Source: Cetobacterium somerae (lineage in GTDB: Bacteria > Fusobacteriota > Fusobacteriia > Fusobacteriales > Fusobacteriaceae). From it: 64,000 nt of DNA. The position numbers were made by a program, and so were the translations under genes. The number at the start of each line of letters is the position of its first letter. Position 1 is the first letter of the stretch. The stretch is taken from NCBI RefSeq assembly GCF_022430525.1, contig NZ_CP092522.1, positions 1 to 64,000 of the forward strand, written 5' to 3'. Below the pieces are notes generated by a model. The model was not told the DNA's origin. It did no database searches and saw nothing but the letters and a program-made list of their open reading frames with translations. Shown one piece after another: positions 1 through 64,000 of the stretch.

Positions 1-57
1 CATTTCGTCTTGATACTTTATTACATTTCCTAAATAACTATATAGTTTTTCTTCCAT
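1..57 (-). CDS. metI: Methionine ABC transporter permease, N-terminal fragment (metI-like)
   Basis: An open frame begins with ATG at 57 and runs off the left edge of the window; only 19 codons are visible (beginning MEEKLYSYLG). A strong GGAGG lies upstream at 68-72 inside the end of metN, and the start overlaps the metN stop by 20 bases, so the two are translationally coupled. The assignment rests on gene order, since metN is normally followed by the permease gene. The fragment is too short to show membrane segments or the permease EAA loop, so the family call is contextual. Confidence 0.55.
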   Translation of the reverse strand, partial: MEEKLYSYLGNVIKYQDEM

Positions 58-1072
58 TTTTTAAAACCTCCACATATATTTGATTTTTATTTAAATACTC
101 TATTGAATCTATAATATTTTTTTCATCTCCTCCTAGTTTTATAACTAAGTTTCCAATTGGAGTCTCTTTTATAATCTCTATATTTCCAAATAAAATACTA
201 GCATCAACATTGTACTCTCTAGAAACTCTTGAAATATAAGCTTCCTCTGTATCATTTCCAACATAAGATAGTTTTATTATTTTTTCATTTTGTTTAACTA
301 ATATATTTTCTAAGTAGTTATTTATTTTTTCTGTATTAAAAATAGATGACAAAAATCTCTTTGTTATTGGCTCTTTGGGTCTTGAAAAAATATTGATTAC
401 ATCTCCTGCTTCTTTGATAATACCCTCTTTCATAACAATAACACTATCACAAATTTCTTTTATAACTTCCATTTGATGAGTGATAAGAACTATTGTTACC
501 CCTAGTTCTCTATTGATTTTTTTTAGTAATTTTAGAATAGAAACTGTTGTTTCAGGATCTAGTGCTGATGTAGCTTCATCACATAAAATCAAATTTGGTC
601 TATTTGCTAAAGCTCTCGCTATTCCTACTCTTTGTTTTTGTCCTCCACTAAGCTGAGATGGATAACTGTATTTTTTATCTTTTAATCCAACTAAATCTAA
701 AAGTTCATCAACTCTTTCTTCTATCTCTTTTTTAGAAAGACCACTACCTTTAAGAGGGTATGCTATATTTTTAAAAACATTTCTACTTCTCATAAGATTA
801 AAATGCTGAAATATCATTCCTATTTTTTTTCTAGTTTCTCTTAAATCTTTAGATTCTAATTTGTTTAAAATAACTCCATCTATTATAATTTCTCCCGAAC
901 TTGGTGTTTCTAAAAGATTTATGCATCTAAGTAGAGTACTTTTTCCAGCTCCCGAATACCCTATTATTCCAGTTATCTCTCCTTTCTTAAAATCAAAAGA
1001 TAACTCTTTTAAAGCTTCAATACTTTGACCTTTATTTTCATAAGTTTTAATAATTTTCTTTAGTTGTATCAT
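38..1072 (-). CDS. metN: Methionine ABC transporter ATP-binding protein MetN
   Basis: 344-aa cytoplasmic ATPase energising methionine import together with the MetI permease and a MetQ-type binding protein (both outside or at the edge of the window). Walker A GYSGAGKST is at residues 38-46, the signature LSGGQKQR at about 141-148, and Walker B followed by a D-loop (CDEATSALDPE) just after. Residues about 265-340 form a C-terminal regulatory domain of the NIL type typical of MetN, which in the family senses intracellular methionine. AGGAGG lies 5 bases before the ATG. It is preceded by a leader with a methionine-rich peptide and an intrinsic terminator, so expression is probably attenuated by methionine supply. 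Length is normal for the family. Confidence 0.95.
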   Translation of the reverse strand: MIQLKKIIKTYENKGQSIEALKELSFDFKKGEITGIIGYSGAGKSTLLRCINLLETPSSGEIIIDGVILNKLESKDLRETRKKIGMIFQHFNLMRSRNVFKNIAYPLKGSGLSKKEIEERVDELLDLVGLKDKKYSYPSQLSGGQKQRVGIARALANRPNLILCDEATSALDPETTVSILKLLKKINRELGVTIVLITHQMEVIKEICDSVIVMKEGIIKEAGDVINIFSRPKEPITKRFLSSIFNTEKINNYLENILVKQNEKIIKLSYVGNDTEEAYISRVSREYNVDASILFGNIEIIKETPIGNLVIKLGGDEKNIIDSIEYLNKNQIYVEVLKNGRKTI

Positions 1073-1111
1073 CTGTTCCTCCTTGTAATATATTATGAGT
1101 TTTGAAAATTT

Positions 1112-1148
1112 AATAAAAAAAAGCTTGAGATTTAAAATCCCAAGCTTT
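1112..1148 (-). terminator. Attenuator terminator in the metNI leader
   Basis: On the minus strand the arms at 1139-1148 and 1120-1129 (AAAGCTTG.GA / TC.CAAGCTTT) form a stem followed by a run of T (1121-1112). It lies between the methionine-rich leader peptide and metN, so it would stop transcription before the operon. Its 5' arm (CTTGGGA, 1144-1138) can alternatively pair with CTCCCAAG at 1174-1167, which would destroy the terminator. Confidence 0.85.
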
Positions 1149-1164
1149 ATGTTAACAACTTTAT

Positions 1165-1209
1165 TCCTTGGGAGCTTCTCATTTAGTAAAGCAAAAATGA
1201 GTTCGTCCC
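1165..1209 (-). promoter_or_regulatory. Competing anti-terminator / protector hairpin of the metNI attenuator
   Basis: Downstream of the leader-peptide stop the RNA contains GGGA..CTCAT (1209-1197) complementary to ATGAG..CTCCC (about 1187-1170). The same CTCCCAAG segment (1174-1167) is complementary to the 5' arm of the terminator. The segments are therefore mutually exclusive partners, the hallmark of an attenuator. Which fold wins under methionine starvation cannot be settled by eye. Confidence 0.75.
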
Positions 1210-1220
1210 AAAATTAAAAA

Positions 1221-1298
1221 TTAATTTTTGGTTCCAACTCCCATAGGCATCATCATATTCATCATTGTAGTTTTTGATATTAAATTGTATGTTGTCAT
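1221..1298 (-). CDS. Methionine-rich leader peptide (25 aa) of the metNI operon
   Basis: ATG at 1298 is preceded by AGGAGTG (SD, about 9 bases upstream), and the frame ends in TAA at 1223-1221. Seven of 25 residues are Met, six of them in one eight-residue block (MMNMMMPM, codons at 1265-1242). It starts about 24 bases after the predicted transcription start and ends just before alternative RNA hairpins and an intrinsic terminator that precede metN. This is the architecture of ribosome-mediated attenuation leader peptides (trp, his and others), here with the amino acid the downstream transporter imports. It is far too short and biased to be an ordinary enzyme. Confidence 0.85.
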   Translation of the reverse strand: MTTYNLISKTTMMNMMMPMGVGTKN

Positions 1299-1328
1299 CT
1301 CAACCACTCCTATAAATTATTTTTAAGT

Positions 1329-1357
1329 ATACTAACATATGAAAATTTTTATGTCAA
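1329..1357 (-). promoter_or_regulatory. Sigma70-type promoter of the metNI leader
   Basis: Minus-strand TTGACA (1357-1352), a 17-bp spacer and TAGTAT (1334-1329). Transcription should begin near 1322, giving a leader of about 210 bases up to the attenuator. Confidence 0.85.
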
Positions 1358-1374
1358 ATTAATTTTTTATTTTT

Positions 1375-1938
1375 TTATTTAACCTCTATATTTTTTATTA
1401 TTTTTGCTGGATTTCCACCTATTACAACATTATCAGGAAAACTTTTCGTAACAACAGATCCTGCAGCTACTACGACATTATTTCCTAAGGTTACTCCTGG
1501 AGCTATAACAGATCTTCCTCCTATCCAAACATTATCACCAATTTTTACTGGCTTTCCAAACTCTTTTCCTGAATTTCTTTCCATTGGATCTATTGGATGT
1601 GTTGCAGAATAAATATGAACTCCTGGAGCTAACATAGCGTTAACACCAATTATAATTGGACAAATATCTAAGAGTAAGCAATCATAGTTTGAATAAAAAT
1701 TTTCTCCAATTTCAATATTATATCCATATTCAACTCTAAAATTTGATTCAATATGTAAATCCTTTCCTGTTTTTCCTAAAAAACTTTGAATCATTTTTTT
1801 TCTTAAATCATAATTTGTATCATCTGTTAAATTATATTCTCTACAAAATCTCTTAGCAGCCTCTTTATCTTTCACTAACTGTTCGTCATTAGGATTATAC
1901 ATTTCCCCAGCTATCATCTTTTCTCTTTCAGTTCTCAT
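1375..1938 (-). CDS. maa: Maltose/galactoside O-acetyltransferase family (left-handed beta-helix)
   Basis: 187 aa, cytoplasmic. The N-terminal helical region opens MRTEREKMIAGEMYNP, as in Maa/LacA enzymes, and is followed by hexapeptide repeats (about residues 65-185) with the catalytic-region signature HIYSATHPID. The family transfers acetyl from acetyl-CoA to the 6-hydroxyl of glucose, maltose or galactosides. The start is supported by GGGGAGAGG just upstream. It lies 22 bases after the phosphatase gene on the same strand and may be co-transcribed with it and with the LacI-type regulator. No clear terminator hairpin follows; the metNI promoter begins at once. The exact sugar acceptor cannot be read from sequence. 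Confidence 0.9.
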   Translation of the reverse strand: MRTEREKMIAGEMYNPNDEQLVKDKEAAKRFCREYNLTDDTNYDLRKKMIQSFLGKTGKDLHIESNFRVEYGYNIEIGENFYSNYDCLLLDICPIIIGVNAMLAPGVHIYSATHPIDPMERNSGKEFGKPVKIGDNVWIGGRSVIAPGVTLGNNVVVAAGSVVTKSFPDNVVIGGNPAKIIKNIEVK

Positions 1939-1960
1939 ACCTCTCCCCTTTTACTATATT

Positions 1961-3253
1961 CTATGATGCTTTAAAATACTTCACTTCATCGACTATTGTA
2001 TCATATTTTTTTATTTTTAAATCATTTATTACTTTCTCATAATATTTTCTTACATCATCCCATTTATAATATGGTTTCATATTGCTTTCTATAGGAAAAT
2101 TAATCTCCTTTTCATTGTAAAGCATTTTTACTAAAATATCATTTTTTTCATTTTTATAAAAAATCCACTGAATATTAGCTCCCATTGGAGAAACTTCATA
2201 ATCTTTCCAAATATTTTCAACGTTATTTAAATCATTAGTTTGCTTTGATGCAAAATCAATTTTTAATAAACTTGCAAAAGGAACCACTGTTTCTGCGTGA
2301 GCAAATCTTAAATTTGCTGCTATATTTTCATTCTTAATAGCATTTTCTGATGTTGACAAAAAATCTTCTAAAAGAGCAAAAGAAATATCCATTGGTAAAT
2401 TTTGTCCCACACTACTTGGTCCTTTTTCTAAATACATTGATAAATTTTTATTAGCCCAAAAATATTTTAATTCTTCCTGTGTAAAGTATTTACTTAACCC
2501 TACATTTTCTCCTATATCATATTGATTTGTATATAACCCATATAAGTCTGTTGTAAATTTCAAACTATTTTTAGCACTTAACATATCTTTACTCTTAAAA
2601 ATTCTATTAGTTATTTCAAGATATACTTTACTTCTATTTTGAAAACTATTTAACATAGTTTTCCAATCTCCATTTTCTTTAAATTCTATATATTCAAGGT
2701 TTAAATCAAAAAATCTTAAAATTGGATCTACTTTTTCATTTATTTTTGTTTTTACATTATCTTCTGAAATATTCTCTTTAAATGTTTTCAAAAATTCATT
2801 CATACTTTCTTGAGTTCTTTTTACATAAGTTGCTTCAGCTAAAATTTCTCTGTTTTTTTTAAATACTTGAGGATAATTTTTATACATCCTCTTTCCTATT
2901 CCAAACTCCATATTCTTCCCTATTTGAGATAAAAGGCCATATTTTTTCTCTTCAGAATTTTTCAATTGTAAAACATCTTTTAATAACTCCTCACCTAAAG
3001 GTGTCAGCTCTTTTCTCTCACTAGCTTCTGTTAATTCATTAAGAATTTTATCTATAGATTTAGAACTACTCAAATATCTTGCTCCATGTCTTCCTAAATG
3101 ATTTATATAGAATGGTATAAACCCCTCTGGTACTTTTGTATAATTTTCATCTACTTTTACATAAAGAGTCTGACTTCCCAAAAAATTATTATCTTGTGCA
3201 AAATTAGATAAATACATCAATATAAATAAAAAAAGACATTTTATTATTTTCAT
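1961..3253 (-). CDS. Secreted histidine-type phosphatase, MINPP (inositol polyphosphate phosphatase)-like
   Basis: 430 aa. The start chosen is the ATG at 3253 behind GGGAGGAG; an in-frame ATG further upstream would place extra residues before an otherwise clean signal peptide (MKIIKCLFLFILMYLSNFAQ). The histidine-phosphatase motif GRHGARYL lies near residue 50 and the distal motif AHAET near residue 320. HAE in place of HD is characteristic of multiple inositol polyphosphate phosphatases, which dephosphorylate phytate in the periplasm or outside the cell. It sits 32 bases downstream of the LacI-type regulator and upstream of an acetyltransferase. Substrate is inferred from family motifs only; other acid phosphatase activity is possible. 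Confidence 0.75.
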   Translation of the reverse strand: MKIIKCLFLFILMYLSNFAQDNNFLGSQTLYVKVDENYTKVPEGFIPFYINHLGRHGARYLSSSKSIDKILNELTEASERKELTPLGEELLKDVLQLKNSEEKKYGLLSQIGKNMEFGIGKRMYKNYPQVFKKNREILAEATYVKRTQESMNEFLKTFKENISEDNVKTKINEKVDPILRFFDLNLEYIEFKENGDWKTMLNSFQNRSKVYLEITNRIFKSKDMLSAKNSLKFTTDLYGLYTNQYDIGENVGLSKYFTQEELKYFWANKNLSMYLEKGPSSVGQNLPMDISFALLEDFLSTSENAIKNENIAANLRFAHAETVVPFASLLKIDFASKQTNDLNNVENIWKDYEVSPMGANIQWIFYKNEKNDILVKMLYNEKEINFPIESNMKPYYKWDDVRKYYEKVINDLKIKKYDTIVDEVKYFKAS

Positions 3254-3285
3254 AATTTCTCCTCCCATATTAATAAATTCATTTA

Positions 3286-4278
3286 TCAACTATTCAATTT
3301 CTTTACGCTTTTTCTTTCTAAAAATTTAAACTCTATTTTTTGAATTTTTGGAATCTTTTCTTTATTTAAAAGCTTTACAATACTTTCTGCTGCTAATTCC
3401 CCAGTTAAAGAGTTATAAAACTTTATTGTTGTAAGAGACGGAGAAATTAAATCTGAAATTTTATATCCACCAAATCCCACAATTGATACCTCTTCAGGTA
3501 TCTTTATTTCTAACTTATTTAAAGCTTTTATTGCACCAAAGGCCATGTTATCAGTTGCACAAATTATACAAGTAGGTTTTCTTTTTTTCATATAGTTATA
3601 AATGAGTTTTTCTGTAGAGTCCATTGAAAAATCACTAATCTCTACATCAACCTTTATATTATTTATTAACATTTTATCTATTACAGCCTTTTTTCTTACT
3701 ATTCCAACTAATATATCATTTTCATCAACACTTACATAAAGAATATCTTTATGATTAGAATTTAGTATATACTCTCCCATAACTTGTCCAGCTTTTTCTT
3801 CATCGTTAACTATACAATAAGTTTCTTCACAAATTTGACCTATAAAAAGCACTGGAATTTTACTTTTCTTTACAAAATCTTTATGTTTTTTTGTAACTTC
3901 TGTAGCTATCAATATTATTCCTTCTACATTTAATCTAGATAGATTCTCTAAATTAGATATCTCTAAAGAAACATTATGATTTGTATTAATTATTAGAGGA
4001 ATATACCCCAGTTCTCTTAGTCTATTATCTAAATTCATCAAAATAGTAGATGTAATTGTAGAATCTAAACATGGTACAATTACTCCTATAAATCTGTTAT
4101 TTTTTGCTTTTATTCCCCTTGCAAAAACATTTGGTTCATAATTATTTTCATTAATAACTTTTTCTATTTTTTCCCTAACACTTTCACTTACATAGCCATC
4201 ATTAAAAAATCTAGATATAGTGCTTTTTCCAACTCCTGAAAGTTCAGCTATCTCTTTTATTGTTAATTTTTTTTTCAT
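3286..4278 (-). CDS. scrR: LacI-family repressor of the sucrose operon
   Basis: 330 aa. An N-terminal helix-turn-helix (TIKEIAELSGVGKSTISRFF, about residues 5-25) with a hinge helix is followed by a periplasmic-binding-protein-like sugar domain (about 60-330). It is transcribed divergently from the sucrose PTS gene, with a dyad TGGGA....TCCCA in the intervening promoter that is the probable operator. LacI-type ScrR proteins bind sucrose or fructose phosphates as inducer. The upstream SD is weak (GGCGG). The phosphatase and acetyltransferase genes follow on the same strand with a short gap, so the regulator may head a three-gene unit. Confidence 0.88.
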   Translation of the reverse strand: MKKKLTIKEIAELSGVGKSTISRFFNDGYVSESVREKIEKVINENNYEPNVFARGIKAKNNRFIGVIVPCLDSTITSTILMNLDNRLRELGYIPLIINTNHNVSLEISNLENLSRLNVEGIILIATEVTKKHKDFVKKSKIPVLFIGQICEETYCIVNDEEKAGQVMGEYILNSNHKDILYVSVDENDILVGIVRKKAVIDKMLINNIKVDVEISDFSMDSTEKLIYNYMKKRKPTCIICATDNMAFGAIKALNKLEIKIPEEVSIVGFGGYKISDLISPSLTTIKFYNSLTGELAAESIVKLLNKEKIPKIQKIEFKFLERKSVKKLNS

Positions 4279-4413
4279 TTTATACCGCCTATTTTTTTCA
4301 TTAAGTAATTATAATATTTATTTTTTAAAAAAACAAAATTAATTTTTTAATGCTTTAAAATAGAAAAAATAGTTTGGTTTTCAAAAGTAAAATATTATTT
4401 TAAAAATAATATA

Positions 4414-4466
4414 TTGACTTTTTTTTAAAAATATATTAAATTTAATAATATGTGGGAACGGTCCCA
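4414..4466 (+). promoter_or_regulatory. scr promoter and LacI-type operator
   Basis: TTGACT at 4414-4419 is followed by an AT-rich -10 region (around 4433-4450) and by the interrupted dyad TGGGAACGGTCCCA at 4453-4466 with a central CG typical of LacI-family operators. Its place just downstream of the -10 would let the repressor block transcription. It lies between the divergent repressor and PTS genes. Confidence 0.75.
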
Positions 4467-4500
4467 TATATTCAAAACTATTTTTATTTTTGGAGGAGAA

Positions 4501-5871
4501 ATGGACTATCAAAAAATTGCTGATTTTATTATTGAGAATATTGGAAATGAAAAAAACATCTCTACTATAGGGCATTGTGCAACAAGATTAAGAGTTGTTG
4601 TTAAAGATCAAAATATTGTTAATTTAGAAAATTTAAAAAAGAATCCTGATATAAAGGGAGCTTTTTTTTCAAACGGACAGCTTCAAATTATCTTAGGACA
4701 AGGCGCAGTAAATAAAGTTTGTAGTATTATTTTAGGAGAAGCTCATATTGAAGAATCGTCTTTAGAAGATATAAAAAAAGATCAAGTAAAAAATTTAAAT
4801 ATTTTCCAAAGATTTGCTAGAACTTTATCTAATATTTTTGTACCTATTATTCCTGCTATCGTTGCTAGTGGATTATTAATGGGTGTTTTAGGTATGGGTA
4901 AAACATTTGGGTGGTTTACTAGTGACTCATCTTTATTTGAACTTTTAGATATGTTTTCTAATACTGCCTTTGTTTTTCTGCCTATTATCCTTGCTTTTTC
5001 TGCTGCCAAAGAATTTGGAGCTAATCCATATCTTGCAGCTGCTCTTGGTGGGATTCTAATTCATCCAGCTCTACAAAATGCATGGACAGTTGGAAATGGA
5101 ATTTCAGGCTATTTTACTCTATTTGGCATGAATTTTGCTAAAATTGGCTATCAAGGAACTGTTTTACCTATTTTAATTGCTGTTTGGGTTATGAGTATAA
5201 TTGAAAAAAATTTAAGAAAAGTAATTCCTAACATGTTCGATATTATTCTAACACCATTCTTAACGATTTTAATAACAGGATTTGTAAGTATCACTTTAAT
5301 TGGACCTTTAGGTAGGGTTGTTGGTGATGGAATATCTTTTGGTTTAGAATACATTTATACAACTTTAGGAGTCTTTGCTGGTATTCTTTTAGGTGGAAGT
5401 TACTCATCTATTGTTATAACTGGAATGCATCATAGTTTTCATGCTATTGAAGCTAATCTTTTAGCTAATCCGAATATTGGTAAAAACTTTTTACTTCCTA
5501 TTTGGTCTATGGCCAATGTTGCCCAAGGTGGAGCAGCTATGGCTGTATTTTTAAAAAGTAAAAATACAACACTTAAATCAATAGCATTACCTGCAGGACT
5601 TTCTTGCTTACTTGGAATTACAGAAGCCGCTTTATTTGGAGTTAATTTAAGACTTGGTAAACCATTTATTGGAGCTGTTATTGGTGGCGCCCTTGGCGGA
5701 GCATATATTACACTAACTAAGGTTACTATGAACGCTGTTGGTGTTACAGGAATTCCAGGTATATCAATTGTTCAACCTGAATCTATGTTAAACTACATCA
5801 TTGCACTTTTAATAAGCTTTATTGGAGCAGGAATTGCTACAATTATTCTTGGATTTAAAGATGAGGTGTAA
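4501..5871 (+). CDS. scrA: Sucrose-type PTS permease, EIIBC
   Basis: 456 aa inner-membrane permease that imports sucrose while phosphorylating it to sucrose-6-phosphate. Start is the ATG at 4501 behind GGAGGAG; a longer in-frame ATG at 4450 would begin inside the operator and lacks an SD. The EIIB domain (about residues 1-85) carries the phosphorylated cysteine in GHCATRLRVVV (Cys26). The EIIC domain follows with about ten membrane segments and the GMHHSFHAIEANLL and GITEAALFGVNLR motifs. There is no EIIA domain, so a glucose-type EIIA must be supplied elsewhere. It is followed after 3 bases by the sucrose-6-phosphate hydrolase gene. Confidence 0.92.
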   Translation: MDYQKIADFIIENIGNEKNISTIGHCATRLRVVVKDQNIVNLENLKKNPDIKGAFFSNGQLQIILGQGAVNKVCSIILGEAHIEESSLEDIKKDQVKNLNIFQRFARTLSNIFVPIIPAIVASGLLMGVLGMGKTFGWFTSDSSLFELLDMFSNTAFVFLPIILAFSAAKEFGANPYLAAALGGILIHPALQNAWTVGNGISGYFTLFGMNFAKIGYQGTVLPILIAVWVMSIIEKNLRKVIPNMFDIILTPFLTILITGFVSITLIGPLGRVVGDGISFGLEYIYTTLGVFAGILLGGSYSSIVITGMHHSFHAIEANLLANPNIGKNFLLPIWSMANVAQGGAAMAVFLKSKNTTLKSIALPAGLSCLLGITEAALFGVNLRLGKPFIGAVIGGALGGAYITLTKVTMNAVGVTGIPGISIVQPESMLNYIIALLISFIGAGIATIILGFKDEV

Positions 5872-5874
5872 AAT

Positions 5875-7227
5875 ATGTGGAAAAATAAATTTCATATTTC
5901 TCCACCATTTGGGTTATTAAATGATCCTAATGGTCTTATCTTTTGGAATAACGAATATCATATTTTTTATCAATGGAATCCCAATGCTTGTGAACACGCT
6001 TCTAAACATTGGGCTCATTTAAAAAGTAAAAATCTAGTTGATTGGGAATCCTTACCTATAGCTTTATCCCCAAATGATTGGTTTGACAAAAATGGTTGTT
6101 ATTCTGGAAGTGCCATTGAAAAAGATAATAAACTTTATCTGTTTTATACTGGAAATGTTAAAAATAATAACGTTAGAGAGAGTTACCAGTGTTTAGCAAT
6201 CTCAACAAATGGTATTGACTTTGAAAAGAAAGGTCCTGTTATTCATGATAAAGATATTCCTAAAGAATATACTAAGCACTTTAGAGATCCTAAAGTTTTT
6301 ATAAAAGATGGAGTTTATAAAATGGTTCTTGGGGCTCAAAGAGTTGATCTAACTGGGACTATAGTTGTTTTTTCGTCTCATAATTTAATTGATTGGAGTT
6401 TTGAGCAAGAAATTATCAATGGAAATTTCGGATTCATGTGTGAGTGCCCAGATTTTATTGAAGATAAGAAGAATAAGGCTCTAATTTTATCACCTCAAGG
6501 AATTAAAGCTGATGGAGATTTATTTAATAATAGATATCAATCTGGTTATATAATTAGAGATTTGTATGATATCGAAAAAAATGATTTCATTGAACTTGAT
6601 AGGGGATTTGAATTTTATGCGCCTCAAACATTTAAAGATGAAAATAATAAAAATATTTTAATTGGTTGGATAGGCATGCCTGAAGAATTAGAGCATCCGT
6701 CTATCGAAAAAGAAAATTGGGTACATTCTTTAACTATTCCAAGAGTATTAGAAATTAAAAAAAATAAGATTTTCCAAAAACCACATAATAATTTGAAAAA
6801 ATTAAGAAAAGAAAAAATTATAATAGAAAGTATATACTTAGAGAATACTATCGACCTTTCAAGGTATAATATTTCAGGAGATACTTATGAACTTATCATA
6901 CATTTAAATGATTTTTCTGAAGATATAGAAATTGACTTAAGAAAAAATGGAAACGAAAGAACTACTTTTTCTTTTGATTCTATTAAAAAAAGGGCATCTT
7001 TAAATAGAAATTTTTCTGGTTACGGTTATAAAGGGATTAGAAAATGTTATCTTAAAGATTTAAAAAAAATACATATTTTTGTAGATAAATGTTCTGTTGA
7101 AATATTTTTAAATGACGGAGAAGAAGTCTTTACTGGAAATATCTATCCAAATAAAGATAGTTTAGGTATTGAAATTAGAAGTAAAATGTTGTTTACTATA
7201 CCTAAGATAGAATTTTATAAATTTTAA
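5875..7227 (+). CDS. scrB: Sucrose-6-phosphate hydrolase (GH32)
   Basis: 450 aa, cytoplasmic. It splits sucrose-6-phosphate into glucose-6-phosphate and fructose. The GH32 nucleophile motif LNDPNGL places the catalytic Asp at residue 17, the FRDPK motif (stabiliser Asp) is near residue 140, and the acid/base glutamate is in CECPD near 190. A five-bladed propeller (about 1-300) is followed by the C-terminal beta-sandwich (about 320-450). GATGAGGTG precedes the ATG. It belongs to the tight operon permease-hydrolase-fructokinase. Confidence 0.94.
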   Translation: MWKNKFHISPPFGLLNDPNGLIFWNNEYHIFYQWNPNACEHASKHWAHLKSKNLVDWESLPIALSPNDWFDKNGCYSGSAIEKDNKLYLFYTGNVKNNNVRESYQCLAISTNGIDFEKKGPVIHDKDIPKEYTKHFRDPKVFIKDGVYKMVLGAQRVDLTGTIVVFSSHNLIDWSFEQEIINGNFGFMCECPDFIEDKKNKALILSPQGIKADGDLFNNRYQSGYIIRDLYDIEKNDFIELDRGFEFYAPQTFKDENNKNILIGWIGMPEELEHPSIEKENWVHSLTIPRVLEIKKNKIFQKPHNNLKKLRKEKIIIESIYLENTIDLSRYNISGDTYELIIHLNDFSEDIEIDLRKNGNERTTFSFDSIKKRASLNRNFSGYGYKGIRKCYLKDLKKIHIFVDKCSVEIFLNDGEEVFTGNIYPNKDSLGIEIRSKMLFTIPKIEFYKF

Positions 7228-7239
7228 TTGGAGGATTTT

Positions 7240-8106
7240 ATGAAACTAGGAGCTATTGAAGCTGGAGGAACAAAATTTGTATGTGGAATTGCTGATGAAA
7301 ACGGTAATATTTTAGAAAGAGTTAGTTTTCCTACTGAAACACCTGAAATCACTTTACAAAAAGTTTATGATTTTTTTAAAAATAAGGGAGTTGAAGCTAT
7401 TGGAGTTGGCTCGTTTGGTCCAATTGATCCAAATCCAAATTCTGAAACTTATGGATATATAACTAAAACTCCAAAAAAATATTGGAGTGACTTCAATTTA
7501 ATTGGTGAGTTACAAATAAATTTAAATATTCCTATGGCTTTTGATACAGATGTTAATGGTGCTGCGTTAGGTGAAGCCACTTGGGGAGCTGCAAAAGGAT
7601 TAAAAAATTGTCTTTATCTTACAATTGGAACTGGAATTGGTGGTGGAGCACTAGTTTCAGGAAAATTAGTACATGGAATGCTTCATCCTGAGATGGGACA
7701 TATTTTTATTAGAAGACATGAAAGTGATTCATATATTGGAAAATGTCCATTTCATAAAGATTGTTTTGAAGGATTAGCATCTGGACCAGCTATTGAAGAA
7801 AGATGGGGAATAAAAGCTTACGAACTTCCTATTGATCATGAGGCTTGGAAACTTGAAGCCTACTATATTGCCCAAGCTCTTGTAAATTATATTTTAACTA
7901 TTTCACCAGAAAAAATAATTCTTGGTGGTGGAGTTATGAAGCAAGCTCAACTGTTTCCTTTAATTAGAGAAAATGTAAAAGAGATGTTAAACAACTATGT
8001 TCAAACTAAAGAGATTTTAGAAGATATTGATAATTATATTGTTTATCCAGGTCTTGGTGATAATGCTGGATTATTAGGTTGTATAGCGCTTGCGTTAAAT
8101 ATATAA
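7240..8106 (+). CDS. scrK: Fructokinase, ROK family
   Basis: 288 aa. It phosphorylates the fructose released by the hydrolase to fructose-6-phosphate. The start chosen is the ATG at 7240 behind TTGGAGG; a TTG at 7228 is part of that SD. Visible are the N-terminal phosphate loop GAIEAGGTKF, the catalytic-Asp region FDTDVNGAALGE near residue 103, the ATP motif GTGIGGG, and a zinc-binding block GKCPFHKDCFEGL after GHIF. These match the zinc-containing ROK fructokinases. It is the last gene of the sucrose operon; a terminator follows. Confidence 0.94.
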   Translation: MKLGAIEAGGTKFVCGIADENGNILERVSFPTETPEITLQKVYDFFKNKGVEAIGVGSFGPIDPNPNSETYGYITKTPKKYWSDFNLIGELQINLNIPMAFDTDVNGAALGEATWGAAKGLKNCLYLTIGTGIGGGALVSGKLVHGMLHPEMGHIFIRRHESDSYIGKCPFHKDCFEGLASGPAIEERWGIKAYELPIDHEAWKLEAYYIAQALVNYILTISPEKIILGGGVMKQAQLFPLIRENVKEMLNNYVQTKEILEDIDNYIVYPGLGDNAGLLGCIALALNI

Positions 8107-8114
8107 TAAATTCA

Positions 8115-8151
8115 TAAAAAAATCTCAATCTAGAAAGATTGAGATTTTTTT
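8115..8151. terminator. Bidirectional terminator between scrK and the PTS EIIC gene
   Basis: AATCTCAATC and GATTGAGATT form a 10-bp stem around a short loop, with A-runs on the left and T-runs on the right, so it can stop both convergent transcripts. Confidence 0.9.
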
Positions 8152-8153
8152 AT

Positions 8154-9446
8154 TTATATAGAATTTTCAATTTCTAACATATGTTTTTCATGAATTTTAA
8201 AGAATGGGTAATATACTATAATACTTAATACAGCTATAAATATTGTAAATATTAAATTTCTTATATCCATAGAAGATAGATACCCTTGAATAAAAAATGG
8301 TGCAAATGAGGGATCCACTATATAACCCATAGATATTAAATCTATTTTTTGAGCAACATAAGTTAATGACAAACTCACTATCGGCATAAATAAAAATGGA
8401 ATAGCTAATATTGGATTTAATATGATTGGTGTTCCAAAAATTACAGGTTCATTTATTCCACAAATTCCTGGAATAAATGATAATTTTCCTATTGATTTAA
8501 GTTGCTGAGATCTACTTCTCATCATAAGAATAACTAATCCTATTGTATTTCCTGCCCCACCTAATATTGCTACTCTAAACATTTGTAAATTCATAAGCAT
8601 CTGTGGTTCTTGTCCAGACTTTATTAACTCTGCGTTTACTCCTGTATTTGCAATTCCTAAAGAAAATACAAGCGGAAAGATTATCGATGTTCCATTTATT
8701 CCAAATAGCCATAATAGATTTCCAAAAACAACAATTGCAACATAACCCCATATATTATTTCCAATTGTTAATGCTGGTGTTAATATCATCATTATTAAAC
8801 TTGGAATATCTTTTCCTGTATATACAAAGATTGCAATACTTAAACCATAAATTATAATTATATTCACTAGTAATGGAATTAATGCATTCATAAAAGATAA
8901 AACTGCTGGTGGAATATGTTCACCTTTAAACTTCCAATCTAATTTTTCAATAAGCATTGTTATTTCAACTGTTAAAAGACTTAAGATAATTGCAATAAAT
9001 AACCCATCAGCACCTAAATAAGTCATTACAATAGAGTTATTTTCAATTGGTGCAGCTACTAGTAAAAATATAATCATTGAGATTAAACCCGATGTTGACT
9101 TATTAAGATTATAGTTTCCTGATAATGCATAAGCTATAGTAAATGATGTCATTAAACCTACTATTCCCATTGTAAAATTAAAAGGCTTAGTTAATATTGC
9201 ATAATTTTCTATAGCAAATTTTTTCCAATTTAACATAAATTTCAAAAATATACTTTGTGTTTCAGGATTTACTAAATCAACATTTATAGGTGGATTAGCT
9301 AGTATTAAAAATAATGAACCTACAACAATTAAAGAAAGAGTCATCATCATTCCTGTTGAAATTGCTGCTAAATGTTTTTGATTACCAATTTTATCCCCTA
9401 TAGGCAAAAGTACTTTTTCTAATTTACTTAAAAATTTATTCTCCAT
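8154..9446 (-). CDS. PTS cellobiose/lactose-family permease EIIC
   Basis: 430-aa membrane protein with about ten hydrophobic segments, beginning MENKFLSKLEKVLLPIGDKI, a typical CelB/LacE-type start, and containing the PGICGINEPVIFGTPI motif of this EIIC class near residue 325. It carries no EIIA or EIIB domain and none is encoded nearby, so these must come from elsewhere. GGGGGA precedes the ATG. The upstream gene, 15 bases away on the same strand, is a RarA-like protein, and a divergent RpiR-type regulator follows, suggesting a small sugar-responsive unit. The beta-glucoside or oligosaccharide substrate is unknown. Confidence 0.9.
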   Translation of the reverse strand: MENKFLSKLEKVLLPIGDKIGNQKHLAAISTGMMMTLSLIVVGSLFLILANPPINVDLVNPETQSIFLKFMLNWKKFAIENYAILTKPFNFTMGIVGLMTSFTIAYALSGNYNLNKSTSGLISMIIFLLVAAPIENNSIVMTYLGADGLFIAIILSLLTVEITMLIEKLDWKFKGEHIPPAVLSFMNALIPLLVNIIIIYGLSIAIFVYTGKDIPSLIMMILTPALTIGNNIWGYVAIVVFGNLLWLFGINGTSIIFPLVFSLGIANTGVNAELIKSGQEPQMLMNLQMFRVAILGGAGNTIGLVILMMRSRSQQLKSIGKLSFIPGICGINEPVIFGTPIILNPILAIPFLFMPIVSLSLTYVAQKIDLISMGYIVDPSFAPFFIQGYLSSMDIRNLIFTIFIAVLSIIVYYPFFKIHEKHMLEIENSI

Positions 9447-9461
9447 TCTTCCCCCAAACTC

Positions 9462-10076
9462 CTATTCTTGCCACGGATTATATTTAAATGCTGATATTAC
9501 TACTTTTTTTGGATCATACTTCTTTAAAATTTCATTGTATTGTTCTTTATAGTCATTATCTACTTCTTTTTGAGGAATAACCATACTAGCTTCATTTAAA
9601 AAATGAAATGAATCTCTTCCCATTTCTGCTCCTCTAGTTGTATGTTTATCTAAAGCATAATCAGGTATCTCTGGAACATGTCCCATCGCAAACCCTTTAA
9701 TAACAATATTTTTTAATAAATCACTTGATCTATCTTTTTCACAATTACAAAGATATCTAATTGCATGAATAAAAAATATTGGTCTATCTCCATCAGCATA
9801 AGCATATTCTTTCCTCATTTCTTTTAAATTATTTATTAGAATAGCTGCCATTGGATCTCCCATTCCAATATCTTCAACAGAAATTGCAACTAATCTTCTC
9901 CATAGTTTTTCCTCCATTTGTGGAGATGTTATATACATTTCATAAGCAAATTCGCATGCTGCCTCAACTTTTCCTCTTCTAATAGATTTTTGAAGAGCTG
10001 AAATAACCTCATCTCCTACTAATCCATTTCTTGTTGTTACTCTTGCCCAAGGGTCTTGTAAAAATTTCTTTTCCAT
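9462..10076 (-). CDS. Stand-alone RarA/MgsA C-terminal-domain-like protein
   Basis: 204 aa. The sequence resembles the C-terminal half of RarA/MgsA, the AAA+ ATPase related to Holliday-junction helicase subunits: ALQKSIRRG near residue 30, RRLVAISVEDIGMGDP near 62-77, and IPDYALDKHTTRGAEMGRD near 135-155. The ATPase half is absent: no Walker A or B is visible. In RarA this region mediates oligomerisation. Here it is encoded in a two-gene unit with a PTS permease and opposite an RpiR regulator, so its role is probably in sugar metabolism or its control rather than replication; that is inference. AAAGGAGAAAAAATGG supplies the start. Confidence 0.75.
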   Translation of the reverse strand: MEKKFLQDPWARVTTRNGLVGDEVISALQKSIRRGKVEAACEFAYEMYITSPQMEEKLWRRLVAISVEDIGMGDPMAAILINNLKEMRKEYAYADGDRPIFFIHAIRYLCNCEKDRSSDLLKNIVIKGFAMGHVPEIPDYALDKHTTRGAEMGRDSFHFLNEASMVIPQKEVDNDYKEQYNEILKKYDPKKVVISAFKYNPWQE

Positions 10077-10116
10077 TTTTTCTCCTTTATGATATATAAT
10101 ATTGTTGGTGATATTA

Positions 10117-10767
10117 ATGATTGATATAAATTATATTTGTAAAAAACACAAATTAACAATTCTAGAAAAAACTATTTTAGAGTTTATAGTCCAAAATATT
10201 CAAAATAAAAAGAAAATTTCTATTAGAAATGTAGCTTTAGAAAATTTTACTTCTACATCTGTCATCTATAAATGTATGAGTAAAATTGGCTATAGCAGTT
10301 ACTCTAATTTTATTTATTTTTTAAAAATAAATAATAATTCTTTAATTTCTAAGGATTATTATTTCGAAGAAAATGAATCATTCAAAAAAGCAATTAATTT
10401 ATTGAAAAAAAACAAAGATAAACTTTTTATGTTTACATCTACAGGAATAGCAAATAATATTTCTTCATATATGAATGAGCGTCTAGCTCTTCTTGGAATA
10501 AGGAGTATTTCTAACAGTCATATTCAATTATTAGAAAATTACTTTTCTAAAGATATTATCTTGATAACACTTTCTCAATCTGGCGAAACTGAATCTGTTA
10601 TTGATATTCTCAAAATAGCTACTAAAAATAAAATTAGGAGTTTGAGCTTTATTGGAAAAAAAGATACTACAATTGAAAATCTTTCTGATATAAGTCTTAT
10701 CTCAACTAATGATATTTTTTTTGCAGATGTCATTACTATTTTTGAAGAAATCTTGAAAAGAATATAA
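10117..10767 (+). CDS. RpiR/MurR-type transcriptional regulator with SIS domain
   Basis: 216 aa from the ATG at 10117 (GGTG upstream; two TTG codons 10-15 bases earlier are possible but have no better SD). Residues about 1-75 form a helix-turn-helix of the RpiR class (IRNVALENFTSTSVIYKCMS). The C-terminal half is a sugar-isomerase (SIS) fold with the phosphosugar-binding sequence ITLSQSGETESVIDI near residue 150. It is divergent from the PTS permease/RarA-like unit, 40 bases away, and is its probable regulator. The protein is somewhat shorter than the usual 250-290 aa. Confidence 0.85.
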   Translation: MIDINYICKKHKLTILEKTILEFIVQNIQNKKKISIRNVALENFTSTSVIYKCMSKIGYSSYSNFIYFLKINNNSLISKDYYFEENESFKKAINLLKKNKDKLFMFTSTGIANNISSYMNERLALLGIRSISNSHIQLLENYFSKDIILITLSQSGETESVIDILKIATKNKIRSLSFIGKKDTTIENLSDISLISTNDIFFADVITIFEEILKRI

Positions 10768-10889
10768 TCTTTTTTATAATAAAAGTCAATAATTGAAAGC
10801 TATTAAAAAAAATGTTTCGAAAAATAAAAAAATGTTTTCCTTCAATCTTTGAATAAAATATGATAGAATTCTTTTAGAAAAATTATAAA

Positions 10890-10954
10890 ACTTATATATA
10901 TTTGGGATATGGCCAAAAGTTTCTACACCAAACCGTAAATTTGGTACTATAAGT
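10890..10954 (+). ncRNA. Purine (guanine-type) riboswitch aptamer
   Basis: P1 is ACTTATA (10890-10896) with TATAAGT (10948-10954). P2 is TTTGG/CCAAA around GATATGG, P3 is ACCAAA/TTTGGT around CCGTAAA, and the core junction contains GTTTCTAC. The two seven-base loops match the kissing-loop consensus. The specificity base in the 3' junction (ACTAT) is C, which in this family means guanine/hypoxanthine rather than adenine. A -10-like TATGATAGAAT lies about 25 bases upstream. A terminator follows at 10968-11000. Confidence 0.93.
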
Positions 10955-10967
10955 AAAAGTTAACTTA

Positions 10968-11000
10968 AAACAGTAAGCTTTTGCTTGCTGTTTATTTTTT
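10968..11000 (+). terminator. Expression-platform terminator of the guanine riboswitch
   Basis: CAGTAAGC (10971-10978) and GCTTGCTG (10983-10990) form a stem flanked by AAA/TTT and followed by a T-run ending at 11001. It lies between the aptamer and the SD of the amidohydrolase gene, consistent with ligand-induced termination. Confidence 0.88.
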
Positions 11001-11013
11001 TAGGGAGGGTTTT

Positions 11014-12432
11014 GTGAAAAACTATTTGAAAAATATGCTTTTAATAGGTACATTATTTTTGGTTGGATGTAGCTCTTTAATTCAAAAAAAAGAAAATGCT
11101 AGTATTATCATTAAAAATGGTACTATTTTAACTATGGATAAAAATAATAAAGTTATAAATAATGGAGTTGTTATTATAAAAGATAATAAAATTATTTCTG
11201 TAGGAAATGAAGAACTTTTAAAAATTTACTCCGCAAAAAAAATAATAGATGCTAAAAATGGCATAATTATGCCTGGTATGATTAATACACACAATCATCT
11301 TCCTATGATTGCTTTCAGAGGTCTTGGAGAAGAGGGAATAAAAAATAGATTATTCGCTTACTTTTTTCCATTAGAAGGAGAAAAATTAAATAGAGACTTA
11401 ATTTACAAAGCTACTGTTCATGGAAGTATTGATATGGCTCTTTCTGGAGTTACAACATATGCTGATATGTATTACCATATGGATGAAATGGCTAAGGCTA
11501 CAAAAGAGGTTGGAATTAGAGGTGTTCTCGGAGAAACTGTTATAAAATTCCCTGTTGTTGATGCTAAGACTCCTTATGGTGGAATTGAATATGCTATTAA
11601 TTTTATTGAAGAATACAAAAATGATGATTTAATTATTCCTGCTTTTGGTCCTCATGCTCCTTATACTGTTTCTAAAGAAAAAATGCAAGAAATCGAAAAT
11701 CTATCTAAAAAATATAATGTTCCTATTATGATTCATGTTGGAGAATTTGATGATGAAGATAAAAGATTAAATTTAAAAAATAAATCTGTTATTGAATATA
11801 TGGATTCTATTGGTGTATTAAATAATAGAGTTTTACTTGCTCATGCTATTCATTTAAATGAAAAAGATCTAGATATCATAAAAAAAAGAGAAGTTTCAAT
11901 TGCATATAATCCTATGGCTAATGCAAAAGGAGCCACAGGAATAGCAAGAGCTTATGAAATGTTAAATAAAAATATAAAAGTTGGACTCGGAACTGATGGA
12001 CCTATGAGCTCTAACCAAGTAGATCTTTTTAGAACTTTAAGTTATGCCTCTTCTATGCAAAGGTTAAAATATAACGATAGAACTATTATGACTCCAGATA
12101 TCGTTGTTAAAATGGCTACAATTGGAGGAGCCCAAGCTTTAAATCTAGATAAGAAAATTGGATCGATTGAACCTGGAAAATTAGCTGATATTGTCATAAT
12201 TGAAACTAAATCTCCTAATATGATGCCTAACTATGATCCTTTTGCTACTCTTGTTTTTCAAGCTAATCCATCTAATGTAGATACAACAATTGTTAATGGA
12301 AAAATAATTGTAGAAAATAAAAAATTAAAAACATATGATATCAAAAAAAATATAAAACAAATGAAAGAAATTGAAAATGATATTGCTAAATTTGCTAAAG
12401 AATTGGCAGAAAAAGCCAAAAGTATAAATTAA
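11014..12432 (+). CDS. Lipoprotein amidohydrolase (purine/MTA-SAH deaminase family) under a guanine riboswitch
   Basis: 472 aa from a GTG at 11014 behind GGGAGGG; a longer frame upstream would run through the terminator. Residues 1-19 are a lipoprotein signal (lipobox LVGC, Cys19), so the enzyme should be exported and lipid-anchored. The mature part is a complete metal-dependent amidohydrolase: metal HxH in MINTHNHLPM near residue 90, IMIHVGE near 245, HAIHL near 280 and the catalytic Asp in GLGTDGPMSSN near 330, followed by a composite beta-domain. The family includes 5-methylthioadenosine/S-adenosylhomocysteine, guanine and related deaminases. The riboswitch suggests a purine-ring substrate; the exact one is not decided by sequence. 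Most relatives are cytoplasmic. Confidence 0.88.
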   Translation: MKNYLKNMLLIGTLFLVGCSSLIQKKENASIIIKNGTILTMDKNNKVINNGVVIIKDNKIISVGNEELLKIYSAKKIIDAKNGIIMPGMINTHNHLPMIAFRGLGEEGIKNRLFAYFFPLEGEKLNRDLIYKATVHGSIDMALSGVTTYADMYYHMDEMAKATKEVGIRGVLGETVIKFPVVDAKTPYGGIEYAINFIEEYKNDDLIIPAFGPHAPYTVSKEKMQEIENLSKKYNVPIMIHVGEFDDEDKRLNLKNKSVIEYMDSIGVLNNRVLLAHAIHLNEKDLDIIKKREVSIAYNPMANAKGATGIARAYEMLNKNIKVGLGTDGPMSSNQVDLFRTLSYASSMQRLKYNDRTIMTPDIVVKMATIGGAQALNLDKKIGSIEPGKLADIVIIETKSPNMMPNYDPFATLVFQANPSNVDTTIVNGKIIVENKKLKTYDIKKNIKQMKEIENDIAKFAKELAEKAKSIN

Positions 12433-12553
12433 TTTTATCGTATTTGCTAAACTCATAAAATTACTCTCTTTTAATTAAATATTGACTTTTTTTTAACTCT
12501 TATATTATTATATAAATATAAAATTTTTATTAGCATCAAAAGGAGTTTAAATA

Positions 12554-12814
12554 ATGGAAAAAGAGGTTAAAATTTTAAAGGCTTTAGCTCATCCCTTAAG
12601 ACTTGATATTATAAAATTATTAATAAAAAATGAAGGTTTATGTGTTTGTAAAATACAAGAAACTTTTAATATTGGACAATCTAATCTATCCCAACATCTA
12701 AAAATTTTAAAAGATGCTGAAATTTTAAATGCAAAAAAAGACGGTGGTTGGGTTCATTATAGTTTAAAAAATAAAAAAATTATAGAAATTATAGATTTGT
12801 TAAAAGAATTTTAA
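12554..12814 (+). CDS. ArsR/SmtB-family transcriptional regulator
   Basis: 86 aa winged-helix repressor: LKALAHPLRLDIIKLL near the N-terminus, the recognition helix NLSQHLKILKDAEIL at about 48-62 and a beta-wing after it. The CVC pair in GLCVCKIQ corresponds to the metal/metalloid-binding ELCVC site of arsenic- and cadmium-type ArsR proteins. An AAAGGAG precedes the ATG, and TTGACT (12482-12487) with a TATTAT/TATATAAA region about 15-25 bases downstream is a likely promoter. No efflux or redox gene adjoins it on the same strand; a terminator follows, so it is monocistronic and its target is unknown. Confidence 0.85.
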   Translation: MEKEVKILKALAHPLRLDIIKLLIKNEGLCVCKIQETFNIGQSNLSQHLKILKDAEILNAKKDGGWVHYSLKNKKIIEIIDLLKEF

Positions 12815-12850
12815 GAAAAGCTCTTAGAGTTAATCTAAGAGCTTTTCTTA
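12815..12850. terminator. Bidirectional terminator between arsR-type gene and 105-aa hypothetical
   Basis: GAAAAGCTCTTAGA and TCTAAGAGCTTTTC form a 14-bp stem with a short loop, between convergent genes. The 3' part overlaps the end of the minus-strand gene. Confidence 0.85.
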
Positions 12851-13152
12851 CTTTCTAAGTAGGCAAATAATTCTTCAAAAATTTTTTTATTATAATTCAA
12901 AGCGTAGTAGCCTATTTCTTCTGCATATTCCCTTATAAAAATATCTGAAGTTAAACTACAAATTCCAAAACTTTCTAAATGCAATAAACAATTTTCTGAA
13001 ATCTCTGATATTAATACTTTACCCCTTTTTTCTAAACATTCTCTTATAAAACTATAAGTTTCATTAGGTAAATGCGAAGATAACTCTTTCATTTCTTCTA
13101 TATTAAGTTCTAAATTATTTTTTAATTTCTTTAAAATTTTAAGTTTATTCAT
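12835..13152 (-). CDS. Hypothetical protein, 105 aa
   Basis: A small, soluble, mostly helical and charged protein (beginning MNKLKILKKLKNNLELNIEE). It has two cysteines in the middle (SENCLLHLESFGICSL) and no signal peptide or membrane segment. GGAGAG precedes the ATG. It is monocistronic, convergent with the ArsR gene. I do not recognise the family. Reading-frame integrity, codon use matching neighbours and a good start region support it as a real gene. Confidence 0.7.
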   Translation of the reverse strand: MNKLKILKKLKNNLELNIEEMKELSSHLPNETYSFIRECLEKRGKVLISEISENCLLHLESFGICSLTSDIFIREYAEEIGYYALNYNKKIFEELFAYLESKKSS

Positions 13153-13425
13153 AACTACTCTCCATTGATTATATTTTTCTACTTTAATAATAATACATGT
13201 TTGTGTAAAATATATGTACTACTTTCAAAGTATTTTTATTTTAACAAAATTTTATGGCATAAATATGTCTTACTTTATTTCTCGATAATACTATATTAGT
13301 ATAAACCCTAAAGTTAAATGATAGTCAATAATTTTTTCATTACAATAATTTCAATCTTGAGATTTTTTGAAGAAAATGCTATATTATTATGTCAAAAAAG
13401 ATATAGTAATTTTTAGGAGTGATTA

Positions 13426-14340
13426 ATGTTTATTTATACAATTGTTAATATTGGAAGTGAAAAATTATTAAAAGAAGAGGTAGCTATTAAATATCCTGAA
13501 TTAAGCTTTGCTTATTCTAGACCCGGTTATATAACTTTTAAAGATAATAGTGAAACTTTGAATTTCAACAGTAAGCTAAATTTAGTTTTTGCAAGAGCGT
13601 ATGGAATATCTTTAGGAAAAGTTGATAAAAGCAACCTAGAAAATGAGATAAGAAAATATTCTATTGATAAAATTCATAAATTTTCTTTCGTAAATGGTGA
13701 ATCTTCAGGAGAATATGCAAATATTGGAGATACTATTTTAGATGTATTAGAAGTTAAAGAAGGTGAATATTGGTTAGGAATGAGAAAAGCTCACAAATGT
13801 TCTTGGCTTATTCCAGGTGCAAACCCTAATTTAGTCCTTCCTAAATCAGCTCCATCTAGAGCTTATTTAAAAATAGCTGAAGCTTTAATCTGGTCAAACT
13901 ATAATTGTGGCAAAAATGAAATTGTTCTTGAATTAGGTTCAGCTCCTGGTGGAGCAAGTTATGCTATGGTAGAAAGAGGTTTCAGAGTTTATGGAGTAGA
14001 TAATGCTCTTATGAATGAAGATCTTTTAAAAAATCCTATGTTTACTCATATAAAAGAACCTATGCAAAAAGTTCAAGATTCTGATATTCCTAGGCCATGT
14101 CATCTCCTGGTATCTGATGTTAATGTCTTACCATCACTTATTTTAGGTCAACTTAAAAGATTTATGTCTATAAGACCGAGCATTCATACAGTTTACTACA
14201 CTCTAAAAATTGGAGATAAAATATCTGTAAAAGAAGTTTTAAAACATATTGATACATTTAAAACATTTGGATTTACTGAAGTAAAAGCAACTCAACTTCC
14301 AAGTAATAAATCTGAAGTTTTACTTTACGGTAAAAAATAA
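13426..14340 (+). CDS. SAM-dependent rRNA 2'-O-methyltransferase, RlmM-like
   Basis: 304 aa, cytoplasmic. An N-terminal THUMP-like region (about residues 1-85) is followed by an FtsJ-type methyltransferase domain with the SAM motif LELGSAPGGASYAMVERGF near 165-185 and YGVDNALMNEDLLKNPMF after it. This order and these motifs resemble RlmM, which methylates C2498 of 23S rRNA. It is shorter than E. coli RlmM (about 366 aa). TAGGAGTG precedes the ATG. The target nucleotide is inferred from family resemblance. Confidence 0.78.
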   Translation: MFIYTIVNIGSEKLLKEEVAIKYPELSFAYSRPGYITFKDNSETLNFNSKLNLVFARAYGISLGKVDKSNLENEIRKYSIDKIHKFSFVNGESSGEYANIGDTILDVLEVKEGEYWLGMRKAHKCSWLIPGANPNLVLPKSAPSRAYLKIAEALIWSNYNCGKNEIVLELGSAPGGASYAMVERGFRVYGVDNALMNEDLLKNPMFTHIKEPMQKVQDSDIPRPCHLLVSDVNVLPSLILGQLKRFMSIRPSIHTVYYTLKIGDKISVKEVLKHIDTFKTFGFTEVKATQLPSNKSEVLLYGKK

Positions 14341-14353
14341 TTTATTATCATAT

Positions 14354-14390
14354 AAAAAGTCCATAGAAAATAATTCTATGGACTTTTATT
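14354..14390. terminator. Bidirectional terminator between the RlmM-like gene and mgtA
   Basis: AAAAGTCCATAGAA and TTCTATGGACTTTT form a long stem with a 5-base loop, with A- and T-rich flanks serving both convergent transcripts. Confidence 0.88.
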
Positions 14391-17039
14391 TTACAATAAC
14401 TCTTTATACTTTTTTATAAATTTTATTTTTAAAACTGAAACTAACGATATGTATGCTGTTAACGTAACAAATAAGAAAATAAAATAGTAATAAGGTAAGG
14501 CCACCATACCCAGTTTATCTCCTAAAATTGTAAACGGGATTATTGTTCCTATAGTTATTCCAATTGTTGTCAATAATATTACTTGCCAAGATGGTCTATT
14601 TTTAAAAAATGATAATTTTGATGTTCTTATTAAATATATAACAAGTGTTTGAGACCAAAGAGATTCTATAAACCAAGCAGTATTAAAAATAGATATAAAT
14701 CTTTCTTGATTTAAGACATCTAAACTATGAAATTCCCCCTTTAAGATATGTGGGGTAATTATAAAATACATCACAATATAAGTTGTTATATCAAAAATTG
14801 AACTACTCGGACCTATCCATAGCATAAAATTTTTTATAGATGAAGCATCCCATTTTTTAGGTTTTTTTATAAAATCACTATCCACATTATCCCAAGGAAT
14901 TGCAATACATGATATATCATAAATCAAATTTAACATTAAAATTTGAATTGGATACATTGGTAAAAATGGTAAAAATGCACTTGCAACTAACATTGAGAAC
15001 ATATTTCCAAAGTTTGAACTAGCTGTCATTTTTATATATTTAATTATATTTCCATAAATTTTTCTACCTTCAATTATACCATCTTCTAAAACCATCAAAC
15101 TTTTTTCTAATAAAATAATATCAGCCGATTCTTTAGCTATATCAACTGCTGAATCAACAGATATTCCAACATCTGCTTCTTTCATAGCTGATGCGTCATT
15201 TATTCCATCCCCCATAAACCCGACAGTATGTCCATTCTCTCTTAATGTTTTTACTATCAATGTCTTTTGGTCTGGAGACAATTTTGCAAAAATACTTTTC
15301 TTTTCTACAGCTATTTTTAATTCTGATAAACTTAATCTATCTAATTCTGAACCTAACATTATTCCTGTATTATCAATTCCAACTTGAGAACAAACATAAG
15401 TAGTAACAGAATCGTTGTCCCCTGTTAAAATTTTAATTCCTACATTAAATTCTAAAAGTGATTTTATCGCCTCTTTAGTACTTGATTTAGGTGGATCTAA
15501 AAATGCTAAATATCCCATGAAAATCATATTATTTTCATCTGTTAAACTACAACTATTTCTATTTAGTTCTTTTTTAGCAATACCTAATATTCTTAATCCA
15601 AAACTATTAAATTTTTTAACTTGCTGCATTATTTCCTCTTTTAGCTCCCTAGTTAAAGAAACTATTTCTCCATCTTTTTGAATAAAAGATGAAATTTCAA
15701 TTATCTCTTCTACAGCACCTTTCGTTACAAGCTCAATATTTTTATCTATATTTTCTACTAAAACACTCATTTTACGACGATTAAAATCAAAAGGTATTTC
15801 GTCAATTTTCGTATATGTTTTTGTTAACAAATCAATTTCTTTTTCATTAGCATGTTTTATTATAGCTATATCTATTAAATTTTTTAATCCTGTTTGATAA
15901 AAACTATTTAAAAAAGCATATTTTAGAACATCTTTATCCTCTTGTTCATTGATGTTAAAATAATGTTCCAATACAATTTTATCCTCAGTCAGAGTTCCTG
16001 TTTTATCTGTACATAGAATATCCATTGCTCCTAAGTCTTGAATAGCGTTTAAATTTTTTACTATTACTTTTTTCTTTGCCATTTTTCTAGCACCTTTTGC
16101 AAGATTAGCCGAAACAATCATTGGTAACATTTCTGGGGTCAATCCTACTGCAATAGAAAGAGCAAATAAAAATGCCTCAAACCAATCTCCTTTGACAACA
16201 CCATTAATTAAAAAAATAAACGGAACCATAAAAAACATAAATGTTATTAGCACTTTAGAAACAGAATTAACTCCTTTTTCAAAACTTGTTATGCTTTTTT
16301 TCTTATTTAAATCTTTTGCAATTCTTCCTAATATCGTTTCATCACCTGTAGTAATTACAATTCCTTTACTCGATCCACTTATAACATTACTTCCCATAAA
16401 AATTAAATTTTTAGATTCTAAAGGTAAAATATTCTCCGAAATTTCTACAATAATCTTCTCAACAGGCTCACTTTCTCCAGTTAAAGATGATTGACTTATA
16501 AATAAGTCTTTTGCCTGTATTAATCTTATATCAGCTGGAACTATATCTCCAGCATTCAATGTTATTAAATCACCAACAACAATTTCATCTACAGGAATCT
16601 CTTTTGATATTCCACTTCTAGTTATAAGTGCAGTCGTTTCTACCATTTCATTTAATTTTTCAACAGCATTATCTGAACGAGACTCTTGAATAAAACGTAA
16701 TAAACCACTTGTAATAACCATTGTCGATATTATGATTACACCTGTAAAATCTTTATTCTCTGAATTTGCAAGAATAACTTCAGTGAAGAGAGAAACTCCA
16801 GCTAATATAAAAAGAATTATCGTAAAAGGATTTATAAAAGCGAATATAAATTTTTTTAAAGCTGAATCCTTTTTTTGATCTGAAATCTTATTTTTTCCAA
16901 AAGCTTCTCTCATTATTTCGATAGAGTCATTACTTAAACCAGATACTCCTGTTTTCAATTTTATAAAAATATTTTCAATGTTTTCCTTCATAGCCCAATT
17001 CAATCTATTATGGGCATCTAGCGATATAAGTTTTTTCAT
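14391..17039 (-). CDS. mgtA: Magnesium-translocating P-type ATPase
   Basis: 882-aa inner-membrane P3-type ATPase that imports Mg2+ at the cost of ATP. The actuator TGES motif lies near residue 185, the phosphorylated Asp in CTDKTGTLTED near 345, and the hinge MGDGINDASAM near 620. About ten membrane segments are present, four before and six after the catalytic domains, as in MgtA/MgtB. GAGGAGG precedes the ATG. Upstream are an M-box Mg2+ riboswitch with terminator and then a 34-aa ORF inside nested hairpins, so it should be expressed when Mg2+ is low. Length is typical of the family. Confidence 0.95.
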   Translation of the reverse strand: MKKLISLDAHNRLNWAMKENIENIFIKLKTGVSGLSNDSIEIMREAFGKNKISDQKKDSALKKFIFAFINPFTIILFILAGVSLFTEVILANSENKDFTGVIIISTMVITSGLLRFIQESRSDNAVEKLNEMVETTALITRSGISKEIPVDEIVVGDLITLNAGDIVPADIRLIQAKDLFISQSSLTGESEPVEKIIVEISENILPLESKNLIFMGSNVISGSSKGIVITTGDETILGRIAKDLNKKKSITSFEKGVNSVSKVLITFMFFMVPFIFLINGVVKGDWFEAFLFALSIAVGLTPEMLPMIVSANLAKGARKMAKKKVIVKNLNAIQDLGAMDILCTDKTGTLTEDKIVLEHYFNINEQEDKDVLKYAFLNSFYQTGLKNLIDIAIIKHANEKEIDLLTKTYTKIDEIPFDFNRRKMSVLVENIDKNIELVTKGAVEEIIEISSFIQKDGEIVSLTRELKEEIMQQVKKFNSFGLRILGIAKKELNRNSCSLTDENNMIFMGYLAFLDPPKSSTKEAIKSLLEFNVGIKILTGDNDSVTTYVCSQVGIDNTGIMLGSELDRLSLSELKIAVEKKSIFAKLSPDQKTLIVKTLRENGHTVGFMGDGINDASAMKEADVGISVDSAVDIAKESADIILLEKSLMVLEDGIIEGRKIYGNIIKYIKMTASSNFGNMFSMLVASAFLPFLPMYPIQILMLNLIYDISCIAIPWDNVDSDFIKKPKKWDASSIKNFMLWIGPSSSIFDITTYIVMYFIITPHILKGEFHSLDVLNQERFISIFNTAWFIESLWSQTLVIYLIRTSKLSFFKNRPSWQVILLTTIGITIGTIIPFTILGDKLGMVALPYYYFIFLFVTLTAYISLVSVLKIKFIKKYKELL

Positions 17040-17075
17040 TTTAAATTCCTCCTCATATAATTAAATTTTTTAAAT

Positions 17076-17177
17076 GAGAAGTACTAATTTTTTCAATGCT
17101 AAAAATAGAATAGATTTGCCACTGTAAGAGAACTTAAATCTATTCTTAAATAATATTTTAAATAAAAAGTACTTCTC
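17076..17177 (-). promoter_or_regulatory. Nested hairpins in the mgtA 5' leader
   Basis: A 10-bp outer repeat (GAGAAGTACT at 17177-17168 with AGTACTTCTC at 17085-17076) encloses a 10-bp inner repeat (GAATAGATTT at 17145-17136 with AAATCTATTC at 17117-17108). Both lie inside or just after the 34-aa ORF and about 20 bases before the mgtA SD. There is no T-run, so this is not an ordinary terminator; coupling to translation of the small ORF is a reasonable inference. Confidence 0.65.
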
Positions 17178-17203
17178 CTACTACTCTGGACATCTCCTTC
17201 CAT
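17099..17203 (-). CDS. Small ORF (34 aa) between the M-box terminator and mgtA
   Basis: ATG at 17203 has an excellent SD (TTGGAGGTG, 7 bases upstream) and the frame stops at TAG 17101-17099. The peptide starts MEGDVQSSRRST and is rich in Arg, Tyr and Leu; no family is recognised. Its coding sequence overlaps two nested inverted repeats, so translation would open or close RNA structure ahead of mgtA. In Salmonella and E. coli, mgtA also has a leader ORF, but the peptide there is unrelated. It could be a leader peptide or a small membrane-modulator protein; function unknown. Confidence 0.6.
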   Translation of the reverse strand: MEGDVQSSRRSTFYLKYYLRIDLSSLTVANLFYF

Positions 17204-17230
17204 TTTTACACCTCCAAATTTTAAATTTAA

Positions 17231-17267
17231 AATAAAAAAACCTCATTACTCAAACAAGTAATAAGGT
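17231..17267 (-). terminator. Terminator of the M-box expression platform
   Basis: Minus-strand CCTTATTACTTG and CAAGTAATGAGG-type arms (17266-17241) form an imperfect stem followed by a T-run at 17240-17232. It lies directly downstream of the Mg2+ aptamer. Confidence 0.85.
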
Positions 17268-17296
17268 AAATAATCAAAAAATAATTTACTTTAATA

Positions 17297-17447
17297 ACCG
17301 TTTGAGCTTTAGCTTCATAGGGCGATGAAATTGCATTATTCTATGCCTTGAATTCGACATAGACTGTTAACCAACTCATAGTGTCTCCACTATTTCGCGG
17401 CAGCAACCCTTATCCCTATGGTAGCCTCACCTACCGATTTTTCTATC
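17297..17447 (-). ncRNA. M-box (ykoK-type) magnesium riboswitch
   Basis: The minus strand shows the conserved blocks GGTAGGTGAGGCTACC, GTTGCTGCCG, GGAGACACTATG, GTTAACAG, ATGTCGA and, at the 3' end, CCTATGAAGCTAAAGCTC in the right order and spacing for the M-box. Mg2+ binding favours the downstream terminator and so represses the Mg2+ transporter gene. Transcription should begin near 17448. Confidence 0.94.
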
Positions 17448-17454
17448 TGTGATG

Positions 17455-17483
17455 ATAATACTATATTTAAATTATTTTGTCAA
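17455..17483 (-). promoter_or_regulatory. Promoter of the M-box/mgtA transcript
   Basis: TTGACA (17483-17478), a 17-bp spacer and TATTAT (17460-17455) on the minus strand, just downstream of the recombinase stop codon. Confidence 0.88.
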
Positions 17484-17500
17484 CCTCTATAAATTTATAT

Positions 17501-18046
17501 TTAAAATCCTAGCCTTTGCTTCCCTCTATAATCGTCAGCTTTCTCTTTATTTACTCTAATATATTTTTGAGTGACAGAAACACTTGAATGATTTAATAGT
17601 TGCTGTACAAACATAATATCTTTAGTTTCATTATATGCTAACGTGGCAAAAGATTTTCTAAAACTATGTGTGCTTATGAAGGTACTATCAATATTTTCAT
17701 AATCACACGCTTTTAATATTTGATCTTGTACTTTTCTTACAAAAGCTTTTACTTCTTTTTCATTTGAGGCAAATATAAAATTATCCTCTCTAGTTCTATT
17801 TTTAAAAAGATATTCAACTAACTCCATATTTATTCTTGTAATTTGGGGCTTTTTTGTCTTTTTCTCAATTATTTCTAATTTTCCAAATTGAATATCATTA
17901 TATCTAAGTCTAGCTATGTCTTGAATTCTAAGTCCTGTATTTAATTCTACTAATAAAGCATTTCTTACATCTTGTTTTATCTTTATTGACCCTAAAATAG
18001 TATCAATCTCTTCTTTACTTATAGCCTTTGTCATTTTTCCCATCAT
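17501..18046 (-). CDS. Single-domain tyrosine recombinase (XerC/FimB-like)
   Basis: 181 aa, consisting only of the catalytic domain of tyrosine recombinases: the first catalytic Arg in NTGLRIQDIARL near residue 40, HSFRKS (H-x-x-R) near 128, LLNHSS (second His) near 150 and the nucleophile Tyr in VTQKYIRV near 161. The SAM-like N-terminal DNA-binding domain of XerC/D is absent; FimB/FimE inversion enzymes have this short form. Possible roles are resolution of replicon multimers or site-specific inversion. No obvious invertible segment flanks it. It is followed by the mgtA promoter and preceded by the MerR gene. Confidence 0.88.
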   Translation of the reverse strand: MMGKMTKAISKEEIDTILGSIKIKQDVRNALLVELNTGLRIQDIARLRYNDIQFGKLEIIEKKTKKPQITRINMELVEYLFKNRTREDNFIFASNEKEVKAFVRKVQDQILKACDYENIDSTFISTHSFRKSFATLAYNETKDIMFVQQLLNHSSVSVTQKYIRVNKEKADDYRGKQRLGF

Positions 18047-18096
18047 ATCACCCTATTTGATTATAACATTTATATTTTATTTAGAAAACAAATAAT

Positions 18097-18912
18097 CTAT
18101 AGCTTTTTTACAGGAATTTGTATTTCAGTTATATATTCCTCTGAATTTTCTGTAGTATGTATATCTATATGAAAAATTTCAAAAATATCTCCTGTAATGC
18201 TTAATTCATTTTCTTTGATAAAACGCTTAGCTTTTTCATAATATCTATAATTTTCTGAATAATATCCTCTATAGTAAATAGAAACATAATCTCCAGCTTC
18301 AATTTCCTCTCCCTCTTCTGTTCCTTCATTATTTATGACAAAAATTTCTTCATAAGTATCATATCTTTTTTTCGAAAAATTTTCTTTACTTAGAGTTCCT
18401 CCAAACTCATTTTCTGTAAACAAAAAATCATTTTCTGAAAGAGTTTTTATACTCAAAAGTTTTATTTTAAAATCAATATCACCATCATCTTTGACACGAC
18501 CTTTAGATTTTATAATTCTTCTCTTAGATATATTTTTTAATTGTGGAACTCCAAAAGATATATTATTTTTAAAATATTCTAAATTAGCTTTTTTAATCAA
18601 CAACTCTTCTTTTAATCTACTAAATTTTTCTAATTCTCTTTCTACAATTTCTAACTGTGAATCTAAAACTTTTTCTGTAGAATTAACGCTTCTTGTTTCT
18701 AAGAAACCTTTTATAGCTTCTAATCCAAGTCCTAATCCCCTTAAATTTCTTATATTATTTAATTTCCAAATCTGTTCACTTGAATAATATCGATATCCTG
18801 TGCTTTTTCTAAAAGCTGGTTCTAAAAGTTTTATTTTTTCATAGTGTCTTAATGTATCAACACTTATATTATATATTTTACTTATTTCTCCTATAGAGTA
18901 ATATTTTTTCAT
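18097..18912 (-). CDS. MerR-family regulator with C-terminal effector domain (BltR/BmrR type)
   Basis: 271 aa. The N-terminal winged helix (YSIGEISKIYNISVDTLRHY) is followed by the RYYSSEQIWKL segment, a coiled-coil dimerisation helix (about 80-125) and a C-terminal GyrI-like drug-binding region (about 150-271) ending IQIPVKKL. It is divergent from a MATE efflux gene, and a perfect MerR-type operator lies in the shared promoter region. It most likely activates the pump when a lipophilic cation or drug binds. Confidence 0.9.
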   Translation of the reverse strand: MKKYYSIGEISKIYNISVDTLRHYEKIKLLEPAFRKSTGYRYYSSEQIWKLNNIRNLRGLGLGLEAIKGFLETRSVNSTEKVLDSQLEIVERELEKFSRLKEELLIKKANLEYFKNNISFGVPQLKNISKRRIIKSKGRVKDDGDIDFKIKLLSIKTLSENDFLFTENEFGGTLSKENFSKKRYDTYEEIFVINNEGTEEGEEIEAGDYVSIYYRGYYSENYRYYEKAKRFIKENELSITGDIFEIFHIDIHTTENSEEYITEIQIPVKKL

Positions 18913-18961
18913 AAACTCACCTCATAAATATTATACACTACTTCTTTATTTTATTAAAGAG

Positions 18962-18992
18962 TTGACTCTAGAACAGTTCTAGAGTTTATAAT
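18962..18992 (+). promoter_or_regulatory. MerR-type promoter/operator of the MATE gene
   Basis: TTGACT (18962-18967) and TATAAT (18987-18992) are separated by 19 bp, the overlong spacer used by MerR activators. A perfect dyad fills it: ACTCTAGAAC (18965-18974), one base, GTTCTAGAGT (18976-18985). Confidence 0.93.
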
Positions 18993-19011
18993 ATGATTGG
19001 AGGCGATTATT

Positions 19012-20340
19012 ATGCAAAAAAAATTATTAAATGAAAATCTTTTTAAACTTATTTTTAAATATGGAGTTCCTTCTATTCTGACCATGTGGATCTTCTCTTT
19101 ATACACAATAGTGGATGGAATATTTATTGGTAAATTCTTAGGAGCTAAAAGTTTAGCTGCCGTAAATATCGTTATGCCTTATGTTAATTTTTCTTTTGCT
19201 ATTGGTATAATGGTTGCAGTTGGGAGTTCTACTATGATTGCTATTCAACTTGGATCTGGAGAAGATAAGAAGGCTTTAAAATCTTATAGTACATCTCTAC
19301 AACTTTTTATGATTTTTAGTTCAATCTTAAGTTTAATTGGAATAATTTTTCCTGAAAAAGTTGTTAGAATTTTAGGAGCTAATGATATTATTTTAGAAGA
19401 GGCTACAACCTATCTGTTTTATTTGTCGTTCTTTACTCTATTTTATATGCTTTCGTACGGTTTTGAAAGCTTTGTAAGAATTGAAGGAAGCCCTAATTAC
19501 TCTTTACTTTGTATATTGGGTGGAGCTATTATGAATATTGTTTTAGATTATTTTTTAATAGTTATACTGGATATGGGAATTAAGGGTGCCGCTATTGCCA
19601 CTGGAGCTGCTCAAATGACAACAGCTTTAATGTTAGGATATTATCTCTTATTTAAAGCCAAAAAATTAAGATACACTTTTACTAAATTTAATTTAAGAAC
19701 AGTAGGATCTATTTTATATAATGGTTCTTCTGAATTTTTAACTGAGATGGCTACTGGTGTAGTTATAATGGCTTTTAATATAAATATAATGGCTATAATT
19801 GGAAATGACGGAATCTCTGCTTTTAGTGTTATTAGCTATATATCTACTCTTGTTACTATGACAATGATTGGATTTTCTCAAGGACTACAGCCCATTATAA
19901 GCTTTAACTATGGTGCTCAATCAAATAAAAGAGTTTTAAAAATATTAAAAATAGGAACTGTTACAGTTTTTTCTTTAGGAATATTTTTCTTTTTCATCAT
20001 AAATATGTTTGCTAATGAATTAGTTTCTATTTTTATAAAAGAAAATAAAGAACTATTTATTTTAACTAAAGAAGCTGTTATATATTATAGTTTTACATAT
20101 ATCTTAATGGGAATTAATATTATTATTAGTTCATATTTTACCGCTGTAGAAGATGCTTTTATATCGAGTATTTTAAGTGTTTTAAGAGGTCTTATTTTTA
20201 TTAATATTTTATTATTTCTTTTACCAGGAATTTTCAATACAAAAGGAATTTGGTTATCTGCTCCTGTTAATGAGCTTATCATGCTTGTGGTATCATCTGT
20301 ATTTTTTATAAAAAGTGGATATAAGAAAATTGTAGAATAG
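19012..20340 (+). CDS. MATE-family multidrug efflux transporter
   Basis: 442 aa, twelve predicted membrane segments, inner membrane. Start is the ATG at 19012 behind TTGGAGGCG; an in-frame TTG at 18997 is part of that SD. MATE features include the N-terminal FKYGVPSILTMWIFSLYTIVDG segment and repeats of the form GxxxxxxPIISFNYGA near residue 285. MATE pumps export cationic drugs in exchange for Na+ or H+. It is under the adjacent divergent MerR-type regulator. Confidence 0.92.
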   Translation: MQKKLLNENLFKLIFKYGVPSILTMWIFSLYTIVDGIFIGKFLGAKSLAAVNIVMPYVNFSFAIGIMVAVGSSTMIAIQLGSGEDKKALKSYSTSLQLFMIFSSILSLIGIIFPEKVVRILGANDIILEEATTYLFYLSFFTLFYMLSYGFESFVRIEGSPNYSLLCILGGAIMNIVLDYFLIVILDMGIKGAAIATGAAQMTTALMLGYYLLFKAKKLRYTFTKFNLRTVGSILYNGSSEFLTEMATGVVIMAFNINIMAIIGNDGISAFSVISYISTLVTMTMIGFSQGLQPIISFNYGAQSNKRVLKILKIGTVTVFSLGIFFFFIINMFANELVSIFIKENKELFILTKEAVIYYSFTYILMGINIIISSYFTAVEDAFISSILSVLRGLIFINILLFLLPGIFNTKGIWLSAPVNELIMLVVSSVFFIKSGYKKIVE

Positions 20341-20419
20341 TTTTCTAATATTGTTTTGCTACTTTTTTATATTAATGTTAAAATATATAAATAAGTTTAT
20401 AGAATAAGGAGTGAAAACA

Positions 20420-20881
20420 ATGAACAAAGAAATAAGTATTAAAAAAGTAAAATTTGATGCGGAAGAAGCTTATAGAGTTGGAGATTTTTTCTGCTCAGAA
20501 GCAATAGTTAACTCTATTAGAAATAATATTGCTCCTGAAATGCCAGAAGCATTAATTGCTGTTGCCTCTGGATTCCCAGTTGGTATTGGTAAATCTAAAT
20601 GCGTTTGTGGTGCTGTTAGTGGTGGAGTTATGGCAATTAGTTATTTCTTTGGAAGAACTAAAGGTGGAGATACTAAAGTTAATAAAAATCTTGAACTAGC
20701 TTACGAATTACAAGAAGAGTTTAGAAAAAATCATAAAGTTTTATGTTGTAAAGTTTTAACTCATGGAATGGATATGGGAGCAAAAGAACATAAAAATCAA
20801 TGTGTTTCTTTTACAGGAGAAGTTGCTGAAGTTGCTGCAACTATAATTGCTAGAGAACTTGGTCTTAAAATTATTGACTAA
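20420..20881 (+). CDS. C_GCAxxG_C_C family putative redox protein
   Basis: 153 aa from the ATG at 20420 behind AAGGAG (a GTG nine bases earlier overlaps the SD and is less likely). The conserved cysteines of this small redox-protein family are visible: one in FFCSEAIV near residue 25, the CVCGAVSGG block near 63-71, CCKVLTHG near 112 and QCVSFTG near 133. Members are thought to bind a metal or form redox-active disulfides; none has a settled function. It is followed by a terminator and appears monocistronic. Confidence 0.82.
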   Translation: MNKEISIKKVKFDAEEAYRVGDFFCSEAIVNSIRNNIAPEMPEALIAVASGFPVGIGKSKCVCGAVSGGVMAISYFFGRTKGGDTKVNKNLELAYELQEEFRKNHKVLCCKVLTHGMDMGAKEHKNQCVSFTGEVAEVAATIIARELGLKIID

Positions 20882-20903
20882 TCTCTTCTAAATTTACTAT
20901 AAC

Positions 20904-20940
20904 AAAAAATGTCAAGACAACCTCTTGACATTTTTTATTA
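20904..20940. terminator. Terminator between the C_GCAxxG_C_C gene and the M42 peptidase gene
   Basis: AAAAAATGTCAAGA and TCTTGACATTTTTT form a 14-bp stem with a short loop; the A/T flanks serve both convergent genes. Confidence 0.9.
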
Positions 20941-20945
20941 TATTT

Positions 20946-22007
20946 TTAAAAACTTTTTATTATATCTTTTGATAATTCTTCTAATATCTTTTTCCCTAAA
21001 CAAATTGCATTCTTATAATCTTTTACTGATGCATATGTATAATGGGTATGAATATATCTTGTTGGAATTCCAATAACAACTGTTGGAATACTTTTTTCAG
21101 CTATATGATATTTTCCACCATTTGTACTTCCACCACTTCTTGCTATAACTTGAAATGGAATATGATTCTTAATTGCAATATTTTTTACAAATTCTTGAAC
21201 TCTAGGATTTGAAACCATTCCTGCATCTAAAACTCTAAGTTGTACTCCTTTTCCTATAGCACCTTTTGATGAAAAAGTATCTTTAAATGTATCATCTGCA
21301 GGTGATCCTTCAAAAATAATTGCAAAATCAGGTCTTACTGTATTTGCAGCTACTTGAGCTCCTCTTAACCCAACCTCTTCTTGAGCACTTACTACTCCTA
21401 CTGCTTCTACTTTTAATTCTTTAGATTTTATCTCTTTCATAATTTCCATTACAATAGCGCATCCAAGTCTATTGTCAAAAGCTTTTCCTCTAACAACCTC
21501 TATCTTTTCATCATATGAAAACATCACATCTGGTGTTATTGGATTTCCAACTTCTATTCCATATAATTCTACAGTTTCTTCATATGAACTAGTTCCAATA
21601 TCTATAACCAATTCTTCCATCTTCGGCAATCTTTGCTTTTCTTCTGCTGTCATAAAGTGAGGTGGTTTAGATGATACAACTCCCTTTATATAGTCTCCTT
21701 TGAAATTTCTTATAACAACTGAATGTGCTGGAATATTCGTTATATGCCATCCTCCTAAAGGTAAAAATGTTATAGTTCCATTGGCTTTAATTCCTTCTAC
21801 TATAAAACCAACTTCATCACTATGACAATCTAGCGCTACAACAGGTTTATCTTGTTCTATATTCGTTTTTATATAAAGATTATTTATGGAATCTCTCTCA
21901 CAAATATAACCTTTCATATTATCTTTTATAAATTCTAAAACTTCTTGTTCATGACCTGGTGCTCCATGTAAATTTGACAATTTTTCTAATAATTTAATTG
22001 TATCCAT
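20946..22007 (-). CDS. M42-family aminopeptidase (glutamyl/deblocking aminopeptidase type)
   Basis: 353 aa from the ATG at 22007 behind GGGGAGGAAG; a longer in-frame ATG lies inside the preceding gene. M42 metal ligands are visible: DCHSDEVGFIVEG near residue 68, KAFDNRLGCAI near 175, the catalytic EE in VSAQEEVGLRGAQVAA near 205, an Asp in EGSPADDTF near 230 and the terminal His in PTRYIHTHY near 320. The family forms large tetrahedral cytoplasmic complexes that trim N-terminal residues of peptides. It is 16 bases downstream of a peptide-binding protein gene, which points to peptide use as a nutrient. Confidence 0.92.
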   Translation of the reverse strand: MDTIKLLEKLSNLHGAPGHEQEVLEFIKDNMKGYICERDSINNLYIKTNIEQDKPVVALDCHSDEVGFIVEGIKANGTITFLPLGGWHITNIPAHSVVIRNFKGDYIKGVVSSKPPHFMTAEEKQRLPKMEELVIDIGTSSYEETVELYGIEVGNPITPDVMFSYDEKIEVVRGKAFDNRLGCAIVMEIMKEIKSKELKVEAVGVVSAQEEVGLRGAQVAANTVRPDFAIIFEGSPADDTFKDTFSSKGAIGKGVQLRVLDAGMVSNPRVQEFVKNIAIKNHIPFQVIARSGGSTNGGKYHIAEKSIPTVVIGIPTRYIHTHYTYASVKDYKNAICLGKKILEELSKDIIKSF

Positions 22008-22023
22008 TACTTCCTCCCCAAAA

Positions 22024-23520
22024 CTAAAATTCATATTTATAAAACTCCGGATATCCTGTTGCTTCAATATTTTTTAGATTAGTATTAACTCCATAAACAA
22101 CATTTCCATGGTATAAAGGAATTAAAGGAACATCTTCATTTAAAACCTCTTGAATCTCTTTATAATATCCCTTTCGCTTTTCTATGTCATTCTCTTTTCT
22201 AGCTAATTCTAAAAGACTATCTATCTTTGGATTTGAATAAAATGCTCTATTCCCATTACTTCCCATCTGGCTAGTGTGAATATTTGGATAATACCCATAA
22301 TCACCATCGTATGTTGATGGTCCCCATCCCATAATAAACATATCTGTGTTCCCAGATCCTGTTTGAGATAAAAAAGCTCCCCATTCTAGTAGTTCAATTT
22401 CTAAATCTATACCTATCTTTTTTAATTGATCTTGTATTATTGTTGCCACTTGAACTCTTTCTGGACTACTTACAGATATTTTTAATTTAGTTCCAACTAA
22501 TCCATTTTCTTCTAAAAGTTGTTGTGCTTTTTCAACATTGTATTCTTGAGGTAAAGCATCTTTATTATATCCAAAAACTGGTGGTGCTAAAAATTGATTA
22601 GCAACTTTTGTTTTTCCTAAATATATAGTATCAACAATACTCTCTTTGTCAATAGCCATAGCTATAATTTGTCTTAAAAGTTTATTTGATAAAGTTGGTG
22701 ATTTTGTATTTAATCCTACATATCCTGTTGTTGTAGAAGGAGCTGAATAAACTTTAGCTTTTCCACTTTTTTCTAGCTCTTCCCACGAAATTGCAGGAAT
22801 ATCTAATGACATATCAATTTCACCTGTTTCTAAACCTATAACTCTACTATTTTCTTCAGGAACTGCTTTTATTATAACAGTTTTTATTTTAGGACTTCCT
22901 TTATAATAGTTTTCATTTGAAATTAAAGTTATACTATCTCCTAATGCCCAATTTTGCACTTTATATGGTCCTGTTGCTGTAGGGTTATTAAAATAATTTT
23001 CTGAATTTTTTAAAACCTCTTTTTTATTAATAATTGATGACGATTTATGACTTAAATGATTTAAAAGAGGTGCAAATGGTTCTTCTGTAATAATTTCTAA
23101 TGTATTATTATTTAAAACTTTTATATCCTTAATCATCTTATAAAGATGAGCAACCTTAGGATTTTCTTTAGCTCTTTCCAATGTAAACTTAACATCTTCA
23201 GCAGTTAAGTTATCTCCATTTGTAAATTTCACACCCTTTTTTAACACTATTTCTAAAACATTATCATTAATTTTTTTATAACTTTCAACTAAACTTGGAA
23301 CTGGAGTTCCATTTTTTTCGTCTATTTCAAATAGTCTATCATATATTTGTGTAATAGCCACCTGAGAATAATTATCAGTTGAATTTTGTGGATCTAAAGT
23401 TTTAGGATCACTTAACTGAGCAAATACTAATTTTTCTTTTTCTTTGCTCTCTTTTTTTCTACATCCTCCAAAAATAACCAATCCCAATGTAAAAAAAACA
23501 ATAAATAACTTTTTCATCAT
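22024..23520 (-). CDS. Peptide ABC transporter substrate-binding lipoprotein (family 5)
   Basis: 498 aa from the ATG at 23520, behind TTTGGGGAGGG. The lipoprotein signal ends in FGGC (Cys20). The family-5 signature DPKTLDPQNSTDNYS opens the mature domain, and ENYYKGSPKIKTVIIKAVPEE is typical of oligopeptide- and dipeptide-binding proteins. No permease or ATPase genes lie beside it, so it must dock with a transporter encoded elsewhere. It is co-directional with and 16 bases upstream of the M42 peptidase gene. Peptide specificity is unknown; glutathione and nickel binders also belong to this family. Confidence 0.9.
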   Translation of the reverse strand: MMKKLFIVFFTLGLVIFGGCRKKESKEKEKLVFAQLSDPKTLDPQNSTDNYSQVAITQIYDRLFEIDEKNGTPVPSLVESYKKINDNVLEIVLKKGVKFTNGDNLTAEDVKFTLERAKENPKVAHLYKMIKDIKVLNNNTLEIITEEPFAPLLNHLSHKSSSIINKKEVLKNSENYFNNPTATGPYKVQNWALGDSITLISNENYYKGSPKIKTVIIKAVPEENSRVIGLETGEIDMSLDIPAISWEELEKSGKAKVYSAPSTTTGYVGLNTKSPTLSNKLLRQIIAMAIDKESIVDTIYLGKTKVANQFLAPPVFGYNKDALPQEYNVEKAQQLLEENGLVGTKLKISVSSPERVQVATIIQDQLKKIGIDLEIELLEWGAFLSQTGSGNTDMFIMGWGPSTYDGDYGYYPNIHTSQMGSNGNRAFYSNPKIDSLLELARKENDIEKRKGYYKEIQEVLNEDVPLIPLYHGNVVYGVNTNLKNIEATGYPEFYKYEF

Positions 23521-23608
23521 TACCCTCCCCAAACCTATTTTATAAGATAATACTATTTTTAAAATTGAAAATCAATTTTTATTTTATTTTTTTATAAAAA
23601 AATAATAA

Positions 23609-23644
23609 CAAAAAAGTTGAAGTAAATATTCCTTCAACTTTTTC
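23609..23644 (-). terminator. Terminator downstream of the small lipoprotein gene
   Basis: AAAAAGTTGAAG and CTTCAACTTTTT arms form a 12-bp stem with a T-run on the minus strand. Confidence 0.85.
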
Positions 23645-23667
23645 TCTATTATTATTCTTACATCTTA

Positions 23668-23784
23668 CTAATATTTTTGACTTGATGTTTTTGATGCTCC
23701 TGCTGTTTCCATATCTAATGAAGAACATGAACTTAATCCAAAAATTAATGCTCCTAAAATTAAAAATACTCCCAAAGTTTTCAT
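23668..23784 (-). CDS. Small lipoprotein, 38 aa precursor
   Basis: ATG at 23784 has an excellent SD (TTAGGAGG, about 6 bases upstream). The peptide is a complete lipoprotein signal (MKTLGVFLILGALIFGLSSC, Cys20) followed by only 18 residues (SSLDMETAG...), and the frame stops at TAG 23670-23668, 24 bases before a terminator. Very small lipoproteins of this form (entericidin-like or lysis-protein-like) are known in Gram-negative bacteria. No homologue is recognised here. A -10-like TATAAT about 50 bases upstream suggests its own promoter. Confidence 0.78.
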   Translation of the reverse strand: MKTLGVFLILGALIFGLSSCSSLDMETAGASKTSSQKY

Positions 23785-23862
23785 AAAAACCTCCTAATTT
23801 ATATTTCATTATAAGTTTATATTCTTATTATTATAGTTTTTCCTTTTATATTTAAAAGATGA

Positions 23863-23902
23863 AAATAAAAAACCTTCCTTTTGGGGAAAAGGAAGGTTTT
23901 TA
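23863..23902 (-). terminator. Strong intrinsic terminator closing the candidate sRNA
   Basis: AAAACCTTCCTTTT and AAAAGGAAGGTTTT form a 14-bp perfect stem with a CCCC loop, followed on the minus strand by TTTATTTT. It lies in an intergenic region that does not directly follow any minus-strand gene. Confidence 0.9.
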
Positions 23903-23978
23903 TAACACGGGGGAGTGTTAAAATTAAAAGATTTAAATAAATTTTTGGGGGGTATTAAATTTACTTAATCATCGGTTT
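23865..23978 (-). ncRNA. Candidate small RNA with three C-rich loops
   Basis: An independent promoter (23985-24013) and a strong terminator (23863-23902) bracket about 114 bases without a usable ORF. The RNA would carry a run of seven C near 23946-23952, a hairpin AACAC-UCCCCC-GUGUU (about 23921-23904), and the terminator hairpin with a CCCC loop. C-rich unpaired loops that bind the G-rich Shine-Dalgarno region are a known design of bacterial regulatory RNAs. The nearby peptide-transport and peptidase genes have SD regions TTTGGGGAGGG and TTTTGGGGAGG complementary to these loops. It could instead be a leader of the small lipoprotein gene 80 bases further on. Confidence 0.7.
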
Positions 23979-23984
23979 CAATTA

Positions 23985-24013
23985 ATAATACCATATCCGT
24001 AAATCTATGTCAA
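23985..24013 (-). promoter_or_regulatory. Promoter of the candidate sRNA
   Basis: TTGACA (24013-24008), a 17-bp spacer and TATTAT (23990-23985) on the minus strand: a near-consensus sigma70 promoter with no gene starting within 200 bases. Confidence 0.88.
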
Positions 24014-24159
24014 CCATGTTTTTATTTCGAATACAACTTTAAGAATCGTGTTCTTATTACGTTCTTTATTTACAATTTGTACCCATTAAAGTTTTTATAG
24101 TATTGTATTTTGGCAACTGATGTAATTTTTTTGTTTTTAATACACTTTGATATCTCAAT

Positions 24160-25383
24160 TTATTTAAACATATTTATTGCACCGATAATTACAGGCATTT
24201 GAAATATATCTATTAAAAATGCTCCTGTTAACGTTACTATTAAATAAGGGTTAACTGTATATCCGTGCCTTTCGGATATCTCACCCATATTTAACATTGC
24301 ATTTGTTGTAGCTCCTAGTCCTGAACCACACATTCCTGAAATCATTACCGCTGCATCATAATCTTTTCCCATTGCCTTAAATACAATTTGACTCGTAAAA
24401 AATGCCATAAATAAAACTTGAGCAAATAAAATTAAAAACATCGGTACAGCTAGAGAAGCTAGTTCCCACAATCTTAAAGAAATTAAAGCCATTGATAGAA
24501 ATATATTTAAAGAAGTTATTCCCAAAATATCAATTAAATTCCTATTTAAGCTAATAAAATTATATTTTACATTTAAATTATTAAAAATTATTGCAACAAA
24601 CATTGCTCCAACATAAGATGGAAGGGCTAAATCAAAATATGATTTTAACATAGATGAAAAACTAGTTCCTATCATCATTATTATTGAAAGTACAGCTATA
24701 TGCTTTAATAATTCATCCGCTGTTATATTTTGATATGAAAATTTCTCTTCAAAATTAACATCATCCTTTCCAACTATGTTTACTGCTTTTAAATTATTTT
24801 TTCTTATCAGGTATAATGCTAGTGGTGCTCCTAGTAATCCTCCAGCTAATAAACCAAATGTTGCTGACGAAAGAGCCATTGTACTTGCTCCCATAACACC
24901 TAATTGTTCAACCGTTTTTCCAAAAGCTCCAGCAGATCCGTGGCCCCCACTCATAGAAACAGACCCAGCTAAAACTCCATATAAAGGATGAATATTCGTT
25001 ATTTTGGCTACGCCAACTCCTATAACAGTCTGCATAAATGTCATTATACCACTTAATAACCAAAATATAACTAATAGTTTTCCACCTTTTTTTAATGCTG
25101 CAATTGATGAACCTATTCCAATTGTTGTAAAAAATACTACCATAAAGGGATCTTGCAAAGTTGTATCATATTTTATTGTTCCAATTCCTAATTGCCTTAT
25201 AATTAAATGTATTACTGCAAATAATATTCCTCCTATAACTGGTGCTGGAATTCCAAATTTATTAAAAAATTTAGAGTGATTTTTTATATACAATCCTATA
25301 TATAGCGAAATTAAACCAATCGCCAGTGTCCCAATCATATTAAAGCTAATTAAAAAACCTAAATTATCAATTGAAAAATTCAT
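24160..25383 (-). CDS. gltS: Sodium/glutamate symporter family (GltS)
   Basis: 407-aa inner-membrane protein, about ten to twelve segments. The first re-entrant loop GVLAGSVSMSGGHGSAGAFG near residue 140 and its second-half counterpart GMCGSGLGATTNAMLNM near 355 are the repeated glycine-rich motifs of GltS. The family imports glutamate with Na+; fusobacteria typically ferment amino acids including glutamate, so this fits. AGGAGGGG precedes the ATG. It appears monocistronic. About 140 bases between its stop and the sRNA promoter hold no feature I can name. Confidence 0.92.
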   Translation of the reverse strand: MNFSIDNLGFLISFNMIGTLAIGLISLYIGLYIKNHSKFFNKFGIPAPVIGGILFAVIHLIIRQLGIGTIKYDTTLQDPFMVVFFTTIGIGSSIAALKKGGKLLVIFWLLSGIMTFMQTVIGVGVAKITNIHPLYGVLAGSVSMSGGHGSAGAFGKTVEQLGVMGASTMALSSATFGLLAGGLLGAPLALYLIRKNNLKAVNIVGKDDVNFEEKFSYQNITADELLKHIAVLSIIMMIGTSFSSMLKSYFDLALPSYVGAMFVAIIFNNLNVKYNFISLNRNLIDILGITSLNIFLSMALISLRLWELASLAVPMFLILFAQVLFMAFFTSQIVFKAMGKDYDAAVMISGMCGSGLGATTNAMLNMGEISERHGYTVNPYLIVTLTGAFLIDIFQMPVIIGAINMFK

Positions 25384-25477
25384 AAGCCCCTCCTTGTATT
25401 TTTATAAAATTTTAATTAGTATTTATCTACTTTATTTTTTTTTAAAAGTCAAGGTTATGATTTTCTTAAACTGATAT

Positions 25478-26212
25478 CTAAATATCGGTTTTAAATTTTA
25501 GTAAATAGTTAGTTCTTTCTATTAAAGCTCCTTCTATATCAAATCTCTCAATTTTTTCTTTAAATTCTTTACATATATAAAAATTTTCATCAAAATGCAT
25601 TGGTATCATTAGTTTTGGTTTTACATTCTCAGCAAAATATTCACCTCCTAAATAATAAAACTCCTCTAATCTAGGGTCTACTGGAAAAAATGCTATATCA
25701 ATATTATTATTCTTTCTAATTTGTTCGATAATTTTTTGATAATATTCTTTCATAGATTTTTCCTCATCTGGTGTATCATCTTTCCAATACCACCAATTTA
25801 AATCCCCTGCATGAAATATTTTCAATGTATCTACTTCAACTAAAAAAGAAACTCCTAAATCCGTGGATCCATATGCTTTTATTTTTACTTCATTTATGTC
25901 AAGAACTTCATTCTCAGAAATTTTATGACAACTTTGTAATTCATTATTAAAAATAATATCACTACTTAAAATATATTCAATTATTCTAAATTTATTTTTC
26001 CAAGAAAAAATTTCTTTATTAAAATGATCGTAATGACTATGAGATGAAAAAATTAATACTTTCTTTTTAGTATTTAAAATTTTTTTATCTAACGATATAT
26101 CATCATCTCTATTTTTTAAAGGTTTTTTAAAATAATCAAAAACTATAAGATAATTTTTTGTTTCAACTACAAAGCAACTATGATAAATATAGTATATTTT
26201 CAAATTTTTCAT
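25478..26212 (-). CDS. MBL-fold metal-dependent hydrolase (UlaG-like)
   Basis: 244 aa, cytoplasmic. The metallo-beta-lactamase motif SHSHYDHF is near residue 57, HAGDLNWWYW near 138 supplies further metal ligands and MHFDENF near 207 the last His. This pattern fits the UlaG/YtkL-type branch of metal-dependent hydrolases. GAGGAG precedes the ATG. The substrate cannot be inferred from context, because its neighbours (a glutamate symporter and a VOC protein) are unrelated. Confidence 0.85.
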   Translation of the reverse strand: MKNLKIYYIYHSCFVVETKNYLIVFDYFKKPLKNRDDDISLDKKILNTKKKVLIFSSHSHYDHFNKEIFSWKNKFRIIEYILSSDIIFNNELQSCHKISENEVLDINEVKIKAYGSTDLGVSFLVEVDTLKIFHAGDLNWWYWKDDTPDEEKSMKEYYQKIIEQIRKNNNIDIAFFPVDPRLEEFYYLGGEYFAENVKPKLMIPMHFDENFYICKEFKEKIERFDIEGALIERTNYLLKFKTDI

Positions 26213-26303
26213 AATTAATATCTCCTCTAATTTTTATCTTAATAATTTTTAAAAATCTAATATAATAAAAAAGGAGAAAAAATTTCTTCTCCTTATTATT
26301 TCT

Positions 26304-26675
26304 TTATTTTCTTGGTGGAATAACTTCTAGCCAATATCCATCTGGATCATTGATAAAATAAATTCCCATGGCTGTGTTTTCATAGCAAATACATCCCATT
26401 TCACTATGCTTTTTATATGCTTCTTCATAGTTATCTGTTACGAAAGCTAGATGAAACTCCTCATCTCCTAAATCATAAGCTTCTTCTCTATCTCTTAACC
26501 ATGTAAGCTCGATAGTAAATCCTGTTTCTCCATCTCCCATATAAACTAAAACATAACTACCATCTGCTGCTTCTTTTCTTCTTACTTCCTTTAATCCTAA
26601 AGCTTTTTCATAAAATTCTATACTTTTTTCAAGATTTAAAACATTAATATTAAAATGATTAAAAACAAATTTCAT
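26304..26675 (-). CDS. gloA: Glyoxalase I-like VOC-family protein
   Basis: 123 aa with two beta-alpha-beta-beta-beta modules. Candidate metal ligands are His7 (FNHFNINV), Glu in FTIELTWL near 57, His in EFHLAFV near 77 and Glu in YWLEVIPP near 119, which is the full glyoxalase I set. The enzyme would convert the methylglyoxal-thiol hemithioacetal to lactoyl-thiol. TAGGGAGG precedes the ATG. It has its own promoter upstream. Confidence 0.88.
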   Translation of the reverse strand: MKFVFNHFNINVLNLEKSIEFYEKALGLKEVRRKEAADGSYVLVYMGDGETGFTIELTWLRDREEAYDLGDEEFHLAFVTDNYEEAYKKHSEMGCICYENTAMGIYFINDPDGYWLEVIPPRK

Positions 26676-26704
26676 ATAATCCTCCCTAAAATATAATTAT
26701 CTAA

Positions 26705-26734
26705 ATAATACATTAATTGTACATTATTTGTCAA
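26705..26734 (-). promoter_or_regulatory. Promoter of the VOC gene
   Basis: TTGACA (26734-26729), an 18-bp spacer and TATTAT (26710-26705) on the minus strand. The element ATGTATTATT occurs twice as a direct repeat, overlapping -35 and -10, and could be a regulator site. Confidence 0.7.
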
Positions 26735-26756
26735 TAATACATAACACTTTATAAAA

Positions 26757-26790
26757 TAAAAAGCTTAGATATAAATCTAAGCTTTTTGTA
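26757..26790 (-). terminator. Terminator after the 46-aa ORF
   Basis: AAAAAGCTTAGAT and ATCTAAGCTTTTT arms form a 13-bp stem with T-run on the minus strand, 14 bases beyond the stop codon of the small ORF. The symmetrical A-tract may also serve the plus strand. Confidence 0.85.
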
Positions 26791-26803
26791 TATTATTTTA
26801 ATC

Positions 26804-26944
26804 TTAGCAAGCTTTTTCTTGCTCATCTATTTTTTTATCTATCATATCTTGCTTTAATCCTAATATAACCAAATCAAGTAATTCATCCATTGTATAATTT
26901 TTTAATTTTTCTTTTAAATTTTTTTCTCTTTCTTTGTGATCCAA
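26804..26944 (-). CDS. Small acidic-basic helical protein, 46 aa
   Basis: A TTG start at 26944 lies five bases after GGAGG; an in-frame ATG 12 bases upstream contains that SD and is less likely. The frame stops at TAA 26806-26804, just before a terminator, so it forms a complete small transcription unit. The product is highly charged and helical (central NYTMDELLDLVILGLKQDMI) with a single C-terminal Cys. No family is recognised. The heptad-like pattern suggests a small dimerising or protein-binding peptide. Confidence 0.65.
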   Translation of the reverse strand: MDHKEREKNLKEKLKNYTMDELLDLVILGLKQDMIDKKIDEQEKAC

Positions 26945-27109
26945 TTCTACCTCCATTACATCTAAAAAATTCAAATTTTGTATACAATAATAATATCAAA
27001 TTTTTTACTTTAATAAAAGTATATAAAATAAATGAAAAAATAATTTATACATATAATTTATAAATGGACATTCAGCTGATTCTCTAATATTAAGAAATAG
27101 AAAAAATAT

Positions 27110-27138
27110 TTGACTTTTCAATAAATTAAAGGTAATAT
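27110..27138 (+). promoter_or_regulatory. Promoter of the GNAT acetyltransferase gene
   Basis: TTGACT (27110-27115), a 17-bp spacer and TAATAT (27133-27138), ending 34 bases before the start codon. The preceding stretch 26945-27109 shows nothing else I can support. Confidence 0.8.
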
Positions 27139-27172
27139 GAGTGTCAATATCTTAAAATGGAGGGGATTTATT

Positions 27173-27700
27173 ATGTTTAAAGGTAAAAAAATCAAGCTTA
27201 GAGCTTATAATTCAAATGAAGTTGAAAGAGTTTTAAAATTAATTGAAGAAGATAATCTAAGGGATACTCTATCAATTGGAACTATTTTTCCATTGTCTTA
27301 TGAATTTCAAAAAAGCTTTATGGATAAGAATCTAGCTCCTAACGGAGAACTTTTTAATTTTGCAATTGAATCTCTTGAAACTAATGAATATATTGGAGGA
27401 TGTGGGATAAATAGCCTAGATCGAAAAAATAGTGTGGTTACAATTGGGCTATGGATTGGCAAAGAATATCATGGATGTGGTTTTGGTTCTGATACTTTAA
27501 GAGTTCTTTGTAAATTTTTATTTGAAGAAATGAATATTCATAAAATAAAATTAGATTATTTTGAATTTAATGAAGCTGGTAGAAGATGTTATGAAGCTGT
27601 AGGTTTTAAAGAGGAAGGAAGAAATAGAAAAGAATTGTATAGATATGGTAAGTATTACGATACTATCAATATGGGACTATTTAAAGATGAATTAAAGTAA
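27173..27700 (+). CDS. GNAT-family N-acetyltransferase (RimJ/RimL-like)
   Basis: 175 aa from the ATG at 27173 behind GGAGGGG; an in-frame ATG at 27137 lies inside the promoter. The protein opens with the RimL-type KGKKIKLRAYNSNEVERV. The acetyl-CoA-binding motif A is GLWIGKEYHGCGFGSDTLR near residue 95-113, and AGRRCYEAVGFKEEGRNRKE near 135 closes the fold. The acceptor (ribosomal protein N-terminus, amine or antibiotic) cannot be told. Confidence 0.88.
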   Translation: MFKGKKIKLRAYNSNEVERVLKLIEEDNLRDTLSIGTIFPLSYEFQKSFMDKNLAPNGELFNFAIESLETNEYIGGCGINSLDRKNSVVTIGLWIGKEYHGCGFGSDTLRVLCKFLFEEMNIHKIKLDYFEFNEAGRRCYEAVGFKEEGRNRKELYRYGKYYDTINMGLFKDELK

Positions 27701-27746
27701 ATACTTTTTTCTAAAAATTTGTCCAACTTAAAAAGGAGTGATTTAA

Positions 27747-28151
27747 ATGTTTGAGCAAGAATTTATAGAAAAACATATTAATTACGTTTTTAAAAATTGG
27801 AATGTAAATTATGAAGATTTAGACCAAGATGTTGAAGCTACTTATAATGTCGATTCTTTACCTAAATCTGTAGAAGATATCATTTATGACTATTATACTG
27901 AAGATATAAGAAAAATTTTAGAAAATATTTCAAAAGATGATAACTTATTTTTTCTTTATAATGATAGTGTTATAGAAAAATTAAACAAAGTAGACTCTTC
28001 TCTTTTAAATGACAGAGAAAAATCAGTTTTGACTTTTTTAAAAACAAATTATAGTCCTTTACAAAATAAATGTTGTTGGGATTTAATTTTAGATAACTTT
28101 TATAAAGTTTTAGAATCTCTTCGTGAGAAATATATAAACAAAAATCTCTGA
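27747..28151 (+). CDS. Hypothetical protein, 134 aa
   Basis: A soluble, acidic, largely helical protein (beginning MFEQEFIEKHINYVFKNWNV) with adjacent cysteines in QNKCCWDLI near residue 112. AAAGGAGTG precedes the ATG. It is 46 bases downstream of the acetyltransferase and probably co-transcribed. No signal peptide or membrane segment is present, and I do not recognise the family. Confidence 0.72.
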   Translation: MFEQEFIEKHINYVFKNWNVNYEDLDQDVEATYNVDSLPKSVEDIIYDYYTEDIRKILENISKDDNLFFLYNDSVIEKLNKVDSSLLNDREKSVLTFLKTNYSPLQNKCCWDLILDNFYKVLESLREKYINKNL

Positions 28152-28239
28152 TTTTTTTATAAAATAATTTTTTCTCTAATTTTTACCATTTTTTTACTTT
28201 TATATTAGATAATATCAATATATAAAAGGAGATGGTTCT

Positions 28240-29163
28240 ATGAAAAAATTGGGATATATTATTGGAAAATTATTTTTAGATAAAAAAAGAAACCTTCAAG
28301 TAATAGGAAAAAAAGTTTTAATTAACGATTGTCAAAAAATAGGAAATTACTTATTTAAAACACCCTTAATAAAAGGATTAGCTTTAAATGGATATGAAGT
28401 ATCTATTTTAGCTAGTAAGGTTACAAAAGAATTGGCCTTAGCAAATCCCTATATAAAAGAGATTATTATAGATAATACTTATCAAAAAAAATCTTTTGAT
28501 ATTTTTAAAAATATTAAAACTGGAATAAAATATCGAAATAAATTTGATTATTATATTGAACTAGTTGGAAGTATCTATTTAAGAGAACTAATTCTTATGA
28601 AATTGCTAAATGCAAAAAAAATTATTGGAATTGAAAGAAAATATGGTAAACATTTTGATATTATTGATAAAATAACTAAAAAACAAAATCACATGAGAGA
28701 GAATGGAATTGAAATATTAAAAGCATTTGGAATAAAAGACCCTGGAGGGACTTATGATATTCATTTTGATAAAAAAAATAAATATGATAAACTTTTAAAG
28801 AAAAAACCTTTAATTTTATATAACGGAACTGCTTCAACTATTTCAAGAAGTATTCCTATGGAAAAAGAAAATTCTATACTCAATAATCTTGCTAATATAA
28901 AATGGGCTGAAGTAAAAAAAATAGAAAAAGAAAATTCTATTTTAGATTTATGCAGTTTAATTAAAAAAGCTGATTTAGTAATCTCTGTGGATACAGGAAT
29001 TACTCATATCGCTTCTGCCTTCAATATACCTACTATAGTTCACAAAAGCAATGAAAATGTCTATCCTAAAAGTAGTATAAGTATTGAAAATTCATTATAT
29101 GATGACAATTTATATAAAATGGCTGAGGATATTTTAGAATATATTTATACTATGTCTGCATAA
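28240..29163 (+). CDS. Glycosyltransferase family 9 (lipopolysaccharide heptosyltransferase-like)
   Basis: 307 aa, cytoplasmic face of the inner membrane. GT9 features: N-terminal VLINDCQKIGNYLFKTPLIK near residue 29-48, and the nucleotide-sugar region LVISVDTGITHIASAF near 245-260 followed by a proline-threonine pair (NIPTIV). The enzyme would add heptose or another sugar to LPS core. At 307 aa it is slightly short (usually 330-370), mainly between the two Rossmann domains. No other LPS gene is nearby. AAAGGAG precedes the ATG. Confidence 0.85.
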   Translation: MKKLGYIIGKLFLDKKRNLQVIGKKVLINDCQKIGNYLFKTPLIKGLALNGYEVSILASKVTKELALANPYIKEIIIDNTYQKKSFDIFKNIKTGIKYRNKFDYYIELVGSIYLRELILMKLLNAKKIIGIERKYGKHFDIIDKITKKQNHMRENGIEILKAFGIKDPGGTYDIHFDKKNKYDKLLKKKPLILYNGTASTISRSIPMEKENSILNNLANIKWAEVKKIEKENSILDLCSLIKKADLVISVDTGITHIASAFNIPTIVHKSNENVYPKSSISIENSLYDDNLYKMAEDILEYIYTMSA

Positions 29164-29197
29164 AAGTTGGTATTGTAATAATATCAACTTTTTTTAT
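29162..29197. terminator. Terminator between the GT9 and YoaK-like genes
   Basis: AAAGTTGATATT-type arms (imperfect stem AAAGTTG/CAACTTT) with T-run; lies between convergent genes. Confidence 0.75.
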
Positions 29198-29829
29198 TTT
29201 CTTGAACTCATATATAAACCACAACTTATATAAAGTATCCCATACAATAATAGTGTATAGGATTTAAAGAAAACTAATAAAATTAAAGCAACTATTCCCC
29301 CTAAAATATACTGTCCTATTTCTAAAGCTGATAGGGATATATTCTCAATTTTATCCTTTTCCCCCTTTAGAACTTTTCCTATATAACTCCCTAAATCAGT
29401 TAAATTTCCAGTCATATGAGTACTTCTTATTAAACTACCTTTAAATCTTATTGACATTCCATTTTGAAATCCCATAGTTAACGTTAAAAAAAATAAAAAT
29501 AACTTATTAGTTTTATCTAGAAAGTAGCTTATTAGTACTATACTACCAAAAATTATAATTACTTTTCCATACCGCTTAATATTTATCTCTTGAAAATTAG
29601 TACTTATGACAGAAGAAAAAATTGAACCACCCATAAAACAAAATATCATTATAATAAGTTCACTCAATTTTTTATAAAATCTAATATCATAAATATATTT
29701 TGCAACTAAAGTAAATGTTCCTGAATAATGTGATATTGGATAACTAAAATAAGTTAACGTTAGAATATTTATAAATCCACTAAAAAAACAAATCGATGCT
29801 ACTATTATATAATAATCTTTATCTTTCAT
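29194..29829 (-). CDS. YoaK/DUF1275-family membrane protein
   Basis: 211-aa integral membrane protein with about six hydrophobic segments. The DUF1275 hallmarks are ASICFFSGFINILTL near the N-terminus and the middle motif GFQNGMSIRFKGSLIRSTHMTGNLTDLG near residues 120-150. The function of the family is not established. GGAGATG precedes the start. It is convergent with the GT9 gene and divergent from the CcdA-TlpA gene. Confidence 0.85.
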   Translation of the reverse strand: MKDKDYYIIVASICFFSGFINILTLTYFSYPISHYSGTFTLVAKYIYDIRFYKKLSELIIMIFCFMGGSIFSSVISTNFQEINIKRYGKVIIIFGSIVLISYFLDKTNKLFLFFLTLTMGFQNGMSIRFKGSLIRSTHMTGNLTDLGSYIGKVLKGEKDKIENISLSALEIGQYILGGIVALILLVFFKSYTLLLYGILYISCGLYMSSRK

Positions 29830-29952
29830 ATACCCATCTCCTTATATCTCTTATACTTTACTAAAAAAAGAAGTTTTTCTTTTTTATTGTCTTGCTTTTC
29901 TGTAAAAAATACTGTATTCTTTTGATATTAATTAAATATAAAGGAGTTTACT

Positions 29953-31143
29953 ATGGAAGTTGGATTACTTTTTTATTCTTTAACTTTTTTAGGAGGATTT
30001 CTCTCTTTTTTCTCTCCATGTGTAATACCTATAATTCCCATTTATTTTAGTTTTTTAGCTGGGAATGGAAAAAAAAGTGACTGCTATGGAAATATTATTT
30101 ATAATCAAAAGAAAGTTTTTTTTAACACTCTATTTTTTATATTTGGTATTTCCACTTCATTCTTTATTTTAGGCGTTTCTTTTACTACAATTGGTGATTT
30201 TGCATTTAGTCAAAAAGATATAATCTCTAAAATAGGTGGAGTTATTATTATTATTCTAGGTTTATTTCAACTTGGAATAATTAAATTAAATCCTCTACAC
30301 AAAGAAAAAAGAATTGCTTATAGCGATAAAAAAATAACGCCTTTTGTAGCGTTTATAACTGGTTTCACATTTAGTTTTGCTTGGACTCCCTGTGTTGGAC
30401 CAATTCTTTCTTCAGTTTTAATTTTAGCAGCTACTTTAAAGGATAATAGTATTGGAAATTTATTAATATTTATTTATTCATTAGGTTTTGTTATACCTTT
30501 TTTATTGATAGGACTATTTACAACAACCTTATTAAACTTTTTTAAATCTAAGCAAAATTTTTTAAAGTACACAGTTAAAATTGCTGGAGGATTTTTAGTA
30601 ATTATAGGTACACTTACATTTTTAGGATATACGAATCAACTATCTAATTATTTTATTCCATCAACACTCAATGGTTCAATGACTAATAATACAGAAACCA
30701 TTTTAAATAAAGATAGTTATCGTTTATTAGACCAATATGGCAATGAACATATTTTATCCAACTATAAAGGTAAAGTTGTTTTTCTAAATTTTTGGGCTAC
30801 TTGGTGTCCACCTTGTAAAGAAGAAATGCCAATCATTGAAGAACTTTATAAAGAATTTGGAGAAAATAAAAATGATGTTATTATACTAGGAATAACAAAT
30901 CCTGTTACAGAAGAAAATCCAAACGGACAAGATAAAAATATTGATGAGATTAAATATTTTTTACAAGAAAATAACTATTCTTTTCCTACAGTTTTTGATA
31001 AAACGGGTATATATTTTGATAACTTTAAAATTCGAGCTTTTCCAACTACATATATCATTGGAAAAGATGGTGAAATAAAAACTGCCATTCCAGGAGCTAT
31101 GACAAAGCAACAAATGTTAAAGCTTATTAAAGATAATATTTAA
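29953..31143 (+). CDS. CcdA-TlpA fusion: membrane electron carrier with thioredoxin domain
   Basis: 396 aa. Residues 1-225 are a six-segment CcdA/DsbD-type membrane domain with paired cysteine motifs FSPCVIPIIP near residue 23 and FAWTPCVGPIL near 143. Residues about 250-396 are a TlpA-like thioredoxin domain with the active site ATWCPPCKEE near 280. Electrons from cytoplasmic thioredoxin would pass across the membrane to the attached domain and then to envelope substrates such as cytochrome c, methionine sulfoxide reductase or disulfides. AAAGGAG precedes the ATG. The fusion places donor and acceptor in one chain. Confidence 0.92.
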   Translation: MEVGLLFYSLTFLGGFLSFFSPCVIPIIPIYFSFLAGNGKKSDCYGNIIYNQKKVFFNTLFFIFGISTSFFILGVSFTTIGDFAFSQKDIISKIGGVIIIILGLFQLGIIKLNPLHKEKRIAYSDKKITPFVAFITGFTFSFAWTPCVGPILSSVLILAATLKDNSIGNLLIFIYSLGFVIPFLLIGLFTTTLLNFFKSKQNFLKYTVKIAGGFLVIIGTLTFLGYTNQLSNYFIPSTLNGSMTNNTETILNKDSYRLLDQYGNEHILSNYKGKVVFLNFWATWCPPCKEEMPIIEELYKEFGENKNDVIILGITNPVTEENPNGQDKNIDEIKYFLQENNYSFPTVFDKTGIYFDNFKIRAFPTTYIIGKDGEIKTAIPGAMTKQQMLKLIKDNI

Positions 31144-31152
31144 CTTTAAAAT

Positions 31153-31187
31153 AAACGAGGAAATAATTTAAATTATTTCCTCGTTTT
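31153..31187 (+). terminator. Terminator of the CcdA-TlpA gene
   Basis: AAACGAGGAAATAATTT and AAATTATTTCCTCGTTT are perfectly complementary, followed by TTTAATTTTT. Confidence 0.88.
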
Positions 31188-31256
31188 AATTTTTATAAGA
31201 AAATCTTTTGTTTTTTTTATTAAACTCTTCTATCCTCATATTTTCCCCTTAAACTT

Positions 31257-31484
31257 CTATTTTACTTCTTCCAATTTATAAATAGCATCTTTTCTTGATT
31301 TTAGTTCATTGCATTTGTTACACCAATAGCTTATTGATCCACATGCAGCTAATTTTTCAAGTTCAATTCCATCTTTTGGACAATAAGCTTTTTTTACATA
31401 TTTTTTATTACAATTTTTACAAATATACTCATTACCAATTTTTTCTAATTCTTTTCCACAATTCTTACATTGATTAGTATTCAT
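31257..31484 (-). CDS. Zinc-ribbon protein, 75 aa
   Basis: Two tandem zinc ribbons: CKNCGKELEK...CKNCNKKYV at residues about 6-28 and CPKDG...CNKCN at about 35-60, each a CxxC pair set. No enzymatic domain. AAGGAGG precedes the ATG. It lies 18 bases upstream of the YaiI-family gene on the same strand, probably an operon. Such proteins may bind nucleic acid or another protein; no specific role can be claimed. Confidence 0.8.
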   Translation of the reverse strand: MNTNQCKNCGKELEKIGNEYICKNCNKKYVKKAYCPKDGIELEKLAACGSISYWCNKCNELKSRKDAIYKLEEVK

Positions 31485-31502
31485 TCTTCCTCCTTAATCA
31501 AA

Positions 31503-31943
31503 CTATTTATTTATATCTTCTAAAAGTTTTATTAAATTTTTTTCAAAATCTTTATTTTGATTCATAGTTCTTTTCTTTGGACCTTTTGTTCTTTTTCCTG
31601 CATTTCTCATTTTCTGAGACATATGTCTACTAAAAAGTAAACTTTCTATATTAAATTTACTGTAAATCAATCCATCTTGGTTTATTGCATAAGCTTCTTT
31701 AGACAAAATAATTGAAGCTAATCCATAATCTTGAGTAACTATTATATCTTTCTTATCAGTCTTAGATATAATAGCAAAATCTACTGCATCTGCACCTTGA
31801 GAAACAACTTTTGTCTCAACTTCATCCCTCATTATTTTATGAGCATTATCACATATTATTAAGCATTGTATCTTTTTCTCTTTAGCTATTTTAACAGCTA
31901 TATCTGTTACAGGACATGCATCTGCATCTATTATTATTTTCAT
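31503..31943 (-). CDS. YaiI/YqxD family (DUF188) PIN-like protein
   Basis: 146 aa. The N-terminal IIIDADACPVTDIAVKIAKE and internal VSQGADAVDFAIISKTDKKDIIVTQDYGLA, ending with KRTKGPKKR in the basic C-terminal region, match the UPF0178 family. Conserved aspartates suggest a PIN-like metal-dependent nuclease fold, but activity is unproven. It starts at the ATG at 31943 with a modest AGGA upstream. Confidence 0.9.
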   Translation of the reverse strand: MKIIIDADACPVTDIAVKIAKEKKIQCLIICDNAHKIMRDEVETKVVSQGADAVDFAIISKTDKKDIIVTQDYGLASIILSKEAYAINQDGLIYSKFNIESLLFSRHMSQKMRNAGKRTKGPKKRTMNQNKDFEKNLIKLLEDINK

Positions 31944-32074
31944 TAATTTTACATCCTTTTAAATTTATTCTATAGTTATATCTTAACAAAATTTATTTAT
32001 AAAAATCAAGAAGCATATATCATTTTTATAAATTATGTGATAGACTGGAAAAATACCATTTTTTAGGAGGCATT

Positions 32075-33538
32075 ATGATTTTTGATAATACCAATTATGA
32101 TTTAACTTTTGTACATCTTAACGATATTCATGGAAGGGTTAATGGTGAAAATAACAGCATTAGTTTTCCTAAACTATTTACTTTTTTAGAATCTTTACGT
32201 AATAATAAAAAAAATGGTAAAGTTTTCTTAATTGATTCTGGAGATACACTTCATGGTACTCCTTTCGCAAATTTTTCTAAAGGTGAATCTATTATTACTC
32301 TTTTTAATGCTCTTAAATTTGACTATGTAACTATAGGTAATCATGATTTCAACTATGGATTTAATCACTTAAAATCACTTATAAATTTACAGACCTATAA
32401 AACATTAGCTTTAAATTTAATTGATAAAAATAATAATACTAATATTCTTCCATATGATATTGTCACTTTTAATAAATTTAATATATGTTTTTTTGGACTT
32501 CTGACCCCTGAAACTTATTATAAAACAAATTCAAAAAATATAATAAATTTAGAATTTATAAATCCTGAAGAGTCTGTCAAAAATCTTTTAAATAATTTAG
32601 AAAATAAAAATATTGATTTATTTGTAGGAATAACTCATCTTGGATGTGATAAAAGCACCAAAACTATTAATCAAAGTTTTAATTTAGCGAATGCCTTCCC
32701 TAAAATCGATATAATTTTTGATGGGCATAGCCATACTGAAATAAAAGAAAAATGTATAGTTAATAATACATTAATAAGTCAAACTGGAAGTTACAATAAG
32801 AATATTGCTATTATTCAATTAAAATTAAATGATAAAAAAAGTAAGTGGAAATATAAATTAATGAATTCAAATGACTTAGATAATTATGAAAATAATCTTT
32901 ATATTGAAAATATAATTACAAATATACAAAACACACAAAACTCTATCAGTAAAACAACTATAGCTTATTCAAAATTTACATTAATTGGTGATCGTGAATC
33001 TGTTAGATGTAAAGAAACAAATTTAACACAACTTATAACTGATGCTATTCTCTGGAAAACAAATTCTGATGCTGTGCTTATTAATGGAGGTAGTATTAGA
33101 GAATCGATTTCTCAAGGATATATAACAATTGAAGATATTTTTAAATCAATTCCTTTTAATAATCATATTGTTACAAAAAAAATAAAAGGAAGTAATTTAA
33201 AAGAAGCTCTTGAGAATGGTTTAAAAGCCTTTCCTGAACCTTTAGGTGCAATGGCTCAAGTTTCTGGCATGCGAGTCGTTTTTAACCCAAATAATCCACC
33301 ATATAAAAGAGTTAGTGAGATTTATATAAAAAATAATCCTATCATTTTAGATAATTACTATAATATTGCTGTAACAGATTTTATGTCATCAGGCGGGGAA
33401 GAATATACCTCTTTAATTCAAGGAGAAAATATTAATTACTACTCTAGCGTTGAAGATATTGTTATTGATTATTTAAAAAATATTAAAATTGAAATAAGTC
33501 CTCAAATTGATTCTAGATTAATTCATAAAATTTATTAA
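32075..33538 (+). CDS. 5'-nucleotidase/2',3'-cyclic phosphodiesterase-type metallophosphoesterase, no signal peptide
   Basis: 487 aa. The calcineurin-type metal motifs are complete: VHLNDIHGR near residue 13, DSGDTLHGTPF near 55, TIGNHDFNYG near 88, GITHLGCD near 185 and FDGHSHTEI near 217. The C-terminal 5'-nucleotidase domain (about 310-487) contains INGGSIRESI and FMSSGGEEYTSL. UshA-like relatives are exported, but this one starts directly with the catalytic domain and has no signal peptide, so it should be cytoplasmic. TTAGGAGG precedes the ATG. It ends 3 bases before the first copy of the rep-flanking palindrome, which also acts as its terminator. Confidence 0.9.
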   Translation: MIFDNTNYDLTFVHLNDIHGRVNGENNSISFPKLFTFLESLRNNKKNGKVFLIDSGDTLHGTPFANFSKGESIITLFNALKFDYVTIGNHDFNYGFNHLKSLINLQTYKTLALNLIDKNNNTNILPYDIVTFNKFNICFFGLLTPETYYKTNSKNIINLEFINPEESVKNLLNNLENKNIDLFVGITHLGCDKSTKTINQSFNLANAFPKIDIIFDGHSHTEIKEKCIVNNTLISQTGSYNKNIAIIQLKLNDKKSKWKYKLMNSNDLDNYENNLYIENIITNIQNTQNSISKTTIAYSKFTLIGDRESVRCKETNLTQLITDAILWKTNSDAVLINGGSIRESISQGYITIEDIFKSIPFNNHIVTKKIKGSNLKEALENGLKAFPEPLGAMAQVSGMRVVFNPNNPPYKRVSEIYIKNNPIILDNYYNIAVTDFMSSGGEEYTSLIQGENINYYSSVEDIVIDYLKNIKIEISPQIDSRLIHKIY

Positions 33539-33570
33539 AAATATCTTCGGTCATGACCGAAGATATTTTT
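33537..33570. repeat. Perfect 34-bp palindrome, copy 1 (terminator / candidate parS)
   Basis: The core 33541-33566 (ATATCTTCGGTCA and its exact reverse complement) is identical to the core at 36710-36735; with flanking A4/T4 the palindrome is 34 bp, followed by more T. It therefore works as a terminator for the nucleotidase gene and overlaps the stop codon of the NUDIX gene. The identical second copy just upstream of parA suggests an additional role such as a partition or resolution site. Confidence 0.85.
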
Positions 33571-34123
33571 TTAATTTTTCATTCAATTTTTTATAAATAA
33601 TTTTCATTTTTTCTTCGTTTGAAATTTTTTCACTTTCTTCTATATTTATCCAACATACATCACTATTTTCATCTTCTTTAATCGATAGCATATCGTGTTC
33701 ATTTGCCTCTAATAAATAAGTAATATTTAAGTGTAAATGAGATGATACATACTCTCCATTTTTCATATGTCCATCTACTGTTAGTATTTCTATAGAAAAA
33801 ATATCTTCTAGCAAAACTTTAATATTTTCTAACCCAGTCTCTTCTTTAGCCTCCGTTAAAGCAACTTTCAAAAGATTCATTTCATTATCAGCATGACCAC
33901 CTGTCCAAGACCACGAATTATATATATTATGATAAATCATTAAAACTTTTGTTTTTTCTTCATTTACAATCCATGATGAAGCTGTAAAATGGCATATTTT
34001 ATTTTCTCTCGAAAAAATATTTTTCTCACTTTTTAACAATTTTAATAAAATATTTTTATCCAATTTTTCTTGTTCATTATATGGGCAAAATTCAATAATC
34101 TCTTTTTCTAATTTTAATAACAT
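33551..34123 (-). CDS. NUDIX hydrolase
   Basis: 190 aa. The Nudix box lies near residues 79-102 (GGHADNEMNLL...LTEAKEETGL). The metal-binding glutamates EAKEE are intact but the usual Arg of REUXEE is Thr, as happens in some subfamilies. The substrate (nucleoside diphosphate derivative) is not evident. GGAGATAAA precedes the ATG. It is 14 bases downstream of the initiator gene on the same strand, so it may be co-transcribed with rep. Its stop codon lies within the palindrome. Confidence 0.85.
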   Translation of the reverse strand: MLLKLEKEIIEFCPYNEQEKLDKNILLKLLKSEKNIFSRENKICHFTASSWIVNEEKTKVLMIYHNIYNSWSWTGGHADNEMNLLKVALTEAKEETGLENIKVLLEDIFSIEILTVDGHMKNGEYVSSHLHLNITYLLEANEHDMLSIKEDENSDVCWINIEESEKISNEEKMKIIYKKLNEKLKKYLRS

Positions 34124-34137
34124 TTTATCTCCAAATA

Positions 34138-35970
34138 TTATTTATTTTTTTCACTATTTATTCTCAAAACAACTAATCTAACCATTTCTATGATATCTTC
34201 TTCTAAAAGATTTTCTAAATTTTTTTTCAACAAAATCTCTTTTCCTACTTCTAACCTTAATAGCATCTCTTGATCAGAATCCATATTCAATAATCCAGAA
34301 TAAAAAGTTATTTTTTCATTTATTGATTTATAAACTTCTGTTAAATTTAATTTTTTTTTATCCTCATTTAATGGGATTATTTCTTCTATATCAACTTCAA
34401 TTTTTTTATCAAAATATCTTTTTTCTTCTAAGTAATCACATATTATGGTAGTCTTTCCGGCGTTAAACGCAATTTTCTGAATTTTTGTATCTTGTCCACA
34501 TTTTTTTACATAATATTCATATGCCTTTTTTTCTATTTCTAACTTCTCTTCCTCTAATAACTTATTAAATTCCTCTAAAGATTTTCTTGTTATTTTATTT
34601 TTAACTTGATCTTCTTCAACTTCTAATTTATTTATATTAAGTAATTCAAATTCTTCTTTTTTTTCAACTAAAACTACTTTTTCTTCATCTTTAGTCCAAT
34701 TATTTTCTAAAGCTTTAATAAAATACGCTCTTACTTTATCAACTTTATTCTTTTTCATATACACTGCAACTTTTTGAACTTTTTCTAGTCCATAATTTTC
34801 AATAGCATCTTTTATTGTTTTAGGCATTGTTTTTAAACTTCTTGCTTTTATAGGCATTAATTTTAAAACTTCATCTATCATTTCTGGTGTCACAACTATA
34901 AATTCTTTCAATTTTCCAGTATTATCATCCTGTAAATCTTTATTTTCCATATGACTAACTAATAACTGACTTTGACTTAAATGTCTAAATTCGTTTAAAT
35001 CATCAAAAAATCTTTGTTGTTTATCTTGAACAGTAAAATCATAAAAAAAGACCTCGACCTCTGCACTTTCCCAAGTTCCTTCTTTTTCTAAAATAAAATT
35101 TTTTATTAAATCTTTATCTTTTAATTCTTGAAAACTTTTAATTAAAGTTTTTACGGTTCTTCCTATATTACTTCTATCATATTTTAATGGAATTCTTTTA
35201 ATTAAATACATAACATCTATTTTTAAATAAACTTCATTAAATCTAAGTTTTTCAATTAACATATATATTGTTCTAGCAGTACTTGATTCTATATCTAATA
35301 AAACTGCAGCATCATAAACTAAATATCCTTTTGCTAGTATATTTTTATAAAAAAAATCAGATATTTTTATTTGATAAATTTCTTTAATTCTTTTATCGTT
35401 TATTTGAGCTTTAATTTCAGCATTTTCTTTTCTTTCTAAACTAACAATATCTAATTCAAAAATAGATCTTGTTATTTCTTCCTTTAAAAGTGATTTTAGT
35501 TCATTAAAATACATCGTATTTTTAAAACTATAAAAAGTATTTGCTATTCTTAGTAAACTTTTTTTTATAAGTTCATTTGCTCTATTTGTATTTAATCCTA
35601 ATTCTTTTTTTAATTCACTTAATGTAACCCAAAATTTTTGGGGCATTCCTTTATCTTTCATTATCTTCATCAATACTATAAATACTTTCTCTTCCATTTC
35701 GCCTGGAATATGATACCCTGATGCAGGAGTAACAGTTATATACGTATCTCTATTATTATTAAAATAATATTTAACTATTTGATTTGTTTTTCTTTTAGTA
35801 TTTTTACTAAATATAGGATACTGAATAATATTCATATCCATTCTAATTAATGCCCTATTTTTTATAAAACTCTCATCTAAGGTTATATTCTCTTCAACTA
35901 TTTCTGTTTCTGGTGTATCTATAATCTCTTGAAAATCTAAATTGTTGCTTTTCTTTTTCACTATTTTCAT
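34138..35970 (-). CDS. rep: Plasmid-type replication initiator (iteron-binding winged-helix Rep)
   Basis: 610 aa. Residues about 40-330 resemble RepA/Rep_3-type initiators with two winged-helix modules: YHIPGEMEEKVFIVLMKIMK near 86, WVTLSELKKELGLNTNRANE near 118, and DVMYLIKRIPLKYDRSNIGR near 250. Residues about 355-430 (NYGLEKVQKVAVYMKKNKVD ... KALENNWTKDEEK) resemble the C-terminal helical segment of other plasmid initiators, and the rest is charged and may form coiled coil. It would bind the iterons upstream, melt the adjacent AT-rich DNA and load the helicase. GTTGGAGATGAG precedes the ATG. Its promoter abuts the first iteron, so it is probably autoregulated. Exact Pfam family is not certain. 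Confidence 0.85.
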   Translation of the reverse strand: MKIVKKKSNNLDFQEIIDTPETEIVEENITLDESFIKNRALIRMDMNIIQYPIFSKNTKRKTNQIVKYYFNNNRDTYITVTPASGYHIPGEMEEKVFIVLMKIMKDKGMPQKFWVTLSELKKELGLNTNRANELIKKSLLRIANTFYSFKNTMYFNELKSLLKEEITRSIFELDIVSLERKENAEIKAQINDKRIKEIYQIKISDFFYKNILAKGYLVYDAAVLLDIESSTARTIYMLIEKLRFNEVYLKIDVMYLIKRIPLKYDRSNIGRTVKTLIKSFQELKDKDLIKNFILEKEGTWESAEVEVFFYDFTVQDKQQRFFDDLNEFRHLSQSQLLVSHMENKDLQDDNTGKLKEFIVVTPEMIDEVLKLMPIKARSLKTMPKTIKDAIENYGLEKVQKVAVYMKKNKVDKVRAYFIKALENNWTKDEEKVVLVEKKEEFELLNINKLEVEEDQVKNKITRKSLEEFNKLLEEEKLEIEKKAYEYYVKKCGQDTKIQKIAFNAGKTTIICDYLEEKRYFDKKIEVDIEEIIPLNEDKKKLNLTEVYKSINEKITFYSGLLNMDSDQEMLLRLEVGKEILLKKNLENLLEEDIIEMVRLVVLRINSEKNK

Positions 35971-36048
35971 AACTCATCTCCAACAATTTTTTCGTCATTA
36001 CATGGGTATATCTATATTAATTTTAGTTTTTTTTCATTGTTTTATTAA

Positions 36049-36077
36049 ATTATACCTAAAAATTTTATATTTTTCAA
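36049..36077 (-). promoter_or_regulatory. Promoter of the initiator gene
   Basis: TTGAAA (36077-36072), a 17-bp spacer and TATAAT (36054-36049) on the minus strand. The first iteron begins 6 bases upstream of the -35, so Rep bound there could repress or modulate its own gene. Confidence 0.82.
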
Positions 36078-36083
36078 GCTAAA

Positions 36084-36274
36084 TACTCCCACTTAATGAA
36101 GAAATTTTGCTTTTTCCTTAATTTATTCCCACTTAATGAAGATAAAAAATAAACAAATATTAGATACTCCCATCTAATGAGGATAGGTACTCCCACCTAA
36201 TGAGGAAAGTAGTCCCACTTAATGAGGATAGATACTCCCATCTAATGAGGAAAACTACTCCCATTAAATGAGGA
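36084..36274 (+). repeat. Replication origin: seven 19-bp iterons
   Basis: Direct repeats of consensus TACTCCCAYYTAATGARGA start at 36084, 36124, 36165, 36188, 36210, 36233 and 36256. The last five are spaced 22-23 bp (about two helical turns); the first two are at 40-41 bp intervals. TCCCA and AATGA are constant in every copy; the two copies nearest rep have GAAGA instead of GAGGA. Position next to a Rep gene and an AT-rich stretch identifies a theta-type origin. Confidence 0.93.
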
Positions 36275-36347
36275 TTTATATAATCGCCTTAAATCCTATA
36301 TAAATCAAGGGATATTTGCATTTTTTTTATAATATTTTTTGTACACA

Positions 36348-36377
36348 ACAATATATAACAATATATAACAATATATA
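36348..36377 (+). repeat. AT-rich tandem repeat beside the iterons (possible unwinding region)
   Basis: Three perfect tandem copies of the 10-mer ACAATATATA (36348-36357, 36358-36367, 36368-36377) followed by degenerate versions to about 36392. AT-rich repeats next to iterons are commonly the DNA-unwinding element. No exact DnaA box was found by eye. Confidence 0.65.
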
Positions 36378-36410
36378 AACAACTATAACAATGCTTAATT
36401 AAAAAAATAT

Positions 36411-36472
36411 CAACGCATTTTTAATATAAATTAAATTTATGCGTTGACTTTTAGTTAATTATGTTGTATTCT
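36411..36472 (+). promoter_or_regulatory. Promoter with inverted repeat in front of the partition genes
   Basis: TTGACT (36444-36449), a 17-bp spacer and TATTCT (36467-36472) form the promoter. The 8-bp arms CAACGCAT (36411-36418) and ATGCGTTG (36439-36446) flank an AT-rich centre and overlap the -35, as an operator would. Autoregulation by ParA or its N-terminal domain is a reasonable inference. Confidence 0.7.
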
Positions 36473-36493
36473 TATAATATAAAAATAAAAAAA

Positions 36494-36551
36494 AGAGGTA
36501 ATCAAAACGATATACCCCTACTGGCAATAGAAGTATATCATTTTATCCTCT
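36494..36551. promoter_or_regulatory. Long hairpin in the leader of the 44-aa/parA operon
   Basis: AGAGG...CGATATAC (36494-36514) pairs with GTATATCA...CCTCT (36533-36551) around the loop CCCCTACTGGCAATAGAA. Read on the minus strand the hairpin is followed by eight T residues, so it would terminate transcription running toward the origin. On the plus strand it is a structured 5' leader before the SD of the 44-aa gene. It might insulate the origin or be half of an antisense-RNA pair. Confidence 0.65.
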
Positions 36552-36571
36552 AAAAATCAAGGAGGCTTAAT

Positions 36572-36706
36572 ATGAGATTAACTGTATTAAAAAATGGAAT
36601 TGAAGTAACTCTTTATTTTAAAAAAAATTGTAAACAAGAAAAAGTGAAATATATTGTAAATTCAGAAGAAGAAGCCTATAAAATAGCTCAACTTCTTTTA
36701 TATTAA
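36572..36706 (+). CDS. Small protein, 44 aa, first gene of the partition operon
   Basis: ATG at 36572 behind AAGGAGG; stop TAA 36704-36706. The sequence (MRLTVLKNGIEVTLYFKKNC ... EEEAYKIAQLLLY) looks like a small beta-sheet followed by a helix, basic in the middle. It lies between the origin and parA, 46 bases before the latter. No family is recognised; small plasmid genes in this position are often copy-number or partition accessory proteins. Confidence 0.72.
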   Translation: MRLTVLKNGIEVTLYFKKNCKQEKVKYIVNSEEEAYKIAQLLLY

Positions 36707-36707
36707 T

Positions 36708-36737
36708 AAATATCTTCGGTCATGACCGAAGATATTT
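36708..36737. repeat. Perfect 30-bp palindrome, copy 2 (candidate parS / terminator)
   Basis: The 26-bp core at 36710-36735 is identical to that at 33541-33566. Here it is followed only by TTTT and then directly by the SD and start of parA, so its value as a terminator is small. A perfect palindrome immediately upstream of a parA gene is where type I partition systems commonly keep a centromere. Confidence 0.85.
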
Positions 36738-36752
36738 TCCTAAGGAGTAAAA

Positions 36753-37826
36753 ATGGTTTTCGAAAAAAAAATAAATATAATATTTAATAAAAAAAATAAA
36801 ATATCAACAGCTTATCTGAATATTCCAATGAAAGGAATAAAAATAATGAACGAACCTCAAATATTAAAATGTTTTTATAATAAAAAAAATAATGAAATAA
36901 TTTTGAAAAAAGACAATGAAGGACAACCACTTATTATACAAGCAAATGGAAATAGTAAACTTTATAGATTTACTCTAGATAAAGAAATAATTGAAAAAAC
37001 AGGATACAAAAAAAATCAACTAGTTAAAATAGATATTACTACAGATCAAATAAAAATAAACTTTAATCAGGAGGAAAAGATGTCTAAAATAATATCAATT
37101 ATTAATTTTAAAGGTGGAGTAGGAAAAACAACAACAACTCATTGCATTGGAGCAGGTTTAACATTAGAAAATAAAAAAGTTTTATTAATTGATACAGATC
37201 CTCAGGCTAGTTTAACATTTACAGCTTTATCTGAAACTCCTAAATTAACAATAAAAGACATTTTGGTAGATCAAAAAAATATTAATAATGTTATTCTTGA
37301 AACAGACAACTTTGATTTAATTCCATCTAATTTAATTTTAAACTTAGCAGAAAGACAATTGACTTCTAAATTTGGAACAGAAAAATTATTAAAAAAAGCT
37401 TTAAATAAACTAGAAAAAACATATGATTATATAATAATTGATTGCCCTCCTAGTATGAATCTATTTACTATAAATGCTTTATATGCATCAGATTATATAT
37501 TAATTCCTTGTGAAACAGAACTTTTAGCATTAGATGGATTAAATCTTTTAATTCAAACATTAGAACAGACAGAAGAAGAATTGGATGTAAAAATAAAAAA
37601 CACTTTAGTTTTACCAACTAAGTTAGATAAAAGAAAAAAAGTAAGTAAAGAGATTTTTGAACATTTAAAAGAAAACTTTAAAACAACAAACGCTACAATA
37701 AGAACTTGTTCAAAATTAAATTTATTAGGACTTGATAAAAATTCAATTTATCAAATAGATTCAACATGTACAGCAGCAACAGATTATAAAAATTTAGTGG
37801 GGGAAATTATAAAATGGGATTGTTAG
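36753..37826 (+). CDS. parA: ParA-family partition ATPase with N-terminal AbrB-like extension and internal start
   Basis: 357 aa. Residues 110-357 are a standard ParA: deviant Walker A in NFKGGVGKTTTT near residue 117-128, DTDPQASLT near 147, and YIIIDCPPSMNL near 220. Residues 1-109 are an added region with two stretches resembling swapped-hairpin AbrB/MazE DNA-binding folds (NKISTAYLNIP near 20 and RFTLDKEIIEKTGYKKNQLV near 70). A consensus SD (AGGAGG) sits in frame 6 bases before the ATG at 37080, so a 248-aa ParA without the extension is probably made as well. AAGGAG precedes the long start. It overlaps the downstream gene by 13 bases. Confidence 0.9.
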   Translation: MVFEKKINIIFNKKNKISTAYLNIPMKGIKIMNEPQILKCFYNKKNNEIILKKDNEGQPLIIQANGNSKLYRFTLDKEIIEKTGYKKNQLVKIDITTDQIKINFNQEEKMSKIISIINFKGGVGKTTTTHCIGAGLTLENKKVLLIDTDPQASLTFTALSETPKLTIKDILVDQKNINNVILETDNFDLIPSNLILNLAERQLTSKFGTEKLLKKALNKLEKTYDYIIIDCPPSMNLFTINALYASDYILIPCETELLALDGLNLLIQTLEQTEEELDVKIKNTLVLPTKLDKRKKVSKEIFEHLKENFKTTNATIRTCSKLNLLGLDKNSIYQIDSTCTAATDYKNLVGEIIKWDC

Positions 37827-38431
37827 CAAATTATAAAAAAAGTGAAGTTGTAATAAAAAAAGAAAAATTTGATTCAAATTTTGACTATACAGGTTTTAAT
37901 ATTAATGACAAAGAATATTTGATTGAACTTGAAAAAAAAGCAATATATACTGGAAATTTATTAAAAGAAAACGTAAAAGAACTTGGTGATGTTTTTTTAG
38001 AAGCACATAAAATATTTTCAAATAATAAAAATGGAATGTTTGGGAAATGGTATGAAAATTTAGGATTTAAAAAAGATTTTGTATATCTTTGTTTAGATAG
38101 AAAACAATTATCTATACAATATGATTCAACTACTATTTATAAACTTCCTGATAGAGTTATAAAAGATTTAAAAAAGATTGAAAAAGAAAATGAAGAAATT
38201 ATAGTTGAAATTTTAAACTCTGAAAATCCAAAAGAAAAATTAAAAGAAATAAAACAATCTTTAAATCAAAATAGAATAAATCAAAATAAAATAAATCAAA
38301 ATACAAAAAAAGAAAAGATAAAAGAAAAATTATGTATTTTTCTAAAAATTATAAATAATAATGAATTCAGTGATGAAAAATTAATTAAAATAGATAATAT
38401 TTTATTAAAATTAGAAGATGAAATATTGTAA
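37814..38431 (+). CDS. ParB-like partition partner, non-canonical
   Basis: 205 aa, basic. It overlaps the end of parA by 13 bases (start ATG at 37814 behind GGGGGA), so the two are coupled. Residues about 45-105 (AIYTGNLLKENVKELGDVFL and NGMFGKWYENLGFKKDFVYL) resemble the short helical DNA-binding proteins that accompany plasmid ParA (DUF3102-like). A lysine/asparagine-rich linker with repeated INQNK units (about 145-160) joins a C-terminal helix. There is no canonical ParB CTPase motif. It probably binds the centromere; this is inferred from gene position. Confidence 0.75.
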   Translation: MGLLANYKKSEVVIKKEKFDSNFDYTGFNINDKEYLIELEKKAIYTGNLLKENVKELGDVFLEAHKIFSNNKNGMFGKWYENLGFKKDFVYLCLDRKQLSIQYDSTTIYKLPDRVIKDLKKIEKENEEIIVEILNSENPKEKLKEIKQSLNQNRINQNKINQNTKKEKIKEKLCIFLKIINNNEFSDEKLIKIDNILLKLEDEIL

Positions 38432-38460
38432 AAAACCTTTTATTAAAAAGGTTTTTTTTG
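38430..38460 (+). terminator. Terminator of the partition operon
   Basis: AAAAAACCTTTT and AAAAGGTTTTTT form a 12-bp stem around ATTA, followed by T residues. Confidence 0.85.
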
Positions 38461-38481
38461 TATAATATTGTGAATAGTGCT

Positions 38482-38540
38482 AAGGAGGAAATTTTATGAA
38501 CTGATTTAAATGAAATCTAAAAACTTTTAGGTTAAAAGTT
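38482..38540 (+). promoter_or_regulatory. Leader A: start-stop mini-ORF plus hairpin before the ECF/TudS operon
   Basis: AAGGAGG (38482-38488) and ATG (38496-38498) form a perfect translation start, but the frame is only Met-Asn-stop (38496-38504). A hairpin AACTTTT-AGG-TTAAAAGTT (38522-38540) follows. The same hairpin sequence, again after a two-codon ORF, precedes the rhodanese gene at 44853-44870. The remaining leader up to 38622 is AT-rich with no further feature recognised. Confidence 0.6.
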
Positions 38541-38622
38541 ATAAAAAAGTTCCTAAATAAATGGAAATTACTATAGAAAATATATTAAAATTAGTTTGAG
38601 TGAAAACTAAGAAAGAGGAAGA

Positions 38623-39177
38623 ATGAAAAAAAATACTTTATCAATAACAATATCAGCATTAGGAATAGGACTTAATATTATACTTGCAACATTAGCTAAA
38701 ACTTTTAATATACCTTTTTTATTTTTAGATACAATAGGAACTATACTTTCTGGAGCTTTATTAGGACCATTTTTTGGAGGTATTACAGGTTTAATTACAA
38801 ACGTAATGACAGCCATGGTAAACAATCCTATAGAACTCCCATTTGCTATAGTAAATATGATGATAGGAATAGTTGTTGGAATTATTTCAAAAAAATTTGG
38901 ATTTACAATAAAAATAGCAGTTTTAACAGGAATTTTATTAGCAATTCTAGCTCCTTTAATTGGGACACCAATAGCTGTGTCATTATTTGGTGGATTAGCA
39001 GGAGGTTCAATGGATATATTAACAGGATGGCTAGTAAAAAGTGGACAAAAAATATTTACAGCAGCTTTTATTCCTAGAATAATGTCAAATTTAATTGATA
39101 AAATAGCTTCATGTGTGGTAGTGGCAATGATAATAAATAAACTTCCTAATAACTTATTAAACAAGATAAGAGGGTAG
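38623..39177 (+). CDS. ECF transporter S component (CD3073-like)
   Basis: 184-aa inner-membrane protein with about five to six hydrophobic segments (starting MKKNTLSITISALGIGLNII; central GPFFGGITGLITNVMTAM). Topology and glycine-rich helices fit the substrate-binding S subunit of energy-coupling-factor transporters. The ATPase and T subunits follow in the same operon, with a TudS-related protein between, the same partnership as the CD3073/CD3072 pair described by name in Clostridioides. The substrate is not established; the desulfidase suggests a sulfur-containing pyrimidine or similar. AAAGAGGAAGA precedes the ATG. Confidence 0.85.
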   Translation: MKKNTLSITISALGIGLNIILATLAKTFNIPFLFLDTIGTILSGALLGPFFGGITGLITNVMTAMVNNPIELPFAIVNMMIGIVVGIISKKFGFTIKIAVLTGILLAILAPLIGTPIAVSLFGGLAGGSMDILTGWLVKSGQKIFTAAFIPRIMSNLIDKIASCVVVAMIINKLPNNLLNKIRG

Positions 39178-39179
39178 AT

Positions 39180-39704
39180 ATGGAAAGAGGAAAAAAAATT
39201 ATTATTGTCTCTCACTGTATTTTAAATCAAAATTGTGTAGTAAAGCCTTATGCAAAAAAACAGGATAAATTTTTAAAGTTTATAAAAAATTTTGTTTTAA
39301 ATAATTATGGAATTGTTCAACTTCCATGTCCAGAATTATTTATTTTAGGTTTGAAAAGATGGGGTCATGTAAAAGATCAGTTGGAATATCCTAATTTTAA
39401 AGATGAATGTAAAGTATTACTATATCCTATTATAAATCAAATAGAGATGTATATTAATTGTGATTATAAAATAGATGGGATATACGGAATACAAGGTAGT
39501 CCAAGTTGTGGTGTCAATAAAACATGTAGAGGTAATTGGGAAGGTGAAGCAAGTTGTTATAAAAATTTAGATGATATTTTAAAAAGAGTTCATTTGGTTT
39601 CTGAAAAAGGAATTTTTATGGAAATTTTACAAGAGCTTTTAAAAGAAAAAAATATAGAAATAAATTTTTATGACATTGATGATTGGAGTGAAGAGATTGA
39701 TTAA
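39180..39704 (+). CDS. TudS-related putative desulfidase (CD3072-like)
   Basis: 174 aa, 2 bases after the S-component gene. Three cysteine sites that could hold an iron-sulfur cluster are visible: SHCILNQN near residue 13, LPCPEL near 57 and SPSCGVNKTC near 112-121. TudS enzymes use a [4Fe-4S] cluster to remove sulfur from thiouracil, and the CD3072 branch is a relative of unknown substrate. Placement inside an ECF uptake operon suggests that the imported compound is desulfurated. GAGGGTAG precedes the ATG. It overlaps the next gene by 8 bases. Confidence 0.8.
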   Translation: MERGKKIIIVSHCILNQNCVVKPYAKKQDKFLKFIKNFVLNNYGIVQLPCPELFILGLKRWGHVKDQLEYPNFKDECKVLLYPIINQIEMYINCDYKIDGIYGIQGSPSCGVNKTCRGNWEGEASCYKNLDDILKRVHLVSEKGIFMEILQELLKEKNIEINFYDIDDWSEEID

Positions 39705-40509
39705 ATTAGAATCAATAAAATTTTCTTATAATCAAGAAATTATATTCCAAGATTTTTCTATAAATTTTAAAAAAGGAAAATTTTATACTTTATTAGGGAA
39801 AAATGGCTCTGGAAAAAGTACTTTAATAAAATTAATTCTAGGCATAGAAAAAGTAAGTCAAGGAAATATATATATAGATAATTTAAATATAAGAGAAAGT
39901 CTTTTTCAATGTAGAAAAAATATAGGAATAGTATTTCAAAATCCTGATGAACAACTTGTAACTGATATTGTAGAGGAAGAAATTGCTTTTTCAATGGAAA
40001 ATTATGGATATAGTTCAGATTTCATGAAAAGAAAAGTAGAAAAATTATTGAAAGAAATAGATTTTTTCGAAAAAAAGAATGAAACGATATCTAAATTATC
40101 AGGAGGAGAAAAACAAAGAGTTTGTATAGCTTCTTCTTTAGTTTTAGACCCTAAAATTTTAATACTAGATGAAGGAACGGCGATGCTCGACCCAGAAAAT
40201 AGAAAAATAATACTAGATATATTAAGAAATTTAAGTAATAAGGGAATGACAGTAATTTTAGTAACTCATCATTTAAATGAAATAGAATTTTGTGATGAAG
40301 TTATTTATCTTGAAAAAAACAAAATCAATTTTAACGGGCCTAAAAAGCTTTTTATGAGCTTTCTTGTAAAAATTGAGATAGACCAAGGGATAGAATTACC
40401 TCCTATGTTTAAAGTCGCTAGAAGCATTTATTTAAGAACTAAAAAGGATGTTTCAGAAGATATTTTTAATTTAAATAAAATGGGGGAGCATTTATGGAAA
40501 TCTCTTTAA
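39697..40509 (+). CDS. ecfA1: ECF transporter ATPase subunit A1
   Basis: 270 aa from a TTG at 39697 behind GGAGTG; a GTG and an ATG slightly upstream are in frame but would add residues before the usual IKLESIKFSY start. Walker A is LLGKNGSGKSTL near residue 33, the signature LSGGEKQRV near 128 and Walker B LILDEGTAMLDPE near 150. The Q-loop FQNPDEQLVTD is typical of EcfA. Together with EcfA2 it drives the shared EcfT scaffold and S subunit. Confidence 0.92.
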   Translation: MIKLESIKFSYNQEIIFQDFSINFKKGKFYTLLGKNGSGKSTLIKLILGIEKVSQGNIYIDNLNIRESLFQCRKNIGIVFQNPDEQLVTDIVEEEIAFSMENYGYSSDFMKRKVEKLLKEIDFFEKKNETISKLSGGEKQRVCIASSLVLDPKILILDEGTAMLDPENRKIILDILRNLSNKGMTVILVTHHLNEIEFCDEVIYLEKNKINFNGPKKLFMSFLVKIEIDQGIELPPMFKVARSIYLRTKKDVSEDIFNLNKMGEHLWKSL

Positions 40510-41294
40510 AAAAAGTTAACTCAGGATATGATGAGATAATTTTGGAAAATGTCAATATAGAAATAGAAGAATGTTCATGGACATTTATAATAGGAAAAAC
40601 AGGTAGTGGAAAATCAACCCTTTTACAAACTATAGGATTTTTATTGAATAATATCCAAGGAGAAATCTTATGGAAAGGAATTAATTTATCTAATTCTCAA
40701 AACTTAAAAAAATTTAGAGAAGCTACGGGATATATGTTTCAATATACTGAGAAACAATTTTTTAATAATACAATAAAAGAAGAGATTGAGTATATTTTAA
40801 TTAAGAAAAAAGTTTCTAGAGAAGAAATTGATAGAAGTGTAAATGAAGTTCTAAAACTTTTGAAATTATCTAATGAAATTTTAAATAAATCTCCATATGA
40901 AATAAGTGGAGGTCAAAAAAGGTTAGTTGCATTAGCATCAATTTTAGTCACTTCTCCTAAATTATTATTATTAGATGAACCAACTGCGGGATTAGATTTA
41001 GAAAATAAAAAGTTATTTTTTGATGTCTTAAAACAATTAAAAAATAAAGGAGTTACAATTATACAAATATCTCATTTATTTGAGGATGTTTTAGAATATG
41101 GAGATAAAGTTTTTTTATTAGAAAATAAAAAAATTATAAATGAAGGAGTTCCCTTAAAAGTTTTAGAGAAATCTGACTTAGAATTTATAGAATTTTGCAA
41201 AATTATTAATAAATGTGGAATAGAAACAGAAAATATAAAAAACATAGATGAATTATTAGAGAGGATTGGGATAGATGCTAAAGAAAGATTTTGA
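40494..41294 (+). CDS. ecfA2: ECF transporter ATPase subunit A2
   Basis: 266 aa. Walker A IIGKTGSGKSTLLQ near residue 32, Q-loop FQYTEKQFFNN near 80, signature ISGGQKRLVALA near 135 and Walker B LLLDEPTAGLD near 158. It overlaps ecfA1 by 16 bases (SD GGGGGAG) and ecfT by 20 bases, the tight coupling expected for fixed stoichiometry. Confidence 0.92.
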   Translation: MEISLKKVNSGYDEIILENVNIEIEECSWTFIIGKTGSGKSTLLQTIGFLLNNIQGEILWKGINLSNSQNLKKFREATGYMFQYTEKQFFNNTIKEEIEYILIKKKVSREEIDRSVNEVLKLLKLSNEILNKSPYEISGGQKRLVALASILVTSPKLLLLDEPTAGLDLENKKLFFDVLKQLKNKGVTIIQISHLFEDVLEYGDKVFLLENKKIINEGVPLKVLEKSDLEFIEFCKIINKCGIETENIKNIDELLERIGIDAKERF

Positions 41295-41991
41295 CCCTCG
41301 AATAGTATTTTATACAACTATAGGTTATATTATAGCAATTGGTTTTGCAAATAAATATTATCAGATAATTATAATTTTACCATTTATATTTTATCAAATG
41401 AAATTATTTTCAGTTGACTTAAACAAATTAAAAAAAATATTCAAGTATTCAATAGGACTTTTACTATCAATGATATTTGTAAATTTACTTTTAATGAATA
41501 AAAATATAGAATATGTATTTCTTTCTACTTTTAGACTTTTAACAATTATTTTCTTAGTTACCTCTATGGTTTCTAAAATGGAGATTAGAGAGATTGGATT
41601 TGTAATAGAGAAGATGTTATCACCTTTAAAAATATTTAAAGTTCCAGTTGACTCAATAGGAGTTATAACAGCCTTGGCATTTAAATTTATTCCAATGTTA
41701 GAAGAAGAAAGCAAAAGAATAATAATAGCTCAAAAAGCAAGAGGCATTGATTATAAATTGATGAATTTGAAAGAAAAAATTAGCAATATTTTAACACTAT
41801 TTTTTCCAGTAGTTATTTGTGGAATACAAAATGCAGTAAATTTAGCAATATCTATGGAAGTTAGAGGATATGGAAACGGAATTAAAAGAACTAGATTAAA
41901 AGATTATAAATTAGAAAAAAATGATTATTTTTATCTTTTTTTTAGTTTTATGATTTCTATTTTATATGTTGTATTTTGTTTAAGTATTTAA
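41275..41991 (+). CDS. ecfT: ECF transporter transmembrane subunit EcfT
   Basis: 238-aa membrane protein with about five to six segments. The paired coupling-helix motifs containing Ala-Arg-Gly appear as AQKARGIDY near residue 153 and MEVRGYGNG near 196. EcfT connects the ATPases to exchangeable S subunits; since the operon contains its own S gene, this set may be dedicated. A terminator follows. Confidence 0.9.
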   Translation: MLKKDFDPRIVFYTTIGYIIAIGFANKYYQIIIILPFIFYQMKLFSVDLNKLKKIFKYSIGLLLSMIFVNLLLMNKNIEYVFLSTFRLLTIIFLVTSMVSKMEIREIGFVIEKMLSPLKIFKVPVDSIGVITALAFKFIPMLEEESKRIIIAQKARGIDYKLMNLKEKISNILTLFFPVVICGIQNAVNLAISMEVRGYGNGIKRTRLKDYKLEKNDYFYLFFSFMISILYVVFCLSI

Positions 41992-41995
41992 AATG

Positions 41996-42040
41996 AAAAA
42001 GCTAAGGTGACTCTGTTAAGGTCAATCCTTAGCTTTTTTT
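41996..42040. terminator. Terminator between ecfT and the TonB-dependent receptor gene
   Basis: AAAAAGCTAAGG and CCTTAGCTTTTT form a 12-bp stem with an inner TGAC/GTCA pair, flanked by A and T tracts; serves convergent genes. Confidence 0.85.
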
Positions 42041-42063
42041 ATAGATTAAAAATTAGTTTTCTT

Positions 42064-44211
42064 TTAAAATATATAAGTAAACCCTGAATAGAAAGTTCTT
42101 CCATTAGCTGGATCATAAAGAATCTCATTATTGGAAATACCCTCTTGATCATAGTTGTCTCTATTTAAGATATTATTAATACCTCCATATATTTTTAATC
42201 CGTTATTAAAGACATAATTAAGGCTTAAATCAAGAGTTATAAAACTTTGAGCCTCATACTTATTAGCTTTATCTAAATAGTATTTATCTTTATAATTAAA
42301 AGATAATATAGAGTTAAAATTATCTGTAAAATTGATAAGTGTTCCTAAGTTAGCATTTATTTTAGGAGTATATGGAACTTGATTCCCCTCTAAATTTGAA
42401 TTTTTAGAATCCTCTTTAATTTTAGCATCTATATAAGCTAGATTTTCAAAGAAAACAAACTTTCCAAAAGTTTGCTCCAAACTCAATTCAATACCTTTTC
42501 GCTCAGTTTTACCAAAATTACCATAATACCATTCTTTTCCATGATAAACTTCGTTATAATAAATTTCATTTTTAGTTTTTCCAATGAATCCATTTAGAGA
42601 AACAAAACTTCCAAGGAGATAATCTTTAATTCCAATTTCTAAAGTTTGATTTGTTTCAGGCTTTAAATCATTTAAGATATAATCAGTTCCATCTTTATCT
42701 TGAAACTCTGTTGGAGCAGGAGTTCTAAAACTTTCTTCGAAACGAGTATAGATATTACCAGTATCAGAGTATAAATAATTTATGGCAAATTCATAGCTAT
42801 CATTATGCATTGATTTTTTTATATAATCAGTTTTTAAACCTGTATCAACATAACCATTGTTGAGAAAAATAGGTTTTACTCTATGGTAATAGTGACTATT
42901 TTTTGTAGTATTATATTTTGTCCATTCTCTTCTATAACCTTGTAAAAATTCAAATTTATCAATAGATGTTTTATTAAAAATATAGATTCCGTTGCTTTCT
43001 TTTTTACTTGATAAATCGTAAACTTTATACATATCCATAAAATTAGTAAAATCTCTTTTACTTTTTTGCTCTTTATAATCATAACCTAAAATTAAGTAAC
43101 TATTAGTCATATAATTGTATTTTAAAGATGGATTGATTTTAAATTTTTCATCAGTAAAGGTACCGATATTATCGGCATAGTAATTTTTGTAATTAAATGG
43201 ATTTGTTAAAGAGCCAAAGTTTGCATATGTAGCCTCTTTAGTTGTAACATCATTAGTATTTTTTTGATAGCTTCCGTTTAAATTAAATTCAAATTCATTA
43301 TTAATTTTTTTAGTGTAATTGAAAGAAAATTCATCTCTTCTTAAGTTAGATTTATCTAAGATATCTCCAGTTCCTTCTAAAAGTGGATATTTATTACTTG
43401 AATTATTTTTAAGATATGAACCATCAAAATCTACACCAGATTGTGAAGAATTATTTTTTAATTGATCTTTGGTCAAAAGATTAGCTGTTTTATTTTTTTT
43501 ATTGTAATAGGAATATTGTAACTTTAATTTATCATCTTTAGTTAAATTTAATAAAGTTGTAAAATCAACATGTTCTGAATTAATTTTTTCATTGTCTCTA
43601 TTAGTTTGACTATTTTCTTTAGAGTAATTTAATATGAATGACATATAATCGTTAACTTTAAGAGAAATTCCTGTATCAAAGATATTTTCTCCTTTACTAC
43701 CATATCTGTACCCAATATTCCCATTAGTTTTCTCTATAGAGTCTTTTGTAATAATATTAACAAGTCCTCCAGTAAAACCATCACCATAAAGTACACCATT
43801 ACCACCAGGTAAAATTTCAATTCTTTCAATTGATGATAAAGCGATAGAATTTAGAGGTAGTGTTCCATGATTTATATCAACAGGATTAATAGATGTACCA
43901 TCAACTAAGACTTGAACAGTTGCTTTTGAATTAATACCACTACCTCTCATTTGAATTGACTCTCCTACAGAGTTTCTTGTAATAGTAATTAAAGGTGAAC
44001 TATTTAAAGTTTCAGTAACATTTTTAAAATTCTTTTCAGAAATTTCTTCTTTTGTTATTATTTGAATATTTTTTGGTGTATTTTGTATAGAATCTTCATA
44101 TCCAACAGAAGATATAACACTTTTTTCTAAAAATACCCCATTTTCTTCTAGCTCCATAGAATAATTTAAAGTAGAAATTAAAATCCCCAATGAAATAAAA
44201 TATTTGTTCAT
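42064..44211 (-). CDS. TonB-dependent outer-membrane receptor
   Basis: 715 aa from the ATG at 44211 behind GGAGGGATT; a longer in-frame ATG lies in the promoter. A signal peptide (MNKYFISLGILISTLNYSMEL) is followed by a plug domain (about 35-160) with NIQIITKEEISEKNFKNV, IQMRGSG and the ERIEILPGGNGVLYGDG motif, and then a 22-strand barrel ending FYSGFTYIF with terminal Phe. The ligand (siderophore, heme or another chelate) is not evident. A Fur-like motif in its promoter suggests iron control. No ABC transporter adjoins it. Confidence 0.93.
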   Translation of the reverse strand: MNKYFISLGILISTLNYSMELEENGVFLEKSVISSVGYEDSIQNTPKNIQIITKEEISEKNFKNVTETLNSSPLITITRNSVGESIQMRGSGINSKATVQVLVDGTSINPVDINHGTLPLNSIALSSIERIEILPGGNGVLYGDGFTGGLVNIITKDSIEKTNGNIGYRYGSKGENIFDTGISLKVNDYMSFILNYSKENSQTNRDNEKINSEHVDFTTLLNLTKDDKLKLQYSYYNKKNKTANLLTKDQLKNNSSQSGVDFDGSYLKNNSSNKYPLLEGTGDILDKSNLRRDEFSFNYTKKINNEFEFNLNGSYQKNTNDVTTKEATYANFGSLTNPFNYKNYYADNIGTFTDEKFKINPSLKYNYMTNSYLILGYDYKEQKSKRDFTNFMDMYKVYDLSSKKESNGIYIFNKTSIDKFEFLQGYRREWTKYNTTKNSHYYHRVKPIFLNNGYVDTGLKTDYIKKSMHNDSYEFAINYLYSDTGNIYTRFEESFRTPAPTEFQDKDGTDYILNDLKPETNQTLEIGIKDYLLGSFVSLNGFIGKTKNEIYYNEVYHGKEWYYGNFGKTERKGIELSLEQTFGKFVFFENLAYIDAKIKEDSKNSNLEGNQVPYTPKINANLGTLINFTDNFNSILSFNYKDKYYLDKANKYEAQSFITLDLSLNYVFNNGLKIYGGINNILNRDNYDQEGISNNEILYDPANGRTFYSGFTYIF

Positions 44212-44225
44212 AATCCCTCCGTTAT

Positions 44226-44329
44226 AAAAATATTTGTTTGTCAAAATAATATTAGCACAACGTATTTAAATTTGCAATAAAATATATTTAAAAAATAAAA
44301 TATTTGATTATCAAAATAAATTGTGCTAA
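44226..44329. promoter_or_regulatory. Divergent promoters with two related Fur-like elements
   Basis: The element AATATTTGTTTGTCAAAATAA (split here as 44229-44249) and its relative AATATTTGATTATCAAAATA (44299-44318) lie in the TonB-receptor and YbaN promoters. The plus promoter is TTGATT (about 44304), 17 bp, TAAAAT with extended TTGTGC; the minus promoter is TTGCAA, 17 bp, TAATAT, also preceded by TTGTGC. The element overlaps the -35 of one promoter and the start region of the other. ATTATCAAAAT resembles half of a Fur box. Confidence 0.6.
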
Positions 44330-44359
44330 AATAGTATAAATTATAGAGGGAGGATATTT

Positions 44360-44725
44360 ATGAGGAAAAAATTATATTTAATATTAGGGTGTTTATCTTT
44401 GGTTTTAGGAGCTATCGGAGTATTTTTACCTCTTTTACCAACAACTCCCTTTGTACTTTTAGCTGCATTTTTATTTGAAAGAAGTTCCGAAAAATTTCAT
44501 AGATTGTTATTAGAAAATAGAATATTTGGAAAATATATAAAAGATTATACGCAAAAAAAAGGAATAACATATAAAAATAAAATTATTGCAATAAGTGTAA
44601 TGACTTTAGGAATGGGGAAAGGTTTTCTTTCAATGCAAAATATTTATGGACGTGCATTTCTTTTAATAGTATATTTAGTAGTTTTAACTCATATTTTAAA
44701 ATTAAAAACATTGAAAGAAAATTAA
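44360..44725 (+). CDS. YbaN-like (DUF454) inner-membrane protein
   Basis: 121 aa, three to four hydrophobic segments, with the DUF454 opening GCLSLVLGAIGVFLPLLPTT and PFVLLAAFLFERSSEKFH. GGGAGG precedes the ATG. It is divergent from the TonB receptor and shares a control region with it; in several bacteria this family is found near iron and heme genes. The molecular role is not established. Confidence 0.85.
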   Translation: MRKKLYLILGCLSLVLGAIGVFLPLLPTTPFVLLAAFLFERSSEKFHRLLLENRIFGKYIKDYTQKKGITYKNKIIAISVMTLGMGKGFLSMQNIYGRAFLLIVYLVVLTHILKLKTLKEN

Positions 44726-44813
44726 ATTATAGAAGAGTTAACTTTCAAAGTTATATATATTTTATTAATAGATTAAATCGATAAATTAGTATATAATATA
44801 ATGTATTTATATT

Positions 44814-44870
44814 GTGAGGTGATTGCTTTGAAATGAGTTAACTGAGGATGGGACTTTTAGGTTAAAAGTT
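44814..44870 (+). promoter_or_regulatory. Leader B: start-stop mini-ORF plus hairpin before the rhodanese gene
   Basis: GAGGTGA (44816-44822) is followed by two overlapping two-codon frames, TTG-AAA-TGA (44828) and ATG-AGT-TAA (44833). The hairpin ACTTTT-AGGTTA-AAAGT (44853-44870) is identical to that in leader A at 38522-38540. A TATAAT-rich promoter region lies about 25-30 bases upstream (near 44791-44801). Confidence 0.6.
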
Positions 44871-44925
44871 AAAAATTTATTTGGCAAAGTGTTGTCTTAA
44901 AATATAAGTTAGGGAGAAGTACAAA

Positions 44926-46212
44926 ATGAAAAAAATATTATTTTTACTAATAATTTTATCAACAATTTTATTAGGAAAGGATATCAAAACTAATGAATTA
45001 CTAAAAAATCTTAATAATCCTGAATGGATTATAGTTGATACAAGAGATAGTAATGAATATAATGGATGGAATTTATCTAATCTAAAAATAAATGGACATA
45101 TAAAAGGAGCTACTGATTTGTCTGCTAATTGGTTAAAGGCAAAATATTTAAGCTCTAGTAATAAAGAGATATTAAAGCAAAGAGTTTTAGAAAAAGGAAT
45201 TATACCAGAAAAAAATATTGTTTTATATGGAACATCTACAGAAATGAAAGATGTAGAGAAATACTTAAAAGAAAATGGTGTAAAAAATATTTATTTTTAT
45301 GATTTTGAAAAAAATAAAGATTATGATAGATTACCTTTTGAAACATACGAGAATTATGAAATTTTAGTTCCAGCAACTTGGGTAAAAAATGCTATGGACA
45401 AAAATGAGATTAAGATTTTTGAAGTATCTTGGGGAAGTATAAAGGATGCTGCTGTATATTTAGCAGGGCATATTCCAGGAGCTCCGCATATTAATACAGA
45501 TAGTATTGAACCACCACCAAAGTGGATGTTAAATACAGATGAAAATTTAATTAAATTTGCTGAAGAGATGGGAATTTCTAAAAATGATAGAGTTGTTCTT
45601 TATGGTGAAAATGTTATGGCATCATATAGATTAGCTATAATTTTAAAATATCTTGGAGTAAAAGATGTAAGAGTTTTAAATGGTGGTTTAGATGCTTGGA
45701 AAGATATGGGATACAAAACAGAAATGGGAATTGTTAAACCAACCCCAATTAAAGATTTTGGATCTAAAACTCCTTTAAATAAAAGTTTAATAGTAAATGA
45801 AAATGGAGCAAAGCAAGTTTTAAAAGATAATAAAAATTCAAAACTTTTAGTAGATATTAGATCATACAATGAAAGAATTGGAAAAGAATCAGGATATTCA
45901 TATATGGATAGAAAAGGTAGAATTACAGGATCTGTATGGGGAAAATCTGGAACTAAATCAACAACATTGGAAGACTATAGAAATATTGATAACACAATGA
46001 GAAACGGTTATGAAATTATCTCTATGTGGTCTGGATTAGGAATTAATACAAATAAAGAGTTAACATTTTTCTGTGGATCAGGATGGAGAGCAGCAGAAGT
46101 ATTATTTTATTCTCAAGTGATGGGATTAAAAAATAATGCTCTTTATTCCAATGGTTGGATGGAATGGAGTGAAGATAGTTCAAATCCAATTGAAACAGGG
46201 ATAGAGAACTAA
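44926..46212 (+). CDS. Exported triple-rhodanese sulfurtransferase
   Basis: 428 aa with a signal peptide (MKKILFLLIILSTILLGKD). Three rhodanese repeats are visible: about 22-145 (IIVDTRDSNEY, then VLYGTSTE), about 150-268 (LAGHIPGAPHIN, then VVLYGENVMASYR) and about 290-425 (LLVDIRSYNER, then FFCGSGWRAAE). Only the third has the catalytic loop cysteine; the first two loops lack Cys and are probably structural or binding domains. The protein would move sulfane sulfur in the periplasm. It is monocistronic with terminator, and its leader shares a motif with the TudS/ECF operon. Confidence 0.88.
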   Translation: MKKILFLLIILSTILLGKDIKTNELLKNLNNPEWIIVDTRDSNEYNGWNLSNLKINGHIKGATDLSANWLKAKYLSSSNKEILKQRVLEKGIIPEKNIVLYGTSTEMKDVEKYLKENGVKNIYFYDFEKNKDYDRLPFETYENYEILVPATWVKNAMDKNEIKIFEVSWGSIKDAAVYLAGHIPGAPHINTDSIEPPPKWMLNTDENLIKFAEEMGISKNDRVVLYGENVMASYRLAIILKYLGVKDVRVLNGGLDAWKDMGYKTEMGIVKPTPIKDFGSKTPLNKSLIVNENGAKQVLKDNKNSKLLVDIRSYNERIGKESGYSYMDRKGRITGSVWGKSGTKSTTLEDYRNIDNTMRNGYEIISMWSGLGINTNKELTFFCGSGWRAAEVLFYSQVMGLKNNALYSNGWMEWSEDSSNPIETGIEN

Positions 46213-46215
46213 ATA

Positions 46216-46250
46216 GCAAAAAGCAGCTTAATAAATAGGCTGCTTTTTCT
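46216..46250. terminator. Terminator between the rhodanese and MerR genes
   Basis: AAAAAGCAGC and GCTGCTTTTT form a 10-bp stem around an 11-base loop, flanked by A/T tracts, between convergent genes. Confidence 0.88.
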
Positions 46251-46256
46251 TTATTT

Positions 46257-47060
46257 TTAAATTACTGGGATTCTTAAAAGATATAAAAAATCTTTTTTAC
46301 TTTTAAACATAATTAAATCTGTGAATGTTAAATAAAATTCATTTTTTGGTGAGTATTCATTTTCTTTTATCCAATTCAAAAGATTTTCAACAATATTTTG
46401 CTCTTCAAAAGCACCTTTACCATAAACACAAGCATATTTTCCTTTAGGAATAACTATTGATTTATTTGTATGATTTTCTTTCATACTAGCAATAAGACAA
46501 TCTTTAGTAAATCTGTTTTTTTTCCAATTATTAAAGGAAACCTTAAACCCTCTTAAAATAGGCGTTAAATTATTACTAATTTCAAAATTATCAATATTTT
46601 TTAATGTTTTGCTTAATTCTCCTAAAGAATGAACAGGGTCATTATAAATAATCCCTTTAATATCAGCAGTTTCATCTATAAAGGGAATACCAACCTTTTT
46701 TTCTAATTGAAAATTTTCTTTAAATTTATTCCAACTTTCAACCAGTTCTTTTTCTGTATTTTTTAATTTTTTTATTTCTAATTTTGTTTCTAATAACACT
46801 TTTTCAAATAGTTGTAAAGTGTGTTCATAATCCATATTTTCAAAATGACTTTTTATATATTCAATAGAAAATCCTAAATGTCTCATATGACTAATTACTT
46901 TTAATGTAATTATTTGCATAGGTGTATAGTAACGGTAATTAGTATCGTCATTTTTAAAAGCTGGAGAAAGTAAACCAACCTTATCATAATATCGTAGAGT
47001 TGATATTGGAATATTCGTAGATTTAGAAACTTCTCCTATTGTAAAAAATTCATCAAACAT
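46257..47060 (-). CDS. MerR-family regulator at the end of the RND efflux operon
   Basis: 267 aa. The winged helix is FTIGEVSKSTNIPISTLRYYDK with the RYYTPMQIITL continuation, followed by a coiled coil (about 78-125) and a C-terminal effector domain (about 140-267) ending LLRIPVI. It follows the RND gene by one base and is the last of four genes. The operon promoter has a 19-bp spacer, so this protein probably controls its own operon. Similar in plan to the MerR protein at 18097-18912 but clearly distinct in sequence. Confidence 0.9.
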   Translation of the reverse strand: MFDEFFTIGEVSKSTNIPISTLRYYDKVGLLSPAFKNDDTNYRYYTPMQIITLKVISHMRHLGFSIEYIKSHFENMDYEHTLQLFEKVLLETKLEIKKLKNTEKELVESWNKFKENFQLEKKVGIPFIDETADIKGIIYNDPVHSLGELSKTLKNIDNFEISNNLTPILRGFKVSFNNWKKNRFTKDCLIASMKENHTNKSIVIPKGKYACVYGKGAFEEQNIVENLLNWIKENEYSPKNEFYLTFTDLIMFKSKKDFLYLLRIPVI

Positions 47061-47061
47061 A

Positions 47062-50000
47062 TTATCTCCTAATAATTTTTTTTATATATATTTTCGTATC
47101 ATTAACTAAATAATAGAAAACAGGAATAACAATTAATGTAAATAAAGTAGCAGTGGAAAGTCCAAATATAACAACAAAGGACATTCCTGCGTACATTTCT
47201 GAGCCATCACCATTACTTATAGCTAAAGGAATCATTCCCAAAACAGTAGTTAAAGTAGTCATAAGAATTGGTCTAAGTCTTGTTTTACCGGATACAATAA
47301 GAGCTCGGTTAATATTATCACCAGCTTCTCTTCTAATATTTATAAAATCAATTAAAACTATAGCATTATTAACGACTATTCCAGCAAGCATTACAAAACC
47401 AACAGCAACCATAGCATCAAGATTAACCCTAAATAAAGCTAAACTGTATAGAGCACCCATAGTTGAAAGAGGAATTGAAAGCAAAATAATAAATGGAAGA
47501 ATAAAAGATTCAAATTGCCAAACTAAAATAAAATAGATTAAGAATATGGCAACTAAGAAACTTATAAAAAGTTGATTTCCCATATCAGCCATATCAGCAC
47601 TATCTCCACCAAATCCAAAAGAAATACTTTCAGGGACACCTAAATTATTAAACGTTTCTATAATAGAGTTTTTAGCACTTTGTAAATCAAATCCATTTTC
47701 TAAGTTAGCATAAAGAACAACTTTCTTTTTTTTATCTTTTTTTTCAATCTTAGATGGACCTTCTTCTAAAACAAGGTTAGCTATGTCAGAGATTCTGATA
47801 TTTTTTCCATTATCTAAAGTAATCCGAGAGTCCATTAGTAGTTTTGTAGAAGTTCTATATTTTTTTTGAAGTTGTACGGTCACATCAATCTCTTGATTAT
47901 CACTATTTATCGTGATTGGCTGTCCTCCTAAAATTTGAGTTTTAATCATTAGTGCTAGACTTTCAATGTCAACTCCATAAAATTTAGCTTTTTCTCTATC
48001 CACAATAATCTTCCCTTCAGGTTTTCCTCCTTCAAAAGAAGAGGAAATATCTGTTATTCCATTGATATAGTACATTTTTTCTTTTAACTTTTCAGATATT
48101 TCTTTTAGTTGTGATTCATTATCAGAGTAAAGTTCAAATTCAACATCGTAAATACCATCAGAACCGAATACATAAGAAGGAACAACAGTTAAAATAACGT
48201 CTGGAATACCTGTAAAAGTTAATCTTAAATTTTTAACAATTTCTTGTAAACTTTCCTTTCTAGATGTTTTTAGTCCAGCGTTTATATTTAAAATAGCATT
48301 GCTAGTATCTCCAGACATAGTATATGAGTTAACAATAGATATATCTTTAACTTTATTTTCTAATATACTTCCAATTCTATTACTCATATTTATATCGGCA
48401 CTAGAAGGAAGTTTCGCAACAACAGCAAATCTTCCTTCATCAGTTGTAGGAATAAATCCTCCGCCTAACGTTGAAGCTGCAAAAATAGAACCTATAAAAA
48501 GTAGTATAGTTAAAATAGCAGTAATTCCTCTATTTTTAATAGCCCATCTTAGAATTGAAAGATATATTCTTTTTAGTTTTTTTATAAATTTTCCTTCTGA
48601 GTTTATATCTTTTTTTTCATTCAATATTTTACTTGAAAGCATAGGAACAAAAACTAAGGCAACAATTAATGAAGCAAATAATGAATAAGAGATAGAATAT
48701 GAAAGATCTTTGAATTGTTCCTTAGCCATTCCCTCTTGAAAAACTATTGGTAAAAATACAGAAACTGTTGTTAAAGTTGATGCTAAAACAGGAAGGCCCA
48801 TTTCAGCGGCTCCATCTTTAGCGGCTTGAACTCTATTCTTCCCAAGTTCACTCATATGTCTATATATATTATCTAAAACAACAACAGAGTTATCAACAAG
48901 CATACCAATTCCTAAAGATAATCCCATTAGTGAAACCAGGTTTAGTGTTAAACCTTGGGCATTTAAAAGAAAAAATGTAAAAATAACAGATATTGGTATA
49001 GCTACAGCAATAACTATAGTAGCAGATATACTTTTTAAAAACAAATACAATATACCTGAAGCTAAAATTAAACCAATAATTCCAGTTTCTTTAACATTAT
49101 TTATTGAATTATTAATTGTAATTGTAGAGTCAAAGTCGTAATCGATAGTAGAATTTAAAGGTAGGGAGTTTTTAACTCCTTTTAAAGTCTTATTAATAGA
49201 ATCTACAATTTCAATAGCGTTCCCATCATCAGTTTTAGCAACAACGATAACTAGACCATCGGAACTATTTTTTCTAAATAAACTAGAAGGGTCTTTAGTA
49301 TCAATTCTAATATCTGCAACATCTTTTAGTCTTAGAAGATGACCGTTATCATTTTTTAAAATAATATTTTCAATTTCTTGAGGAGTTTTTAATTCTCCTT
49401 GAACTTTTATATAAAACTCTTTTTCACCTTCTTTAACTTGTCCACCAGGAATAGTAGTACTTGCCCTAGATATTAAATTAGAAACTTCTAAAATTCCAAG
49501 GTTATAGTTTTCAAGTTTTTCAGGATCAATTTCGACTAAAACCTCTTGTTCTTTACCACCAAAAATTATAATTTGCGAAACACCTTCGATTCTTTCTAAA
49601 AGTGGTTTTAAACTATTTTCAGCATAAGTTCTAACTTCCATGGGGTCTCCTCCAGACATAGTTAAAACAGCAGCTGGAATAGAACCCATAGATTGTTCTC
49701 TAATAGAAGGTTCTTCAATATCTTCAGGTAATTTATTTTTTATTTGGTTAATTTCATTTTGTATTAAAGTTATTTTTGTTTCGATGTCAGTTCCATATTT
49801 AAATTTTACATTTATTTTTGATGTCTCTGAACTTGATGTAGAAGAATATTCTGTGATACCATCAACATTTGGAAGAATATCTTCAACTTTTTTGGTAATC
49901 ATTTTATCAACATCTTCAGGAGTAGCTCCTTTCCACTCAATAGTAATTCTAATGGTTGGGTTAGATGTATTTGGCATTAGTTCTATTGGCATTTTTGATA

Positions 50001-50088
50001 GACCTAATAGACCAAAGAATATCATAGATATTATAATCATTGTTGCTGTTGCAGGTTTTTTTATAGAAAATTCAGAAAGTAATCTCAT
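47062..50088 (-). CDS. RND efflux pump inner-membrane subunit (HAE1/AcrB-like)
   Basis: 1008 aa with twelve membrane segments and two large periplasmic loops. Near the N-terminus SIKKPATATMIIISMIFFGL, IRITIEWKGATPEDVDKMIT and EVLVEIDPEKLENYNLG are typical RND repeats. The proton-relay Asp is in GIGMLVDNSVVVLDNI near residue 395-410, with the matching second-half stretch GIVVNNAIVLIDFIN near 910. It works with the adaptor and TolC-like protein encoded upstream to expel drugs, detergents or lipids. Gap to the adaptor gene is 2 bases. Confidence 0.94.
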   Translation of the reverse strand: MRLLSEFSIKKPATATMIIISMIFFGLLGLSKMPIELMPNTSNPTIRITIEWKGATPEDVDKMITKKVEDILPNVDGITEYSSTSSSETSKINVKFKYGTDIETKITLIQNEINQIKNKLPEDIEEPSIREQSMGSIPAAVLTMSGGDPMEVRTYAENSLKPLLERIEGVSQIIIFGGKEQEVLVEIDPEKLENYNLGILEVSNLISRASTTIPGGQVKEGEKEFYIKVQGELKTPQEIENIILKNDNGHLLRLKDVADIRIDTKDPSSLFRKNSSDGLVIVVAKTDDGNAIEIVDSINKTLKGVKNSLPLNSTIDYDFDSTITINNSINNVKETGIIGLILASGILYLFLKSISATIVIAVAIPISVIFTFFLLNAQGLTLNLVSLMGLSLGIGMLVDNSVVVLDNIYRHMSELGKNRVQAAKDGAAEMGLPVLASTLTTVSVFLPIVFQEGMAKEQFKDLSYSISYSLFASLIVALVFVPMLSSKILNEKKDINSEGKFIKKLKRIYLSILRWAIKNRGITAILTILLFIGSIFAASTLGGGFIPTTDEGRFAVVAKLPSSADINMSNRIGSILENKVKDISIVNSYTMSGDTSNAILNINAGLKTSRKESLQEIVKNLRLTFTGIPDVILTVVPSYVFGSDGIYDVEFELYSDNESQLKEISEKLKEKMYYINGITDISSSFEGGKPEGKIIVDREKAKFYGVDIESLALMIKTQILGGQPITINSDNQEIDVTVQLQKKYRTSTKLLMDSRITLDNGKNIRISDIANLVLEEGPSKIEKKDKKKKVVLYANLENGFDLQSAKNSIIETFNNLGVPESISFGFGGDSADMADMGNQLFISFLVAIFLIYFILVWQFESFILPFIILLSIPLSTMGALYSLALFRVNLDAMVAVGFVMLAGIVVNNAIVLIDFINIRREAGDNINRALIVSGKTRLRPILMTTLTTVLGMIPLAISNGDGSEMYAGMSFVVIFGLSTATLFTLIVIPVFYYLVNDTKIYIKKIIRR

Positions 50089-50090
50089 GA

Positions 50091-51152
50091 CTAAATCTCC
50101 CTCACTTTATCGTTATTATTAAGAAGATATTGTCCTTGAACAACAACTTTATCTCCTTCTTTAAAATTCTCAAAATATATTTCTTGAAGATTTCCTTGAG
50201 AGATACCACGATCAACTTTATAAATAATGGATTGATTGTCACGAATAACTGCAATATATGAGTAAAGATCTTTAATCATAACAGCTTCTTGAGGAACAAA
50301 AAGTCCATTAATTTCCATTTGCTCCATTTCTACTTTACCATACATCCCTTTTAAAATAGATTTGTCATTATTAGGAATTTGTATTTTAATATTATATTTT
50401 TTTGTATTAGTATCAGCAGATAAATTTATTTCACTAACTTTTCCAATAACGGTTTTATCTAAATCTGAAATATAAACTTTAGCTTCTTTTTCAGGAGTTA
50501 TATTTTTAATATCTTCTCCATTTACAGCAATTTTTATTTCCATTATATTATTTTCAATCACAGTTAACAGCTTAGAATTAGAAGATATTTTTTCGTTATT
50601 TTTAATATCCAAATCCGTTATGACTCCAGATATATCAGATTTTACAAAAAGTCTTTTATAATTATCATTGGCTCTTATAAAATTAGCTTCTGCAATTTTT
50701 AATTCACCTAAACTTTGCTCCATATTATTTTTAGATTGAAGATACAGTTCCTCTGAAATAAGTTTCTTTTCAAATAAATTTTTATATTTTTCAAAGGAAA
50801 TCTTAGATGTATTATAATTTGATCTAGATTTAATTAGTGTACCTTCTGCTTCAAAATAGCTAGCTTCAGTAGCCGCATCTGTTAAAGTTAAAATAGTTGT
50901 TTCTGAATTAATTATATCTCCATTTTTATATTTAATATTTTTAGCATAACCTCCAGTAGGAGTTATAATACTAATCTCTTTTAAGGGATTTATATCACCA
51001 TTATAAATTTTAGTATTTTTAATATTTTGGATTTTTAATTCTTGAACCTTAACATCTTTGATAATTTCAGATTTTACCTCTTGAGTAGCTTTTTTATCTT
51101 TACATCCAACTAAAATTAGAGTAAAAAAAAGTGTAAGTAATATTTTATTCAT
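50091..51152 (-). CDS. RND efflux periplasmic adaptor lipoprotein
   Basis: 353 aa. The lipobox LVGC places the lipidated Cys at residue 17. A biotinyl-lipoyl hairpin (TPTGGYAKNIKYKNGDII near 66), an alpha-helical hairpin (about 100-170), a beta-barrel and a membrane-proximal domain (GLFVPQEAVMIKD near 285) occur in the usual order. It bridges the RND pump and the outer-membrane channel. Order in the operon is channel, adaptor, pump, regulator. Confidence 0.92.
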   Translation of the reverse strand: MNKILLTLFFTLILVGCKDKKATQEVKSEIIKDVKVQELKIQNIKNTKIYNGDINPLKEISIITPTGGYAKNIKYKNGDIINSETTILTLTDAATEASYFEAEGTLIKSRSNYNTSKISFEKYKNLFEKKLISEELYLQSKNNMEQSLGELKIAEANFIRANDNYKRLFVKSDISGVITDLDIKNNEKISSNSKLLTVIENNIMEIKIAVNGEDIKNITPEKEAKVYISDLDKTVIGKVSEINLSADTNTKKYNIKIQIPNNDKSILKGMYGKVEMEQMEINGLFVPQEAVMIKDLYSYIAVIRDNQSIIYKVDRGISQGNLQEIYFENFKEGDKVVVQGQYLLNNNDKVREI

Positions 51153-51166
51153 TAAATCCTCCTGTA

Positions 51167-52405
51167 TTATTTTAAAAGTGATAGATATTGTTGATAATAT
51201 AAGAAGTAATCAAGTTGAGAGTTTATATGAGTAATTTGAGCCTCTCGAAGTTGTGATTCACTTTTTAAAAAATCAACAGAGTCAATAATTCTATTAGAAA
51301 ATTTCTCTTTATCAATATTAAATGTTTCAAAAGCTGTTAAAAGAGCCTTTTCATTTGTAATAATAACTTCTTTAGCTGTTATTAAATCTAAATAAGCAGT
51401 TTTAATCTGTTTTTTTAATATCTCTAGTGAATCTATTTTTGAAATTTTTTGCTTTTCAATCTCTAAAGTTGACTCTTTATAACTATCAATGCTACTTCCA
51501 AAGTTAAAAATATCCCATTTAAAAGTAATCCCAACTCTCCATTCCCAGTCATTATTAGATTTTGAAAAACTTGACTCCTCTAAAGATTCATAACCGTACT
51601 CTAAATCTACTTTAGGAAGGAAACTGCTTCGATTACTTTTGGAATTATACTCACTAATTAAAATATTTTTATCTAGTTTTTTAGAAAGAGTACTATTTGA
51701 TAAAGCTCTTTCAGTATCTTTTTTTAAATCAATATTTATTGGCATAAAATTTGAAAAATTCATTTCTTTTAAAGTTATATTTTCTTCAATATTTAACCCT
51801 AAAAGATTTTTTAAAGTAAGTTCTTGAGCAATAATATTATTTTTAATTTTAAGGATTGATGTTTCAGTTTGATATAATGATGTTTCAATTTTCAAAACTT
51901 CACTTTTATCGATAAGACTAAGATTGTAAAATTCTTGTTGTTTTTTTAATTCTTCTTGTTTCTCTTTTTGAGAAGTCTTATATACATTCAAAGTTTTCTT
52001 AAGTTGAAGACAGTTAATATAAGTTTGAATAACATCTAACTCTAAATTAATATTTTGAGTAGTATAGTTATTTTCTTCAAACTCTCTAAGAGCTTTACTA
52101 CTTTTAATATTATAGTAAAGTTCACCACCTGTAAAAATAGGCTGTGATAAATAAATACCATTTTGAAAAGAACTATTTAAGTTTTTTGATTCATCATGAT
52201 CAATGTACATAGTTTGTGCTCTAAGAGAGGGAAGAGCATTTTTAATTTTTACATTTTCATTTAATTTTTTTTGTTTTACAGTAATATTTTTTTCTTTGAG
52301 TTGTCGGTTGTTTTTTTTAGCTAAATCAATAGATTTATCCAATGTTAACTCTATAGAAAAAGTAACTATATTTAATGTTAAAAATAGTAGTAGATATTTT
52401 TTCAT
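51167..52405 (-). CDS. TolC-family outer-membrane channel
   Basis: 412 aa with signal peptide (MKKYLLLFLTLNIVTFSIE) and two structural repeats of long helices (about 20-210 and 220-412). Typical segments are LTLDKSIDLAKKNNRQLK, LDVIQTYINCLQLKK and LPKVDLEYGYESLE. It forms the outer-membrane exit duct of the pump. AAGGAGAAAC precedes the ATG. First gene of the operon. Confidence 0.92.
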   Translation of the reverse strand: MKKYLLLFLTLNIVTFSIELTLDKSIDLAKKNNRQLKEKNITVKQKKLNENVKIKNALPSLRAQTMYIDHDESKNLNSSFQNGIYLSQPIFTGGELYYNIKSSKALREFEENNYTTQNINLELDVIQTYINCLQLKKTLNVYKTSQKEKQEELKKQQEFYNLSLIDKSEVLKIETSLYQTETSILKIKNNIIAQELTLKNLLGLNIEENITLKEMNFSNFMPINIDLKKDTERALSNSTLSKKLDKNILISEYNSKSNRSSFLPKVDLEYGYESLEESSFSKSNNDWEWRVGITFKWDIFNFGSSIDSYKESTLEIEKQKISKIDSLEILKKQIKTAYLDLITAKEVIITNEKALLTAFETFNIDKEKFSNRIIDSVDFLKSESQLREAQITHINSQLDYFLYYQQYLSLLK

Positions 52406-52442
52406 AGTTTCTCCTTATTAAAAATTAATTTCACAATATGAG

Positions 52443-52473
52443 ATTATAAACTATAAAGTAAGTTGAGAGTCAA
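52443..52473 (-). promoter_or_regulatory. MerR-type promoter of the RND efflux operon
   Basis: On the minus strand TTGACT (52473-52468) and TATAAT (52448-52443) are 19 bp apart, with the imperfect dyad ACTCTCAACT-T-ACTTTATAGT (seven of ten positions) in the spacer. The outer bases TTGACTCT...AGTTTATAAT are the same as in the MATE promoter at 18962-18992. A Fur-like ATTTAGATAATCAAAATAA lies just upstream (52477-52495). Confidence 0.82.
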
Positions 52474-52512
52474 GAAATTTAGATAATCAAAATAATAAAA
52501 ATAGAACTTTAT

Positions 52513-52542
52513 TTGACAAAATGAATTTTAATAGGGTATATA
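52513..52542 (+). promoter_or_regulatory. Promoter of the tryptophanase operon
   Basis: TTGACA (52513-52518), an 18-bp spacer and TATATA (52537-52542). Transcription should begin near 52549, about 90 bases before the tnaA start. Confidence 0.8.
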
Positions 52543-52552
52543 AAGTTACTAA

Positions 52553-52634
52553 GAATTTGAATAAAATTCTAAAGAGGAAATACCGTCCGCCTATCTGAAA
52601 ACAGATGACCGGGGTAGACTAAAAACGGAGGTAT
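52553..52634 (+). promoter_or_regulatory. Structured leader of tnaA that can sequester the SD (riboswitch-like)
   Basis: A first hairpin (AGAATTT/AAATTCT, about 52553-52570) is followed by ATACCGTCCG (52580-52589), which pairs with CGGAGGTAT (52626-52634) leaving one bulged G; the SD GGAGGT is inside the 3' arm. The enclosed part holds an inner hairpin TATCTG-AAAA-CAGATGA and the purine-rich GACCGGGGTAGAC. GC content of this stretch is far above its surroundings. I cannot assign it to a known riboswitch class. Confidence 0.7.
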
Positions 52635-52640
52635 AACGTT

Positions 52641-54038
52641 ATGGCTATCAAGTATGTTCCAGAACCATTTAGAATTAAAATGGTTGAAACAATTAAAATG
52701 ACTACACCAGAAGAGAGAGCAGAAAAAATTAAAGAGGCTAATTATAATCTTTTTAATTTAAGAGGAGAGGATGTTTACATTGATTTATTAACGGATTCAG
52801 GAACTAATGCAATGAGTCAAGATCAATGGGCAGGGGTAATGAGAGGTGATGAAGCGTATGCAGGAGCTTCAAGTTATTTTAAATTAGTAAATACTGCTAA
52901 GGATATTTTTGGATATGAATTTATTCAACCAGTGCATCAAGGAAGAGCAGCAGAAAAAGTGTTATTTCCAACTTTTTTAAAGTCAGGACAATATGCAATT
53001 TCAAATATGTTTTTTGATACAACAAGAGCACATGTTATACTAGCAGGAGCAAGACCTTTAGATTGTGTAGTCCCAGAGGCAAAAGATCCAGGTAAAAGAT
53101 CTAAATTTAAAGGAAATATGGATGTTGAAAAAATGGAAAAATTAATACAGGAGTATGGCCCGGAAAAAATAGGATTAGTAGTATTGACTATTACAAATAA
53201 CTCTGCTGGTGGACAACCTGTTTCAATGAAAAATGCTCGAGAAGTCGCAGCTATTTGTAAAAAATATAATATACCATTAAATATAGATGCAGCACGTTAT
53301 GCAGAAAATGCATATTTTATAAAAAGAGATGAGCCTGAATGTGCAAACATGTCGATAAAAGATATAATAAAAGAGATGTTTTCTTATGCAGATTTCTTCA
53401 CTATGTCAGCAAAAAAAGATACAATAGTTAATATGGGAGGACTAATAGGAGTAAAGAATGCTGTAGAAAATGCAGATATGATCTTAAAAATAAAAGCAAA
53501 TTGTATAAGTTTTGAAGGATTTACAACTTATGGAGGACTTTCGGGAAGAGATTTAGAAGCACTGGCTATAGGATTATTAGAAGGAATTGATGAAAACTTT
53601 TTAAGATATAGAATTGGACAGATGGAGTATTTAGCTTCTCGTCTTGATGATGCAGGAATTATATATCAATCTCCAGTTGGTGGACACGGTGTATTTGTAG
53701 ATGCTTCAAAAATTTTCCCAAATATACCATTTAATGAGTTTCCAGGGCAAGTCTTAGCTATAGAACTTTATAAAGAAGCTGGAATTAGAAGTTGTGATAT
53801 AGGATCTTACATGTTAGGAAATGATCCAGATACAAATGAGCAATTAGAAGCAGATTTTGAATTTACAAGACTTGCTATTCCTAGAAGAGTTTACACACAA
53901 GCTCATTTAGATGTAATAGCAGATGCTCTAATAGCGATAAAAGAGAGAGCTCATGAAATCACAAGAGGATATAGAATAACTTGGGAACCACCGATATTAA
54001 GACACTTCCAAGCTTCCCTAGAGATTATAGAAGATTAA
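52641..54038 (+). CDS. tnaA: Tryptophanase
   Basis: 465 aa, cytoplasmic PLP enzyme that splits tryptophan into indole, pyruvate and ammonia. The PLP lysine lies in TMSAKKDT near residue 255. Tryptophanase is preferred to tyrosine phenol-lyase because the active-site stretch reads FFDTTRAH (Asp, as in TnaA, where tyrosine phenol-lyase has Thr) and because DIGSYMLGN has Ile-Gly where tyrosine phenol-lyase carries its substrate-binding Arg. ACGGAGG precedes the ATG and is within a leader stem. A sodium-coupled amino-acid transporter follows after 21 bases. Confidence 0.9.
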
Positions 54039-54059
54039 AAAATAGTCTAGGGAGGGTTA

Positions 54060-55409
54060 ATGGAAGATATAAAGAATAGTGTAGAAACGGTTTTAATAGA
54101 TGATAATAATAGAGATGGTTTTAAATCAAAATTTGGATTTATTTTAGCTTGTATTGGTTCAGCAGTTGGAATGGGAAATATTTGGATGTTTCCATATAGA
54201 GTTGGGCAATTTGGAGGAGCAGCATTTCTTATTCCGTATTTTACATTTGTTCTTTTAATAGGATTTACAGGAGTAATAGGTGAAATGACACTAGGGCGTT
54301 CTATGGGAACTGGCCCACTTGGAGCTTTTGAAAAAGCTTTTAAACAAAGAGGACTAAAAGGAGGAACAATAATAGGATTAATACCTGTTATAGGATCGTT
54401 AGCTATAGCCATTGGATATGCTATAGTTGTTGGTTGGATATTAAGGTATTGTGTTGCCTCTCTTTCAGGAGTAATCATTGAATCACAACCAGGTCCTTAC
54501 TTTGGAGCTTTAGCTTCAGATTTTGGGAGTATACCTTGGCATATAGCAGGTTTATTACTAACTTTTTCATTAATGGCTATGGGAATAGCAGGAGGAATCG
54601 AAAAAGTAAATAAAATATTGATGCCAGCATTTTTTGGATTATTTTTATTTTTAGCTATTAGAATATATATGTTACCGGGGGCGGAACAAGGCTATAGCTA
54701 CTTATTTAATCCAGATTGGTCAGCTCTTAAAGATATGAGAACTTGGGTTTTTGCTTTAGGACAAGCATTTTTTTCCTTATCTTTAGCTGGATCAGGAACT
54801 GTTGTTTACGGAAGTTATTTAAGTAAAAATGAAGATATAGTTAATTCAGCTTTAAATGTTTCTTTCTTTGATACATGTGCGGCAATGTTGGCTGCACTTG
54901 TAGTTATTCCAGCGGTATTTGCTTATGGACTTGAGCCTGGGGCAGGTCCAGGTCTTATGTTTGTTACTCTTCCTACAGTATTTCAAAATATGCCTGGTGG
55001 ACAAATAATTGCTATAGTATTTTTTATAGCAGTGTTATTTGCAGGAGTAACTTCTCTTATGAATTTATTTGAAACTCCTGTTGAAGCTTTACAAAGTCGC
55101 TTGGGATTATCAAGATTAAAATCTATTGGAATTGTTGCGGTAGTTTCATTTATAGTTGGAGTTTTTCTTGAAGGAGATGGATTATCTCCATGGATGGATT
55201 TTGTTTCGATATATATAATTCCATTAGGTGCACTTTTAGCAGGACTTGTAATCTATTGGATTTGTAAATCTGGATTTGCAAGAGAACAAGTACAAATTGG
55301 AAGAGAAAAAAAAGTTGGAGCTTGGTTTGAACCAGTAACAAAATATTTATTTTGTGGAATAGCAATAATAGTTTATATTATGGGAATTCTTTATGGAGGA
55401 ATAGGATAA
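54060..55409 (+). CDS. Sodium-dependent amino-acid symporter, NSS family
   Basis: 449 aa, eleven to twelve membrane segments. The NSS signature SKFGFILACIGSAVGMGNIWMFPYR (residues about 22-46, the Na+ and substrate site) and GGAAFLIPYF follow each other as in TnaT, a tryptophan transporter, and MhsT. Co-transcribed with tryptophanase, it very probably imports tryptophan as the substrate. AGGGAGGG precedes the ATG. Confidence 0.92.
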   Translation: MEDIKNSVETVLIDDNNRDGFKSKFGFILACIGSAVGMGNIWMFPYRVGQFGGAAFLIPYFTFVLLIGFTGVIGEMTLGRSMGTGPLGAFEKAFKQRGLKGGTIIGLIPVIGSLAIAIGYAIVVGWILRYCVASLSGVIIESQPGPYFGALASDFGSIPWHIAGLLLTFSLMAMGIAGGIEKVNKILMPAFFGLFLFLAIRIYMLPGAEQGYSYLFNPDWSALKDMRTWVFALGQAFFSLSLAGSGTVVYGSYLSKNEDIVNSALNVSFFDTCAAMLAALVVIPAVFAYGLEPGAGPGLMFVTLPTVFQNMPGGQIIAIVFFIAVLFAGVTSLMNLFETPVEALQSRLGLSRLKSIGIVAVVSFIVGVFLEGDGLSPWMDFVSIYIIPLGALLAGLVIYWICKSGFAREQVQIGREKKVGAWFEPVTKYLFCGIAIIVYIMGILYGGIG

Positions 55410-55430
55410 AGTAATATTTAAATATAATCA

Positions 55431-55467
55431 AAGGTTGTAGAAATGAAAATTTCTGCAACTTTTTTTG
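55431..55467 (+). terminator. Terminator of the tnaA operon
   Basis: AAGTTGCAGAAAT-type arms (GTTGTAGAAAT/ATTTCTGCAAC with one G-T pair) and a run of seven T. Confidence 0.88.
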
Positions 55468-55508
55468 TTAAGATGGTATAATATAAAAAAATAAATTGGA
55501 GGAAAATT

Positions 55509-55817
55509 GTGGAGAATAAAATTTTAAATGATAAAGTAAAAGAAAAAAGATTTGAATTGATATTAAGAATATTTGATAAAATTGATTTTCAAAGAATTGA
55601 AGTTCCTGAAGAATATAGTGAAGATACTTTTTTTGATTTTTTAAAATGGAAAATAGGGACAAGTATATCTTTTAGATATGATAAACAATTAAATTTTATA
55701 TATAGTCAAAAAAATGAAGGTTTACAGGAAAAGCTACTAAAAAATTTAGAATATGATTTTAGACAGGAACAGTTTGAAATTTTGTCAAATATCTATTTTG
55801 AATTCGGAAAAAAATAA
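55509..55817 (+). CDS. Hypothetical protein, 102 aa
   Basis: A GTG start at 55509 lies after TTGGAGG. The product is soluble and charged (ENKILNDKVKEKRFELILRI at the N-terminus; LKWKIGTSISFRYDKQLNFI in the middle), with a probable helix-beta-helix plan. It is upstream of adenine deaminase by 51 bases and may be co-transcribed. No family recognised; the start codon and SD support it as real. Confidence 0.68.
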   Translation: MENKILNDKVKEKRFELILRIFDKIDFQRIEVPEEYSEDTFFDFLKWKIGTSISFRYDKQLNFIYSQKNEGLQEKLLKNLEYDFRQEQFEILSNIYFEFGKK

Positions 55818-55868
55818 AGGTAACAAAGGCTCTTTACAGTAAAAAAGTTATAAAAAAGGAGTGATGAT

Positions 55869-57656
55869 ATGAAGCTTCAAGAACGTAAAGAGTTGGTAGA
55901 GGTTGCCCTAGGAAAAAGAGCAGCTGATTTAGTTTTAACAAATGGAAATCTTATAAATGTTTTTACTGGAGAAATTTATAAAGCAAATATTTATATTTAT
56001 AAAGAGTATATAGCTAATGTAATACCTATAGAAGAAGATACTTTTATTATAGGAGAAAATATTGTAGATTTAAAAGATAAGTATGTGGCTCCAGGGTTTA
56101 TTGATTCGCATGTTCATATAGAGAGTAGTCATTTAACTCCTAATAATTTTGCAAAAGTTGTTATACCTAAGGGAACAACGACTATAATTGCTGATCCTCA
56201 TGAAATCGCAAATGTTTTGGGAATAGATGGAGTAAAATATATGATTGAAAAATCAAAAGGATTACCAATGAATCAATATTTTTTAATTCCTTCTTGTGTT
56301 CCTTCTGTATTAGGATTAGAAAATGCAGGAGCTGAATTTGCACCAAATGATATAAAAAATATGTTTAATTTAGAACGAGTTTTAGGACTTGGAGAAGTAA
56401 TGGATTTTATGGGAGTAATAAATCAAAGCAAAAGAATGACAAAAATAATAGATGTTGCAATAAGAAAGGGAGTTTTTGTACAGGGGCACGCTCCTGGTCT
56501 AAAAGGTAAAGCTTTAGCAGGTTATATTTGTGGGGGACCAATATCATGTCATGAATCTACAGATGGAACAGAAGCTTTAGATAAGTTGAGAAAAGGGATG
56601 TTTTTAGATGCGAGAGAAAGTTCAATTTCTAAAAATATAGCAAACATAGTAAAAGTAATAAAAACAATAAAAGCACCTAGAAATTTAACTCTATGTACTG
56701 ATGATAGAGAGGCTGGAGATCTTTTAAAAGAAGGAAGTGTTAATCATTGTGCAAAGGTAGCTGTAAAAGCCGGATTAGATGCTATAGATGCAATAAAAGC
56801 AATAACTTTGAATCCTGCTCAAGAATACAAATTGGATAAAATAGGAGCTATTGCACCAGGTTATTTTGCAGATATAGCAGTATTAGATAGTATTAGGGAT
56901 TTTAATGTGGTAAAAACTTTTTTTAAAGGAAAGTTAGTAGCAAAAGATGGAAAGCTAATAGAAGAAATTACTTCTAAAATTTTAGAAGTAGAAGAGTTAA
57001 ATAGCATTCATTTAAAAAATCTTAAATTAGAAGATTTTATGATAAAAGCTCCAATAGAAAATGGAGAGCTCGAAATAGAAGCTCTTGTTTATTTAAATAA
57101 AAATGATTTATTAACAGAAAGAAAAAAATTGAAAGTAAAAGTTTTAAATGAGTATGTTGATATTTCAGATTCTCCAGAATTAAATTATGTTGCGATAATA
57201 AATAGGCATAAGAAGATTGATAATATCTCACTTGGAGTAGTAAAAAATTTTCATTTAAAAAAAGGAGCAGTAGGAACAACCTATTCCCACGATAGTCATA
57301 ATTTAACAATTATATATAATAATCCATTGGAAGCACTAATAATATCTGAAAAAATAAAAGAAATAGGAGGTGGTATTGTAGTTGCAGAGAAAGCAAAGGT
57401 TTTAAAAGAATTACATTTACCAATAGCAGGAATGTTATCTAAAAATTCAGCAGAAGTTTTATCAGATGAAATAAAAGAAATGAATTCTATTTTAAAAGAA
57501 ATGGGAATAGAGGCTGAGTCACCTATAACTAGACCTAGTACAATTGCATTGATAGTTATACCAGATGTAAAAATAAGTGATTTGGGCTTAATTGATGTAA
57601 AAACTCAAGAAATTATAAAGTTATTTGATGAACACGGTATAAATAATATATTTTAA
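55869..57656 (+). CDS. ade: Adenine deaminase
   Basis: 595 aa. Converts adenine to hypoxanthine with release of ammonia, a salvage and nitrogen-scavenging step. The amidohydrolase metal motif GFIDSHVHIESSHL is near residue 78-91, ADPHEIANVLG near 110, QGHAPGLKG near 205, and the catalytic Asp in LCTDDREAGDLL near 280. The long C-terminal domain (about 400-595, with GAVGTTYSHDSHNL) is characteristic of the bacterial AdeC type. AAAGGAGTG precedes the ATG. It is followed after 16 bases by a DsrE-like gene. Confidence 0.95.
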   Translation: MKLQERKELVEVALGKRAADLVLTNGNLINVFTGEIYKANIYIYKEYIANVIPIEEDTFIIGENIVDLKDKYVAPGFIDSHVHIESSHLTPNNFAKVVIPKGTTTIIADPHEIANVLGIDGVKYMIEKSKGLPMNQYFLIPSCVPSVLGLENAGAEFAPNDIKNMFNLERVLGLGEVMDFMGVINQSKRMTKIIDVAIRKGVFVQGHAPGLKGKALAGYICGGPISCHESTDGTEALDKLRKGMFLDARESSISKNIANIVKVIKTIKAPRNLTLCTDDREAGDLLKEGSVNHCAKVAVKAGLDAIDAIKAITLNPAQEYKLDKIGAIAPGYFADIAVLDSIRDFNVVKTFFKGKLVAKDGKLIEEITSKILEVEELNSIHLKNLKLEDFMIKAPIENGELEIEALVYLNKNDLLTERKKLKVKVLNEYVDISDSPELNYVAIINRHKKIDNISLGVVKNFHLKKGAVGTTYSHDSHNLTIIYNNPLEALIISEKIKEIGGGIVVAEKAKVLKELHLPIAGMLSKNSAEVLSDEIKEMNSILKEMGIEAESPITRPSTIALIVIPDVKISDLGLIDVKTQEIIKLFDEHGINNIF

Positions 57657-57672
57657 TTACAAAGGAGAAAAG

Positions 57673-58023
57673 ATGATAGTTAAAGCAGTTTTTGATATTA
57701 ATCAAGAAGAGCGTTGGTCTGTTCTTATAGGAAATTTAAAAAATGTAGTTAATGGAATAAGAGAGTTAGGTTCGGAATATTGTTTAGAAGTAGTTATTAT
57801 GGGGACAGCTATTAATGGTATAAAAAAATTATCAGGTATATTAAAAAAAGAGGAACTGGAAGAATTAGTTGAAAAAAATGTAATATTTTCAGTTTGTAAT
57901 AACACAATGAAAAAATATAATGTAAAAAAGGAAGATCTTTATGATTTTATAAAAGTTGTTCCTGCAGGTGTAATAGAGTTAATTTTGAAGCAACAAGATG
58001 GGTATAGTTATATAAAACCTTAA
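57673..58023 (+). CDS. DsrE-like protein (COG1416 type)
   Basis: 116 aa with alternating strands and helices. The N-terminal MIVKAVFDINQEERWSVLIG and the central LEVVIMGTAINGIKK fit DsrE/DsrF-like small proteins. A cysteine in FSVCNNTMKKY near residue 75 occupies the position used by sulfur-relay relatives. Its link to the upstream adenine deaminase is unknown; they are probably co-transcribed. AAAGGAG precedes the ATG. Confidence 0.78.
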   Translation: MIVKAVFDINQEERWSVLIGNLKNVVNGIRELGSEYCLEVVIMGTAINGIKKLSGILKKEELEELVEKNVIFSVCNNTMKKYNVKKEDLYDFIKVVPAGVIELILKQQDGYSYIKP

Positions 58024-58026
58024 AAT

Positions 58027-58062
58027 AAAATGGCAACCAACTTTTAAATTGGTTGCCATTTT
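58027..58062. terminator. Terminator between the DsrE-like and HAD genes
   Basis: AAAATGGCAACCAA and TTGGTTGCCATTTT form a 14-bp perfect stem between convergent operons. Confidence 0.9.
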
Positions 58063-58064
58063 GC

Positions 58065-58844
58065 TTAAAGATAGTTAATACTATCTAAAATATAACTGGG
58101 TTTATATATGGTGTTAATTTCATTTCCGGTAGCTTCACCACTTAAAACTAAGATTGTATCACAATTGTTTATATTTCCACAGGCTATGTCTGTATATAAT
58201 CGATCTCCTACAATAACAATATCTTTTTTATCCAATCCTAACTTTTCAAGAGCATATTCTAGCATTATAAAATTAGGTTTTCCAAAATAGATTGGTTGCT
58301 TTCCAGTACAAACTTCGATCATATTGCAAATTGCTTTGCAATCTGGAAGATAAACTTTATTTTCAATCGGATAAACTAAATCTTCATTAGCAGCAAAGTA
58401 TTTAATATCTTTTTTTAATAATTGACAAGCAGTTTCAAGTTTTTTAAAATCTAACTCTGTATCTAAAGCGATAATTAATATATCAATATTGTGATTATTA
58501 AAATCAGATATCTCATTTACAACTTGTATTCCTTTATTTCTATATAAATCTTTATATTCTTCAGTTCCAATGATATAAACTTTTTTATCACTATAATTTT
58601 TTTCAATATGTGATAGTAAAACCATTCCTGCAGTTATTATTTCATTTAATTCAGACTCAATTCCAAACTCTTTAAACTTTTCAACATATTTTTTAGGATT
58701 TTTTGATGAATTATTTGTAAAAAAACTTATTTTTTTTCCATTCTTTCTTAACTCTTCTATTTTTTCTTTTGCACCTGGAATCAGAGTGTTTCCAAGTAAG
58801 ATTGTACCATCGATATCAAAAAGATATCCCTTATATTGTTTCAT
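58065..58844 (-). CDS. HAD-IIA family phosphatase (NagD/AraL-like)
   Basis: 259 aa, cytoplasmic. HAD motif I YLFDIDGTILLG near residue 8, motif II SFFTNNSS near 40, and motif III/IV VIVGDRLYTDIACG near 215. The cap region corresponds to subclass IIA, whose members dephosphorylate sugar phosphates, glycerol phosphate or pyridoxal phosphate. It overlaps the upstream TIM-barrel gene by one base (TAATG) and is the last of the ugp-like operon, which points to a phosphorylated sugar or glycerol phosphate substrate. Confidence 0.88.
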   Translation of the reverse strand: MKQYKGYLFDIDGTILLGNTLIPGAKEKIEELRKNGKKISFFTNNSSKNPKKYVEKFKEFGIESELNEIITAGMVLLSHIEKNYSDKKVYIIGTEEYKDLYRNKGIQVVNEISDFNNHNIDILIIALDTELDFKKLETACQLLKKDIKYFAANEDLVYPIENKVYLPDCKAICNMIEVCTGKQPIYFGKPNFIMLEYALEKLGLDKKDIVIVGDRLYTDIACGNINNCDTILVLSGEATGNEINTIYKPSYILDSINYL

Positions 58845-59608
58845 TAAATTTGTATCTCCTTTATTCTTTTTAAATCATCTAAAAGTATTTTTTTATCTGT
58901 TGTTGGGGAATATTCCAAAACTAATTTGCTATTTGGGGTTTCTAAAAGGATTTTTTTTAAAATTTCGACACCATTAAATATACCATGAAAAATAGACTGA
59001 TGAAGATCCTTTTCGCCATCATTACTGTGAATATGATATGCTATAATATTATTTTTTAAAGTTTCTAAAACTTCATCTAAATTCCATTTATTAGCTAATA
59101 GATGACCAATATCAATTAAAACTTTAAGATTTTTTTGTAGAACTAATTTTTCAAATTCTTTTTGAGAGTAAATCATATTTTTTCCAATACCAACATTTTC
59201 AACTAGTATTTGAACTCCGATTTCTTTTCCTAAAAGTAATAATTCATCTAACTTTTTTTCAATCTCTTTTTTAGAACTGTCTTTTCTTTTAGCTTCATTT
59301 GTATGAAGAACAAGAAATTCACCATTATTTTTTTTACAACAAATTAAAGCTTCAACAAAGTTTAGTTTAAGTTCTTCCCACAAGATATTGCTACAATCAA
59401 TATTAAAGAATCTATAGGGACCATGAAAAGATACATTTTCTAATTTCGCATGTTTAATTAAAAAATTAAATTTTTCTGTATGATTAAAATCTCTAGGTTC
59501 TAAAAAAAATTCTAAATTTTTTAAATCATACATTTCAATAAAGTTAAGTGTTTCTTCTTTTGTGTTATTATAAAATATAAGATCACTTACAAATATATTA
59601 TTTTTCAT
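58844..59608 (-). CDS. TIM-barrel sugar isomerase/epimerase-like protein
   Basis: 254 aa of the xylose-isomerase-like/endonuclease IV-like fold. Candidate metal residues are Glu in ILVENVGIG near 128, Asp/His in VLIDIGHLL near 158, HIHSNDGEKDLHQ near 185-195 and Glu in LVLEYSPTT near 235. Sugar-phosphate isomerases and phosphodiesterase-like relatives share this fold, so the reaction is not determined. It lies 8 bases after the binding-protein gene in the operon. Confidence 0.82.
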   Translation of the reverse strand: MKNNIFVSDLIFYNNTKEETLNFIEMYDLKNLEFFLEPRDFNHTEKFNFLIKHAKLENVSFHGPYRFFNIDCSNILWEELKLNFVEALICCKKNNGEFLVLHTNEAKRKDSSKKEIEKKLDELLLLGKEIGVQILVENVGIGKNMIYSQKEFEKLVLQKNLKVLIDIGHLLANKWNLDEVLETLKNNIIAYHIHSNDGEKDLHQSIFHGIFNGVEILKKILLETPNSKLVLEYSPTTDKKILLDDLKRIKEIQI

Positions 59609-59616
59609 ATTTCTCC

Positions 59617-60903
59617 TTATTTAATTAAGTTTGTTATTTTTTCTTCAACTTCTTTTAAAGCTTGCTCTGCTTTTTTTTCACCACTTAAAATAACATCTCT
59701 AACATCGATTAATAATTGTTCTGCTTGAAGTGCGTTAGTTCCTGAGAAACTAGCCCATTTCCCCATATCTGTAAGTTGCTCATTAGCTACTCTCATAAGT
59801 TGATTTTCATTTAAAAATTTTGCAATACCGCTATTTTCATTTTGGATAGCAGATGGTAAATAACCAGTTCCTTTAGTCCATTTCTCAGAAGCTTCTTCTT
59901 CCAATAAATATTTCATAAATTTCCAAGAAGCTTTTTGTTCTTCAGAATTATCTGTCATAATCATTAACATATTTCCACCAGCAGGTAATCTTCTTTCTTT
60001 TCCATTAAATAAAGGGAATTTTTCACCGATTATTTTAAAGTTAGCTGTTGATTCAAAATTATCCCTTTTTCCAATTGTAGTTATAACCATTCCAAGTTTA
60101 CCATTTAAAAATGTTTGAAATCCTTCATCATTAGAAGCATGTAAAGCTATATTGTCCTGAACCATATCAGCTAAGTATTGATATGCTTCAGAAGCTTCTT
60201 TAGAGGCAAATGTTGGAATAGTTTTTCCATCTTTTTCTATCAAAATTTTACCTCCATTTCCCTCAATTAAAGCTTGTTGAGCCCAATTATCAGCATACTC
60301 TTGAACAAATAATCCCATATTTCCTGTTTTTTCTTTTATTATTTCTGAATATTTACGAACAGTTTCCCAATCTTTAGGAGTATTTGCTATATCTATTCCA
60401 GCTTCATTCATAAGATCTGAATTAATATACATGATAGGATTGCTTATTGAGTATGGAATTCCAACTTGTTTTCCATTAACTTGCCCAAGTTCTAATATAT
60501 TTGATAAAAAACTATTATTTAAATAATTTTTATCTTCAGGAAAATATTTTTCTATAATTTCTTGAGCTGTTACGTAATCAAAATTATCATTTGCATAATT
60601 TAAATATGAATACCCCATTTGAACAATGGCAGGTTTCTTTCTAGCAGCTACAGCTACTTGTAAATTTTGTGTCAATCCTTTATACATATCAGGATTGAAT
60701 TTTTCTATAACTTTTATATCAGAATTTTTTTCATTAAAATTTTTAACGAGTTCTTTTATTGTCCCACCTCCAAAACTTTCAGATGCAACATGCCAATATT
60801 CAATTTCAATAGGCTTATTTGATATTATAGTTTTTTCTTCTTTTTCACATCCTACTAAAAATAGACTCCCTAAAATAATTCCTTTTAAAATATTTTTCTT
60901 CAA
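59617..60903 (-). CDS. ugpB: ABC transporter substrate-binding lipoprotein (UgpB/sugar family 1)
   Basis: 428 aa. The lipobox LVGC places lipidated Cys at residue 19. The mature domain starts EIEYWHVASESFGGGTIKEL and has the family-1 sequence PAIVQMGYSYLNYA near 88. The pattern W-H near the start and the YxxL segment resemble UgpB, the glycerol-3-phosphate binder, but maltodextrin and other sugar binders are similar. It is followed by the TIM-barrel gene and preceded 2 bases away by the ATPase. Confidence 0.85.
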   Translation of the reverse strand: MKKNILKGIILGSLFLVGCEKEEKTIISNKPIEIEYWHVASESFGGGTIKELVKNFNEKNSDIKVIEKFNPDMYKGLTQNLQVAVAARKKPAIVQMGYSYLNYANDNFDYVTAQEIIEKYFPEDKNYLNNSFLSNILELGQVNGKQVGIPYSISNPIMYINSDLMNEAGIDIANTPKDWETVRKYSEIIKEKTGNMGLFVQEYADNWAQQALIEGNGGKILIEKDGKTIPTFASKEASEAYQYLADMVQDNIALHASNDEGFQTFLNGKLGMVITTIGKRDNFESTANFKIIGEKFPLFNGKERRLPAGGNMLMIMTDNSEEQKASWKFMKYLLEEEASEKWTKGTGYLPSAIQNENSGIAKFLNENQLMRVANEQLTDMGKWASFSGTNALQAEQLLIDVRDVILSGEKKAEQALKEVEEKITNLIK

Positions 60904-60905
60904 AA

Positions 60906-61985
<1,080 letters not shown>

Positions 61986-61991
61986 ATTTAC

Positions 61992-62810
61992 CTATCCTTT
62001 TACTCCTGATTTTACAAAACTTGTCATTATTTTTTTCTGGAAGAATGCATACATAATAATTGGAAAAATAATTGTTAATGCTGCAATTGCCATTGTTACA
62101 CCCCAATCATTTCCACCTTCAGAACTTATAAACATCTGAAGAGCTAAAGATAGTGTGTAGTTTTTCTTTTCACTTAAAATTAATAAAGGCCAAAAATACT
62201 CATTCCATGAGTTTATAAAAAATAGTATTCCCATAGATATAATAGAATTTTTAATCATTGGTAAAATAATATGATATAAGACTTTAGTTTCTTTAATTTT
62301 ATCTAATTTAGTTACTTCGAGAATAGATTTAGGGATTCCTTTCATATTTTGTATAATCATAAATATTCCCATTCCATCAGCTAATTGAGGAAGAATAACT
62401 CCTAAGCTTGAATTTAAAAGTCCAATCTCAGAAATCATAAGATAATTAGGTATCATAGTTACTGTAAAAGGAACAAATAGAGTTCCTAAAATTAGAAAAA
62501 TTAAGATTTTTTTGCCTTTAAAATTTTTAAAAGTTAAAATATACCCAGCTAAAATACTCGTGATAATTTTTCCAAAAGTTATAGCAGCAGATATAAAAAA
62601 TGTATTCCATATATATCTTAAAATATCTACATTTTCAAATATATAAGTATAATTTCTAGATGTTATAACTTTAGGAATTATGCTTAAAGGATCTGCAAAA
62701 ATTTGATCCATGCTTTTAAAAGAGATTGATAACATATATATAAGAGGAAAAATTTGAACTCCTATAATTAGTAAAAATAAGATATGCCACTTACTTTCTT
62801 TAATTTTCAT
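61992..62810 (-). CDS. ugpE: ABC transporter permease, UgpE/MalG type
   Basis: 272-aa membrane protein with six segments. The coupling EAA motif appears as LEVTKLDKIKETKVLYHIILP near residue 165-185. Segment NSWNEYFWPLLIL, near 203, is typical of MalG/UgpE. It overlaps the preceding permease gene by 11 bases and the ATPase follows after 6 bases. Confidence 0.92.
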   Translation of the reverse strand: MKIKESKWHILFLLIIGVQIFPLIYMLSISFKSMDQIFADPLSIIPKVITSRNYTYIFENVDILRYIWNTFFISAAITFGKIITSILAGYILTFKNFKGKKILIFLILGTLFVPFTVTMIPNYLMISEIGLLNSSLGVILPQLADGMGIFMIIQNMKGIPKSILEVTKLDKIKETKVLYHIILPMIKNSIISMGILFFINSWNEYFWPLLILSEKKNYTLSLALQMFISSEGGNDWGVTMAIAALTIIFPIIMYAFFQKKIMTSFVKSGVKG

Positions 62811-63684
62811 AGTAAACTCCTTTTTCTAAAACTTTAATCTTTATAGAAATTAATATAAAGAAGAAAAGCATTGTTATAACAGAAAGTGCTGAAGCTCTTC
62901 CTGTTTGAAAAAATGTAAATGCATATTGATAAATACTATATACAAGGTTTGTACTACCATTATTTGGCCCACCTTGAGTTAAAACATTTATGGGGACAAA
63001 CACCTGCTGTAATCCGTATACAATTGTCATAACGATAACATACAGTGCAGTTGATGATGTCATTGGAATAACAATGTATAAAAATATTTGTAAATTTGAA
63101 ACTTTATCAAGTTTAGCATTTTCTATAAGTTCAGTAGGAACTTCGAGTATTCCAGCTAATAAAAGAATTAAATTATAACCAAAAATTTTCCAAGCAGTAA
63201 TAAGAGTTATTAAAACCATTACGAGACCATTAGTTTTTAACCAAAATTGAGGTTTTAAATTTAAGAGCTCATAAATTTTTGATATAGGTCCTATCATAGG
63301 ATTAAATACCCATACAAAGACTAGTGAGGCTACAACTAACGAAATTATGCTGGGAAAAAAGAACATAGTTCGATAGAATCCTTTAAATTTATTCACTAAA
63401 AATGCTAAAATATAAGCAATAATATATGGAAGTATAAAGTTAAATATAATCAATAAACCTATATATATAAGCGTATTTATTAAAGACTTATGGACACTAT
63501 CTTCTGTTAATATATCTATATAATTTTCAAGTCCAATAAATTTTTTATTTTTACTAATCATATTCCATTGAAAAAAACTTAAATAGAAAGTTTTACAAAT
63601 GGGATAAAAAATAAAAATGGTAAAAATGGTTAAAGCGGGCATTAGAAATGCTACTGCTAAAAGTGTTTCCTTTTTTTTCATCAT
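62800..63684 (-). CDS. ugpA: ABC transporter permease, UgpA/MalF type
   Basis: 294-aa membrane protein with six segments, beginning MMKKKETLLAVAFLMPALTI. The EAA-type loop is PTELIENAKLDKVSNLQIFL near residues 180-200, and VLTQGGPNNGSTNLVYSIYQ near 235 is typical of UgpA. First gene of a six-gene operon A-E-C-B-TIM-HAD. AAGGAGAC precedes the tandem ATG codons; the second ATG is also possible. Confidence 0.92.
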   Translation of the reverse strand: MMKKKETLLAVAFLMPALTIFTIFIFYPICKTFYLSFFQWNMISKNKKFIGLENYIDILTEDSVHKSLINTLIYIGLLIIFNFILPYIIAYILAFLVNKFKGFYRTMFFFPSIISLVVASLVFVWVFNPMIGPISKIYELLNLKPQFWLKTNGLVMVLITLITAWKIFGYNLILLLAGILEVPTELIENAKLDKVSNLQIFLYIVIPMTSSTALYVIVMTIVYGLQQVFVPINVLTQGGPNNGSTNLVYSIYQYAFTFFQTGRASALSVITMLFFFILISIKIKVLEKGVYYEN

Positions 63685-64000
63685 GTCTCCTTAAATTATT
63701 TTTTCTCAAACTCAAAATATAATATCAGATAGATGTTAAACAAAAATTAATTTAAGGTAAAGATATGTTTAAATTTGTAAAAAAAATGTAAATAAAAAGT
63801 TTTATATAAAATTGTAAGTTTATATCACAAAAATATTGATAACCTTGTGAAAATTTATGTTGTTTTATATTATATTCGTGTAATTTTTAAGTTGATTTAT
63901 GTTAAAAATTAACAAAAAAAGATAAAATATGATAGAATATATAGAAGAATTTATTTTTTTTTAAAAAAATCTAATATTACTAAATTTATTTGTCAGGGAG
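63685..64000. other. Intergenic region upstream of ugpA, right end of the window
   Basis: This 316-base AT-rich stretch contains no gene I can support. On the plus strand a -10-like TATGATAGAAT (about 63929-63939) and a final GGGAG at the window edge suggest a plus-strand gene that begins just beyond. The ugp promoter must also be here but no convincing -35/-10 pair was identified. Confidence 0.5.

Follow-up and report, generated by a model that had tools for sequence, protein, structure and literature searches.

Positions 10890 to 12432 of the window (the 64,000-nucleotide stretch analysed here, part of a 128-kb contig in the 2.97 Mb genome of Cetobacterium somerae) hold a riboswitch leader and the gene for a putative exported lipoprotein amidohydrolase. 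Cetobacterium somerae is a species of the Fusobacteriaceae found in the fish intestine. The coding sequence runs from a GTG start at 11014 to a stop at 12432 (+ strand) and encodes 472 amino acids. By sequence, Pfam and structure comparison the product resembles adenosine/MTA/SAH deaminases. The ribosome-binding site AGGGAGGG (11002-11009, +) precedes the start, and relatives keep GGGAGG or GGAGGA there. The protein begins with VKNYLKNMLLIGTLFLVGC, followed by SSL. This lipoprotein signal (11014-11070, +) has a basic n-region, a hydrophobic h-region and the lipobox LVGC, whose invariant Cys19 is the predicted lipid anchor.

Window positions 8000-30000 match plasmid p4 of C. somerae strain ceto over their full length at 97.6% identity, and thus the amidohydrolase gene is plasmid-borne. 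ParA-like and replication-initiator-like genes at 34138-38431 fit a plasmid. In the p4 record the gene is labeled merely "amidohydrolase." Strain ceto carries dxs (WP_330112642.1) between this gene and arsR; dxs is absent from window positions 12432-12554, and the sole dxs of the present genome is a distant one at another site. The neighboring regulators of ArsR and RpiR type were rejected as partners, as a shared operon is not evident and dxs precedes arsR in the reference plasmid. The amidohydrolase gene has no operon partner able to name its substrate. An M-box magnesium riboswitch (17290-17445, -; 109.6 bits) precedes mgtA, a gene for which such a switch is expected.

The leader contains a purine riboswitch aptamer of the guanine class at 10890-10954 (+), identified by Rfam model RF00167 (match 10872-10969, +; 68 bits, gathering threshold 37; E 8e-10) and by covariation. 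Its stems are P1 (10890-10896/10948-10954), P2 (10901-10905/10913-10917) and P3 (10927-10932/10940-10945). J2/3 reads GUUUCUAC, which retains U51 and is not the xanthine-II variant, and J3/1 reads ACUA, with the specificity base C74 at 10947. Positions 51 and 74 have known roles in the purine aptamer class (PMC11477304, PMC9295807), and U51 together with C74 therefore places the aptamer in the guanine/hypoxanthine class. Upstream is a candidate sigma-70-type promoter, TTCAAT ... TAGAAT (10841-10869, +), which is proposed from consensus resemblance and is weak in this copy. The leader alignment retains a -10-like TAGAAT/TAAAAT in most Cetobacterium relatives and a TTGACT/TTGACA-like -35 in several.

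Two mutually exclusive structures are predicted downstream of the aptamer. The antiterminator (10950-10987, +), seen in the minimum-energy fold of the 103-nt transcript and in alignment pairing, consists of 12 pairs between 10950-10961 and 10976-10987. It takes up the 3′ strand of P1, the terminator loop and parts of the terminator arms. The intrinsic terminator, AAACAGUAAGC-UUUU-GCUUGCUGUUU followed by a U tract (10968-11001, +), was found by folding; its hairpin (10968-10993) has a predicted energy of -15.1 kcal/mol, and 3/200 shuffles fold equally well. In folds of the growing transcript the aptamer prevails up to 90 nt and the antiterminator at 103 nt, and the aptamer is predicted together with the terminator at 109 and 119 nt. 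This layout is predicted to be an ordinary OFF-switch arrangement. Across 14 homologous leaders of Cetobacterium and its near relatives, 14 of the 29 aptamer and terminator pairs have changed on both sides, a count that none of 500 shuffles reached (slid controls, 1 to 6). The antiterminator has weaker covariation support. Across the leaders 90.5% of its cells are paired, compared with 30-54% in slid versions, and its covariation score is 0.188 vs. 0.035-0.091, with two pairs changed on both sides. The aptamer alone folds no better than its shuffles (z -0.44), so the evidence for it comes from the covariance model and from covariation. The sequence-only reading of this locus had named a guanine aptamer and repression by guanine; the aptamer class holds, and the modeled folds agree with repression. 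In vivo, guanine or hypoxanthine would be the ligand and OFF the direction.

The protein matches Pfam Amidohydro_1 (PF01979) over residues 84-432 (E 4e-65; 221 bits against a gathering score of 25). An AlphaFold2 model (pLDDT 85) has as its nearest solved folds the adenosine/MTA deaminases 4dzh, 4f0r, 4dyk and 4gbd (Z 52-54), and it aligns with TM0936 at Z 47. By alignment the catalytic residues are H93 and H95 (the HxH motif), E121, H214, H241, E244, H277 and D328 (11290-11999, +). All eight are invariant in 80/80 relatives and are also present in 4f0r and 4dyk, with which the metal-site and acid/base residues H93, H95, H241, E244, H277 and D328 align. The amidohydrolase reaches none of the cut-offs of the curated deaminase equivalogs, scoring 215 bits for MTA/SAH deaminase (NF012037, cut-off 779) and 290 bits for 5′-deoxyadenosine deaminase (NF005557, cut-off 522). 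The pocket also departs from the 4f0r/4dyk type. At position 112, 78/80 relatives share Arg with this protein, whereas 4f0r, 4dyk and several cytosolic fusobacterial homologs carry Trp; the preceding loop is shorter than in MTA/SAH deaminases. Part of the substrate pocket therefore differs from that of MTA/SAH deaminases. Phe118 replaces a further Trp, and TDGPM replaces TDGAA. In TM0936 the Trp equivalent to Arg112 presumably sits close to the 5′ substituent of the nucleoside ligand. We read the protein as a nucleoside deaminase with specificity altered on the 5′ side. Its substrate is most likely an adenosine-like nucleoside, i.e., adenosine, 5′-deoxyadenosine, MTA or a relative. The same departures (Arg112, Phe118, TDGPM), along with the missed equivalog cut-offs, could instead mark an exported amidohydrolase that acts on, e.g., a 5′-phosphorylated or otherwise charged adenosine or on a modified purine, with Arg112 as the specificity residue. 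We consider this rather unlikely, as the catalytic residues, including Glu121 and His214, are those of nucleoside deaminases.

The two ends of the gene have different affinities, which the sequence-only reading had missed. Windowed DNA comparisons show that a 5′ cassette (10890-11235, +), comprising the riboswitch, the signal and the first ~74 codons, resembles a resident paralog. The aptamer DNA at 10897-10956 is 98% identical to that of the paralog, and identity declines upstream of the leader. Over residues 1-72 the protein shares 67-69% identity with the paralog (69% for residues 1-29), and beyond residue 72 this falls to 46-52%. Similarity to lipoproteins of the Vibrionaceae runs the other way, rising from 42-53% over residues 30-72 to 75-82% over residues 73-240. 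The catalytic body overall is 56-82% identical to these proteins vs. 46-52% to the paralog. The best-fitting breakpoint comes after residue 73-76 (permutation p 0.0008-0.007), and at informative sites in residues 30-76, 11-13 favor the paralog and 3-6 the other group. The whole-protein tree places the gene beside a MAG protein and the Vibrionaceae lipoproteins (100/99) and well away from the paralog. The MAG protein has a Sec signal and no riboswitch. Genes of this type carry the switch in four Cetobacterium genomes, and the paralog does so in nine. The simplest reading of these comparisons has a catalytic body of this type, within the Cetobacterium lineage, taking over the switch, signal and N-terminal strands of the resident paralog, which would be the likely direction of recombination.

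It is also conceivable that there was no recombination and that a common ancestor gave both paralogs their switch and signal before the bodies diverged. The whole leader is present in both copies, and the recombination signal within the mature N terminus is modest (11-13 vs. 3-6 sites). The evidence from within the mature protein comes from 14-17 informative sites, which leaves common ancestry some probability. We regard it as unlikely: the tree partners (the MAG protein and the Vibrionaceae lipoproteins scanned) lack the switch, and the aptamers are 98% identical, yet roughly every second residue differs between the bodies.

The amidohydrolase belongs to a sizable purine regulon. We found 15 purine riboswitches in the C. 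somerae genome; among the leaders listed, the aptamer carries C74 in 13 and U74 in two. The two U74 (adenine-type) aptamers (L021:6710-6809 and L022:1897-1994) precede an adenosine deaminase gene and a permease gene, which is reminiscent of the Vibrio add switch. Several regulon genes were named by eye from their sequence. Those for transport and binding encode NCS2/AzgA-type permeases and a BMP-type binding protein, and those for purine enzymes include purE/purK, guaA, an adenine-deaminase-like gene, xanthine-dehydrogenase-like subunits and a cytosolic amidohydrolase. The latter (L014:4930-6297; 30% identity) adjoins a permease and has Arg at the His214 position, which is His in the exported family and in MTA deaminases; this paralog probably acts on another substrate. 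Exported products include another lipoprotein amidohydrolase (the resident paralog, 52% identity) and a pair of signal-peptide proteins of the MTA/SAH-nucleosidase family (L020:2100-3027 and L017:5871-6811). The L020 nucleosidase scores 268 bits, above the MTAN cut-off of 169, and is distinct from a cytosolic-type MTAN copy at G000:C1:1489286. Exported orthologs of this MTAN occur in other Fusobacteria, and those in other Cetobacterium have purine riboswitches. In another genus of Fusobacteriaceae (g4), loci with an exported MTAN (L161, L165, L170 and L171) have a SAM riboswitch instead. Because the regulon holds exported partners, and given the Borrelia precedent discussed below, guanine-controlled periplasmic processing of nucleosides is a reasonable reading.

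A guanine switch could also point to an exported guanine (or other free-base) deaminase whose switch senses its own substrate, and guanine deaminases do exist in the superfamily. This seems quite improbable. The protein scores 168 bits for the guanine deaminase equivalog TIGR02967 (cut-off 375), and its model aligns with guanine deaminases at Z about 40, vs. 53 for adenosine/MTA deaminases. It also retains the PHAPY/Glu121 pattern of the nucleoside deaminases 4f0r and 4dyk, and an OFF switch that lets a catabolic enzyme be repressed by its own substrate would be backwards. Of the MTA/SAH/guanine-deaminase-type domain originally proposed, the full deaminase core is borne out as adenosine/MTA/SAH-like, and guanine as substrate is disfavored.

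Export appears to be a trait of the subfamily. Close relatives in the Fusobacteria have lipoboxes or Sec-type signals, except for three members of one genus. In a wider sample of 80 loci from named genomes, 18 are Vibrionaceae lipoproteins 61-66% identical to this amidohydrolase, and signal peptides are found in most of the remaining Gram-negative members (Proteus, Providencia, Photobacterium, Moritella, Opitutae, Acidobacteria and others). The clostridial members of the sample lack a signal. Signals were called by eye and simple rules rather than by a trained predictor. The sequence-only reading had noted that family members of known function act in the cytoplasm; within this subfamily export is not odd, since most Gram-negative members sampled appear to be exported. 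The lipoprotein signal proposed in that reading does hold. It is conserved in orthologs from four of four Cetobacterium species, and changes in codons 1-29 are mostly synonymous (pN 0.12-0.14, pS 0.54-0.63). The next usable ATG, codon 8, is the RefSeq start (WP_330112687.1, L150:8001-8022), and the lipobox is still inside. Lying seven codons downstream of the conserved GTG, the RefSeq start cuts off the basic n-region of the signal. A cytosolic protein with a downstream start and an untranslated hydrophobic N terminus, for which the lack of a signal in three Fusobacteriaceae and several clostridia might speak, is hardly credible, as the GTG at 11014 has a good ribosome-binding site, the signal is under purifying selection in four species and the lipobox is retained even from the RefSeq start. 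The lipoprotein is thus likely to reside in the cell envelope.

No purine riboswitch was found at gathering score in 20 loci of Vibrionaceae and other distant relatives. Since the Vibrionaceae relatives show no riboswitch, the purine link rests on the Fusobacteria. A gene for an exported class-II cAMP phosphodiesterase lies close to the amidohydrolase gene in two Aliivibrio loci, and one Vibrio locus has an 8-oxoguanine deaminase and a xanthine permease. Gene neighborhoods in Vibrionaceae were rejected as a substrate clue because they are too inconsistent.

Taking together the anatomy of the switch, the signal, the fold, the catalytic residues, membership in the regulon and the mosaic similarity, all established at the level of sequence and its comparison, we think it probable that this is a chimeric gene in which an OFF switch controls an exported nucleoside deaminase for purine salvage. 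Binding of guanine or hypoxanthine would close P1, the terminator would form and transcription would stop. When the gene is expressed, the lipoprotein, a zinc-type amidohydrolase, would be exported to the cell envelope and deaminate adenosine-like nucleosides outside the cytoplasm. With its regulon partners (the paralogous lipoprotein, the exported nucleosidases, the BMP-type protein and the NCS2/AzgA-type permeases) it may turn adenine nucleosides outside the cell into inosine- or hypoxanthine-type products for uptake. Intracellular hypoxanthine or guanine would then shut the gene off as end-product control. The chimera would join the switch, signal and first strands of the paralog to a catalytic body of the Vibrionaceae-lipoprotein type. 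Salvage of purines from outside the cell, as first suggested, stands as the likely role. A bolder version is that a widespread exported deaminase subfamily with a remodeled Arg112 pocket uses a nucleoside or nucleotide that is not a substrate of any known member, and that in Cetobacterium recombination moved the switch and signal together onto the body of another enzyme, linking it to a guanine-riboswitch-controlled periplasmic purine pathway of exported deaminases and nucleosidases. We offer it tentatively and would lean somewhat against it.

In the usual picture of purine salvage, purines are taken up and then converted in the cytosol. Here the conversion of nucleosides appears to be extracytoplasmic, with the end product exerting control directly via RNA. 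The exported deaminase subfamily spans several phyla and includes fish-associated Vibrionaceae. We found no characterized member of it, the Vibrionaceae lipoproteins included, and a single enzyme assay would therefore annotate many genes. Among the open-access papers searched we found nothing relevant linking guanine riboswitches with deaminases, lipoproteins or Cetobacterium, which is no proof of absence. The paralog pair is an example of a riboswitch and an export signal apparently traveling together as a cassette, and such movement bears on the routes by which genes enter a riboswitch regulon.

The C. somerae switch is like the guanine-I riboswitches (RF00167, xpt/guaA type) in its three-way junction, U51, C74 and terminator-type OFF layout. 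The guanine switches of C. difficile listed in PMC11477304 are OFF switches that control permeases, xpt and guaA, whereas this one precedes an exported lipoprotein enzyme. The enzyme shares with the MTA/SAH/adenosine deaminases of the TRZ/ATZ group (4f0r/4f0s, 4dyk/4gbd and TM0936) the fold (Z 47-54), the HxH, His, Glu, His and Asp catalytic residues and the equivalents of Glu121 and His214. It differs from them in being exported, in Arg112 and Phe118 for Trp, in PM for AA after TDG and in the shorter loop, and it falls below the equivalog cut-offs of deaminases of this type. The lipoprotein amidohydrolases of Vibrionaceae (Photobacterium, Aliivibrio and Vibrio) share 61-66% identity, the lipobox and the catalytic residues, but have another signal sequence and no purine riboswitch in the loci scanned. 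Borrelia burgdorferi exports the MTANs Bgp and MtnN, a precedent for exported purine nucleoside salvage enzymes (PMC7557402). These have the nucleosidase fold and are not deaminases; the C. somerae regulon also has exported MTAN-type proteins. Three MTANs have been called unique to B. burgdorferi (PMC7557402). C. somerae has two exported MTAN-family genes besides its cytosolic-type copy. Compared with these systems, what appears to be new in C. somerae is an exported deaminase subfamily with an altered pocket, a purine regulon with exported partners and a cassette-like origin of switch and signal.

What the first reader, a model, noticed from the sequence alone, without database searches (positions are those of the whole stretch)
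23865..24013. Candidate C-rich sRNA with three C-loops matching neighbouring SD sequences
An orphan promoter (TTGACA-17-TATTAT) and a 14-bp-stem terminator delimit about 114 bases with a C7 run, a UCCCCC hairpin loop and a CCCC terminator loop, in a genome otherwise very poor in C. The SD regions of the M42 peptidase (TTTTGGGGAGG) and peptide-binding protein (TTTGGGGAGGG) next door, and of the PTS EIIC (TTTGGGGGA), are complementary to CCCCAAAA and UCCCCC in the RNA. Loops of this kind are used by Gram-positive and some Gram-negative sRNAs to block translation.
Basis: partly seen in the sequence, partly recalled or inferred. Interest (0 to 1): 0.8.

Follow-up and report, generated by a model that had tools for sequence, protein, structure and literature searches.

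The report
New multicopy C-rich small RNA family
A fish-gut bacterium (Cetobacterium) carries five near-identical copies of a previously undescribed small RNA gene, conserved in related bacteria, whose C-rich loops probably switch off messenger RNAs by covering their ribosome-binding sites, though the real targets are still unknown.

Summary
In detail: on the minus strand a TTGACA-17-TATTAT promoter and a strong terminator delimit an RNA of about 118 nt with three C-rich loops (the first run is C6, not C7). It is not a lone element. The same RNA occurs five times in this genome, in 11 of 12 genomes of its genus (Cetobacterium), and in three further groups: one containing Cetobacterium sp. 2A, termite-gut Fusobacteriaceae, and 3 of 12 genomes of a third genus. 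It is absent from the rest of the order. The core is 99% identical between orthologues whose neighbouring coding sequence is about 72% identical. Helix 1 shows compensatory changes, and the hairpin AACACUCCCCCGUGUU is invariant in all but one copy. Downstream genes differ and are often convergent, so it is a free-standing gene, not a leader. Rfam has no match. The most likely function is a trans-acting antisense sRNA that blocks G-rich Shine-Dalgarno sites, working like Listeria LhrC1-5 and Fusobacterium FoxI/FoxJ without detectable homology to them. The neighbouring-gene targets are not supported beyond chance: 12% of translation starts carry GGGG, pairing is no better than with shuffled seeds, and the neighbourhood is conserved in only one other species. 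Targets and the inducing signal remain open.

The parts
24008..24013 (-). -35 element TTGACA
   Evidence: present at the same distance in all 37 promoters aligned
23985..23990 (-). -10 element TATTAT (extended, TG before it)
   Evidence: aligned
23862..23979 (-). the sRNA, about 118 nt, predicted +1 at G23979 (GAAACCGA) to the U tract
   Evidence: fold z -6.5; covariance-model hit 23904-23979; five paralogues in the genome
23930..23970 (-). helix 1 with 12-17-nt C-rich loop ACCCCCCAAAAA (candidate seed 1)
   Evidence: MFE; compensatory changes
23902..23921 (-). hairpin 2, AACAC-UCCCCC-GUGUU (candidate seed 2)
   Evidence: MFE; invariant in every copy but one from Cetobacterium to termite-gut Fusobacteriaceae
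23868..23901 (-). intrinsic terminator, 15 pairs, loop CCCC, then U tract
   Evidence: stem sequence differs between paralogues and species but stays paired
23668..23784 (-). 38-aa putative lipoprotein downstream; not part of the RNA gene
   Evidence: ORF; absent next to the other copies

Best explanation
This is one of five paralogous genes for a free-standing, trans-acting regulatory RNA of about 115-123 nt. A sigma-70-type promoter drives it and an intrinsic terminator ends it. Two hairpins, and in Cetobacterium also the terminator loop, display C-rich single-stranded loops separated by a U-rich linker. The loops most likely seed antisense pairing with G-rich Shine-Dalgarno regions, and the U-rich linker can continue the pairing over the start codon, so the ribosome is kept off a set of mRNAs. 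Shown by sequence: gene anatomy, multiplicity, conservation, conserved structure, independence from neighbours. Inferred: expression, SD occlusion, and a target set possibly rich in peptide uptake and amino-acid genes. Different conserved promoter spacers in the paralogue groups suggest they answer different signals (inference).
For: Five copies in the genome; 11 of 12 genus genomes and 22 of 61 relatives by DNA match; covariance model finds it in four genera and nowhere else in the order. Core identity 99.1% between orthologues against 71.9% for the adjacent lrgB and 53.7% for far-upstream DNA. Helix 1: 5 pairs with changes on both sides against 1.2 in shuffles, 98% of cells paired (alignment fitted to the model). 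Conserved -35, -10 and +1. Downstream genes convergent or unrelated. FoxI and FoxJ of F. nucleatum use C stretches to repress mRNAs (PMC11005410), and LhrC4 uses a CU-rich loop against an SD (PMC5880928). Loops are unpaired in all five folds examined.
Against: No expression data. Seeds pair with translation starts no better than shuffled seeds: 10/60 and 27/60 shuffles as good; for pairs conserved with G006, 24/100 and 16/100. The peptide-binding-protein enrichment (6/16 against 44/399, p = 0.007) is discovery-biased: held-out members give only 2/11. Genome G067, with no detectable copy, has GGGG at 7/18 of the same genes. Invariance of the hairpin 2 stem as well as its loop could mean protein recognition instead.
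Confidence: 0.7

Rival explanations
1. The RNA is a decoy for an RNA-binding protein that recognises the C-rich hairpins. Several copies titrate it, as CsrB-type RNAs titrate CsrA.
For: Multiple copies; near-invariant hairpin 2 including its stem; repeated C-loops; no target enrichment found.
Against: No such C-binding protein is known to me in Fusobacteriota. Only two or three motifs per RNA, against many in CsrB. One natural variant (G005) lost hairpin 2 and keeps loop 1.
Confidence: 0.15
2. It is a cis-acting attenuated leader of the downstream 38-aa lipoprotein gene.
For: In the window the lipoprotein ORF starts about 77 nt after the U tract on the same strand.
Against: The same RNA elsewhere precedes convergent genes (lrgB; the gene at L003 102-351 downstream) or unrelated ones. 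The lipoprotein is not next to the other copies. The RNA is 99% conserved while its neighbours change.
Confidence: 0.03
3. The copies are a dispersed non-functional repeat or mobile element.
For: Class A copies lie at different places in different species. One genome has a tandem pair (G010). One copy has a transposase-like ORF nearby (L002).
Against: Conservation starts at +1 and ends at the hairpins. Terminator stems change with pairing kept. Two loci are syntenic across the genus, one also in the genus of Cetobacterium sp. 2A. Core identity exceeds adjacent coding DNA.
Confidence: 0.03

Closest known systems
LhrC1-5 sRNAs of Listeria monocytogenes
   Same: Multicopy sibling sRNAs, about five per genome, with CU- or C-rich loops shown to pair with AG-rich Shine-Dalgarno regions; targets include oppA (PMC5880928).
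   Different: No Rfam match of any kind at gathering level, no LhrC match up to E = 5; different phylum. LhrC is LisR-controlled; no LisR link was tested here. Targets of the present RNA are unproven.
FoxI and FoxJ sRNAs of Fusobacterium nucleatum
   Same: Same phylum; C-stretch seed, in a loop for FoxJ; represses envelope mRNAs at the translation start (PMC11005410).
   Different: Those depend on sigma-E and are described in F. nucleatum and close relatives; foxJ lies upstream of ylmH. The present genes have TTGACA/TATTAT-type promoters, lie elsewhere, and gave no credible match in genus g7.
RsaE and pneumococcal csRNA families (recalled from memory)
   Same: C-rich motifs thought to target SD regions; csRNAs are also multicopy.
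   Different: No Rfam match to them. No shared sequence known to me.

Membership tests
LhrC family | Sequence and structure match to the Rfam model | tested here: not met
   No LhrC match in the window at gathering level or in five copies up to E = 5; presence of an LhrC model in Rfam is recalled
LhrC family | Multicopy with C- or CU-rich loops | tested here: met
   Five copies, unpaired C-rich loops; shared architecture, not homology
LhrC family | Loop pairs with target SD and represses translation | not testable with these tools
   Needs mutants and reporters; in silico pairing not above shuffles
FoxI/FoxJ | Sigma-E-type promoter | tested here: inconclusive
   Promoters match the sigma-70 consensus TTGACA/TATTAT or TATACT; sigma-E response not assayed
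FoxI/FoxJ | foxJ synteny upstream of ylmH | tested here: not met
   The window copy lies between the 407-aa membrane-protein ORF and the lipoprotein ORF; flanking ORFs of the other copies differ and none was recognised as ylmH
FoxI/FoxJ | Sequence homology | tested here: inconclusive
   No credible match in seven genomes of g7; FoxI/FoxJ sequences were not at hand and g7 is only inferred to be the F. nucleatum genus
C-loop antisense sRNA (functional kind) | Own promoter, terminator, accessible conserved C-rich seed | tested here: met
Cis-acting leader or riboswitch | Conserved co-directional downstream gene | tested here: not met
   Downstream genes differ and are often convergent

The most novel reading that the evidence does not exclude
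The five RNAs are a redundant titration device for an undescribed C-binding RNA-binding protein of Fusobacteriaceae, each copy fed by a different promoter signal; the invariant AACACUCCCCCGUGUU hairpin would be the protein site.
Probability: 0.12. Interest if true: 0.75.

Novelty: new member of a known kind. Interest (0 to 1): 0.52.

Why it matters
It adds a conserved, undescribed sRNA family, absent from Rfam 15 and from the open papers searched, to a phylum where few sRNAs are characterised. It occurs in Cetobacterium, a gut genus of fish, and in related genera. With up to five copies and an ultra-conserved hairpin it is a good entry point to RNA regulation in Fusobacteriota, and it would parallel LhrC in a distant phylum, suggesting repeated evolution of multicopy C-loop sRNAs in AT-rich genomes.

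Tried and rejected
Neighbour-gene targets: rejected as special, because the neighbourhood is conserved only in G009. Exact long target GGGGGAGTG: 8 sites in the genome, five in the RNA genes themselves and three at no translation start. TTTTGGGG: 79 sites, mostly inside coding sequence. Peptide-binding-protein theme: p = 0.007 but discovery-biased. Two-species conserved pairing: not above shuffles. Weak matches in other genera (L022-L028, L216-L230): chance AT-rich sequence on inspection. Viral-contig match: hairpin alone, chance. Small protein: the C, A and U runs vary in length between copies, which would break any reading frame.

Full report
What is there. On the minus strand a TTGACA-17-TATTAT promoter (24013-23985) and a 15-pair terminator (23901-23868) bound an RNA of about 118 nt. 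The promoter scan as a whole finds no more sites than shuffles (40 against 38.5), but this is one of only two 11-of-12 matches in 6 kb; terminators are enriched (8 against 1.3). The RNA folds at -28.1 kcal/mol against -10.2 for shuffles, z = -6.5. The first C run is six long, not seven.

It is a family. The whole genome holds five copies. They fall into class A (three copies, GAAACCGATGATTAAGTAAATTTAATACCCCCC...) and class B (two copies, GAGACCGAATTTGATTGAATAGATCTATATACCCCCC...). Among 61 genomes, 22 have a DNA match, including 11 of 12 in the genus; the weakest of these matches, in other genera, are chance. A covariance model finds the RNA in 19 of 96 genomes of the order: the genus (11 of 12; the miss, G001, is an 82%-complete assembly), g10 (2 of 2), g11 (3 of 3) and g13 (3 of 12). 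A broader model finds nothing credible in the others. Named records identify the genus as Cetobacterium, g10 as including Cetobacterium sp. 2A, and g11 as Fusobacteriaceae MAGs, from termite guts as I infer from isolate names. That g13 is the F. varium/ulcerans group and g7 the F. nucleatum genus is my inference from genome size.

It is conserved as an RNA. Between orthologues of the copy beside lrgB the core is 99.1% identical, adjacent lrgB 71.9%, far-upstream DNA 53.7% (a simple pairwise measure). Conservation starts at the predicted +1 and the -35/-10 elements are kept in all 37 promoters aligned. Helix 1 has compensatory changes: 5 pairs changed on both sides against 1.2 in shuffles (the alignment was fitted to the model, but by eye G-C to A-U between classes and two flips in L080 are clear). 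Hairpin 2, AACACUCCCCCGUGUU, is invariant across genera, so it offers no covariation; one copy (G005) has lost it while keeping loop 1. Terminator stems differ in sequence between copies and stay paired.

It is free-standing. The lrgB-linked copy is syntenic in most Cetobacterium genomes and in g10, with lrgB convergent; another copy faces a convergent 83-aa gene; the window copy alone, with its counterpart in G009, sits between the 407-aa membrane protein (gltS-like, by my reading) and the small lipoprotein. In G017 (g7) the same small gene is followed directly by what reads as the lrgB end, without the RNA. In the three g13 genomes that have it, the RNA follows a DJ-1-like gene downstream of that same small gene; in six other g13 genomes the spot is empty. 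Rfam has no match. The paper searches found no description, but only open papers are held, and the founding F. nucleatum sRNA study was not available.

How it likely works. Two C-rich loops joined by a U-rich linker are the textbook layout of an SD-blocking sRNA. In F. nucleatum, FoxI and FoxJ use C stretches this way (PMC11005410); in Listeria, LhrC4 uses a CU-rich loop on an SD, and oppA is an LhrC target (PMC5880928). I could not show the targets. Of 404 translation starts sampled, 48 carry GGGG; the loops pair no better than shuffled versions, also when pairing must be conserved in G006. Peptide-binding proteins looked enriched (6 of 16 against 44 of 399, p = 0.007), but four of the six were in the sample that suggested the idea; the other eleven give two. 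The orthologues keep the G run in several cases, yet so does G067, which lacks the RNA. The target theme is therefore a lead only.

Verdict. A real, undescribed, multicopy sRNA family: about 0.95. Acting by C-loop antisense pairing: about 0.7. The window neighbours as its particular targets: not supported.

Noticed in passing
window 17290-17445 (-) and 10872-10969 (+): An M-box (magnesium) riboswitch and a purine riboswitch, both well above Rfam gathering scores.
   Followed up: no
L021/L112 (genome G005), minus strand of the locus centre: Natural variant of the RNA that kept helix 1 and loop 1 but lost hairpin 2 and gained a different terminator.
   Followed up: partly
L009 (genome G010) 1521-2009: Two tandem copies of the RNA, each with its own promoter, 354 bases apart.
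   Followed up: no
L218 (genome G076, genus g7), locus centre: Possible unrelated short C-rich transcript: TTGACA-like promoter followed by a terminator hairpin with loop UCCCCCCAAAA.
   Followed up: no
promoters of the lrgB-linked copies (e.g. L005, L016, L043): GTTC/GTAC motifs near -52 and in the -35/-10 spacer change together between species, as an operator might; class A copies instead share CGGATATGG in the spacer.
   Followed up: partly
G020:C3:102928-102962 (L047): A translation start (AAGGGGGAGTGATCAAATGAAAAGATTTAAA) complementary over about 35 nt to the linker and hairpin 2 of the RNA, in a genome that has the RNA.
   Followed up: no

Follow-up and report, generated by a model that had tools for sequence, protein, structure and literature searches.

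Two leaders in the 64,000-nucleotide stretch of Cetobacterium somerae DNA analysed here (the window) each carry a mini-ORF with two in-frame UGA codons followed by a SECIS-like hairpin. We regard it as probable that these are selenium-responsive leaders, which would sense Sec-tRNA through tandem selenocysteine (Sec) codons and control the downstream genes. A more specific reading is also favoured, with less assurance: a Sec-codon attenuator, whose paired UGA-Sec codons, together with a SECIS of their own, would read the Sec-tRNA level and turn a regulon for selenium acquisition on or off. The sequence-only reading of this DNA had described a start-stop mini-ORF and hairpin shared by two sulfur-related units. 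The shared leader was found where that reading had placed it (38482-38540 for the first copy); the element is not a two-codon ORF with an unrelated hairpin, and the stop of the Met-Asn-stop is one of two UGAs placed as Sec codons with a SECIS hairpin. The second in-frame TGA (38511 and 44843), the set distance to the GGT loop and a second downstream hairpin had been overlooked.

Leader architecture and distribution

Copy A spans positions 38482-38610 and copy B positions 44816-44896 of the window, both on the forward strand, as read from the window sequence. They share a common layout. A strong Shine-Dalgarno (SD) sequence precedes a start codon, which one Lys or Asn codon separates from the first UGA; the second UGA comes after two further codons, and the hairpin behind it has a GGU triloop. 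In copy A, the SD AAGGAGG (38482-38488) precedes a mini-ORF that begins with ATG (38496), AAC and TGA. The first UGA (38502-38504) lies 25 nt and the second (38511-38513) 16 nt upstream of the GGU loop (38530-38532). Without Sec the mini-ORF ends at 38504; with both UGAs read as Sec it would extend from 38496 to 38576 and encode MNUFKUNLKTFRLKVIKKFLNKWKLL-stop. The SECIS-like hairpin A, AACTTTTA-GGT-TAAAAGTT (38522-38540), has an 8-bp stem and is a near-perfect palindrome, and it is followed by a second hairpin, TTAGTTT-GAGTGA-AAACTAA (38591-38610), with the loop RAGUGN. A putative -10 element, TATAAT, was read at 38461-38466, and its assignment is tentative because the consensus scanner did not return it.

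Copy B shows the SD GAGGTGA (44816-44822) and a mini-ORF that begins with TTG (44828), AAA and TGA. Its first UGA (44834-44836) is located 23 nt and the second (44843-44845) 14 nt upstream of the GGU loop. The mini-ORF ends at 44836 without Sec, and its Sec-read version (44828-44860) would encode MKUVNUGWDF-stop, closing at a TAG inside the hairpin. The SECIS-like hairpin B (44852-44870) has an 8-bp stem and a GGU triloop and differs from hairpin A by one change; the second hairpin, GGCA-AAGTGT-TGTC, is found at 44883-44896.

A geometric scan of both window strands (SD, short ORF, TGA, hairpin of at least 6 bp, GG-N triloop) returned copies A and B only. Many copies across the genome had been named beforehand as evidence against the shared leader. 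A 15-base core has just two exact matches in the entire 2.97 Mb genome and none with the pattern reversed, and a dispersed repeat was therefore ruled out. Searches with Rfam 15 matched no family at leader A or leader B.

Covariance search, reading of loci and tabulation gathered 19 leaders from 12 genomes of Cetobacterium and allied Fusobacteriaceae, of which those of one genus are not independent. In all 19, an SD and a start codon are followed, usually after one K/N/R/T codon, by two UGAs that stand one or two codons apart, and then by a GGN-triloop hairpin. The distance from the last UGA to the hairpin loop is exactly 16 nt in 13 leaders and 14 nt in the other six, and the base pairs of the hairpin stem covary. 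A degenerate pattern of this layout gave 15 matches in 98 Fusobacteriota genomes, against none in the reversed control.

Conservation upstream of orthologous genes, which the sequence-only reading had also expected, is present: the leader precedes the ECF-S orthologues of five of eight close relatives. The three orthologous ECF operons without it belong to genomes (G008, G011 and G023) that nevertheless possess selB. The idea that leader loss tracks selB loss within the genus was rejected, as the leader-less G008 and G011 keep selB. The window is part of a 128 kb contig; the C. somerae plasmid p4 shows the same gene order, with both leaders and an ECF-S protein 98% identical. This leader form is restricted to Cetobacterium and two allied genera; outside them, no leader was found before the ECF/TudS or rhodanese genes of Acetoanaerobium, Peptoclostridium and Ilyobacter. 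A scan of the genome collection gave 19 stretches, of which those in Cetobacterium and Fusobacteriaceae are real, and isolated single matches in other phyla look like chance; the Veillonellaceae match was scanned for the leader and none was detected.

Evidence that the UGAs are probably selenocysteine codons

All in-frame stops across the 19 leaders are UGA (38 of 38), a codon that terminates four of the 54 genes in this window (7%). Bacterial SECIS elements of selenoprotein genes such as fdhF, selD and grdB likewise consist of a UGA followed at a short fixed distance by a GG-N-loop hairpin, and those of the local SelD and GrdB are laid out almost identically to the leader hairpins. SelD shows, in 14 of 14 genomes examined, this one included, a single in-frame TGA with a GGA triloop 17 nt further on and a 6-bp stem, which is one pair shorter in the relative G036. 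In two relatives, the GrdB element has a stem of 7 bp and, 18 nt after the UGA, a GGA or GGU triloop; a search with the PF07355 profile found no GrdB in this genome. The leaders differ from these SECIS elements in having an ORF of few codons, two UGAs and a position upstream of non-selenoprotein genes (rhodanese, ECF).

The genome encodes selB, selD and tRNA-Sec, detected above curated cut-offs, and a 461-aa ORF between selD and selB was taken as SelA by its position and a reading of its sequence. A published bSECIS model allows an apical loop of 3-9 nt and an upper stem of 4-16 bp, with G at the first two loop positions, 16-37 nt from UGA to loop, a minimum free energy of -7.5 kcal/mol or lower, and a genome with SelA, SelB, SelC and SelD (PMC13188914). 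The GGU triloop and 8-bp stem of both copies lie within the loop and stem limits, the GG is retained in all leaders, and the machinery is present, with SelA putative. Both UGAs of copy A (25 and 16 nt) and the first of copy B (23 nt) lie within the spacing range, and the second of copy B (14 nt) is 2 nt under it. The hairpin regions alone fold at -4.3 to -4.4 kcal/mol, which is weaker than -7.5. In these genomes the threshold has no discriminating power, because several of their SelD SECIS windows are likewise weaker than -7.5 kcal/mol. When copy A was folded in isolation, a competing, non-conserved hairpin was favoured over the SECIS-like one. Decoding of the leader UGAs as Sec is strongly supported by these comparisons of sequence, and we infer that Sec is actually inserted at them.

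Downstream genes and their link to selenium

Profile searches identified the gene families of the two units that the leaders had been said to precede. Behind copy A are found an ECF transporter S component of the CD3073 family (38623-39177; NF045596, 224 bits, cut-off 180) and a TudS-related putative desulfidase of the CD3072 family (39180-39704; NF045597, 188.5 bits, cut-off 130). They are followed by two ECF ATPases (39670-40509 and 40494-41294) and a T component (41275-41991), likewise annotated in plasmid p4. Behind copy B is an exported triple-rhodanese protein (44926-46212), with three PF00581 stretches and 36-37% identity to E. coli YnjE. All these genes are on the forward strand. Although the genes behind copy A belong over cut-off to the NF045596/NF045597 pair, the leader is not part of these families, and the Acetoanaerobium copy lacks it.

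The operons that follow the leader are diverse. Besides the ECF-S/TudS and YnjE-like rhodanese operons, the leader is found before a double-cubane reductase (NF040772) and its activase in G004 and, by resemblance, in G020, before an ABC solute-binding operon in G025, and before a lipoprotein-like gene and the SAO locus (saoT with a UGA, saoE, saoC, saoX, saoB) in G036. Since it is placed ahead of several unrelated operons, the leader would be a shared control device. In G036, the SAO locus that the Sec-codon leader precedes (L074, G036:C19, from 1386 onward on the reverse strand) has its saoT in-frame UGA in the context MKKILVEFIDVCA-U-CNKY; roughly 21 nt past this UGA is a hairpin with a GUG loop.

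Several associations tie the ECF/TudS genes to selenium. In Enterococcus gilvus, the TudS-like (CD3072) and ECF-S (CD3073) genes share an operon with selA, in the order selA-TudS-ECF-S. Among 395 Lactobacillales genomes, selD is present in 12 of 12 carriers of CD3073 above cut-off and in 90 overall (Fisher p 1e-8, in a test that treats genomes without regard to phylogeny). SelA is directly upstream in five of these 12 carriers (two scored, three read from sequence), an acyl-CoA dehydratase activase is upstream in two (one scored), and a YedF-like gene is downstream in one (a fragment scored, under the curated cut-off). At the Lactobacillales loci L153 and L156, an acyl-CoA dehydratase activase is immediately 5' of TudS and the CD3073 ECF-S, which ties the reductase to the transporter systems. 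Clustering of selenium genes with those for an activase and a 2-hydroxyglutaryl-CoA dehydratase had already been observed in Slackia (PMC5322559). Of the common sulfur-linked signal suggested earlier, a shared signal is plausible, but the associated genes indicate selenium and not sulfur in general.

Proposed control, alternatives and output

We propose that a ribosome would begin the mini-ORF, reach a UGA after one codon and meet the second UGA two codons later, with the GGU-loop hairpin acting as a SECIS that recruits SelB with Sec-tRNA. With ample selenium, the UGAs would be read as selenocysteine and the ribosome would enter and melt the hairpin; with scarce selenium, pausing and termination at the first UGA would leave it folded. 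The level of Sec-tRNA(Sec) measured in this way would set downstream expression, by analogy with the trp leader and charged tRNA(Trp). In E. coli, UGA recoding is slow and its efficiency follows selenium supply (PMC4513850). The downstream genes would form a small regulon that acquires or mobilises selenium compounds, with the ECF/TudS genes and the YnjE-like rhodanese as members and, in relatives, the double-cubane reductase, the SAO locus and ABC transporters. Regulation by the leader is likewise inferred, and its direction is less certain: expression under selenium shortage is slightly preferred, because the genes resemble scavenging systems, over the opposite direction, such as protection from selenium excess.

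The leaders resemble the trp, his and other amino-acid attenuators in their short translated ORF, their tandem codons and their genes linked to what is sensed, and at the sequence level an SD and start codon are found in 19 of 19 leaders, with two UGAs in each. They differ in that the sensed codon, UGA-Sec, requires SelB and a SECIS, and in that the window copies show no conserved terminator or antiterminator.

It is unlikely, in our view, that the hairpin controls the mRNA as a SelB-binding site without true peptide decoding, the mini-ORF merely bringing ribosomes close. The SECIS geometry of the leader hairpins would suit such a role, and there is a precedent in the SECIS-like element ahead of E. 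coli selAB, for which control without peptide decoding was reportedly described by Thanbichler and Boeck in 2002. Like the hairpins described here, that element is of SECIS type and lies in a 5' leader ahead of a selenium gene, but it is said to have no UGA mini-ORF and to act on the selenocysteine-synthesis genes themselves. All 19 leaders retain an SD, a start codon and a pair of in-frame UGAs with constant spacing, none of which would be needed by a hairpin that only binds protein.

There is even less reason to expect that the peptide is the product, a micro-selenoprotein that might, for example, carry selenium or a metal for the associated systems. Its start, M-K-U-x-[NK]-U, is conserved, and the UxxU motif is known from selenoproteins (PMC13188914). 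The only recurrent part of the peptide is however M-K-U-x-N-U: nothing is retained after six residues, predicted lengths range between 9 and 52 residues, some leaders have U-x-U, and the mini-ORF invariably precedes another operon. The nucleotides of the hairpin are conserved although the reading frame differs between leaders; those with 16 nt read the hairpin as FRLK or LRLR and most of those with 14 nt hit a TAG inside it. This argues that the RNA and not the peptide is selected, and a conserved peptide past the second UGA was rejected, as frames and lengths vary. Least probable, and by our estimate very improbable, is a plain start-stop leader or DNA operator for a sulfur signal, with the UGAs as ordinary stops and the palindrome as a protein-binding DNA site, which the near-perfect palindrome and the sulfur enzymes TudS and rhodanese would favour, but which is at odds with the use of UGA in every stop against its 7% background, the constant distance to a GGN triloop that genuine SECIS elements also show, and the selenium association of the ECF/TudS genes.

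For the selenium-responsive leader, the conserved RAGUG hairpin is likely the effector of the output step. Of 13 representative leaders, 12 have an AGUG-loop hairpin between SECIS and gene, where shuffles predict 0.68. Its stems are wholly different among leaders, yet pair; because the windows were selected for pairing, the comparison with shuffles is the more reliable control. In G008, G011 and G023, whose ECF operons have no SECIS leader, the upstream sequence that was read shows no such hairpin, which suggests that both elements are one device. A T-box-like mode, in which the RAGUG loop would pair with tRNA-Sec, was rejected, as no CACUU is exposed in the tRNA sequences. The fold of copy B includes a long-range pairing of the mini-ORF start with the second hairpin, which survives in other B leaders through G-U changes only and is impossible in A. 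No terminator was found in copies A or B, nor did they reveal any switch shared among the leaders, whether by termination or by sequestering of the SD. In the relatives G020 (L080) and G036 (L074), a terminator-like hairpin, CCACTC...GAGGGG with a T-run, was seen by eye downstream of the second hairpin and ahead of the gene; the CACU in its 5' arm is kept despite a mismatch and complements the AGUG loop. A hairpin resembling the RAGUG one, CTTCC-AAGTGT-GGAAG, also occurs about 50 nt 3' of the UGA in the SelD coding sequence of this genome (L130) and 13 relatives, where it employs the rare Val codon GTG; G025 and G036 retain the stem and not the AGUG.

Leader peptides sense standard amino acids, and we know of no described example of a leader that senses Sec codons. 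Our literature search, limited to open-licence papers, found none, in agreement with the earlier statement that no such element was described. If the proposal is true, this would to our knowledge be a novel kind of leader, one that detects the 21st amino acid with a recoding signal that it carries itself, and it would give a direct read-out of cellular Sec-tRNA. Regulation by such a leader would also point to candidate selenium-uptake genes; a review states that a transport system specific for selenium and of high affinity is not yet known from any prokaryote (PMC13188914). Furthermore, "start-stop" ORFs deserve a check for SECIS before they are labelled as two-codon ORFs.

The window also contains a purine riboswitch (10872-10969, forward strand) and an M-box magnesium riboswitch (17290-17445, reverse strand), both above the Rfam gathering score. 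Upstream of copy A, positions 34138-38431 hold a ParA-like gene and a large reverse-strand ORF, a candidate replication initiator, which is consistent with a plasmid or second replicon. The same block is carried by C. somerae p4, where it is interrupted by a group II intron.
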